34,385 nt of DNA from Verrucomicrobiota bacterium (lineage in GTDB: Bacteria; Verrucomicrobiota; Verrucomicrobiia; Chthoniobacterales; JAFAMB01), in contig JAFBAP010000102.1 of NCBI GenBank assembly GCA_019247695.1, forward strand, positions 1 through 34,385, read 5' to 3'. Positions within the stretch are counted from its first letter, which is position 1; each line of letters starts with the position of its first letter. The notes beneath the pieces were generated by a model. It saw only the letters and a list, made by a program, of their open reading frames with translations, searched no databases and was not told the DNA's origin. This document shows, one piece after another, positions 1 to 34,385 of this stretch. The position numbers were made by a program, and so were the translations under genes.

Positions 1-33
1 TCCGTGGCTGGTTAAATCGACCTTAGGCCCAAC

Positions 34-232
34 GGGCCGTGGGACCTTAGCCCAGGGTAAACCCCTTGTTGTTGCCCACATCTGGGAGCTCGTTTTCACA
101 AGTGGTTGTCCCCCAACTACCTGCATAACGCGTGTTCAGAAGAACATCCCATTGTAACGTGCTGGGACGCAAGGGGTTGCAAAGATGTGGGTAAAGACAA
201 GGGGTAAACCCTGGGCTAAGGTCCTTTGGCCC
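34..232. repeat. Inverted-repeat element with long arms and central hairpin
   Basis: The left arm (34-84) and right arm (182-232) are reverse complements over about 50 bp with only a handful of mismatches; both contain the core CCTTAGCCCAGGGT or its complement. A short hairpin (TGTTC-AGAA-GAACA) sits near 132-146, almost exactly at the centre. Each outer edge also carries a small hairpin (GGCCC-AAC-GGGCC near 26-38; TGGCC-CTTCA-GGCCA near 227-241). No open reading frame inside looks real. This is the shape of a MITE-like or otherwise non-autonomous palindromic element. No target-site duplication could be identified by eye. Confidence 0.7.
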
Positions 233-447
233 TTCAGGCCATCAAACCATCTTCCGGCCTGTTGGACCTACGACTGGTTATACGGTCTAATAGGTGTAAC
301 TCCGGCAGGGCACCTGGGAAGGAGGACGAAAATTTACCTCCATGGCCGCCAAATGGTGAAAGGCATACGGCGTGTGCCCACCCTGCCCGTCCTGAACGAG
401 CGCCGCGCCGTGGGGTGCATTCGCGCAAGGGGGGTAGCCCTCGCCGG
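233..447. other. Gene-free stretch next to the window's left edge
   Basis: No plausible gene is seen. Open frames here (for example one from 185 to 592 on plus) run through the inverted repeat and into the antisense of the kinase gene and have no recognisable protein character. A GGAGG-like site near 319-323 followed by an ATG at about 341 leads to a stop after five codons, so it is not counted as a gene. Confidence 0.5.
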
Positions 448-1644
448 CTACGCAGGCGGGACCGGGTTCGCCTTTGAGGGAAGGATCACCTCAAAACGGC
501 TGCCTTGCCCGAGTTGTGACTGGACGTGCACTTCCCCTCCGAGCATGCCGGCCAGGCGACGGCTGATGGTTAAACCGAGGCCGGTGCCCTGAACCCCTGG
601 AGGCGGTGTGCCGCGTCCGAATTCGGCAAAGACGGCTTCGAGGTTTTCAGGGGCGATACCGATACCGTTGTCCTCGACAATGATTGACCACCAGCGGGAG
701 TCTCGCGGTGCGAACACCAGCCGGACCCAGCGCTTCGCCTTTTTGGGGTCGTGGTATTTGATGGCATTGGAAACCAGGTTGCCGACCACCTGCCGGAGCC
801 GGCGACGATCACTCTCGACCTTCTTCAGGCTGGCGTCGATCCGGAGTTGGAGGTCGACGCCCGTCTCCCGCGCGTAGAGCCGCCAGGCCGCAATCGCATC
901 TTCTGCAAAGTTTCGGACCTCGAACGTTTCCCATTCGGGGTGCGCGCCGCCTGCCAGGAGCAATCCATATTCCCGTAATTCCTCCAGCAGGGCAGCCATG
1001 TCCGCCACGTTGCGTTCACAGAGGGTAAGCATCCGGCGTCGTTCGGTTTCACCCATCCCCTGAAGCCCGGCGGAAATCGCAAAGCCCAGGGCCTGCAGGA
1101 GCCCGCCGAGTTCATGGGTGGCGGCCCGCAAAAGCTGCAAGCGTGACGCGTCGATTTCCGCCAGCCGCTGGTTGGCGGTCGCCAGGCATGCGGCCGCTTC
1201 TTCGAAAAAGCGTTCGGTCGAAGCCACGGCGGCATCCTCGAAAAAACGGAATAACAGGTCCCGCGCCGGTTTGAGCTCCGTTTCGTTCAGCTCATGCTGC
1301 TGCGCGAAGGCGTCCAAGGTCTCAAAGAGAATGATCCGCTGCAGGACACCAAACTCACGAAGCACTTCCCCCGGCCGATAACCTTGCCGTCCACGTTGGC
1401 CGCCGTGCTCCCTGGCCGCCTCCATGACCGCCGTCCTGGGCCCGATGCCATCCTGTTCGCGCAAGTAGCGCCCCAGATCGTCGAATACTTTGGGCAGGTG
1501 ATCGGCTAACTCCTCATCGCTCAGGTGACGGCTCGACGGGAGATCAGAGCTTTGCCGCACGGCATCCAGCCAGAGGCGGGTAAGGCGTTCGCGTTCGTTA
1601 TTCAGGTGGGCGGTTAGCCTGGGTAGTAGTTCTTCGAGAACCAT
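448..1644 (-). CDS. Soluble sensor histidine kinase with RsbRD_N-like sensory domain
   Basis: About 398 residues from the ATG at 1644; a TTG 69 bases upstream would add 23 residues that look unrelated to the domain. The N-terminal 150 residues resemble the RsbRD_N domain (helical, with the family's HGxxRxxQGY and EVLREFGVLQ motifs). A dimerisation helix follows with the phospho-acceptor motif THELGG (His about 177), then a HATPase_c domain with an N-box (NLVSNAIKYHDP), a G1 box (VEDNGIGIAPENL) and a G2 box (GTGLGLTISRRLAGMLGG). No membrane segment is seen, so the sensor is probably cytoplasmic. Autophosphorylation on His is inferred from the family. No cognate response regulator is adjacent: the upstream gene on the same strand is a permease about 290 bases away. 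The signal is unknown. Confidence 0.88.
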   Translation of the reverse strand: MVLEELLPRLTAHLNNERERLTRLWLDAVRQSSDLPSSRHLSDEELADHLPKVFDDLGRYLREQDGIGPRTAVMEAAREHGGQRGRQGYRPGEVLREFGVLQRIILFETLDAFAQQHELNETELKPARDLLFRFFEDAAVASTERFFEEAAACLATANQRLAEIDASRLQLLRAATHELGGLLQALGFAISAGLQGMGETERRRMLTLCERNVADMAALLEELREYGLLLAGGAHPEWETFEVRNFAEDAIAAWRLYARETGVDLQLRIDASLKKVESDRRRLRQVVGNLVSNAIKYHDPKKAKRWVRLVFAPRDSRWWSIIVEDNGIGIAPENLEAVFAEFGRGTPPPGVQGTGLGLTISRRLAGMLGGEVHVQSQLGQGSRFEVILPSKANPVPPA

Positions 1645-1935
1645 TAACGGATGAAAAGGTGTTCGCCCGATGCGTTCATGCCTGATGAAAAGGAGCAGGG
1701 CCGGTAAACGCAAGCCTTTGTACGTGTTTTCCGCGTCCCGCCAGCATTAAGGCAGACCTCTCATATTCACCGTGGCCGGAATAAGTTGGAACGAACCACG
1801 GACGGACGGCATAACAAAGCCGGGTTCGGTCTCCCGTGCCGGCGGGACGCAATACCATGTTTCACCGGGAGAGGCCTGCGGCGAGGGCGGTTGGCCTGGG
1901 CTCCCGGTCACCCCTGGCGGGGAGGCGCGAGCGGG

Positions 1936-3066
1936 TCAATCAGCCCCTTCTTTTGCCCGCCGGGTTACGATTTCCCGCGCCTCTGCGTCGAACTGCCGCT
2001 TATCTTCATGGCGGCGGTGATGCAGGTAAAACTCGCCGATCAGGATTTTGCAAAGCGCCGCAGCCGGCACCACCAGGAAAGCGCCGACGGCGCCGAACAA
2101 CGTTCCCATTGCAAGGGTGAAGAACATGATGATGACGGGATGAAGGTCCATTTGTCTGCCCATCACAAACGGAATCAGCACGTTGGTTTCCACCTGCTGG
2201 ACGAAGAGAATGGCCAGCAAGGCCAGGAAAAAATGGCTGACTCCCAGGCTGGCCGCCACCAGTAGGGCAGGGACGGCGACAACCACAGGACCGACGATCG
2301 GCACGAATTCACCGATGAAGGCGAACACCCCGAAAACGTAGGCCGGTTGCACCCCGACCCAGGCCAGCAGAAGCCCGGTCGTGATGGCGGTGATGACCCC
2401 GTTTATCAAGACGCCCCTGGCCCAGGCGTTCATCTGCTCCATCATCCTTAGAAGCGCCCGCCGCGCCTGGGTGCGGTACCGGGGGGAGACAACCTCCAGG
2501 AAGCTGGCCACCAGCGGTTGCGGGTTGACGAGCAGGAACACCAGCACGAGCGCGGCCAGCGCCACCAGAATCGAGCCGCCCACAACGCTGAGGGTGGATC
2601 GCAGCAGGAAGGTAGCCAGACCGCTGACCTGGGTACCCGCCGCTTGGACCAGATCGCCGGGTTGATCGGGAAAAATCTGTTGGATAAACGGGTAACGTTT
2701 CAAGAATTGATCGGCTTGCCCGTAAACGTGCCGCCAAAGCTCGGGGGCTTGTTGGATCAATTGCTGGACCTGATCCAAGAACGGCGGCAGGAGAAAGGAG
2801 AAGCCTGCGGCCAGCAAAGCCAGGGTGATCAGGCCGAGCAACGCGACCGCCAGGCCCCGCTTAACGCCGTGCCGCTGGAGCATGACAACGAATGGGTTGA
2901 ACACCATCGCCAGGATGAGCGTCACGGCAAAAAGGATGAGGACAAACTGCAACCGCGTTGCCAGCATGAAGCCGATCAGCAACAGGGTGATCAGCCCGAT
3001 CACCCGCCGCAGATCGCCGTAACTGAGCGGCCGGATGGAATCCGAATGGTTGTCTTGGTCCGACAT
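1936..3066 (-). CDS. AI-2E family transporter (PerM/YdiK-type permease)
   Basis: 376 residues starting at ATG 3066. The protein has the family pattern: paired N-terminal membrane helices (about residues 22-60), another pair around 70-92, an amphipathic central region (residues 95-150, rich in Q/L), and a C-terminal block of four or more helices with the conserved ETNVLIPFVMGRQMDLHPV segment followed by FFTLAMGTLFGAVGAFLVVPAAA. Length is typical of the family. Members have been linked to autoinducer-2 export, to sodium/proton exchange or to other small solutes, so the substrate here cannot be named. The charged C-terminal tail (about 30 residues) is cytoplasmic by the positive-inside rule. The gene stands alone; the kinase at 448-1644 lies downstream on the same strand, with a 291-base gap that argues against tight coupling. 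Confidence 0.9.
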   Translation of the reverse strand: MSDQDNHSDSIRPLSYGDLRRVIGLITLLLIGFMLATRLQFVLILFAVTLILAMVFNPFVVMLQRHGVKRGLAVALLGLITLALLAAGFSFLLPPFLDQVQQLIQQAPELWRHVYGQADQFLKRYPFIQQIFPDQPGDLVQAAGTQVSGLATFLLRSTLSVVGGSILVALAALVLVFLLVNPQPLVASFLEVVSPRYRTQARRALLRMMEQMNAWARGVLINGVITAITTGLLLAWVGVQPAYVFGVFAFIGEFVPIVGPVVVAVPALLVAASLGVSHFFLALLAILFVQQVETNVLIPFVMGRQMDLHPVIIMFFTLAMGTLFGAVGAFLVVPAAALCKILIGEFYLHHRRHEDKRQFDAEAREIVTRRAKEGAD

Positions 3067-3434
3067 GGTGCCAACAATGCAGGCTTAACCGTCACCAGCC
3101 AACTCCGGATGCATTTTCGGGGCTGAACGCAGGGGAACCCCTTTAGCAAATCCAACCCAGCAGGCGGGTGTTTGTTTGGATGGGCGTACGGACGTGACGC
3201 CTTAGGAGGGATTGGAGGGCCGGGGGGAACCAGCCGGGGAGGCCTTTCCACCGCGGGTGACCCAAATATAAAACAATATTATTTTAAGTTGCATTTTTTC
3301 GAGGCATTCGCTAAGCGTGCAAGGACTGGCGGCGCCATCGAGACCGTTCCGGTGCGCGACCCGGAGGGGTGGAGTTCCCGGCGCCGGTGGGAAGATACGC
3401 CTGCAAACTCGCGCGAATCGGTTCGCACCAAAAA
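3067..3434. promoter_or_regulatory. Divergent intergenic region with an AT-rich island
   Basis: This 368-base gap separates the permease (minus) from the small unknown gene (plus). Most of it is GC-rich, but about 3259-3303 is a strongly AT-rich island containing TATAAA and TATTAT, far from the local composition. It probably holds promoter elements for one or both flanking genes; I could not fix a convincing -35/-10 pair. No gene is seen inside. Confidence 0.4.
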
Positions 3435-3806
3435 ATGATTACCTATGAAACCGGCACCCCCCATTTTGGCGGCCGAACCGTGGTCCGGCTATCCGCGAAT
3501 GGTGAAGTGCTCGTCGAGCAGAACTGCGGCGGCCGACACAGCGGTTTTAACGAAAAGGCGGATCCGGCCGTGTACCGGGAAATCCTGGTACTCCTGAGAA
3601 AGGCGCGCCGGAGCGTTGCTGACCTGCCCGAACCTGTCCCGGTTCCCGGTGAAACCAGGGTCCGGCTGCGGGCCGCCACCCCGTCGGAGACGATCGACCT
3701 GGAATTTTGGAGTAACCAACGCTGGCGCGATCCTGCCGTGGACCGGTTGATCAGCCGTTTGGAACGGCTGGCGGTTGAATCCTCAGGGGGCATCATCCGT
3801 TTTTGA
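3435..3806 (+). CDS. Small unknown protein, possibly an emfourin-like protease inhibitor
   Basis: 123 residues from ATG 3435; a GTG at 3369 in the same frame would add 22 residues but its GGAGG is too close to be used. I do not recognise the family with certainty. The layout is an N-terminal two-strand section (GGRTVVRLSANGEVLVEQ), a helix (PAVYREILVLLRKARRSVADL), a proline-rich linker (PEPVPVPGE), two more strands (TRVRLRAATPSETIDLEF) and a C-terminal helix (AVDRLISRLERLA). Size and order of elements are like emfourin, the small inhibitor encoded next to M4 proteases of the protealysin group. No signal peptide is seen. Its stop lies 16 bases before the likely ATG of the zinc protease, so the two are almost certainly cotranscribed. 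The inhibitor role is inference from layout and context, not a motif match. Confidence 0.6.
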   Translation: MITYETGTPHFGGRTVVRLSANGEVLVEQNCGGRHSGFNEKADPAVYREILVLLRKARRSVADLPEPVPVPGETRVRLRAATPSETIDLEFWSNQRWRDPAVDRLISRLERLAVESSGGIIRF

Positions 3807-3822
3807 GGTTTCGCAACGCGGT

Positions 3823-4563
3823 ATGCCAGATCCACACCTCCGCATCAGCCGGCGAGTCGCGGACGCGCCGTACGGCTGGGCGGCTTCTTATCGCGCGTTG
3901 CTTTCGCCGGGGCAGGTCGCCCTTGCTTTACGCTTGCAACTCCGGCCCTGGCCAGGAGTTACGAGCGCCGGCCTCGATCAGGTCCGACACGAGACCGAGA
4001 GGGCGGTTGCGCACTATTTCGACCAACGCTTTATCGTGGAGCAGGAAAGCGGCCGCCAACGACCGGTTCGAGTCCAGGTGGAATTTGTGGCTTCGGACCC
4101 GGACCTGAGCGTGGCTGTGCATGCCGGGTTCGGACGCGACAACTTGCAGCATTGGTTCGTGGACTCCGGGGTAATCGTCAGAGCGCACGAGGTGGGGCAC
4201 GCTTTTGGCCTTAAAGACGAGTACGTGGATCCGTTGGCGGCCAACCGCGCGACCACAGGTACAGCGGGCGTCTTCCAGGACCACTCGTTGATGGGCGATT
4301 TTCAGCAGGAGGGCATCGCCTTGGCCGAGCTCAAACCCAGGCACGCCCTTGAGATCGTGCGTGGGTTGAGCGTCCACTTTGGAGGCGACTTCAACATCAT
4401 GCCGGCCGGAGCTGCCGGCAGAGTGGCTCGCCTGCAAACCGGCTCTGAAGCAGCGACCAAGCCCGGCCCTGCGGTCGCCGGTATGCAATCTTTACGCGAG
4501 CTGGCCCGGGGCTTTGACGCGCCTCGCCCGGGTCAGGGTTGCTCGGGCCGGTTACGCCCGTGA
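3823..4563 (+). CDS. Metzincin-like zinc metalloprotease
   Basis: 246 residues from ATG 3823; a TTG at 3775 overlaps the upstream gene and is less likely. Around residue 124 is HEVGHAFGLKDEY, which fits HExxHxxGxxD, the extended zinc site of metzincins in which the third ligand is Asp rather than His (as in snapalysin). About 25 residues later SLMGDF supplies a plausible Met-turn. The N-terminal part (residues 1-120) contains a helix (GLDQVRHETERAVAHYFDQRF) and strands before the active-site helix. No signal peptide or membrane segment is visible, so the enzyme either acts in the cytoplasm or leaves by another route. Zinc-dependent peptide hydrolysis is inferred from the motif; substrate unknown. 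The last 45 residues look disordered. The small protein just upstream may restrain it. Confidence 0.72.
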   Translation: MPDPHLRISRRVADAPYGWAASYRALLSPGQVALALRLQLRPWPGVTSAGLDQVRHETERAVAHYFDQRFIVEQESGRQRPVRVQVEFVASDPDLSVAVHAGFGRDNLQHWFVDSGVIVRAHEVGHAFGLKDEYVDPLAANRATTGTAGVFQDHSLMGDFQQEGIALAELKPRHALEIVRGLSVHFGGDFNIMPAGAAGRVARLQTGSEAATKPGPAVAGMQSLRELARGFDAPRPGQGCSGRLRP

Positions 4564-4577
4564 TCGGGTGATCACCG

Positions 4578-4629
4578 GGCCGGTCCGGGACCGGCCGAAA
4601 GCAGGGGAGCTTTTATGGGTTCCATAAAA
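4578..4629 (+). terminator. Tandem hairpins after the metalloprotease gene
   Basis: Two perfect inverted repeats lie close together. The first (4578-4596) has 9-bp arms GGCCGGTCC/GGACCGGCC around one base. The second (4611-4629) has arms TTTTATGG/CCATAAAA around GTT. The GC-rich hairpin 15 bases after the stop is a likely transcription end; the AT-rich one lacks a clean U-tract on plus and could instead be an operator for the next gene. Confidence 0.55.
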
Positions 4630-4733
4630 AATAGAAGTTTGTTAAATGGTGACATAAAGGCTGGCTGGAAAGGCCTGCGCGAAACTAGGTACTAGACAAG
4701 CATATTGATCCCTTGGTCCCCCAATTTTCCGTT

Positions 4734-6854
4734 ATGAAAACCGCGTTTTTGTTTGCGAGCTTGGCGCTGAGCGCCTTTGCCCTTGGCGGGCTTAGCCCGG
4801 CGCAGGATAATAATCAGCCGCCGCCCCAATCGGCTTCGCTGGAAGACGAGGTTGCGCAGTTGCAACGCCAGCAGCAAGTCATGCAGTGGCAACTGGATGA
4901 TCTGCGCAAGCAGGTAGCGGCGTTACAGCAGGCCATCGACCGGCTTGGGCGGGGCGGTTCGGCCCAGACCGCGGAAAGCGCACCCGCACCCGAATCCCGA
5001 GGTCAAAACGGGCCTGGTCCCACGCCGGCAACGGCTTCGTCTGACGAAGGGCAAGGCGGCGGTAACGTGAATTCGTACGCCCTGTTCTACACCCGGCTCC
5101 AATCGCAAGGTAAATGGTTGCAAGATCCTAGTTACGGGTATGTCTGGCAGCCGTCGAGGGCCGCCGAGGATCAGAACTGGCGTCCGTACACCGACGGGCA
5201 CTGGGTATACACCGACCGCGGCTGGACCTGGGTTTCAAACGAAGATTTCGGGTGGGCATGCTACCATTACGGCCGTTGGGCACGCCGCTCTGACACCGGT
5301 TGGGTCTGGGTGCCCGGAAACGAATGGGGGCCGGCCTGGGTTTCCTGGCGCGAGGGTGAGGGGCAAGGTCAAGACAGGGGGTATATCGGTTGGGCTCCGC
5401 TGCCGCCGGAGGCTGAGGTAAACCAGAACGTACGGATTGAGGGTTGGGCGGATAATTACTATGACATCGGCCCCGCAGCGTATGTTTTCGTGCGCGCCGC
5501 CGATCTGGCGCAGCCGAGTTACCGCCGGGTGGTCGTGCCGCCGACCGAAAACGAAACGATCATCGTCAACACGCGCAATGTAACCAACATCCGCTATAGC
5601 AACCGGGGCTTTGATGTAGGCGGCCCGGATTACACGCGTCTTGAGCAGGAAGCAAACGTACGCATCCCTCGTTACAACCTGGCTTACACCACGCCGGAAC
5701 GGGGAGAGGACTTCAGGACGGTCGTTCGAGGAAACCAGCTGGAAGTCTACGCGCCGCCTCAGAGGTTGCAGGCAGAGTCCGCGGCGCGACCCGAGGTCGC
5801 ACGGACGTTGACGCGGGCGACCATCGACCGGGGCTGGCGTGAATTGGATCAGACCCGAGCGGCGGAGTTACGGCAGACTTTTGAGCGCCAGGCACCGGTG
5901 CCGCCCGGGTTGCCGCCGAGCAGGGTGGAGCGGGCCCGGACGGCCGCCGGTGAAGTGGTGCAACCCGCGCAACCGGCAGGGGCTGCTCCTCAACCAGGGA
6001 CCACTCCGGGCCAAGCCGTGGGCGCCGCAGCCCGTGAGGGCGCTACGCCGGCCCGGGCCATCGGTGCGCCGGCCCGGGAAGGAGCCACGCCCGCGCAGGC
6101 CGTAGGTGCGCCGGCCCGGGAAGGAGCCACGCCCGCGCAGGCGGTGGGCGCTCCGGCTCGGGAGGGCGCCACGCCCGCGCAGGCGGTGGGCGCTCCGGGT
6201 CGAGCCGGGACCCGCACTCCTCAGGCGGAAGCCACCCCCGCGCAGGCGGAAGCCACGCCCGCCGCACGAACGGCAGCAACGCCTCAGGGCCGCGCGGAAC
6301 CGCAACGGGCAGCTTCTCCCGCGGTGGCCAGGGGCAACGCGACTCCTGAGCCGCGGCCGGCTAACCCGGACAACCGGCAGGAACGGGACCTGGAGCGACG
6401 AACAGAGAATGAAAACGGCCGCACGGGCGAGCCTGCACGAACGTCACGCGAAGCGGAACGGCCGGCCGTATCCGAACGTGCTACCGGAAACCAGCCTGCG
6501 CGTGAGCCGTCATCCAATACGAATGAAGAAAGATCACGGTCAACCCCCGCGGTCCGTGAGCAATCGGTGAACGCGCAGGAGAGGCGGGAAGCACCGAAAC
6601 GCGAGGAGGAGGCCGCCGGCACGGAACGGTCACGAGAGACGTCGAGACGGGAAACCCCGGCCACCGGCACGGGCGAAGCTGAGAAGCCGAAACATGAAGC
6701 CGGCGAGCGCGGCGCGACGACCTCAGCACCCAAGCACGTCGACAAGGAGAATGGTGCATCCGAGCGCGAATCGCAGCACCATGAAGCGGCGCCTGCCAAG
6801 CATCATGCCGATGACGAAGGCAAGCATCACGAAGGTCCGGCAAAGTCCGAATAG
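4734..6854 (+). CDS. Secreted coiled-coil / DUF6600-like repeat protein
   Basis: 706 residues from ATG 4734, chosen over an in-frame TTG at 4713 because a clean signal peptide (MKTAFLFASLALSAFALGG) begins there. After it comes a coiled coil (about residues 33-76, heptads of L/Q/V), then a Trp/Tyr-rich domain (about 113-235) with the repeated pattern WxPY-GHWVYT-GWTWVS-GWACYHYGRW-GWVWVPG-WGPAWVSW, which matches DUF6600-type proteins. The C-terminal half is low-complexity: five 14-residue Ala/Pro/Gly repeats (residues 422-491), then a long charged Arg/Glu-rich tail ending in His/Lys/Glu. Probably periplasmic or surface-attached; no enzyme motif is seen. DUF6600 function is unknown. It stands alone, with a hairpin on either side. 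The tail is probably disordered and may bind polymers or surfaces (speculative). Confidence 0.82.
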   Translation: MKTAFLFASLALSAFALGGLSPAQDNNQPPPQSASLEDEVAQLQRQQQVMQWQLDDLRKQVAALQQAIDRLGRGGSAQTAESAPAPESRGQNGPGPTPATASSDEGQGGGNVNSYALFYTRLQSQGKWLQDPSYGYVWQPSRAAEDQNWRPYTDGHWVYTDRGWTWVSNEDFGWACYHYGRWARRSDTGWVWVPGNEWGPAWVSWREGEGQGQDRGYIGWAPLPPEAEVNQNVRIEGWADNYYDIGPAAYVFVRAADLAQPSYRRVVVPPTENETIIVNTRNVTNIRYSNRGFDVGGPDYTRLEQEANVRIPRYNLAYTTPERGEDFRTVVRGNQLEVYAPPQRLQAESAARPEVARTLTRATIDRGWRELDQTRAAELRQTFERQAPVPPGLPPSRVERARTAAGEVVQPAQPAGAAPQPGTTPGQAVGAAAREGATPARAIGAPAREGATPAQAVGAPAREGATPAQAVGAPAREGATPAQAVGAPGRAGTRTPQAEATPAQAEATPAARTAATPQGRAEPQRAASPAVARGNATPEPRPANPDNRQERDLERRTENENGRTGEPARTSREAERPAVSERATGNQPAREPSSNTNEERSRSTPAVREQSVNAQERREAPKREEEAAGTERSRETSRRETPATGTGEAEKPKHEAGERGATTSAPKHVDKENGASERESQHHEAAPAKHHADDEGKHHEGPAKSE
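5997..6206 (+). repeat. Five tandem 42-bp repeats inside the DUF6600 gene
   Basis: Five in-frame copies of a 42-bp unit encode a 14-residue unit close to GATPAQAVGAPARE. The middle copies are nearly identical at DNA level; the first and last are diverged, a pattern typical of copy-number change by slippage or unequal recombination. Loss or gain of a unit keeps the reading frame. Confidence 0.85.
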
Positions 6855-6881
6855 GGCTAACTGACCGAACGTAAAGCACAT

Positions 6882-6925
6882 GCCGGTGGCTGGTGCCGGG
6901 CCTATAGGCCTGCTCAACCGCCGGC
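6882..6925 (+). terminator. Possible terminator hairpin after the DUF6600 gene
   Basis: GCCGGTGG at 6882-6889 can pair with CCGCCGGC at 6918-6925 (one G-T pair), enclosing a palindrome GGCCTATAGGCC at 6899-6910. There is no strong T-run, although a T-rich stretch follows at about 6930. Moderate support. Confidence 0.4.
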
Positions 6926-7076
6926 AAACTTGTCTTTCTGGGCGGGTAGCAGCGCGGCCGTCCGAAGAAAGCCGGAATAACCCACCCGGCAGGGCTCCCA
7001 GAGTATCTGTTGAGAAGAGAAGGTAGCAATTGACAAACCCGGGATGAGATAGGTCGGTAGAGCCTACACGCAAAAC

Positions 7077-9131
7077 GTGCCAACGGTTTCGTCAAAAGCA
7101 TCGGACATGGGTATGGCAAGCAGAGTCGGGCCAGGTTTGCGACCGGCGATCAGAGCCGAGTGGCCGCCTTCGGCCTCCCGGTCAGGGGGGGTGGTTCCGT
7201 TCAGCGTTTTAGTCGGCGGCCGCTACCAGGTGCGGGAGAGTCTCGGCCCGGACCGTATGCTCGCTGATGATCTGCGGCTGGGTGTTCCGGTCGTCCTGCG
7301 AAAGGCCGGCCTTGCCTCTCGTCTCGCGGTTCCCTGGTGGCGTCGCCGGGCGCGGACATTCACTTGTCTGCGGCACCCGAACTACCTGAACGTCCTCGAC
7401 CTGGTACGGGACGGGGGTGAAGAACTTGTCGTGACGGAACGCCCTTCCGGCCCGTCCCTGGCGGAATTGTTGCGTGCTGGGGTTCGCTTTACCCTGGAGG
7501 ATGTGGTGCGGCTTTTGCCGCTGACGATTTTGGATGTCACGGCTGCGCTCACCGCTTCAAGGAAAGGGCCGACGGCCTCCGAAATGTTTGTCGAGGGACG
7601 CGACCGGCGGTGCGGCTTGGTAGAACTTGCGACGCAGCCGGTTTCAGATTGGCCGACTTTCCTGATTAAAGTCGATCTCTGGAACTTGATCCAGCCCGGG
7701 GCCGACTGCCGGGACAGACTGTCGTTCTGGCCACGCCGTCATTCTCCGGCCGTTGCCCTGGCGATTCGGTACACTGCGCGGCTGATCTATGAATTGTTGG
7801 GGGGTGCTCAGCGATCGCAGCGTCACGGGCGGCTGGTTCGATCCGGCTTCAAACCGATTCCCGGGCTGAAACCGGAGGCGAACGCGCTGCTTAAGCGGGT
7901 GATGAGCGGGCGCATGCGTTTTAACTCAAGCGAGGAGTTTCTCTGGGAGCTCGAAAAGGCCAACGGATTAACCTGGGAATTGGAGGTAGTGAGGATGGCC
8001 GGTTCGCCGTCGGGCATCGCCAGCGCGGCCGGGCGTGCGGCGCGTGCGGATGAAGGAGTGCCGTTGCTGCCGGCGGTCCTGCCATCCGACGCGGTCGCCC
8101 TTCCGGCCACGGCACGTGCTCAACTTCGCCCGGCTGCCGTTGGCGGGCCGACGTGGTCCAGCAGCGGGGTAACGGCCCTCGTTGCCGGTGCCTTTGCGGC
8201 GGCGATGGTCCTCGGCGCGGTCGTTTACGAACAACTGCATGGATCGCACCCTGCCCCCTTTGACACCACCTCACCTGGAACCGTTTCTCTCCAGGCTGAG
8301 CCGGACGGGGTGCAGGTCACCGTGGACGGCGCCGGGGTGATGGCGGCGCCGGCGTGGAAAGGCCAGTTGACTAAGGGTACCCATCGTATTCTGGTTTCGA
8401 AACCCGGCTTTGCTTCCCAGGAACTCAACGTGGAGGTCGAATCCGGGAAGCTTAAAGATCTTGGTACCGTCACGCTTGAACCCCTTTACGGAGGCTTGTC
8501 TTTAGCGGCTGATATGCCGCACACAGCTTACGAAGTGATCGGACCAAATTCGGAACGCTTCACGGGTTTGGCTCCGGTTACCCTGTCGCAGCTCGGACCG
8601 GGGCGCTACACGGTGCGCCTGCACTCGATAGGCTGGTCCGAATACCTTCAGACGGTGGACGTAACGGCCGGCCAGACGGCCAGTGTAAACCACACGTTCG
8701 CGGGCCAGCAGGATGACCAGGCTTTTGCCATGATGCCCGTTCCGTTCCCGGTTGCAAAGCCGCTGCCAAGCGTCGGACCGGAAGCCGAAGGGAATGACAC
8801 CGGGGACGAAAGCGCGCCGCCGACGGCTGATCGGACCCGAACCCGCGCTCATTCCAGGACCCGGTTATCGAAAAACGAGGCTTTCCGGCAGTTTGAAGCG
8901 GCGTGGGACGCCAAAGAAAGAGCGGTTCAGTCCCAGATTGCGATGACGGATCGACGCCTGGGCGCAGCGTCGGGCGCTTCTCGTGAACAGCTCAAGGCGC
9001 AGCGAAGCTATCTGGAGCGCCGTCGGGATTACGTCCGGCAAATGCGTCGCTACCGGCGTTCCCAGTTGCGCCATCGCTACGGCGTGCCGGACCCGTTCAT
9101 GGACCGAATCCGCAACGCGCTTGGGTTCTAG
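7077..9131 (+). CDS. Membrane-anchored kinase-like protein (likely pseudokinase) with PEGA repeats
   Basis: 684 residues from GTG 7077; ATGs at 7107 and 7113 are equally possible starts and no ribosome site decides. Residues about 47-310 have the outline of a Ser/Thr protein kinase (GGRYQVRESLG at the start, a hinge-like LVVTERPSGPSLAELL, and a C-lobe-like end with ALLKRVMSG and FNSSEEFLWELEK). However, the beta-3 lysine position reads VVLRKAG, and I find no HRD and no DFG, so catalysis is unlikely. One membrane helix follows (about 364-386, GVTALVAGAFAAAMVLGAVV), then two PEGA-like domains (about 398-470 and 473-545, with KGTHRILVSKPGF and GPGRYTVRLHSIGW), and a basic coiled coil at the C-terminus (about 610-680). 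The kinase-like part faces the cytoplasm and the PEGA part the periplasm. Probably a signal-transmitting scaffold; partner unknown. Confidence 0.75.
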   Translation: MPTVSSKASDMGMASRVGPGLRPAIRAEWPPSASRSGGVVPFSVLVGGRYQVRESLGPDRMLADDLRLGVPVVLRKAGLASRLAVPWWRRRARTFTCLRHPNYLNVLDLVRDGGEELVVTERPSGPSLAELLRAGVRFTLEDVVRLLPLTILDVTAALTASRKGPTASEMFVEGRDRRCGLVELATQPVSDWPTFLIKVDLWNLIQPGADCRDRLSFWPRRHSPAVALAIRYTARLIYELLGGAQRSQRHGRLVRSGFKPIPGLKPEANALLKRVMSGRMRFNSSEEFLWELEKANGLTWELEVVRMAGSPSGIASAAGRAARADEGVPLLPAVLPSDAVALPATARAQLRPAAVGGPTWSSSGVTALVAGAFAAAMVLGAVVYEQLHGSHPAPFDTTSPGTVSLQAEPDGVQVTVDGAGVMAAPAWKGQLTKGTHRILVSKPGFASQELNVEVESGKLKDLGTVTLEPLYGGLSLAADMPHTAYEVIGPNSERFTGLAPVTLSQLGPGRYTVRLHSIGWSEYLQTVDVTAGQTASVNHTFAGQQDDQAFAMMPVPFPVAKPLPSVGPEAEGNDTGDESAPPTADRTRTRAHSRTRLSKNEAFRQFEAAWDAKERAVQSQIAMTDRRLGAASGASREQLKAQRSYLERRRDYVRQMRRYRRSQLRHRYGVPDPFMDRIRNALGF

Positions 9132-9132
9132 A

Positions 9133-9415
9133 CAATGCCGCGAATGCCACAAGCGGAAAAATGCCACAAATGGAAGAGAGTGGCGGGTAACGGGTAACGA
9201 CTGGCGGGTGTCGCGTCGAGTAAATGCCGCTGAGGGGTGACTTCGACGGCTCGTGCGCATGGCGTTGATTCCATACCGCCGGTGAAGCAGTTCTTCCCGG
9301 GCTGACGCGCGGCGCTCTTTACCGGGTACAGCTTCGGCTTGCGGTCTTCCATCCGCCACCCGGCATTCGTTACCCGCTACCCGTTACCTGTTACCCGGCA
9401 CCCGTTTTGTGGCAT
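9133..9415. repeat. Inverted heptamer-repeat element between convergent genes
   Basis: This gap lies between two convergent genes. Its left part starts AATGCCGCGAATGCC, then AAAAATGCCACAAATGG, followed by GGGTAAC heptamers (9186-9201). Its right part (9358-9415) is the mirror: on the minus strand it reads as about seven 7-base units close to CGGGTAA, next to AATGCCACAAAA. The arms can therefore form a large hairpin, which may act as a bidirectional terminator. The AATGCCGCGAATGC start is shared with the element at 22263. No gene is seen. Confidence 0.7.
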
Positions 9416-9416
9416 T

Positions 9417-9842
9417 TTACCGGGGCGGGCGACTCACATACACTTGACCGGCCAGAACGGCATGGATTGCTGCGAAGAGGTGTTGAGCGGCCTTCTGCTT
9501 CATTACAAAGCCGTCGGCGCCGGCCCGAAGCACCGGAAAGGCGAAGACATCCTCCTCATGCATCGACAACACCAGGATACGCGTCTCCGGCACGCATTCG
9601 CGCAGTTGCCGGATAAGCTGCAAACTGTCCTCATTGCCAAGGGTGAGATCGACGATGGCGAGGTCCGGTTTCAAGCGGACGGCGGTTTCCGTCCCTTCAT
9701 CAACGCTGGATGCATGCCCACAGACAACCAGGTCCTCACGCTGGTTGATCAACTGAGTCAGAGTCCTGCGTACCAGGAGGTTATCATCCACGATCAGGAC
9801 CTTGGACCGGGCAACCGCCTCAGAAGCAGCCATTCCTACCAT
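9417..9842 (-). CDS. Stand-alone NarL-type receiver protein
   Basis: 141 residues from ATG 9842, chosen because an AAAGGTG ribosome site lies five bases upstream; an ATG at 9932 would overlap the preceding gene. The sequence is one receiver domain: acidic pair in VLIVDDN, phospho-acceptor Asp in AIVDLTLG, switch Ser in VLSMHEEDV, and conserved Lys in GFVMKQ. It ends at VYVSRPP, the place where NarL-family regulators continue into a LuxR helix-turn-helix, which is absent. It therefore cannot bind DNA in the usual way and probably acts by protein contact or as a phosphate sink. It follows another receiver and the large hybrid kinase on the same strand, a likely operon. Confidence 0.88.
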   Translation of the reverse strand: MVGMAASEAVARSKVLIVDDNLLVRRTLTQLINQREDLVVCGHASSVDEGTETAVRLKPDLAIVDLTLGNEDSLQLIRQLRECVPETRILVLSMHEEDVFAFPVLRAGADGFVMKQKAAQHLFAAIHAVLAGQVYVSRPPR

Positions 9843-9909
9843 TACCGCACCTTTGCGGCTTGAGCAAAGAGAGAACCCTGCGAATGCCGGCGACCGGGAA
9901 TCCCGGTGG

Positions 9910-10353
9910 TCAGGAGGCTGCGTCCGGTTCATCAGATTGCCGCTTCATCCTGTCGCTCAGGTAAACCCGGCCGGCGAGGACCTCGTCAACTGCGGTAAAG
10001 ATCTGATAGACGGCGTCCTGTTTCATCACGTAGCCACGGGCTCCGGCGCGAAGCGCTTGAGGTGCATAAATTTCTTCGTCGTGCATCGAGAGCACGAGCA
10101 CCGGGATATTCGGTTCGTCCTGACGCAGGTCGCGGATGAGTTCGAGTCCGTCGGCCTTTCCGAGCGTCAGGTCGACGATCATCAGATCCGGCTTCAAAAG
10201 GGAGGTCATTCTGCGTGCCTCTTCGACGCTTGACGCCTCGCCGCAGACGGCAAGATGTTTTTGTTGATTGATCAGGAGAGCCAGGCCCTTACGGATCACC
10301 GCATGATCATCGACGAGCATAATCCTCGCTTTCGGCAAGACGGGAGGATTCAT
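9910..10353 (-). CDS. Stand-alone NarL-type receiver protein
   Basis: 147 residues from ATG 10353. One receiver domain only: acidic pair in IMLVDDHAVIRKG, phospho-acceptor Asp in LMIVDLTLGKADG, switch Ser in VLVLSMHDEEIY, Lys in GYVMKQDAVYQ. After VYLSDRM there are only about 14 more residues, so the LuxR-type output domain expected for this subfamily is missing. It is clearly a paralogue of the next receiver (9417-9842), sharing DLTLG, LSMH, VMKQ and LAGxVY blocks. It lies 109 bases downstream of the CheB/CheR/kinase gene, which has a HisKA_3-type kinase domain, the natural partner class for NarL-type receivers. Phosphotransfer from that kinase is inferred from this match. Confidence 0.9.
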   Translation of the reverse strand: MNPPVLPKARIMLVDDHAVIRKGLALLINQQKHLAVCGEASSVEEARRMTSLLKPDLMIVDLTLGKADGLELIRDLRQDEPNIPVLVLSMHDEEIYAPQALRAGARGYVMKQDAVYQIFTAVDEVLAGRVYLSDRMKRQSDEPDAAS

Positions 10354-10462
10354 GTATCAAATTCGTAAACGTGAATTCTGCTGTGACGAGGCGCCGCACT
10401 CCGGATAGGCTAGGGCAACCCGCCGGCTGACCGGGTGCAGGGCATGCTGCAGATCGCCTCCC

Positions 10463-13400
10463 TCATTTTTCATCACCCTCTTCGCCGAATGTTGCCGTGA
10501 CGAGTGTACTGCCATCGGGAGCCTGATCGAAATGGAATTTTCCTCCGATGCTCTCGGCGCGATAACGCATGATCCTTAGGCCCATGCCGCGCGTAATCTG
10601 ATCGGGGCCGGCAGGCTTCGGGCTGCCGGAGTCATCGTTGCCGATGAGAAGCCTGGCCCGCCCGGTTTGAGGATCCTGTTTATAGGAAATGGTGATACGG
10701 GTCGGCTTGGCGTGTTTCAACGCGTTGTTGATGGCCTCCTGGGCGATGCCGTAGAGCTGGGTAGCTCCCTCATCGCTACCGGCGGGCGGCAGGCACGGGT
10801 GGTCGCAACGGAACGTGCAGACAACTTTAAAAAGGCTGCTGACGTTGTTGGCCAGCGTTCCCATTGCAGTCTGGAACTGGTCCCCTTGCAGCTGCATCGG
10901 GTGCAAGCCCTTGGCCAAATCCCGGGTGAGCCCCGTCGCTTCGCTCACCTCAGTAACGAGTTGCTCCGCATTCTTCGTCGCTTCCGCGTAATTCTGGTGC
11001 TCTAACTGGTGATGGATCGTTTGCGCGACGAACGTAATGGCGGTCAGGTGCTGGCCGAGCCCATCGTGAAGCTCCTGCGCCATCCGCCGTCGCTCGCGTT
11101 CGCTGACGGCGAGTACCTGCTGTTCGACGCGTCGTCTTTCCGTCACGTCCTCGATCGCGAGTAAGATCAGCGGCGGCGTTTGGTCCTCCCCGTTGATCCG
11201 CCGGCCATTAAACAGGAGGCGCTTGCGTCCGATCTCCCGAAAGTTGTGCTCGATGACATAATCCTGGATCCGGTTCCCGGTTTCGACGACGTCCGCCAGA
11301 AACCGCCGGAGCCGGGGTATATCCCAATCACCATCGGCCAGGGTATGGAACGACCGGCCGAGGGTTTCCTGCGGAGCGGCGCCGATCAAGTTATAAAAAG
11401 CCGTATTCGCGGATTTCACCTTGAGCCCGGCATCCAAAACGACGAGCGGTTCACGAACGGTTTCGACCACGGCTTGCGAGAAATCCCGGGACCTCTTGAA
11501 CGCCTCGAGGCTGCGCTTCAGGTCATCGATGTCCACGAGGTAAATTACGGCTCCGTCAATCTTATGCTCTGAGGTCCGGTAAGGGCGGATGCTCATGCTG
11601 TACCAGCGGCCTTCCTTATCCTGAACTTCTCTTTCCTTGCTTGTCACGGTTTGGATGACTTCGTCAACGAGGTGGGCGAAATCCGGTACCTGCAGGTTGG
11701 ACCGGATGTCGCTGAAAGGCCGTCCGAGATCCGCCGGGATCAGGTTGAACAACCGCATGGCGATAGCGGTGAACCGCCGGATGCGCCCGTCACTGCCAAG
11801 CATGAGAATGGCGAAATTGATCGAGTTGACCAGGTTGATGAGGTCGTTGTTGACGTTCGCCAGCTCGGCGTTGCGGACTTGCAGTTCCTGATTGAGCGTG
11901 GCGAGCTCGTCATTATTGGTCTGAAGTTCTTCTTTTGCCGCTTCGAGTTCTTCGTTCGTCGACTGCAGTTCCTCGTTGCTGGAACGAATTTCTTCGTTGG
12001 CAATCTTGATCTCCTCGGTCGCCGCATCCTGTTCTTTGATGATGCTTTCGAGGTACTGCTGCGTGGTCGCCAATTCCTGCCGCAACGTTTCAACCTCGTG
12101 GGTTTGCGGCGTCCTCTCCTCTGCGGGCAAGGACGCGCGTTCAGACTCCGAGGAGGCCGCATGCGGGCCACCTGGCGTGGCGCGGTGGAAAAGGACCAGA
12201 AAATGGCGTTCCGAGGGTGCCGTGAGGGGCACCACTTCCAGTTCGAGTTCGTGGGTTAGCCCGTGTTCGCGGTAAGTTACGCGCTGAGTTCGAGCGATAA
12301 AATTCCGACGCGCGGCAGCGACCAGGCTGCGGACGTGGATGGCCAAGGGCTCCTTGATCAGTTTGAGCAGGTTGAAACTTGCCTTGCCGTAAGCCGGTTC
12401 GAAGTAGGCGTGACCCTGCCCGTGAAACTCGATCACCTCGAAACGGCTGTTTACCACCGCCCCTGGCGGCGCGTAACGTTGGATAAGCAACCGGTTTGCC
12501 TCCTGCACTATCTCCGGGCTGCCTGCCTCCTGCACGGTCCTGGACGGGTTGGCTCCCCCGGAACGGGCATAGGGGGGAAGGGGGTCAGGCGTTTTCGGGC
12601 TCGGCGCTTGCCGCCCCGGCCCTGAGGGGTGGCCGGTCGCCCGCGATTCGGAGCGCCCGCGAGAAGGAGCGTCTTGCCGGACGAAAATGCACGTTTCCTC
12701 GTCGAGGGGCGTGAAAAGGCCGGCAAATTCGTCCGCATTTTCCGAATGGCCGAGCACCAGGTGGCCACCGGGCCGCAAGGCATAGTGGAGGGTGAAACCG
12801 ATCTTTCGCCGGAGATTCGGGCTCAGGTCGCTCAGCAGGTGGCGACAACTGATGAGATCCAGCCTTGAGAATGGTGGGTCTTTGACGAGGTTATGCCGTG
12901 CGAACACGATCTGTTCACGAATCGGTTTGGCGACCCGGTAACTCCGGCCGATGCGGGTGAAAAAGCGCCGGAGGCGTTCGGGCGAAACATCCAATGCGAT
13001 GTTTTCGATGTAGGTGCCCTCCCGGGCGTGATCCAGTGCGGCGTCGCTCAAGTCGGTCGCGAAGATTTGAACGGGACAATGAGCCCGGTGCTGTTCGAGA
13101 TACTCAGATAGACAGACGGCGAGTGAGTAGGCTTCCTCGCCCGTCGAGCAGCCAGGCACCCAGAGCCGCACGCCCTGGTCGCCGAGGCAATCTTTGACGA
13201 TGCCGGGAAAAACGCGCCTTTTCAAAAACTCGAAGACGCCGGGATCGCGAAAAAAGCTGTTGACCTTAAGCAGGATCTCCTGGTGAAGGGTGACGAGTTC
13301 CCCTTCGTGGCCGTGCAGAAACCGCACGTAGTCCTCCACCCGGTCGATGTGCAGGAGGGCCATCCGCCTCAGCACCCGCCGCTGAATCGTCGTCGGAGGA

Positions 13401-14305
13401 TAGTGCATGAAATCCGCCCCGAAAATACTCCTCAGGAGTATCAGCACGCGCAGCATTTCCGCACCGTGACGATCATCGCCGCCCGCGCCTGCGGCGCTTT
13501 TCTTTGCGCCCGCTTTTCCCACCTTCGCTTCCGCTGCCCCTTCGGAGGCCGGCGCCTTTACCGGCCGCTTGCGGCTGTAAGGGTGCCGGCTGATCCTGCC
13601 TAACTCCCCGGCTATTCCTGCCGGGGCTAGTACAAAATCCACGCAACTGGTGCTGATGGCCGCGGCCGGCATGCCGGGATTCCCGGCGGAAGCCGGTTCC
13701 TGACAAAACGTGATGCCGCCTTCAGCTTTGACGGTCTGTACGCCTAAGGCCCCGTCGCTGCCGGGCCCGGAAAGGATGACGGCGATGGCGCGGTCATGGC
13801 GGTCAGCGGCCAGGGCCCGGAGAAAGATGTCAACCGGCATGGGCTGGCCGTCAAACGACGTACGCGGGCTGAGCCGCAGAATACCGTCTTCAATGACCAT
13901 GTCAGCGCCCGGCGGAATGACGTAGACGTGATTTGCCTCGACGCGGCCTTCGTCGCTGGCCTCTTTGACGGGCATTCCGGTCTTTGACCCGAGCGTGCCC
14001 ACGGCGTCGGAGGTGCTTTCGTCGCTCGGGTCAAGGTCTTGAACGAGCACAAAAGCCATGCCGGTCTGCTCAGGCAGGTTTTCGAGAAATGCGGTGATGG
14101 CGTCGAAGCCGCCGGTCGAAGCCCCGATCCCGACCACGATCAGGTCGGCGTCAACTCCGGCGGAGACGCCAGCGGGTCGGGGCACCGGCTCGGAGGCGGA
14201 TGCGGCCACCTCAGGCCCGGCCGGATCTGCCGGAACGGCCGGGGGCGCGGGCCGTTCCTGCCGAGACGATTTTGAATCGATGCCTTTGTTTGCCTTCCGG
14301 GCCAT
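10463..14305 (-). CDS. CheB-CheR-PAS-PAS-histidine kinase fusion, CheB domain probably inactive
   Basis: 1280 residues. After a disordered 50-residue start comes a CheB methylesterase-like domain (about 53-240): the nucleophile motif GASTGG (Ser63) and the Asp motif LSGPGSDGALG are kept, but the usual catalytic His of VQHL is Asp90 (VQDLDP), so esterase activity is doubtful. A CheR methyltransferase domain follows (about 275-545; NSFFRDP, VPGCSTGEEAYSLA for SAM, ATDLSDAALDHAREG), with CRHLL where CRNLL is usual. Next are a long Glu/Asn-rich coiled coil (about 715-815; SSNEELQSTNEELE), a PAS domain, a second PAS domain, then HisKA_3 with phospho-acceptor ELHDGLGQH (about residue 1077) and a HATPase domain with a degenerate C-terminal G-box (TRGMGLRIMRYRAESIGG). 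No membrane segments, so cytosolic. Two receivers follow in the same direction. The input is unknown. Confidence 0.9.
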   Translation of the reverse strand: MARKANKGIDSKSSRQERPAPPAVPADPAGPEVAASASEPVPRPAGVSAGVDADLIVVGIGASTGGFDAITAFLENLPEQTGMAFVLVQDLDPSDESTSDAVGTLGSKTGMPVKEASDEGRVEANHVYVIPPGADMVIEDGILRLSPRTSFDGQPMPVDIFLRALAADRHDRAIAVILSGPGSDGALGVQTVKAEGGITFCQEPASAGNPGMPAAAISTSCVDFVLAPAGIAGELGRISRHPYSRKRPVKAPASEGAAEAKVGKAGAKKSAAGAGGDDRHGAEMLRVLILLRSIFGADFMHYPPTTIQRRVLRRMALLHIDRVEDYVRFLHGHEGELVTLHQEILLKVNSFFRDPGVFEFLKRRVFPGIVKDCLGDQGVRLWVPGCSTGEEAYSLAVCLSEYLEQHRAHCPVQIFATDLSDAALDHAREGTYIENIALDVSPERLRRFFTRIGRSYRVAKPIREQIVFARHNLVKDPPFSRLDLISCRHLLSDLSPNLRRKIGFTLHYALRPGGHLVLGHSENADEFAGLFTPLDEETCIFVRQDAPSRGRSESRATGHPSGPGRQAPSPKTPDPLPPYARSGGANPSRTVQEAGSPEIVQEANRLLIQRYAPPGAVVNSRFEVIEFHGQGHAYFEPAYGKASFNLLKLIKEPLAIHVRSLVAAARRNFIARTQRVTYREHGLTHELELEVVPLTAPSERHFLVLFHRATPGGPHAASSESERASLPAEERTPQTHEVETLRQELATTQQYLESIIKEQDAATEEIKIANEEIRSSNEELQSTNEELEAAKEELQTNNDELATLNQELQVRNAELANVNNDLINLVNSINFAILMLGSDGRIRRFTAIAMRLFNLIPADLGRPFSDIRSNLQVPDFAHLVDEVIQTVTSKEREVQDKEGRWYSMSIRPYRTSEHKIDGAVIYLVDIDDLKRSLEAFKRSRDFSQAVVETVREPLVVLDAGLKVKSANTAFYNLIGAAPQETLGRSFHTLADGDWDIPRLRRFLADVVETGNRIQDYVIEHNFREIGRKRLLFNGRRINGEDQTPPLILLAIEDVTERRRVEQQVLAVSERERRRMAQELHDGLGQHLTAITFVAQTIHHQLEHQNYAEATKNAEQLVTEVSEATGLTRDLAKGLHPMQLQGDQFQTAMGTLANNVSSLFKVVCTFRCDHPCLPPAGSDEGATQLYGIAQEAINNALKHAKPTRITISYKQDPQTGRARLLIGNDDSGSPKPAGPDQITRGMGLRIMRYRAESIGGKFHFDQAPDGSTLVTATFGEEGDEK

Positions 14306-14458
14306 GATCTACTCCTTGCAACCATGGTCGGCTCTGTGGGGTGCAGTGGATTGCCGGACGACTCCAGCAGGGTGACTCCTCATTTCTCAGGCTTCTGCCG
14401 GACAACAACCATAAAGTAACATAAATATAAATGCGTTGGGGATAGCTAACGTGCAAAA
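14306..14458. promoter_or_regulatory. Divergent promoter region between hybrid kinase and helicase
   Basis: The only spacer between the minus-strand kinase and the plus-strand helicase, 153 bases. Its right part (about 14410-14432) is AT-rich (CATAAAGTAACATAAATAT), out of keeping with the surroundings, and is the likely site of the helicase promoter. No exact -35/-10 pair is asserted. Confidence 0.4.
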
Positions 14459-17104
14459 ATGACACAGGACCAACCCGGTGCGTACCGTATTGCTCAGGGG
14501 GAGCCGAACGTCGGTGCGCGTCTCTCGCCAGTCGTCGCCACCTGGTTCGAGCGTCGCTTTCGCGAATTCAGTGAGGCCCAGCAGTTGTGCATTCCGCGGA
14601 TCCTTGCCCGGGAGTCAGTGCTCCTGAGTTCACCGACCGGCAGCGGCAAAACGCTGGCGGCATTTCTGGGCATTATCGACGACCTCGTGCGGGAAACGCG
14701 AGTTTCGGGGCCGGCGCGCCGGTGCCGGGGAAGAATCGTGCAGGATCCCTCCGGGACCGCCGGCCGCAACGGTCGACCGCCGGATTCGGCCGTGCCGGGC
14801 GGACCAGGCATTCACGCCATTTATGTTTCGCCCTTGCGTGCCCTCACTTACGATCTCCAGAAAAACCTGCAACAACCGCTGGCCGAGATGGGCCTTGACG
14901 GGCAGATCCGGGTGGCCATGCGGACCAGCGATACGCCTGCCGGGGAGCGCCGGGCCATCAGGCGCCATCCACCCGAGATCCTGCTCATCACCCCGGAAAG
15001 TCTGGCCATCATCCTCTGCCAGAACGATTATCGCGAGAGTTTACGCGGCTGCCGTTACGTCGTGATTGACGAATTGCACGCGATCGCCGAGAACAAGCGC
15101 GGCGTCGACCTGGCCTTGTCGATGGAGCGGCTGGAAGCTTTGTGCGAACGGCCCTTATGCCGCGTCGGGCTGTCGGCCACGGTGGCGCCCTTGGAGCGGA
15201 TGGCCGCCTTCCTCGTCGGACCCCGGCGGGCCTGCTGGATCGCGAATGCGCAGGTTGCCCGCAGGCAGGTCATCGAGGTTTTCTCACCGGTTCGCAAACA
15301 GCCTTATCCCCCGGCCGGTTTCAGCGGCACCCGGATTTTGGAAGAAGCCAAGCGGCTCGTCGAAAAATCCCAATCGGTCCTGGTTTTTTGCAATACCCGG
15401 TCCGGCGCAGAGAACATCGGCCTGCGCCTGAAACAGCTCCTGCCGGAGCTGGCCGGCCGGATCGAGATCCATCACTCGTCGCTGGACCGCAGCGTACGCC
15501 TGCAGGTGGAGGATCGGCTCAAGAACGGGGAACTGCGCGCCGTGGTCTGTTCGACCAGCCTTGAAATGGGCATCGACGTCGGGGCGATCGACCTGGTGAT
15601 CATGGTCTCGACGCCGAAAGGGATCTCGCGGACCTTGCAGCGGCTCGGCCGAGCCGGCCATTCCATCCACCAGACCAGTTACGGCGTGCTGGTCGCGACC
15701 AACATCAACGACCTGATCGAATGCGTCGTCACCGCACGGCTCACGCGTGAGCGCCGGCTCGATCCGGTCCGGATCCCTGAGCTTTGTTGGGACGTGATCG
15801 CGCAGCACGTGGTCGGTATGGCGATGGCTGCGCCGATGATTCATCGCGAGGAGGTGTTGGCCGTATTGCGAAGGGCCTGGCCTTGCCGCGCCCTTACCGC
15901 CGAAGGGTTGGAGCAGGTTCTGACTTATCTGCAGGGGGGAGGCAGGCGTTTGTCCGCTCAGTACGCGGACGTGTTTGGTAAGATCGTGATCCGGGAGGAC
16001 CGGATCAGCCTGCCCTCGCGGCGGGTCGAACGCGAGTACCTCATGAACGTCGGCACAATCCCGGCCGAGGGCGTTATCACCGTGTTCCTGGGCCGCCAAA
16101 AACTTGGGCAGCTCGAGGAAGGCTTTATCAAGAGGTTAAACCTGGGCGATCGCTTCGTGCTGGCCGGCCGGATCGTGCAACTCGTCGAGACCAATGCCTG
16201 TTATGTGAAGGTGAAAGCCGCCGGCGGCAAAGGACCGATCGTCCCCTCCTGGAATGCGGGCCGGATGCCGCTGACTTCCGGGATTGCGCAGGAAGTGGTG
16301 CGTTTCCGGACCGAGATTAATCGTCGTCTTGACCGGCAGGATCCCGGCCTGCTCGACTGGCTCGTCGAAACGGAGGAAATCAGTGCCAGCAACGCCGAAG
16401 CCATCATCGCGCATTTCCAGGCGCAACGCCGTTTTTCGCGGGTGCCCGTCGAACGCTTATTGCTCATCGAATGTTATCAGGGCGAGGACGGCTTGCTGAA
16501 TTACTTTTTCCATTCCCTCATCGGGCGAAGCGGCAACGATGCCCTGTCACGCATCATCTCCTACCGCATGAAGCAGGTCGTCGGGGGGAATGCGATGGTC
16601 ACGGTCGACGATTACGGCTTTCTTCTGAGCTTGCAGCCTTTTCAGCGCATGACGCTGCCTCAGTTGCGCCAGCTCATCCGGGTCGAGGGCGCCGCCGAAG
16701 CCCTGGAGCGCGCCCTTCGTGATTCCGAACTGGTCCGATGGCAGTTCCGCGGAGTCGCACAAACGGGGTTAATGGTGCCGCGCAACCGGCCGGGCGGTGA
16801 ACGCCGGCTCCGGCAAATCCGCTGGAACGCCGAGATCCTCTTCCGGGTGCTCCAGGAACACGAGCCGGACCATCCGTTGTTGCAGGAGGCGTACCGCCAA
16901 GCCGAATACACGTTTCTCGACGCCGAGCGGGCCTTCGCCTTCCTGGACGAGGCGCCCGGGTACGAGTGGGATTTGCGGGAAGTGCCGGCCGTGAGCCCTT
17001 TCGCATTAGGGATGTACGTGAGCCAGATCCGTGAAGCGATGCTGCACGAGAGCCCTGAAGAAGCCATCGAGCGCCTCTATCACCAGATGTACGGCAACGA
17101 GTGA
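14459..17104 (+). CDS. Lhr-core type DEAD/DEAH DNA helicase
   Basis: 881 residues from ATG 14459. Superfamily 2 motifs in order: Q-like FSEAQQLCIP (37-46), motif I SSPTGSGKT (57-65), Ia YVSPLRAL (122-129), II DELHA (204-208), III LSATV (238-242), IV LVFCNTRSGAENIG, V STSLEMGIDVGAIDLV, VI QRLGRAGHS. The C-terminal half matches the Lhr winged-helix and core domains (VGTIPAEGVITVFLGRQKLGQLEEGFI; GGNAMVTVDDYGFLL). Length fits the Lhr core, without the long C-terminal extension of enterobacterial and actinobacterial Lhr. The family unwinds DNA or DNA-RNA hybrids 3'-5' in repair. A Gly/Pro/Arg-rich insert (about 80-117) between motifs I and Ia looks disordered. The metallophosphoesterase and ligase genes often found with Lhr-core are not adjacent here. 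Confidence 0.9.
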   Translation: MTQDQPGAYRIAQGEPNVGARLSPVVATWFERRFREFSEAQQLCIPRILARESVLLSSPTGSGKTLAAFLGIIDDLVRETRVSGPARRCRGRIVQDPSGTAGRNGRPPDSAVPGGPGIHAIYVSPLRALTYDLQKNLQQPLAEMGLDGQIRVAMRTSDTPAGERRAIRRHPPEILLITPESLAIILCQNDYRESLRGCRYVVIDELHAIAENKRGVDLALSMERLEALCERPLCRVGLSATVAPLERMAAFLVGPRRACWIANAQVARRQVIEVFSPVRKQPYPPAGFSGTRILEEAKRLVEKSQSVLVFCNTRSGAENIGLRLKQLLPELAGRIEIHHSSLDRSVRLQVEDRLKNGELRAVVCSTSLEMGIDVGAIDLVIMVSTPKGISRTLQRLGRAGHSIHQTSYGVLVATNINDLIECVVTARLTRERRLDPVRIPELCWDVIAQHVVGMAMAAPMIHREEVLAVLRRAWPCRALTAEGLEQVLTYLQGGGRRLSAQYADVFGKIVIREDRISLPSRRVEREYLMNVGTIPAEGVITVFLGRQKLGQLEEGFIKRLNLGDRFVLAGRIVQLVETNACYVKVKAAGGKGPIVPSWNAGRMPLTSGIAQEVVRFRTEINRRLDRQDPGLLDWLVETEEISASNAEAIIAHFQAQRRFSRVPVERLLLIECYQGEDGLLNYFFHSLIGRSGNDALSRIISYRMKQVVGGNAMVTVDDYGFLLSLQPFQRMTLPQLRQLIRVEGAAEALERALRDSELVRWQFRGVAQTGLMVPRNRPGGERRLRQIRWNAEILFRVLQEHEPDHPLLQEAYRQAEYTFLDAERAFAFLDEAPGYEWDLREVPAVSPFALGMYVSQIREAMLHESPEEAIERLYHQMYGNE

Positions 17105-17227
17105 CGGGTAACTGGTAACTCGTACCCGGCGGCTGGTGCCGGCAAGACGAAAGGCGCTGCTGTGCGTTATGCCTTGCGAGCTGCCCGTCACCCGTTATCA
17201 GTTACCAGTTACCAGTTACTCGTTACA
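17105..17227. repeat. Inverted heptamer repeat (TGGTAAC type) after the helicase
   Basis: Immediately after the helicase stop the sequence reads GGGTAACTGGTAACTCG; near 17187-17227 the mirror appears as repeated GTTACCA and GTTACTC units, about six in a row on the minus strand (GTAACTG). The arms can pair across roughly 60 bases. This is the same design as 9133-9415 (GGGTAAC units) and may end helicase transcription. It reaches to three bases before the next ATG. Confidence 0.7.
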
Positions 17228-17229
17228 CT

Positions 17230-18009
17230 ATGAAACTTTCCCAGGTTGCTGCGCAACTCTACACGGTCCGGGATCACGTGCTCGACCCGTCGGGATTCTC
17301 ACGCGCCATTGAGCGCCTAAAATCAATCGGCTACTCCGCCGTGGAGCTGATCCCGTCGGATAAAGTTAAGGATCAGGAGATCGCCAGGATCTGTAACGAT
17401 GCGGGGATGGCGGTGGCCGCTGCGCACGTGCACCAAAGCGTGCTCATCGCTCATCCGGAAGCCATCGTGGACAAACTGCAGGTCATCGGGGCCAAGCTCG
17501 CCGTGTACGCTTACCCGGCGGAGGTTGACCTGAGTTCGCGGCTGGACATCGAGCAATTAGGCAACCGGCTTGAACAGAGCGCGGAAACGTTGGGCCGGGC
17601 CGGGCTGAAGCTGGCGTACCATAATCACGCGATCGAGTTTTCCCGGGTCGATGGGGAACGTGTCTTGAACATCCTGCGCGGAGCGGCGCCGACGTTGAGT
17701 TTTGAGCTCGACGCCTACTGGGCGCAATATGGCGGCGTCAGTCCGGAACGTTGCATCCGGGAGCTTCGAGGCAAATTAGCGGCCCTTCACCTGAAGGATT
17801 ACGGGTTCGATCTCAAAAACAATCAGCCTTTTATGGCGGAAATCGGGACGGGCAATCTGGATTTTTCAGTCCTTGTGGCGGAGGCGGAACGTGTCGGGTG
17901 CGAGTGGTTCGTCGTGGAACAGGATGTCACCCCTGGCGACCCGTTTGACTCCCTGGCGCACAGTTTCCGGTACGTGCAGGACAACCTGGCGGTGCGGAAC
18001 GGCCGGTAA
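17230..18009 (+). CDS. Sugar phosphate isomerase/epimerase-like TIM-barrel protein
   Basis: 259 residues from ATG 17230. The whole length matches the xylose-isomerase-like (AP endonuclease 2 fold) TIM barrel: start KLSQVAAQLYTVRD, then GYSAVELIP, AAAHVHQSV, LAYHNHAIEFSRVDG, SFELDAYWAQYGG, LAALHLKDY and a final WFVVEQDV. The metal-site residues expected for the family are visible: Glu in AVELI, the YHNH His pair, Asp in ELDAYW, His in HLKD, Glu in VVEQD. Such proteins isomerise or epimerise sugars or inositol derivatives, or degrade modified sugars; the exact substrate cannot be read from sequence. The preceding repeat reaches almost to its start codon, so it may have its promoter inside or upstream of that repeat. 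A GTTCGG heptamer element follows. Confidence 0.85.
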   Translation: MKLSQVAAQLYTVRDHVLDPSGFSRAIERLKSIGYSAVELIPSDKVKDQEIARICNDAGMAVAAAHVHQSVLIAHPEAIVDKLQVIGAKLAVYAYPAEVDLSSRLDIEQLGNRLEQSAETLGRAGLKLAYHNHAIEFSRVDGERVLNILRGAAPTLSFELDAYWAQYGGVSPERCIRELRGKLAALHLKDYGFDLKNNQPFMAEIGTGNLDFSVLVAEAERVGCEWFVVEQDVTPGDPFDSLAHSFRYVQDNLAVRNGR

Positions 18010-18010
18010 A

Positions 18011-18066
18011 GTTCGGAGTTCGGAGCTCCGAGCTCCAAACCCTTGCGCCGTGGCTGCCGTGTGACA
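18011..18066 (-). repeat. Composite CACGGCG/GTTCGG repeat, copy 1
   Basis: Two GTTCGGA heptamers (18011-18024) and their inverted form GCTCCGA are followed at 18045-18066 by a block that on the minus strand reads TCACACGGCAGCCACGGCGC. Read on minus, the order is CACGGCG block, AAG spacer, heptamers, as in the copy at 28957. Confidence 0.65.
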
Positions 18067-18075
18067 TTATCCTGA

Positions 18076-18510
18076 GTGAGCCGTAGAATTCGCGACATCC
18101 GGTTACGCCGACTCCAGGGGCAACTCGGCGAGGTGGCGTACCAGATTACAAAAGTCCATTTCTCGCATTTTCAAGATCCGGAGCCTGTCTGGCGTCCGGC
18201 CGTGAATATTTTTCAGTGTGACAACTCCCTCAGGGTCTGCCTGGAGTTGGCGGGAATCGAGCCGGGGCAGGTGGACGTGGAGGTCCAGCCCGGACGTCTT
18301 TTGGTGCGCGGCTACCGCAATCCGCCCGAGCCAGCCATCATGAAAGCGCACGAACAGACCGCTCGCATGCGGGTCCTGGCGATGGAAATTAATTATGGCG
18401 CGTTTGCTCGTGAAATTTCGTTGCCGCTCGACCTGGAGATCGAGCGCATCCAAACCGAATGGTTGGACGCGATGTTGTGGATTGTGCTGCCGCGTCGTGC
18501 CCACGCCTGA
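18076..18510 (+). CDS. Hsp20 / alpha-crystallin small heat-shock protein
   Basis: 144 residues from GTG 18076. The alpha-crystallin core runs from about residue 37 to 140: VNIFQCDNSLRVCLELAGIEPGQVDVEVQPGRLLVRGYRN, then MEINYGAFAREISLPLDLEIERIQTEWLDAMLWIVLPR. The G-x-F-x-R-x-[IL]-x-LP pattern (GAFAREISLPL) and the final ILV-type IVLP motif are typical. It acts as an ATP-independent holdase that keeps unfolding proteins soluble, by family knowledge. It ends 85 bases before lon on the same strand; a chaperone next to a quality-control protease suggests shared heat-stress expression, although no heat-shock promoter or CIRCE element is seen. Confidence 0.88.
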   Translation: MSRRIRDIRLRRLQGQLGEVAYQITKVHFSHFQDPEPVWRPAVNIFQCDNSLRVCLELAGIEPGQVDVEVQPGRLLVRGYRNPPEPAIMKAHEQTARMRVLAMEINYGAFAREISLPLDLEIERIQTEWLDAMLWIVLPRRAHA

Positions 18511-18595
18511 GAGCCGGGCGACTAAGGGGGTTTCGCGACGGTGATCACGACTTTTTGCGCTGGCCTGCGTGAACGCTTTTGGCTTTTGAATAACC

Positions 18596-21097
18596 ATGTC
18601 CGACGATTTGGAAAGCCGCAGTACCGCTGACTCCAACCAACCGGCCGCGAAAGCGCCGGGGAGTGAGGCGAACGATAACACGAACCGGGAAGGGGGTTAT
18701 TCTTCCGAAGAGGGCGCCGAGCTGGTCAGGGTCACGCCTTCGTTCGTGCTTCCTATCCTTCCGGTACGCGGCCTGGTGCTTTTTCCCGGCAGCGTCGTAC
18801 CGCTGACGATCGGCCGCCCTTCCGCCCTGAAACTGGTCGATACCGAATTGCCCGACAACAAACAACTCGGGCTGGTGGCGCAGCGTTCGGAAGAGCAGGA
18901 TCGTCCCGGACCGGCCGATCTTTACGAGGTCGGCGTGTCGGCGCAGGTGTTGAGATTGATCCGCCAGCCCGACGGAACGGTGGCGTTGTTCGTCCAGGCT
19001 CAGCAGCGGGTACGGATTCGCGCGTTTGAACAGACGGAGCCTTACCTGCGCGCGTTTGTTGAGCCGGTCGCGACCATTCAGCCGCCGCCCGATGACAAGC
19101 AGCTGCAAGCAGCTTTCAACCACCTGCGTGATTCCGCCACGAGGCTCCTGGATCTTTCCCCGGAAACTCCCGAGCAGATCCGGAGCCTGCTGGCCAATCT
19201 CAGCTCGCCGGAACAGCTGGCGGACATCCTGGCCGGCAATCTCGGCGCTGAGCCGGCCAGGAAACAAGCCATTCTGGAAGAGCCCGATTTACTGAAACGG
19301 ATCCAGGCAGTGCAGGAGATTCTGCAGCGCCAGATTGAGATTGCCGAACTTCAGCAGAAACTCCGGGAGAATGTAGAAGGCCGTTTTTCGGACACGCAGC
19401 GCCGGGCGTACCTCCGTGAACAGCTGCGCGCCATCCAGAAGGAACTTGGGGAAGAAGAACCCGAAGGGGAGGAGCAGGCCGAACAGCTTCGCCATAAACT
19501 CAGGGAAGCGGGTGCACCCCAATACGTGCTCGACGCCGCCGACCGGGAACTGAAACGCCTTGCGCACATCCCGAGCGCCAGCCCGGAGATGTCGGTCATC
19601 ATTTCCTATGTGGAAATGCTGGCCGATATGCCGTGGGCAAAAGGAACTGAGGATCATACCGATCTGGCCAAAGCCCAGGAAATCCTCGACCGCGACCATT
19701 TTGGCCTGGAGAAGGTAAAGCGGCGGATCATCGAATTTCTGGCGGTGCGCAAGCTTAAGCCGGAGGGACGCAGCCCGATCATCTGTTTCCTGGGCCCTCC
19801 CGGCGTCGGTAAAACCAGCCTGGGCCAATCCATCGCGGATGCGCTCGGCCGCAAGTTCTCCCGTATCTCGTTGGGCGGGATTCGGGACGAAGCGGAGATC
19901 CGCGGTCACCGCCGAACGTATATCGGCGCAATGCCGGGCCGGATTGTTCAGGAAATCCGCCGTCTCGGCGTGCGCAATCCCGTCCTGTTGCTGGATGAGC
20001 TTGACAAGGTGGGTTCGGACATACGAGGCGATCCCGCGAGCGCTTTGCTCGAGGTCCTGGATCCGCGCCAGAACAACACGTTTACGGACCGTTATCTTGA
20101 TGTCGCGTTTGACCTCAGCCACGTCATTTTTATCGGGACAGCCAATTACGTCGAGGGCATTCCCGCGCCGTTGCGCGACCGCATGGAGATGATCTCGATT
20201 CCCGGCTATACCGAAGCCGAGAAGCTGAACATCGCACTGCGGTACCTGGTGCCGCGCCAGCTCGACGAGCATGGCCTGAAACCGGAGCAGTGTATTTTTG
20301 AAGAGGCCGCCCTTCAGGTGATCATCCAGGAATACACTTACGAAGCCGGCGTCCGTGACCTGGAACGCCGGATCGGAGCCGTTTGCCGGTCCGTCGCTGC
20401 CGAGATCGCCAAAGGCGCCGTTACGCAGGTAAGCGCCACCCCATCGATGGTTCGCCGCATTTTGGGCAATGCCTCGCGCGCGGTTCGCGAAGAGCGGCTC
20501 TCCCAGGATCTGGTGGGCGTCGTCACCGGCCTGGCTTATACGCCGACCGGTGGCGATATCCTGTTTGTGGAAGCGACACGATACCCCGGCAAAGGCGGCT
20601 TGTTGCTGACCGGGCAGGTCGGCGACGTGATGAGGGAATCCATGCAGGCGGCTTACAGCGTGGTGCGGAGCCGCGCCGAGAGCCTCGGCATCGACCCGAC
20701 GCTGTTCGCCACCAGCGACGTGCACATCCATGTGCCCAGCGGTGCGGTGCCGAAAGACGGTCCGAGCGCCGGGATCGCCATCACGACCGCGATCGCCAGT
20801 TTATTCAGCGGGCGGCCGGTTCGCAGCGACGTGGCAATGACTGGTGAAATCACTTTGCGAGGAACCGTCTTGCCGATCGGTGGCCTGAAGGAGAAAAGCC
20901 TTGCGGCGCTCCGGGCCGGCATCCGCCGGGTACTCATGCCGTACCAGAATGAGAAGGATCTCGAAGATATTCCGGCCGAAGCTCGCAAACAGCTCGAATT
21001 CCAGCCCGTCCGCACCATCGACGAAGTGCTGGCTGCGGCGTTGCGCCAGACCAGCGGCGACGGCAAGGGCGGCCCGGCGAGTCAGGACGCGGGATAA
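18596..21097 (+). CDS. lon: ATP-dependent protease Lon (class A)
   Basis: 833 residues from ATG 18596. An acidic start of about 45 residues precedes the LON substrate-binding domain (about 48-240; LPILPVRGLVLFPGSVVPL). The central helical region contains RAYLREQLRAIQKELGEEE. The AAA+ module has Walker A GPPGVGKT (about 399-406), Walker B PVLLLDELDK, and sensor FIGTANYVEGIP. The peptidase domain keeps the catalytic dyad: Ser724 in DGPSAGI and Lys767 in GGLKEKSLAALRAGI, 43 residues apart as in E. coli Lon. Length is slightly over the usual 780-810 because of the acidic tails. It degrades misfolded and regulatory proteins in the cytoplasm. It follows hsp20 closely. The stop codon sits inside a perfect 17-base palindrome. 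Confidence 0.97.
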   Translation: MSDDLESRSTADSNQPAAKAPGSEANDNTNREGGYSSEEGAELVRVTPSFVLPILPVRGLVLFPGSVVPLTIGRPSALKLVDTELPDNKQLGLVAQRSEEQDRPGPADLYEVGVSAQVLRLIRQPDGTVALFVQAQQRVRIRAFEQTEPYLRAFVEPVATIQPPPDDKQLQAAFNHLRDSATRLLDLSPETPEQIRSLLANLSSPEQLADILAGNLGAEPARKQAILEEPDLLKRIQAVQEILQRQIEIAELQQKLRENVEGRFSDTQRRAYLREQLRAIQKELGEEEPEGEEQAEQLRHKLREAGAPQYVLDAADRELKRLAHIPSASPEMSVIISYVEMLADMPWAKGTEDHTDLAKAQEILDRDHFGLEKVKRRIIEFLAVRKLKPEGRSPIICFLGPPGVGKTSLGQSIADALGRKFSRISLGGIRDEAEIRGHRRTYIGAMPGRIVQEIRRLGVRNPVLLLDELDKVGSDIRGDPASALLEVLDPRQNNTFTDRYLDVAFDLSHVIFIGTANYVEGIPAPLRDRMEMISIPGYTEAEKLNIALRYLVPRQLDEHGLKPEQCIFEEAALQVIIQEYTYEAGVRDLERRIGAVCRSVAAEIAKGAVTQVSATPSMVRRILGNASRAVREERLSQDLVGVVTGLAYTPTGGDILFVEATRYPGKGGLLLTGQVGDVMRESMQAAYSVVRSRAESLGIDPTLFATSDVHIHVPSGAVPKDGPSAGIAITTAIASLFSGRPVRSDVAMTGEITLRGTVLPIGGLKEKSLAALRAGIRRVLMPYQNEKDLEDIPAEARKQLEFQPVRTIDEVLAAALRQTSGDGKGGPASQDAG

Positions 21098-21120
21098 ATT
21101 TTATCCCGGCGGGCGCCCGC
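21091..21120 (+). terminator. Palindromes at and after the lon stop codon
   Basis: GGGATAAA-T-TTTATCCC (21091-21107) is a perfect inverted repeat containing the lon TAA, followed at once by the 12-base palindrome GCGGGCGCCCGC (21109-21120). They may act as a terminator or as a stabilising 3' end of the lon message; a T-run is missing. Confidence 0.4.
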
Positions 21121-21308
21121 GCCCTTCGGGATTGCCTTTGTACCGGGAGAACGGTTAGATTCAGGGCGGCACGTCAATGCTTGGCGCGAATGAGCCTGCC
21201 CCACCCTCGACCTGGCTTTCAAAGGGCGCCGAGCCGCCGAGCCCCCGAGCTCCCCTTCAAAGGGAGACCGGGCATCATTGAAACGCTGAGACTGGACCCT
21301 GAGAAGAC

Positions 21309-22262
21309 ATGAAAACGGTAATGGTGGTAGACGACGTGCCGGCGAACCTGGAGGTGTTACTCGGCTACCTGACCGGGGCGGGTTACCGGGTGCTGGTTGC
21401 CGAGAACGGCAAGCGTTGCCTCGAACAACTCGAACGTGAACTGCCCGATATCATTCTGCTTGACCTGATGATGCCCGGTATTGATGGCATCGAGACCTGC
21501 CGGCAGATCAAGCGCCGGCCCGGTTGGGGCGCAATCCCGGTGATCGTTATCACCGCCGCCGACGCACTGGACAAAAAGTTAGAAGCGTTCAGCGCGGGTG
21601 CAGTCGACTTTCTGGGCAAACCCATTCAGCCGGAAGAGGTGCAGGCGCGGGTGCAGGCGCACCTCCGGATTCGCGAGCTGCAGAGCGAACTGGAACGCAA
21701 AAACCAGGAACTGCAGGAAGAAATCGAATTGCGGTTGGATGCTGAACGGGAGCTGGAAAGCTCGTTGGCCGAAGCGTTGGTGATTGCTGACCTTGCAGGG
21801 AACATCGTTTTCGCCACGCGCCAGGCCAAAATCTATTTGAGCACTTACCTGCCCAAAGAGGAAGGTGCGGACAGCAGTGTATTGCCGGCCGTGATCCGTG
21901 ACTGGCTGAAACAAGGTGCCGGGCGCGCTCCTTTGGCCGTCCGGCATCCGAAAAAGGGCACCATCCAGGTTGATTCTTTCGGCTCGCCCACGCATCGCAA
22001 TGCGGTTTTTCTACGGATTGAGCGCCAAAACGGCACCTTCGGACCCGAGGCGCTCCTGAGCCTTGGTCTGACGGCGCGGGAAGCTGAGGTGCTTTACTGG
22101 ATTGCGGAAGGCAAAACCAACCCCGAAATTGCCATCATTCTCGGCGCGTCGTTAAACACGGTCAAAAAGCACGCAAACAACTTGTTTGCGAAGTTAGGCG
22201 TGGAGACTCGTACGGGTGCTGCGCGCCTGGCGCTGGGGGCGTTAGGCGAGGCCGCCGGTTAG
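21309..22262 (+). CDS. Response regulator: receiver, coiled coil, LuxR-type HTH
   Basis: 317 residues from ATG 21309. The receiver (1-120) has VMVVDDVPANLEVL, phospho-acceptor Asp in ILLDLMMPGIDG, Thr in VIVITAAD and Lys in FLGKPIQPEE. A coiled coil follows (about 120-155; ELQSELERKNQELQEEIELRLDAERELES in register), then a PAS-like segment (about 156-235; EALVIADLAGNIVFATRQAKIYL). The C-terminal 65 residues are a LuxR/GerE helix-turn-helix (LTAREAEVLYWIAEGKTNPEIAIILGASLNTVKKHANNLFAKLGVETR split over helices). The receiver is of the OmpR/PleD type more than NarL, an unusual pairing with a LuxR output. No kinase is adjacent. Likely a transcription factor activated by phosphorylation and dimerisation. 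Confidence 0.9.
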   Translation: MKTVMVVDDVPANLEVLLGYLTGAGYRVLVAENGKRCLEQLERELPDIILLDLMMPGIDGIETCRQIKRRPGWGAIPVIVITAADALDKKLEAFSAGAVDFLGKPIQPEEVQARVQAHLRIRELQSELERKNQELQEEIELRLDAERELESSLAEALVIADLAGNIVFATRQAKIYLSTYLPKEEGADSSVLPAVIRDWLKQGAGRAPLAVRHPKKGTIQVDSFGSPTHRNAVFLRIERQNGTFGPEALLSLGLTAREAEVLYWIAEGKTNPEIAIILGASLNTVKKHANNLFAKLGVETRTGAARLALGALGEAAG

Positions 22263-22490
22263 AATGCCGCGAATGCGACAAGCCGAAAAATGCCACAAAC
22301 GACTGATTTGGCGCATTCCTTCCTGAGCTCACACGGATGCGGGATCAAAGAATGCTGCCGGCCGGCTGCGGCATTCTCTCCCGTCTCCTGATCCCGTTGT
22401 TTTTAGCATTGGCCTGACGCCGCGAGCTGAAGCGCGCTTGGAAGGCCCCGAATCGAAGTCAGTCATTCGCGGCATTTTTTTCGGTTCTGC
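22263..22490. repeat. Inverted-repeat element (AATGCCGCGAATG) with central hairpin
   Basis: AATGCCGCGAATG at 22263-22275 has its perfect reverse complement at 22464-22476, and a looser match extends the arms (CCGAAAAATGCC, GACTGA-TT). Near the centre (22349-22377) is a strong imperfect hairpin with arms AGAATGC/GCATTCT around CGGCCGG. The left arm is shared with the element at 9133. No gene is seen up to 22566. Confidence 0.7.
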
Positions 22491-22566
22491 TCCCATCGGG
22501 TAATTACCTCCGCCTGCCGGTAAACTTAGAAGAGCCTCCGGTGCTGATTTCGGCGCTGGCCTAAAC

Positions 22567-23259
22567 ATGCGCATGGAGACCTCGATGAACGCTCGATTTA
22601 AACCGCGCCTTTTTCAGGATCGCTGGCTTCGACGCCAATTCTTCCGGGAATGGGCTAAAGGGCTGGGAACGAAATTCGGTTTGTGCGGCCTGTTCAGCGG
22701 GGGATTGATCGTCTGTGTCGAGGTGTGGTCGTTGCACCGATTGGATCACAGCACCCGTTTGTTTGCGGAATTATCCGTGCTGGCCGCCGTCATCTTCATC
22801 CTCGGAGACGCGTATGCATGCCAGCGACGCTGGTATTTTCCCGTGCTGCGGCGGACAGCTCGCCGATGCCTGGAGCGCATGCGCGCGCTCTCGGTAAGCA
22901 GTCCGATTATCGAACGTTTTGTCCATGACGTGTCGTTCTCGCCGAGAATGGAATACCGGTACCGGTCCGGAATGGCCCGATCCTTACGCGAAACGGTCGA
23001 AGCGCTCGATCGGCTTTGTTGCACGGCGGAGCGTTACGGCTGTATCGGTAAACACGTATTTGCGGCCAACGAAGAACCGATTGTGCGGTCTTTGCGCCTT
23101 CTGGCGACTCTTCCGGCGGAGGTCGGGGATGAAGTCGCGCTTCGGCCGGTGCTGGCGTGGCTGCAAACCGTGCCGGAATACGACCCTGAAGGCTGGTCGC
23201 TTTCGCCGGAGGTCGCGCGCGAACAGGTGCGTTCGTCGGGTGAAGACCGGATCGATTAA
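22567..23259 (+). CDS. Unknown membrane protein with two N-terminal helices
   Basis: 230 residues from ATG 22567; ATG 22585 has a better-spaced GGAG and would give 224 residues. I do not recognise the family. Two hydrophobic segments are clear: about 34-55 (KFGLCGLFSGGLIVCVEVW) and about 67-84 (LFAELSVLAAVIFILGDAYA). The rest (about 85-230) is a soluble, Arg-rich, mostly helical part, probably cytoplasmic, with CQRRWYFPVLRRTARRCLERMR and a Pro-rich stretch near 195-215. No catalytic motif is seen. The same-strand order with the small membrane protein and the CYTH gene suggests, but does not prove, an operon. Confidence 0.65.
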   Translation: MRMETSMNARFKPRLFQDRWLRRQFFREWAKGLGTKFGLCGLFSGGLIVCVEVWSLHRLDHSTRLFAELSVLAAVIFILGDAYACQRRWYFPVLRRTARRCLERMRALSVSSPIIERFVHDVSFSPRMEYRYRSGMARSLRETVEALDRLCCTAERYGCIGKHVFAANEEPIVRSLRLLATLPAEVGDEVALRPVLAWLQTVPEYDPEGWSLSPEVAREQVRSSGEDRID

Positions 23260-23366
23260 CTGGTCCGCTTCACCTTGCCCCAGGGCGCGATGGGCGTCCG
23301 GCGCAAATCAGCGCAGCCCGGCCAAGTTTCCGTTTTCCTGAGTCTTTCGAGCGTATAAACTCGGGG

Positions 23367-23585
23367 ATGAGGCCGCTCCTTACCTTTCTCCTTGGAATCA
23401 TCGTCGGAGGCGCGACGGTGCTGTGCCTGCCGGCGGCGCGCCGGGATGAACTCAATCGCGAATTCCGCCAGCAGGTAGATGCGCTCCAGATCGAGATGAA
23501 AAATCTGACCCGGCAGCTGAAGTCGATGGACCTCCCGAATCTGGGCGGGCACAACGGGAGCCCTTCGCCCACACCGGCCAAGTGA
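23367..23585 (+). CDS. Small single-pass membrane protein
   Basis: 72 residues from ATG 23367. One hydrophobic helix (PLLTFLLGIIVGGATVLCL, about 3-21) is followed by a short coiled coil (about 28-52; ELNREFRQQVDALQIEMKN) and a Gly/Pro-rich end. Cys20 is not in a convincing lipobox. It is either anchored in the inner membrane by an uncleaved helix, or secreted with a signal peptide cut near AAR. No known family recognised. It sits between an unknown membrane protein and a CYTH protein, all on the plus strand with gaps of 107 and 72 bases. Confidence 0.55.
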   Translation: MRPLLTFLLGIIVGGATVLCLPAARRDELNREFRQQVDALQIEMKNLTRQLKSMDLPNLGGHNGSPSPTPAK

Positions 23586-23657
23586 AGGTGGAGCCGCTGG
23601 GCCGGCCCGGCCGGTTGCACCCGGCCGGAAGCGCTTCGATGTGCGACCGCTGAAACA

Positions 23658-24164
23658 ATGCCGCCATCTTATCGTGAGATTGAACGCAAATTTCTCGTTC
23701 GACAACCGCCGGACACGGCCGGTGTTGAATTCAAGTTGATTGAGCAGGGATACCTGGTGATTTCCAGTGAAACCGGCAGGCCGATCGAAATCCGCTTGCG
23801 ACGCGTCAACCGGCGCAAAACCGAACTTACCGTTAAAAGCAAGCCGGCCGGGCAGAGCCGGATAGAAGTCGAGATTCCGGTCGACGAAGGACAATTTGAC
23901 GCCTTATGGCCGCTCACGGCCGGCCGGCGCATCGTAAAACGCCGCTACCCGATCCCGCTTTCCGAAGGGTTGCTGGCAGAATACGACAATTACGAAGAGA
24001 AACTTACCGGTTTGAAAGTCGTCGAAGTCGAGTTTCCCGATGAGGAGCAGGCGCGTCGTTTCAACCCGCCGCCATGGTTCGGACGGGAAGTCAGCGGCGA
24101 TCCGGCGTATTCAAATGCGGAACTGGCGACGGCACCGCATGGTCTCCCGCCAGACCATGCCTGA
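23658..24164 (+). CDS. CYTH-domain protein (triphosphate-binding)
   Basis: 168 residues from ATG 23658. The N-terminal signature EIERKFLV (7-14) is the ExExK motif that names the CYTH tunnel fold. Further basic and acidic tunnel residues follow: EIRLRRVN, TELTVKSK, RIEVEIPVDE, RRIVKRRYPIP, LAEYDNYEEKLTGLKVVEVEFPDEEQARRF, and the closing PPWFGREVSGDPAYSNAELA seen in bacterial short CYTH proteins. These enzymes bind triphosphate groups with divalent metal and act as inorganic triphosphatases, thiamine triphosphatases or class IV adenylyl cyclases; sequence alone favours a tripolyphosphatase-type role. No CHAD domain is fused. It ends facing the ABC transporter genes, with a hairpin between. Confidence 0.9.
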   Translation: MPPSYREIERKFLVRQPPDTAGVEFKLIEQGYLVISSETGRPIEIRLRRVNRRKTELTVKSKPAGQSRIEVEIPVDEGQFDALWPLTAGRRIVKRRYPIPLSEGLLAEYDNYEEKLTGLKVVEVEFPDEEQARRFNPPPWFGREVSGDPAYSNAELATAPHGLPPDHA

Positions 24165-24184
24165 ATTCATATCACGCGGACCCG

Positions 24185-24219
24185 GCCCTCGGGACAGGAA
24201 GGAACTCCACCCCGAGGGC
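24185..24219. terminator. Hairpin between convergent CYTH and ABC permease genes
   Basis: GCCCTCGGG (24185-24193) and CCCGAGGGC (24211-24219) are perfect 9-bp arms around a 17-base loop, in the 73-base gap between convergent stops. Likely a bidirectional terminator, although no T-run is present on either side. Confidence 0.5.
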
Positions 24220-24237
24220 GGCGCGCCGCGCGGTTCG

Positions 24238-25170
24238 TCAGCCTTTGACGGCGCCGGCAGTGAGGCCTTCCACGATGCGGTACTGGAAGATCAGCACGAG
24301 CACCACCAAGGGCACCGTCACTACCATCGAGGCCGCCATGATCGAGCCCCACGGCTGCTCAAAAGCGCTCGATCCGCTGAACTGCGAAATGGCCACCTGC
24401 ACCGTCTTCATGTTGTCGGTGACCGTGAAGGTCAGTGCGAACAAAAACTCATTCCACGCCCCGATAAAGGCCAGCAACCCCGTCGACACCAGCCCCGGCG
24501 TTGTCAAGGGCAGCAGGATCTTCCAGAAGACCGTCAGCGGAGTGGCCCCGTCCACGTAGGCTGCTTCCTCCAACTCCCGCGGAAGGCTGCGAAAGTACTG
24601 CGTCATCACCCAGATGGTGAAGGGCAAGGTGAAGATCAGGTAAGTCAGCACCAGCCCCTGGCGGGTGTTGAACAAGTCGAGCGTCTTGAGCATCACGAAC
24701 AGGCCCGACAACACCGAGATCTGCGGGAACATCGTCATGGTCAGCACCAGGTAGAGCACCGGGGCTTTGAACCGGAAGGGCAACCGGCCGAGCGCGTAGG
24801 CGCACAAGCTGCCCAGCGCCAGGGCGATCAGCACGGTGGACCCTGAGATGATGATCGAATTCAACAGGCTGGCCATGAAGCGCGGGTCTTTGAAGACCTC
24901 CTCATAACTGTGCAGCGTTAACTGCTGCGGGATCAGCCGCGTGGAGAACAGTTCGCTGGTGGGCCGAAACGACGAGAGCAAGGCCCAGAAGAACGGGAAA
25001 AGGTTGAATACCAGGATGGCGGCCACCAACAGGTAGAACAACGCCCGCAACAGCAGGGCTTGCCCGCTGAGACGTTCTTTCGGCGGGACTCCGGCAACGG
25101 CCGGGGAAGCGCCGGAGCCGGGTACGGGGACGGCCCGCGCAGTGGCAGGGGGGGTGGTGGGCTGGCTCAT
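24238..25170 (-). CDS. Carbohydrate ABC transporter permease (MalG-like)
   Basis: 310 residues from ATG 25170. An unusual Pro/Ala-rich start of about 38 residues is followed by six predicted membrane helices. The EAA loop that contacts the ATPase is present: EEAAYVDGATPLTVFWKILLPL (about residues 208-229), with the usual EAA-xxDG-xxx-F-xxI-xLP spacing. The start region LLPFFWALLSSFRPTSELFS and the end GLTAGAVKG are standard for MalG-type proteins. It forms the inner-membrane channel with the MalF-like partner, whose stop codon is one base upstream of this gene's ATG, a sign of translational coupling. Sugar specificity cannot be read from the permease. Confidence 0.93.
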   Translation of the reverse strand: MSQPTTPPATARAVPVPGSGASPAVAGVPPKERLSGQALLLRALFYLLVAAILVFNLFPFFWALLSSFRPTSELFSTRLIPQQLTLHSYEEVFKDPRFMASLLNSIIISGSTVLIALALGSLCAYALGRLPFRFKAPVLYLVLTMTMFPQISVLSGLFVMLKTLDLFNTRQGLVLTYLIFTLPFTIWVMTQYFRSLPRELEEAAYVDGATPLTVFWKILLPLTTPGLVSTGLLAFIGAWNEFLFALTFTVTDNMKTVQVAISQFSGSSAFEQPWGSIMAASMVVTVPLVVLVLIFQYRIVEGLTAGAVKG

Positions 25171-25171
25171 G

Positions 25172-26059
25172 TTATTCGAAGCTGGTGCGGCTGAAACGGG
25201 TGTAAATGACCACGAAGGCCATGATGAACAGCAGGATGACCACTGAGGCCGCCGAGCCGATCCCGGCGTCCAGAAACTGAATGAGGTACTGTTGGTTGTA
25301 GATGGCCATGGTTTGCAGGTCGCCTTGGCCTCCGACCATCACGTAGAAAATATCAAAGACGCGCAAGGCGTCCAGGGTGCGGAAGATCAGCGCCACCAGC
25401 AACGTCGGGGTCACCAGCGGCAGGGTGATGGTCCAGAACTGGCGCACCTTGGTGGCCCCATCGATGGCGGCCGCCTCGTACAGGTCGCCCGGGATCAACT
25501 GCAACCCGGCCAGCAGCAACAGCGACATGAAGGGCGTGGTTTTCCAGACGTCCACCGCGATGATGACCGGCAGGGCCGTGCTGGCGTTGGCCAGCCAGGC
25601 CAGCTTGTGGGGAATGAGATGCAGGTCGGCCAGCAGGATGTTGGCTACCCCGTAGATATCGTTGAACATCCAGCGCCAGATCTGCGAGGAAACCACCGTC
25701 GGGATGGCCCAGGGCACCAGGATGGCGACCCGCAGCAGGGTGCGCCCCTTGAACTTCGAACTGGCCACCATGGCGATGGCCAGCCCCAGCACCGTTTCCA
25801 AAATGACCGAAAAGAAGCTGAAGAGCAACGTCACCTGCACCGCCCCCCAGAAGGCCGGGTCGGTGAAGATGAAAGCGTAGTTGCTCAGCCCGATGAAGCT
25901 CGGAGGGGTGACCCCGTCGAGCTTGTACTTCAAAAACGAGTAGACGATGACCTGGATCAGCGGGTAGCCGATGACCAGCACCACCACCAGCACCGCCGGC
26001 ATGATCAAAAACCACGCCAGCCGGCGCTGGCGCATTTGCAGGTCGATTTCTCGAGCCAT
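25172..26059 (-). CDS. Carbohydrate ABC transporter permease (MalF-like)
   Basis: 295 residues from ATG 26059, chosen because a purine-rich GAGAGAAGAAG site precedes it; the longer reading upstream runs through simple repeats and has no protein character. Six membrane helices are visible, starting LAWFLIMPAVLVVVLVIGYPL. The EAA loop reads YEAAAIDGATKVRQFWTITLPL. ThuF/UgpA-like proteins share the VPWAIPTVVSSQIWRWMFNDIYG pattern. It lies between the solute-binding protein gene (79 bases upstream) and the MalG-like gene (next base but one). Together they form the importer; no nucleotide-binding subunit is encoded here, so it must use one made elsewhere, as is known for MsmX-type shared ATPases. 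Confidence 0.93.
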   Translation of the reverse strand: MAREIDLQMRQRRLAWFLIMPAVLVVVLVIGYPLIQVIVYSFLKYKLDGVTPPSFIGLSNYAFIFTDPAFWGAVQVTLLFSFFSVILETVLGLAIAMVASSKFKGRTLLRVAILVPWAIPTVVSSQIWRWMFNDIYGVANILLADLHLIPHKLAWLANASTALPVIIAVDVWKTTPFMSLLLLAGLQLIPGDLYEAAAIDGATKVRQFWTITLPLVTPTLLVALIFRTLDALRVFDIFYVMVGGQGDLQTMAIYNQQYLIQFLDAGIGSAASVVILLFIMAFVVIYTRFSRTSFE

Positions 26060-26115
26060 GGCGCGCTTCTTCTCTCTCTCTCGCTCGTTGGTTGGTTGGT
26101 TGCTTGCTTGCTCTC
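26060..26115. repeat. Simple-sequence repeats in the leader of the MalF-like gene
   Basis: Three microsatellites stand side by side: a CT tract (about 26068-26082), TTGG-type tetramers (about 26088-26101) and TTGC-type tetramers (about 26100-26111). Read in the direction of the gene this is (GCAA)n, (CCAA)n, then (GA)n just before the ATG, so the dinucleotide tract forms the ribosome binding site. Length changes here would alter translation of the permeases without breaking a frame. Confidence 0.75.
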
Positions 26116-26138
26116 GTCGTCGGCCGAGCTCCCTGCGC

Positions 26139-27431
26139 CTAGCGCACGATGCGCTTGCAGGTCCGTTCGATCTGGACGACGGCGTTCTGGCCCGATTCAC
26201 CCCCGGCCAGCACCTTGTTGGTGTTCTGGTAAAGGGCCGTGGAGACCTGGTTGTAGTCGGCTCCCGTGGCCGTCGAGGGCCGGGCCACCGCGTTGTTGAA
26301 CACCTCCTGCATGTTCTTAAACCAGCCGTTCTTGGCCAGCACGTCGGGGTCGTTGTACAATGCCGGGATGGTCGGCAGCTGGCTCAGATCGATCGCCCGC
26401 TTTTTCTGAATCTCCGGCGAGCACAGGAAGCGCACCATGTCGGCCGCCGCGTCGGGCACCTTCGAGTACGCCGACACCATCACCTGCCAGCCGCCCAGGC
26501 AGGCCGCGTTCTTGCCGTCCGCACCGCCCTTAGGCAAAACCGTGACGTCAAACTTGCCGGAGATGGGGCTCTTGGGATCCTGGCCCAAGGCATAGGCGTA
26601 CGGCCAGTTGCGCATGAAGGCCGCGTTGCCGGCCTGCCACAGGTTGCGCGCCTCTTCTTCGGAGTAGGTCGTCACGCCCTGAGGGGAGATGGTGCCCACC
26701 CAGCTGCGGGCCGTGTCGAGCGCCTTGGCGGCGTTGGGGTTGTTGATTGTGACCTTCTTGTCTTCGGACACGACCGTGCCGCCCCCGAAGCTGTAGATCC
26801 ACTCGACGGCGTTGCAGGTGACGCTCTCGCTGGCTTTGCCTTCAAAGACAAACCCCTGAAAATCGCCGTGCCCGGCCCCCCGCTCGCCGTCCTGAATCTT
26901 TTTGGCCATCTGGGCCAGCTCTTCCCAGGTCTTGGGCGGGCCGGAGAGGCCGTACTTTTGCAACAGGTCGGTGCGATAGTAGAGAATACCGGCGTCGGTG
27001 AACATGGGCAGGGAGACCAGCTTGCCATTCACAGTGTTGTTCTGGACGATGCGCGGGAAATGCTGCTTGAGCTCGTCTTCCTTGACGTACTTGTGCAGGT
27101 CGACCGCGTGAGGGGCGGCGATGCCCTGCCAGATGACGTCGACCATGTAGGCGTCGACGTCGGCGCTGCGGGCAGCCCAATATTGCTGGAACTGCTGCAA
27201 GGTGGCCGACGCATCGTTGGGCCGGCTGATGTATTGGACGGTGTTGCCGGTGCGTTTGGCCCAGTCTTCCACTACGGCCCGCGTCCAGCGGCCGCCCTCG
27301 CCGACGTCGGAATCACCCGCAAACCGGACGGTGACGCCCGCCTTTAAGGAGCCGGAGGTGAGCAGCCCAAGCCAAACCAGGCAAGTGGACCATTTCAGAT
27401 TACGCCTGACCAATCGATGTAGTGATCTCAT
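26139..27431 (-). CDS. Sugar ABC transporter substrate-binding protein (family 1)
   Basis: 430 residues from ATG 27431. A signal peptide (charged [15 protein letters not shown], then [15 protein letters not shown], cut near residue 31) directs it to the periplasm. The mature protein fits SBP family 1 (MalE/ThuE): [85 protein letters not shown] and [12 protein letters not shown]. The [12 protein letters not shown] segment and the TWEEL hinge region are highly typical. Trehalose, maltose or a related oligosaccharide is the likely ligand by resemblance to ThuE-type proteins, but this is not certain. First gene of a three-gene importer operon; a promoter and palindrome lie just upstream. Confidence 0.92.
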
Positions 27432-27458
27432 GAGTGAGAGGGGGAAAGGGGGATGAGC

Positions 27459-27509
27459 TAAGCAGCAGTCTGCTTACGCTAACTAATCGTTGCGCTCACA
27501 AGGTGTCAA
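27459..27509 (-). promoter_or_regulatory. Candidate promoter and palindromic operator of the ABC importer
   Basis: On the minus strand TTGACA (27504-27509) is followed after 17 bases by TTAGTT (27481-27486), a possible sigma-70 promoter with a good -35 and weak -10. Just downstream lies the perfect palindrome TAAGCAG-CAGT-CTGCTTA as read on plus (27459-27476), overlapping the expected transcription start and ending about 28 bases before the ATG. Its position suits a repressor site. No regulator gene of LacI or GntR type is adjacent. Confidence 0.5.
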
Positions 27510-27559
27510 GCTTTGCACAGCTTTATGCAGAAAAGGGACGGCGTCCCGGTAAATGGCGT

Positions 27560-28888
27560 CTATAACCGCTTCTTTCTGCGGTAAAGCGTCGCCGGATCGA
27601 TCCCGAGAATACCGGCCGCTTCATCGATGGTACGGCAGTGGGCGAGCACCTGGCGAATGTGCTCGTTCTCAATCGCTTCCAGAGACACGCGAGCGCCCAA
27701 CCTCACCGCCGGTTGTTGTTCATCGTGTCCGGGCCGGATCGCAAGGTCATCGGCTTCAATCAGAGGGCCGTTGCCCAGGATCACGGCACGTTCGATCACG
27801 TTGCGCAGTTCGCGCAGATTTCCCGGCCACGCGTAGTTCTGCATTCGCGCCAGCGCACCGCTCGAAAAGCCGTCAAACCGTTTAGCGGCTTGCTTGGCGA
27901 AGAAGGCTAAATGTTTGCCGGCCAGGCGCAGGAGATCAGCATCGCGCTCCCGCAGGGGCGGCAGGCTGATGGTGATGACGTTCAGGCGGTAATAAAGGTC
28001 CTCACGGAAATGGCCTGCAGCCACCGCACTGACCAGGTCGCGGTTAGTGGCGGCGATAACCCGTACATCCGCCTTCCGGGGATTCGGGTCGCCGACGCGT
28101 TCATACTCTCGTTCCTGCAAAAGGCGTAACAGCTTGGCTTGAATCTCAAGCGGCAAGTCTCCGATTTCGTCCAGAAATAACGTCCCGCCGTGGGCTGCCA
28201 CCACCTTACCCGCGGTGTCGTGGTGCGCACCGGTAAAGGAACCTTTGACGTGCCCGAAAAGTTCGCTCTCCAGCAGTTCCCGGGACAGGCTGGGACAGCT
28301 AACCGTAACGAACGCGCGCTCAAAACGGCCGCTGCGTTCATGCATCGCACGGGCAAGCACGCTTTTGCCGGTGCCGCTTTCGCCCAGCAATAGAACGGTG
28401 GCCTCGCTGCCGGCGGCTTTCCAGGCGACCTCGAGCGTCTTCTGCATGCCCGCAGTCTCCGAGTCCAGATCGATCTCAGGCGCTTCGGATTGCAGCCGTG
28501 CTTCGAGTTCCAGCACCCGGTTTTCCAGCCGTTGCGTGCGCATGATCCGGTCCAGGAGCCGGCGAATCTGATCCGGGGTACACGGTTTGGGCAGGTAATC
28601 AAACGCTCCTTGGCGAATCGCTTCAACCGCGGTCTCGATCGAGGCATAAGCCGTAATGATCACCACCGCCGCCTCCGGCGCCAGGCGACGGATCTCGTCC
28701 AGAAACTCGAGCCCGTTTTCCCGTCCGAGCTTGAGGTCGAGAAAGATGACCGCAAAGGCCCCCTGACGCAGCGCGTCGAGCGCTTCCTTCCCGCTCGAGA
28801 CCGCCACAACCGCATGGTCCATCGACTCCAGCGCGAGCACCATCGCCCGCCGGATATTCTTTTCGTCATCTACCACCAAGACCCGCAT
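27560..28888 (-). CDS. NtrC-type sigma-54-dependent response regulator
   Basis: 442 residues from ATG 28888; the frame stays open upstream but only through heptamer repeats. The receiver (1-120) has VLVVDDEKNIRRAM, phospho-acceptor Asp in VIFLDLKLGRENG, Thr in VVIITAYAS and Lys in YLPKPCTPDQ. The AAA+ domain has Walker A GESGTGKS, the sigma-54 contact loop GSFTGAH (GAFTGA with Ala to Ser), Walker B GGTLFLDEIGDLP and arginine-finger region REDLYYRLNV. The C-terminus is a Fis-type helix-turn-helix (IDEAAGILGIDPATLYRRKKRL). It activates sigma-54 promoters as a ring after phosphorylation. No kinase is adjacent; the ABC importer lies downstream on the same strand but has its own candidate promoter. 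Confidence 0.94.
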   Translation of the reverse strand: MRVLVVDDEKNIRRAMVLALESMDHAVVAVSSGKEALDALRQGAFAVIFLDLKLGRENGLEFLDEIRRLAPEAAVVIITAYASIETAVEAIRQGAFDYLPKPCTPDQIRRLLDRIMRTQRLENRVLELEARLQSEAPEIDLDSETAGMQKTLEVAWKAAGSEATVLLLGESGTGKSVLARAMHERSGRFERAFVTVSCPSLSRELLESELFGHVKGSFTGAHHDTAGKVVAAHGGTLFLDEIGDLPLEIQAKLLRLLQEREYERVGDPNPRKADVRVIAATNRDLVSAVAAGHFREDLYYRLNVITISLPPLRERDADLLRLAGKHLAFFAKQAAKRFDGFSSGALARMQNYAWPGNLRELRNVIERAVILGNGPLIEADDLAIRPGHDEQQPAVRLGARVSLEAIENEHIRQVLAHCRTIDEAAGILGIDPATLYRRKKRL

Positions 28889-28908
28889 GACCACGGCTAT
28901 TTTGAGGT

Positions 28909-28994
28909 GGCGGGTGGCGGGTGTCGAGTGTCGAGTGGCGGGTGGCGGGTGGCGGGTCACACGGCGACCACGGCAAAGAAAGTTCGGGGTTCGG
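28909..28994 (+). repeat. Seven exact heptamers plus composite CACGGCG/GTTCGG repeat, copy 2
   Basis: From 28909 to 28957 there are exactly seven 7-base units: GGCGGGT twice, GTCGAGT twice, GGCGGGT three times. The last one runs into TCACACGGCGACCACGGC (28957-28974), an AAAGAAA spacer, and GTTCGGGGTTCGG (to 28994). The array starts 20 bases upstream of the ATG of the sigma-54 activator, so it lies in that gene's leader or promoter. Confidence 0.8.
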
Positions 28995-29063
28995 CGCGGC
29001 ACTGCACGCCGGCGTTTTCAGGTCCGGAAAGAGCGCCCTGCGGCTTTGAAGGACATAAGTAAA

Positions 29064-29136
29064 TGGAGCCTAGGGGATTCGAACCCCTGACCTCCTCAAT
29101 GCCATTGAGGCGCTCTACCAACTGAGCTAAGACCCC
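29064..29136 (-). tRNA. tRNA-Ala (anticodon GGC)
   Basis: 73 bases on the minus strand that fold as a complete cloverleaf. The acceptor stem GGGGTCT pairs with AGGCTCC (two G-T pairs), with discriminator A. D arm GCTC-AGTTGGTA-GAGC; anticodon stem CCTCA/TGAGG around loop ATGGCAT, giving anticodon GGC (reads GCC/GCU, alanine); T arm AGGGG-TTCGAAT-CCCCT. G1 is at 29136 and the discriminator at 29064. The 3' CCA is not encoded. The gene stands alone, flanked by repeats. Confidence 0.97.
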
Positions 29137-29316
29137 GTCCGCTTGAAAGGGAGCAAAACCATAACGCGGTCGCATCGAAAGAAAAGAGAAAAGTTTCACG
29201 GCCGCCCGGATCGCGCCGCCTACCAACACCTCAGCGTTTCAGCCGCAAGTACCGGGCGGGCACCGGATTTCCTGGTGTCGGCGGGTATCGGCTCAGGGCT
29301 TCGGAAAGCTAACCTT

Positions 29317-29351
29317 CCCGCCGTGGTCGCCGTGTTCCGCCGTGTGATGTT
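29317..29351 (-). repeat. CACGGCG repeat block, copy 3 (partial)
   Basis: On the minus strand it reads AACATCACACGGCGGAACAC followed by GGCGACCACGGCGGGAAG. It matches the CACGGCG block of the other copies and the start of the purine spacer but lacks GTTCGG heptamers. It lies in the 298-base gap between the tRNA and the next gene; nothing else is evident there except an AT-rich stretch near 29400-29430, likely the promoter of the next gene. Confidence 0.65.
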
Positions 29352-29434
29352 AAAGCATTGCATACAAAGGCTATTGCCTCTCTAGTCTAGGTTTCAATGC
29401 CGGCAACTTTGGATTAGTTCAATTTTCTTTTCTC

Positions 29435-29971
29435 ATGTTTGAACCGCTCGAAATTCCGGATCCGTTTCACCCCGCCTTCGCATACTACCCGATCGTCCTG
29501 ACGCTGCTGGGCACGCTCCTGGCCTTCGGGGCGTTGCTGACCCGGCGCGCAGGTTTTCCGTTCTGGACGTTTCTCATTCTGCTGCTCGCCACGGCGGCTG
29601 CGCAGTTCGCCCTGGTTACGGGCGGGCAGGAGCACCTGGGCCAGTTGCCGCCGATGATTGCTCCGTTGATTCAGCAGCACATCGAATGGAGTCAGCGCGC
29701 CCGTAACTTCGGCCTGATCACTACGTGCGTGGCCCTGCTCAGCCTGATGGTGGCCCGCGTGCCGCGCGTCCGCCGCCTGGTGGCTTTGGCGACCTTCGCG
29801 CTCGGGCTATTCACGTCCTACTCCGGGTTGAGAGCGGCCGAGCAGGGCCGAAAACTGGTGTTTAACTACGCCGTCGGCGTCAGCACGCCGGCACCGGCCA
29901 CCCGCAGTTCGCCGCCTTTACCCTGGGCCAGCGTCACGCCGACGGCCTCCCCGGCCGCTACTCGGCGTTAA
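29435..29971 (+). CDS. DUF2231-like membrane protein
   Basis: 178 residues from ATG 29435. Four hydrophobic segments are visible: about 17-37 (YYPIVLTLLGTLLAFGALL), 42-62 (PFWTFLILLLATAAAQFALV), 92-107 (FGLITTCVALLSLMVA) and 113-130 (LVALATFALGLFTSYSGL). The layout FHPAFAYYPIVL, followed by a His-containing QQHIEWSQRARN between the second and third helices and by NYAVGVSTP at the end, resembles DUF2231 proteins, a small cytochrome b561-like family. The conserved His residues (HP near the start, QQH) could bind haem, but this is only a possibility. The Pro/Ala/Ser-rich C-terminal tail is probably disordered. Not obviously in an operon with the dehydrogenase 57 bases downstream, although cotranscription is possible. 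Confidence 0.7.
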   Translation: MFEPLEIPDPFHPAFAYYPIVLTLLGTLLAFGALLTRRAGFPFWTFLILLLATAAAQFALVTGGQEHLGQLPPMIAPLIQQHIEWSQRARNFGLITTCVALLSLMVARVPRVRRLVALATFALGLFTSYSGLRAAEQGRKLVFNYAVGVSTPAPATRSSPPLPWASVTPTASPAATRR

Positions 29972-30028
29972 TCGCCGGGTTGACATCTTTCATCGACGTT
30001 GTGCGCGGAGCGGTGTAACTGAAAAATC

Positions 30029-30919
30029 ATGAGTTTACCCGCAATTGGATTTGTTGGCGTCGGACGCATGGGCGCAAATATGGCGCGGCGCTTGCGAGAT
30101 GTGGGCTATCCGATCGTCGCAGTGCACGATGCGCAACGGGAAACGGCAGAGAGCGTTGCATCGGAGCTTGAGGCCGGGGCGGCCGAACGCGTTTCTGAGG
30201 TCAGCCGGTTGGCCGAGGTCATTTTCACCGTTGTGACCGATGACGCTGCGATGCGTTCGATCTACTTTGGACCGGACAATCTGTTTGAGCATGCGCGCGG
30301 CAAATTTTTCGTGAACTGCGCAACGATCAGTCCGGCCGTCCACATTGAAGTCGAACAGGCCGGCGCGGAACGCGGCGCTCACGTCCTGGAAGCCCCCATG
30401 GCTTCCAGCATTCCACAGGCACGTGAAGGCAAGCTGTACATGATGCTGGCCGGCGACCAGACGGCTTACCGGTGGGTGGAACCGATCCTTGAACAGCTGA
30501 CCTGCGCCCGCCATTTCATCGGTAAACCGGGCAGTGCGGCCGCGCTGAAGGCATTGGTTAACATGGTCATGAACATCAACACCGCCGGCCTGGCGGAGGG
30601 GTTGGGTCTGGCCGAAGCGCTCGGGTTGGACCTGGCGCTCGTGAACGACGTGTTTTCGCAAACGGGCGCCAATTCCCGCGTCCTTGAGACCGACGGCCAG
30701 GACATGATCGACCGGGAGCACTCCGTTTTTTTCTCGGCGGCGCACGCCGCGAAAGACAGCGGGATTGCGCTCAGCCTGGCCCAGCAGCACGGCCTGCAAC
30801 TGCCGCTGTTGGACGCTTCCAAACGGCAGTTTGACCGGATGGTGCAAATCGGCTTGGGCGGCATCGACAAATCCGGGATTTCGGAGCTCACGTTTCTATC
30901 CCGCCGGGCCAAGGACTGA
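30029..30919 (+). CDS. NAD(P)-dependent 3-hydroxyisobutyrate dehydrogenase-like enzyme
   Basis: 296 residues from ATG 30029. The N-terminal Rossmann fold starts with the dinucleotide motif IGFVGVGRMGANMARRL (GxGxMGxxM). The substrate motif usually written DAPVSGG is changed to EAPMASSIPQAREGKLYMMLAGD (about 120-142). The catalytic Lys is in GKPGSAAALKALVNMVM (about 176), and the all-helical C-terminal domain has GLGLAEALGLD, KDSGIALSLAQQHGLQLPL. The family oxidises beta-hydroxyacids or reduces the matching semialdehydes or glyoxylate derivatives; the altered substrate motif (SS in place of GG) makes the exact substrate uncertain. The alpha/beta hydrolase gene begins 36 bases downstream. Confidence 0.92.
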   Translation: MSLPAIGFVGVGRMGANMARRLRDVGYPIVAVHDAQRETAESVASELEAGAAERVSEVSRLAEVIFTVVTDDAAMRSIYFGPDNLFEHARGKFFVNCATISPAVHIEVEQAGAERGAHVLEAPMASSIPQAREGKLYMMLAGDQTAYRWVEPILEQLTCARHFIGKPGSAAALKALVNMVMNINTAGLAEGLGLAEALGLDLALVNDVFSQTGANSRVLETDGQDMIDREHSVFFSAAHAAKDSGIALSLAQQHGLQLPLLDASKRQFDRMVQIGLGGIDKSGISELTFLSRRAKD

Positions 30920-30955
30920 AAGGGCGGGCTGTCCAGACGCGGCGCGGGCCGTTTC

Positions 30956-31789
30956 ATGATCTCCGATTGCGAGACCGGCGAAATCAAGGGAAGCGGGTCA
31001 GCCGCTCTCTTTTTCCGGCGCTGGAAGGCGGCTGCCCCCGTAGGGCAGGTCCTCGTGATTCATGGCCTGGGTGAAAGCACGGGCCGCTATCTCCACGTCG
31101 GACGATGCTTCCAGCAGGCCGGTTTTAACGTTTTTGCCGTAGACCTGCGCGGGCACGGGCGCAGCAGCGGGCAACGGGGCGCCTTTGCCCGTTATGAGGA
31201 CCTGGCCAGCGACGTCGAGACTGCCCTGGCCGGCCTTGAGGTCAAAGCGACCATCATCTTCGCCCACAGTTTCGGCGCCCAACTAGCGTTCTGGACGCTT
31301 GCCCGCAGCCCATATCGTCCCTTAGGCCTGATTGCGAGTGCTCCCTGGCTGGAGCTTACCTCTCCACCCGGGCCCTCGCTGCGACGCTTTGCCCAGGTGA
31401 TGCGCCGGTGCTGGCCGGCCTGCCCATTTCCGACCGGGATCACCGGCGACAAGGTCTCATCGGACCCGGCTTTTATCGACGCACTCGACGATAAGCACCT
31501 GCTCATCCCGTTCATCCGCGTCCATACCTATTTCGAAGCCGAGCGCGCCGCCGGTGACCTGTTACGGCACCCATTCTGCCCGGTACCCGTCCTGGTCGCT
31601 CACGGTACGGCTGACCCGGTAACGTCGCCGGCGGTGACCCGGGAGTTCTTTAACCGGCTGGAGGCGCCCGCCAAGACCTTGAAACTGTACCCGGACCTGC
31701 GTCACGAGCTCCACAACGAGCGCGCGCGGGAAACCGTCTTGCGCGACTACGTGGCCTGGATGCGGGAGTTGGTGTCGAGCGGGGGCTGA
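30956..31789 (+). CDS. Alpha/beta hydrolase (monoacylglycerol lipase-like)
   Basis: 277 residues from ATG 30956. The fold is clear: oxyanion strand VLVIHGLGESTGRY (32-45), AVDLRGHGRSSGQRG (61-75), nucleophile elbow IFAHSFGAQ with Ser105, the acid in VAHGTADPVTS (about 220), and the His in DLRHELHNE (about 250). The DLRGHGxSxG and LRHELHNE motifs are typical of lysophospholipase/monoglyceride lipase-type hydrolases (PldB/YtpA group). The elbow has Ala where Gly is usual (AHSFG rather than GHSMG), a tolerated change. No signal peptide, so probably cytoplasmic or membrane-associated. It follows the dehydrogenase on the same strand. Confidence 0.9.
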   Translation: MISDCETGEIKGSGSAALFFRRWKAAAPVGQVLVIHGLGESTGRYLHVGRCFQQAGFNVFAVDLRGHGRSSGQRGAFARYEDLASDVETALAGLEVKATIIFAHSFGAQLAFWTLARSPYRPLGLIASAPWLELTSPPGPSLRRFAQVMRRCWPACPFPTGITGDKVSSDPAFIDALDDKHLLIPFIRVHTYFEAERAAGDLLRHPFCPVPVLVAHGTADPVTSPAVTREFFNRLEAPAKTLKLYPDLRHELHNERARETVLRDYVAWMRELVSSGG

Positions 31790-31795
31790 ATGCCA

Positions 31796-32130
31796 TCACA
31801 CGGCGGTCACAGCGGGTTTGGCGGGCACGGCGTAAGAGTTCACACGGCGAACACGGCGAGTCACGGCGACCACGGCGGGAAGAGGAAGAGGAAGAAGGGG
31901 AAAGGGTTCGGGGTTCGGGGTTCGGAGCGGCAGCATGGGGGGTGGGTGCGAGTGTCAACCTTTGAGTTGCCGCCGGGTCCTCTCGATCTGTGTCAATCTG
32001 TGTAATCTGTGGATGTTTTCTCGTTTTCTGCGTTCTTCTGCGTGGTCTGCGGATGATTCTGTCTTCCTACCATGCTCCGCCGGACGATTGGAGCCGGTGA
32101 TACGACGTCTCCGAACCCCGAACCCCGAAC
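31796..32130. repeat. Composite repeat island, copy 4
   Basis: Four blocks in a row: (1) CACGGCG-type 9-mers, 31796-31877; (2) purine tract and three exact heptamers GTTCGGG, GTTCGGG, GTTCGGA at 31906-31926; (3) a 91-base segment (31966-32056) rich in CTGTGTAATCTGTGG and TTCTGCGTTCTTCTGCGTGG; (4) inverted heptamers CCGAACC (32109-32130). It fills the 356-base gap between convergent genes; no gene is seen. Blocks 1 and 3 are repeated at 34155-34233 (direct) and 34248-34337 (inverted). Confidence 0.85.
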
Positions 32131-32145
32131 GCCAAAACCCGAACT

Positions 32146-33324
32146 CTACCGGCCGTGTGGCTCAAAGAGCACCCGGATGCAGCCGCCCTGTTTACGCTTA
32201 AAAATGTTGAATGCCTTATCGGCTTCATGCAGTCCCAGGCGGTGGGTAATGACGACGGCGGGGTTGACCTCGCCTCGTTCGATGAACTGCAGCAAACGGT
32301 CCAGGTAACGCTGGGCATGCATCTGACCGGTGCGCAGCTGCAGACCTTTGTTCATCAACGCGCCCAACGGGATCTTATCGGCCAAGCCGCCGTAAACGCC
32401 GATAATCGAGACCGTGCCCCCCTTTCGGCAGGCAAGGATGGCTTCACGCACCACGTGCGGCCGTTCAGTCTCCAGGCGCAACGTCTGTTTCAGGCGGTCG
32501 TAAGCGCCTTCCAGCCCCGGATGGTGCGCTTCCATGCCGACTGCGTCGATGCAGGCATCCGGACCGCGGCCGCCGGTCAGTTCACGCAAGGCGTCCCGGA
32601 CGTGCACTTTGGTGTAATCGAGGGTTTGGGCGCCGAAATGGCGGGCCGCCATGGTTAACCGCTCAGCGTAACGGTCGATGGCGATGACCCGCTCGGCGCC
32701 GAGCAGGTAAGCGCTTTTGATCGCAAAGAGGCCGACCGCACCTGCACCCCAGACCGCCACCACGTCGCCCCCTTTAATGTCACAGAGGTCGGCCGCCATA
32801 AAGCCGGTGGGAAACGCGTCAGACACAAAAAGTGCCTGCTCGTTGGTGATACCGTCCGGGACCTTGCGGGAACCGAGGTCGGCAAATGGCACCCGGATGT
32901 ATTCGGCATGGCTGCCGGCATAGCCGCCGACCAGGTGCGAGTAGCCAAAAATTCCGCAGGGCGAGTATCCCCACAATTTCTCGGCCAGGTGCGCATTCGG
33001 GTTCGTGTTATCGCAAAGCGACCAGAGATCACGTTTGCAGTAATAACATGCGCCGCAGCCGATCACGGATCCGACCACGACCCGGTCACCCGGTTTGAGC
33101 CGGGTGACCGCGGGCCCGGTCTCGACGATTTCCCCCATGAATTCGTGGCCGATAATGTCCCCCTTTTCCATGAAGGGAATGAAGCCATCGTAAAGATGCA
33201 GGTCCGACCCGCAGATGGTCGTCGCGAGCACCTTCACGATGGCGTCGTGCGGGTTCAGGATTTTCGGGTCAGGAGCATTCTCCAGCCCCACTTTATTAAT
33301 GCCTTGCCAGCAGATTGCTTTCAT
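32146..33324 (-). CDS. Zinc-dependent alcohol dehydrogenase (formaldehyde/threonine dehydrogenase-like)
   Basis: 392 residues from ATG 33324, which has an AGGTGGAG ribosome site; a GTG one codon upstream is less likely. Medium-chain dehydrogenase: catalytic zinc ligands in TTICGSDLHLYDG (Cys about 37) and GHEFMGEIVE (His-Glu about 60), structural zinc region GCGACYYCKRDLWSLCDN with the Cys cluster, and an NAD(P) Rossmann motif VWGAGAVGLFAIKSA (about 192). The extra segment VDAVGMEAHH / GAYDRLKQTLRLETERPHVVREAI resembles the insertion of the glutathione-independent formaldehyde dehydrogenase/threonine dehydrogenase-like group often annotated in soil bacteria. The substrate cannot be fixed from sequence. 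It forms a same-strand pair with the SRPBCC gene 59 bases upstream; both are enclosed by repeat copies. Confidence 0.93.
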   Translation of the reverse strand: MKAICWQGINKVGLENAPDPKILNPHDAIVKVLATTICGSDLHLYDGFIPFMEKGDIIGHEFMGEIVETGPAVTRLKPGDRVVVGSVIGCGACYYCKRDLWSLCDNTNPNAHLAEKLWGYSPCGIFGYSHLVGGYAGSHAEYIRVPFADLGSRKVPDGITNEQALFVSDAFPTGFMAADLCDIKGGDVVAVWGAGAVGLFAIKSAYLLGAERVIAIDRYAERLTMAARHFGAQTLDYTKVHVRDALRELTGGRGPDACIDAVGMEAHHPGLEGAYDRLKQTLRLETERPHVVREAILACRKGGTVSIIGVYGGLADKIPLGALMNKGLQLRTGQMHAQRYLDRLLQFIERGEVNPAVVITHRLGLHEADKAFNIFKRKQGGCIRVLFEPHGR

Positions 33325-33383
33325 CACTCCACCTGAGGGTAACGCTTCGGGAACGGCGCCGGATGACCGATCAAATGCTCAGA

Positions 33384-34115
33384 TCACCAATTGGGTGACA
33401 GGATTTTACCCAGCGGCGAGGGGCGCCCGGCGGCCTGCCCGTCAACCGAGCAAATTTCGCCCGCTTCGATCTGCTGCTTCAGTTGGTGCAACCCCCGGCT
33501 TACCCCGGAGCGCCAGCCTTGCGCCGCGACGTGATCGGCGATGACGCCGGCCGGGGAGGCGGCCCCTTCCTGTTGAATTTGGATTTCCACCTCGGTTCCC
33601 CGATTGCCCGGAGCCGGTTGCAGGATGAGTTGCCCGCTGTGCCCCGGTCTGCCCTCGGCGGATGCCCGCCAGGCAACGAATTCATTCTCGCGGTCAGCGG
33701 TAAGCGAGATGTGCCAGGCCACGTCCTGGTTCCGCGTCTGAGCGTGCACCTGGTACTCCGATTCGTTCACCGGCCTGAGATCGTGGATTATGCCGGCAAG
33801 GAGCGGCAGGTGATCAGGTTGTTTGAGGTAGGCGTAAATCTCAGCCGGCGAACGCTCGATCGTGACGACGGCACAGGTCGTTGCCGATGCACTGCGGTCT
33901 GCCGTGTTGATGCCCAGGACGTTGTAGAGGCTGCAATGGCCACGGATGCCGCGGTAGGCAAGGGCCAGACCTGTCCCCAATAACCCGTACCGCACCCATG
34001 ACGTGCGCGTCGCGCCGTAAACGGCCAGGGCTCCCCCGGCCACGCCACAGACCCACCGCTCGGTGGTCCCGACATTCGGAGTTGCGCCTGATGAAGCTGG
34101 AAAATCCGCGTGCAT
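33384..34115 (-). CDS. SRPBCC-family protein with N-terminal membrane (DUF2892-like) segment
   Basis: 243 residues from ATG 34115; an ATG at 34130 is possible, but lies in the adjacent repeat (CATCACACGGCGG). Residues about 15-60 (ERWVCGVAGGALAVYGATRTSWVRYGLLGTGLALAYRG in segments) form two short hydrophobic helices and end in HCSLYNVLGIN, the DUF2892-type pattern seen in YgaP-like proteins. The rest (about 75-215) is an SRPBCC/polyketide cyclase-like START-fold domain: VVTIERSPAEIYAYLKQPDHLPLL, then DVAWHISLTADRENEFVAWRA, then a long C-terminal helix. Such cavity proteins bind hydrophobic ligands; the ligand is unknown. This fusion is common in soil bacteria. Probably cotranscribed with the alcohol dehydrogenase. 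Confidence 0.82.
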   Translation of the reverse strand: MHADFPASSGATPNVGTTERWVCGVAGGALAVYGATRTSWVRYGLLGTGLALAYRGIRGHCSLYNVLGINTADRSASATTCAVVTIERSPAEIYAYLKQPDHLPLLAGIIHDLRPVNESEYQVHAQTRNQDVAWHISLTADRENEFVAWRASAEGRPGHSGQLILQPAPGNRGTEVEIQIQQEGAASPAGVIADHVAAQGWRSGVSRGLHQLKQQIEAGEICSVDGQAAGRPSPLGKILSPNW

Positions 34116-34127
34116 GCGACGAGATCG

Positions 34128-34385
34128 CATCACACGGCGGCCACGGCGGTGTGGTCACACGGCGGGCACAGCGGGTTTGGCGGGCGCAACGTAAGAGTTC
34201 ACACGGCGAACACGGCGGGCCACGGCGACCACGGAGGAAAGATTAAATCATCCGCAGAACACGCAGAAGAACGCAGAAAAGAGAAAACATCCACAGATTA
34301 CACAGATTGACGCAGATTAAGAGGACCTGGCGGCAACCCTAAGCTTCTCGCATCTACCCCCAGGATGCAGCTCCGAACTCCGAAC
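34128..34385. repeat. Composite repeat island, copy 5 (cut by window end)
   Basis: The CACGGCG block begins with a shorter copy at 34128-34150 and a full copy at 34155-34233, about 92% identical by eye to 31796-31877. The segment 34248-34337 is the reverse complement of 31966-32056 at about 93% identity. Two inverted heptamers (CTCCGAACTCCGAAC) end the window at 34371-34385, so the element may continue beyond it. Confidence 0.85.

Follow-up and report, generated by a model that had tools for sequence, protein, structure and literature searches.

A small gene conserved beside a metzincin-type Asp-zincin gene in Verrucomicrobiota: a candidate protease-inhibitor pair

Two genes that lie almost end to end in a Verrucomicrobiota genome raise the question of whether a small protein and the zinc protease encoded directly behind it belong together, whether the small protein holds the protease in check, and whether such a pair is of a kind already known. 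The window (the whole stretch of DNA analysed, 34,385 nucleotides) carries both genes on its plus strand; they are called P1 and P2 here, and the features needed below are as follows.

3435..3806, plus strand: P1, small partner gene (ORF; ATG at 3435, TGA at 3804-3806, 123 aa)
3438..3479, plus strand: P1 N-terminal segment ITYETGTPHFGGRT (residues 2-15), where conservation within the family is highest
3807..3822, plus strand: P1/P2 intergenic gap, 16 bases
3823..4563, plus strand: P2, putative Asp-zincin metallopeptidase (ORF; ATG at 3823, TGA at 4561-4563, 246 aa)
4153..4155, plus strand: P2 Trp111, invariant in the family alignments, about 11 residues N-terminal of the zinc motif
4186..4218, plus strand: P2 zinc motif HEVGHAFGLKD, with His122, Glu123, His126 and Asp132
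4285..4296, plus strand: P2 SLMG, candidate Met-turn (Met157), residues 155-158, 25 residues past the Asp
4408..4560, plus strand: P2 C-terminal tail (residues 196-246), fast-evolving and absent from distant relatives

An earlier reading of this DNA from its letters alone (the sequence-only reading) had described a gene of 123 residues 16 bases upstream of a second gene, and the ORF coordinates bear out both size and spacing. The HExxHxxGxxD motif that it saw in P2, with SLMG nearby and no secretion signal, is likewise present in the translated ORF (the signal was judged by eye). Inspection by eye found no hydrophobic N-terminal segment or signal peptide in either protein. The start of P2 is backed by a sister genome, where the similar region likewise opens with this Met (MPDPHLRI). 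No terminator was found inside the 16-base gap, and a promoter scan returned nothing above chance. P2 is a stand-alone protein without a delivery domain (RHS, T6SS, T7SS or similar), and within the window no delivery or secretion gene adjoins the pair. The strand-helix-strand-helix layout proposed for P1 is roughly right, although a low-confidence model reads it as strand-strand-helix-strand-strand-helix (AlphaFold, pLDDT 40 for P1 and 39 for P2, each from a two-sequence alignment).

Several other features of the window can be recorded here. A DUF6600 protein with a coiled-coil stretch is encoded at 4713-6854 and stays beside P1-P2 in the sister genome; its gene contains a 42-base tandem repeat in an Ala/Pro-rich region (6030-6228). 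Elsewhere lie a tRNA-Ala (GGC) gene (29064-29136, minus strand) and a 7-base tandem repeat, GGTGGCG, in about 7 copies (28906-28957) at the edge of a sigma-54-type response regulator gene.

What kind of protease would P2 be? Its place among the Asp-zincins of metzincin clan MA follows from the HExxHxxGxxD motif at residues 122-132 (residues 122-134 read HEVGHAFGLKDEY). In an alignment of 12 diverse relatives, the zinc motif retains its two His, the Glu and the Asp without exception, and 11 of the 12 have the Met; the invariant set of this 12-member family consists of one Trp, HExxH and the Asp. In Pfam and NCBIfam, neither P1 nor P2 scores above the curated cut-off of any model, and PADLOC and PHROGs returned no match for either. 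For P2, the Pfam and NCBIfam searches gave only sub-threshold matches around the zinc motif, to M6, reprolysin, M7, Zincin_1 and TIGR03296. The M7 (snapalysin) models score 12.9 bits against a cut-off of 25 (PF02031) and 13.3 against 300 (NF033628), and those for M6 (immune inhibitor A) score 13.4 against 22 (PF05547) and 21.2 against 110.8 (TIGR03296). The best PDB match of the 12-member family profile is snapalysin (1c7k, E 2e-4), over the motif only. Based on these sub-threshold matches and the motif-only match to snapalysin, P2 is, as judged from its sequence, a metzincin-type Asp-zincin that falls in none of the curated families searched.

Snapalysin (MEROPS M7, 1c7k) and the M6 immune inhibitor A share with P2 the HExxHxxGxxD motif, the Asp as third ligand and a Met after it. 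However, the similarity of P2 to them is limited to the motif and falls far under the M7 and M6 cut-offs, and P2 has no signal. The M7 and M6 families are secreted. By the published definition, Asp-zincins are said to lack a Met-turn (PMC3890501). Snapalysin has a conserved Met about ten residues after the ligand (PMC3890501), whereas the Met of P2 sits 25 residues after the ligand Asp.

The case for a genuine pair comes from comparison between genomes. Both genes are kept in a same-genus genome (JAFAUY010000010.1; G396, also L004), at 67% identity for P1 and 72% for P2, arguing that neither reading frame is a product of chance; the order is the same as in the window and the gap is 80 bases. 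Substitutions show that P1 and P2 are under purifying selection, with dN/dS values of about 0.46 for P1, about 0.20 for residues 1-195 of P2 and about 0.60 for the C-terminal tail of P2. A distant genome from another Verrucomicrobiota family (G374) contains a further P1 homologue, with 28% identity over 89 residues (BLASTP E 1e-8) and a local alignment score of 83, compared to 27 +/- 4.4 in 1,000 shuffles. Here the P2-type domain forms the end of an ORF of about 660 aa, which is cut by the start of the contig, and the P1 homologue overlaps the end of the P2-type gene, so that the order is opposite to that of the window. This homologue carries a signal peptide, unlike the P1 of the window. The reversed order, the overlap and the signal peptide suggest that the link between P1 and P2 has survived both a rearrangement and a change of compartment.

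The search for P1 covered 387 genomes of the phylum, 213 of the order and 28 of the order to which G374 belongs; these sets overlap and amount to roughly 600 Verrucomicrobiota genomes. P1 is present in three of them (the window genome G000, G396 and G374), directly beside a P2-type gene in all three, and the P1 family thus consists of three members only. Residues I2, T3, Y4, G7, F11, G13, R14 and T15 are invariant in their alignment. Weak matches in two further genomes (G266 and G177, E 0.006) proved to be low-complexity frames overlapping other long ORFs and were discarded as spurious. The sequence-only reading had made its proposal depend on whether homologues of the two genes are neighbours. 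They are, in a sample that is small but includes one distant genome with the order reversed, and the adjacency in two separate lineages marks a pair that is genuine and has been kept in evolution. Because P1 occurs in only three genomes, always beside P2 and including the distant one, the functional link between the two is well supported at the level of sequence.

The most probable explanation (with a probability of roughly 0.55) is that P1 and P2 belong together as a cognate pair, in which a stand-alone Asp-zincin would be matched with a dedicated inhibitor or immunity protein as a toxin/immunity-type unit. P1 is probably the dedicated inhibitor of P2, since its relatives always lie beside such a protease in the genomes searched. 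A toxin/immunity-type unit seems most likely because the protease domain belongs to a family that polymorphic-toxin proteins use (see below). According to this model, P2 would be a zinc endopeptidase in which His122, His126 and Asp132 bind zinc, Glu123 acts as the base and Met157 provides the Met-turn; its protease domain would originate from the family used in polymorphic-toxin proteins. Encoded upstream, P1 would be synthesised before P2 and in the same compartment, and by binding P2 it would protect the proteins of the cell from cleavage until the protease is released or delivered. The faster evolution of P1 than of the P2 catalytic core, under purifying selection, was counted in favour of an inhibitor or immunity role, where such a pattern is common.

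No known inhibitor family matches P1, nor was any of the known reactive-site motifs of inhibitors recognised in it. Two other leads on P1 were rejected: an internal duplication (DPAV..L repeated) gave P = 0.06 for P1 and P = 0.16 for its counterpart in the sister genome, and the comparison with BsuPI (PDB 3isy) was not significant (E 0.26).

A small partner in the same operon, with conserved adjacency, could also be a folding helper, that is, a detached prodomain-like chaperone or an adaptor that binds P2 and either aids its folding or hands it over to a target. It is common for a zinc protease to be synthesised with a pro-region, either fused to it or separate, and no cysteine-switch propeptide is obvious in P2 by eye. 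However, inhibition explains the link between P1 and P2 equally, and P1 matches no known chaperone or prodomain family in Pfam or NCBIfam, so a helper role appears unlikely.

It is quite improbable that P1 is instead a specific substrate of P2, with fragments that carry a signal. Such a role has been proposed for the Listeria Mtz/Tim pair, in which the metzincin Mtz likely cleaves its adjacent TIMP-like partner Tim (PMC8235301), and the adjacency data are compatible with it. However, P1 is compact, and a comparison of the two same-genus genomes shows it to be conserved from end to end, not at one cleavage site.

The sequence-only reading had likened P1 to emfourin, and sequence comparison gave this likeness no support. 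Protealysin-emfourin resembles P1-P2 in that the zinc protease is intracellular and has a small partner beside it (PMC9505478), and it has been proposed to be toxin/immunity-like (PMC9505478). However, protealysin is an M4 protease of the thermolysin type, whereas P2, with HExxHxxGxxD and no M4 match in Pfam or NCBIfam, appears to be an Asp-zincin, and P1 is not detectably related to emfourin in sequence. The Pfam model PF20242 (Emfourin) gave no match to P1 at E values up to 1, and hhalign of the P1 family against three emfourin-like proteins gave E 0.24 with a probability below 1%. One might still take P1 for a highly diverged emfourin, and the pair for a real protealysin/emfourin-type system, given that both are small alpha/beta proteins with an initial strand and then a G-F-G segment (on inspection) and that one P1/emfourin comparison reached z 4.5 against shuffles. 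The other comparisons between the two families gave z values of -0.5 to 2.0, and the window genome has a separate pair (G000:C2) in which an emfourin-like ORF follows an M4-protease gene, making this reading very improbable. In that separate pair (L016, G000:C2:52500-55832), the M4 gene is protealysin-like and the emfourin-like ORF has a signal peptide and scores 24.1 bits, under the PF20242 cut-off of 27.

Least likely of all is that P1 and P2 are mere operon neighbours with unrelated roles: conservation within the genus alone could reflect short divergence, and the downstream DUF6600 gene is likewise kept in the sister genome, but the two genes are neighbours again in another family, with their order reversed, and P1 is found nowhere else among the roughly 600 genomes.

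If P1 and P2 are a cognate protease-inhibitor pair, how new would that be? A pair built on a metzincin had been expected to differ from known systems, but operons of a metzincin with an adjacent inhibitor have been described (bamI-mep72, AprA/AprI and a PotempinA-like/karilysin-like pair; PMC4334185, PMC13340143). In Pseudomonas aeruginosa, bamI lies upstream of mep72 and is cotranscribed with it, and BamI binds the metzincin Mep72 and counteracts its toxicity in E. coli; the AprA/AprI pair is cited in the same paper (PMC4334185). As in P1-P2, the small bamI gene is directly upstream of the metzincin gene. A small gene that adjoins a metzincin gene and is conserved together with it is found in the window, in the same-genus genome and, reversed, in G374, consistent with membership in the bamI-mep72 kind. 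Mep72, however, has 599 residues and contains carbohydrate-binding domains as well as a secretion signal (PMC4334185), whereas P1 and P2 lack secretion signals. The Tse2-Tsi2 system of Stenotrophomonas rhizophila places a PotempinA-like immunity gene beside a karilysin-like T6SS effector gene, and so resembles P1-P2 in joining a metzincin-type effector to an adjacent inhibitor-like immunity gene (PMC13340143). Its effector is fused to PAAR and its immunity protein has a signal peptide (PMC13340143), whereas the window pair adjoins no PAAR or T6SS part. The general kind, a bacterial metzincin with an adjacent protein inhibitor, is therefore already known, and it is the P1 and P2 families that are uncatalogued in the libraries searched.

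Relatives of the P2 domain also occur in proteins of a very different architecture. Polymorphic-toxin metallopeptidases (Tox-MPTases and PVC-metallopeptidase) are zincin domains of RHS and other toxins that serve as toxins or as releasing peptidases (PMC3482391). The PVC-metallopeptidase signature is HExxHxxQ-E (PMC3482391), as opposed to HExxHxxGxxD in P2, and neither P2 nor its relatives match a Pfam Tox-MPTase model. P2-related domains are found inside giant ORFs of Streptomyces plasmids (L012, L013, L017, L018, L066 and L067; up to a 59-kb CDS). In two of these (L012 and L013) the zincin domain lies just N-terminal of an EndoU nuclease domain, which suggests either a toxin-releasing protease or a tandem toxin. 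One Streptomyces ORF with a P2-type domain is annotated as glutaminase family, further members lie on other Streptomyces plasmids, and in another genome (G287) the domain is part of an adhesin-like protein with no visible partner. More distant versions form the C-terminus of RHS proteins (L022, minus strand, 1006-2739; L054, minus strand, 929-3270). Each of the two is directly followed by a signal-peptide ORF with no Pfam match, where an immunity gene would normally lie, and they are candidate metallopeptidase toxin/immunity pairs. Of these immunity-like ORFs, that of L022 is unrelated to P1; for that of L054 the comparison was by eye only.

A possible third instance of the pair is found on the Paraburkholderia plasmid p22B1P2 (L011, 1785-3908), which encodes a 285-aa repeat-rich protein, a small ORF of 164 aa and a P2-type protease; the small ORF and the beginning of the protease gene share 4 bases. 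P1 is the best non-self match of this ORF (P0002) among 2,276 ORFs, but at E 1.9 and with profile scores near zero. Its homology to P1 was not demonstrable, and the z values (5.4 against one P1 member, about 0 against another) are suggestive only. Searches of phage records with the Paraburkholderia protease, and scans of viral contigs with P1 and P2, returned nothing.

Few natural protein inhibitors of Asp-zincins are known; sermetstatin, which inhibits snapalysin, is one. P1 is a candidate for a new inhibitor family directed against these enzymes. A bolder and still doubtful extension is that P1 founds a new inhibitor family with a new inhibitory fold, specific for an unclassified Asp-zincin family that is widespread in polymorphic toxins, and that a protease toxin/immunity module has been domesticated in the stand-alone cytoplasmic pairs. 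The pair would also tie an unclassified zinc-protease family, which occurs in giant toxin-like proteins of Streptomyces and in RHS proteins, to a small partner that could be its antidote.
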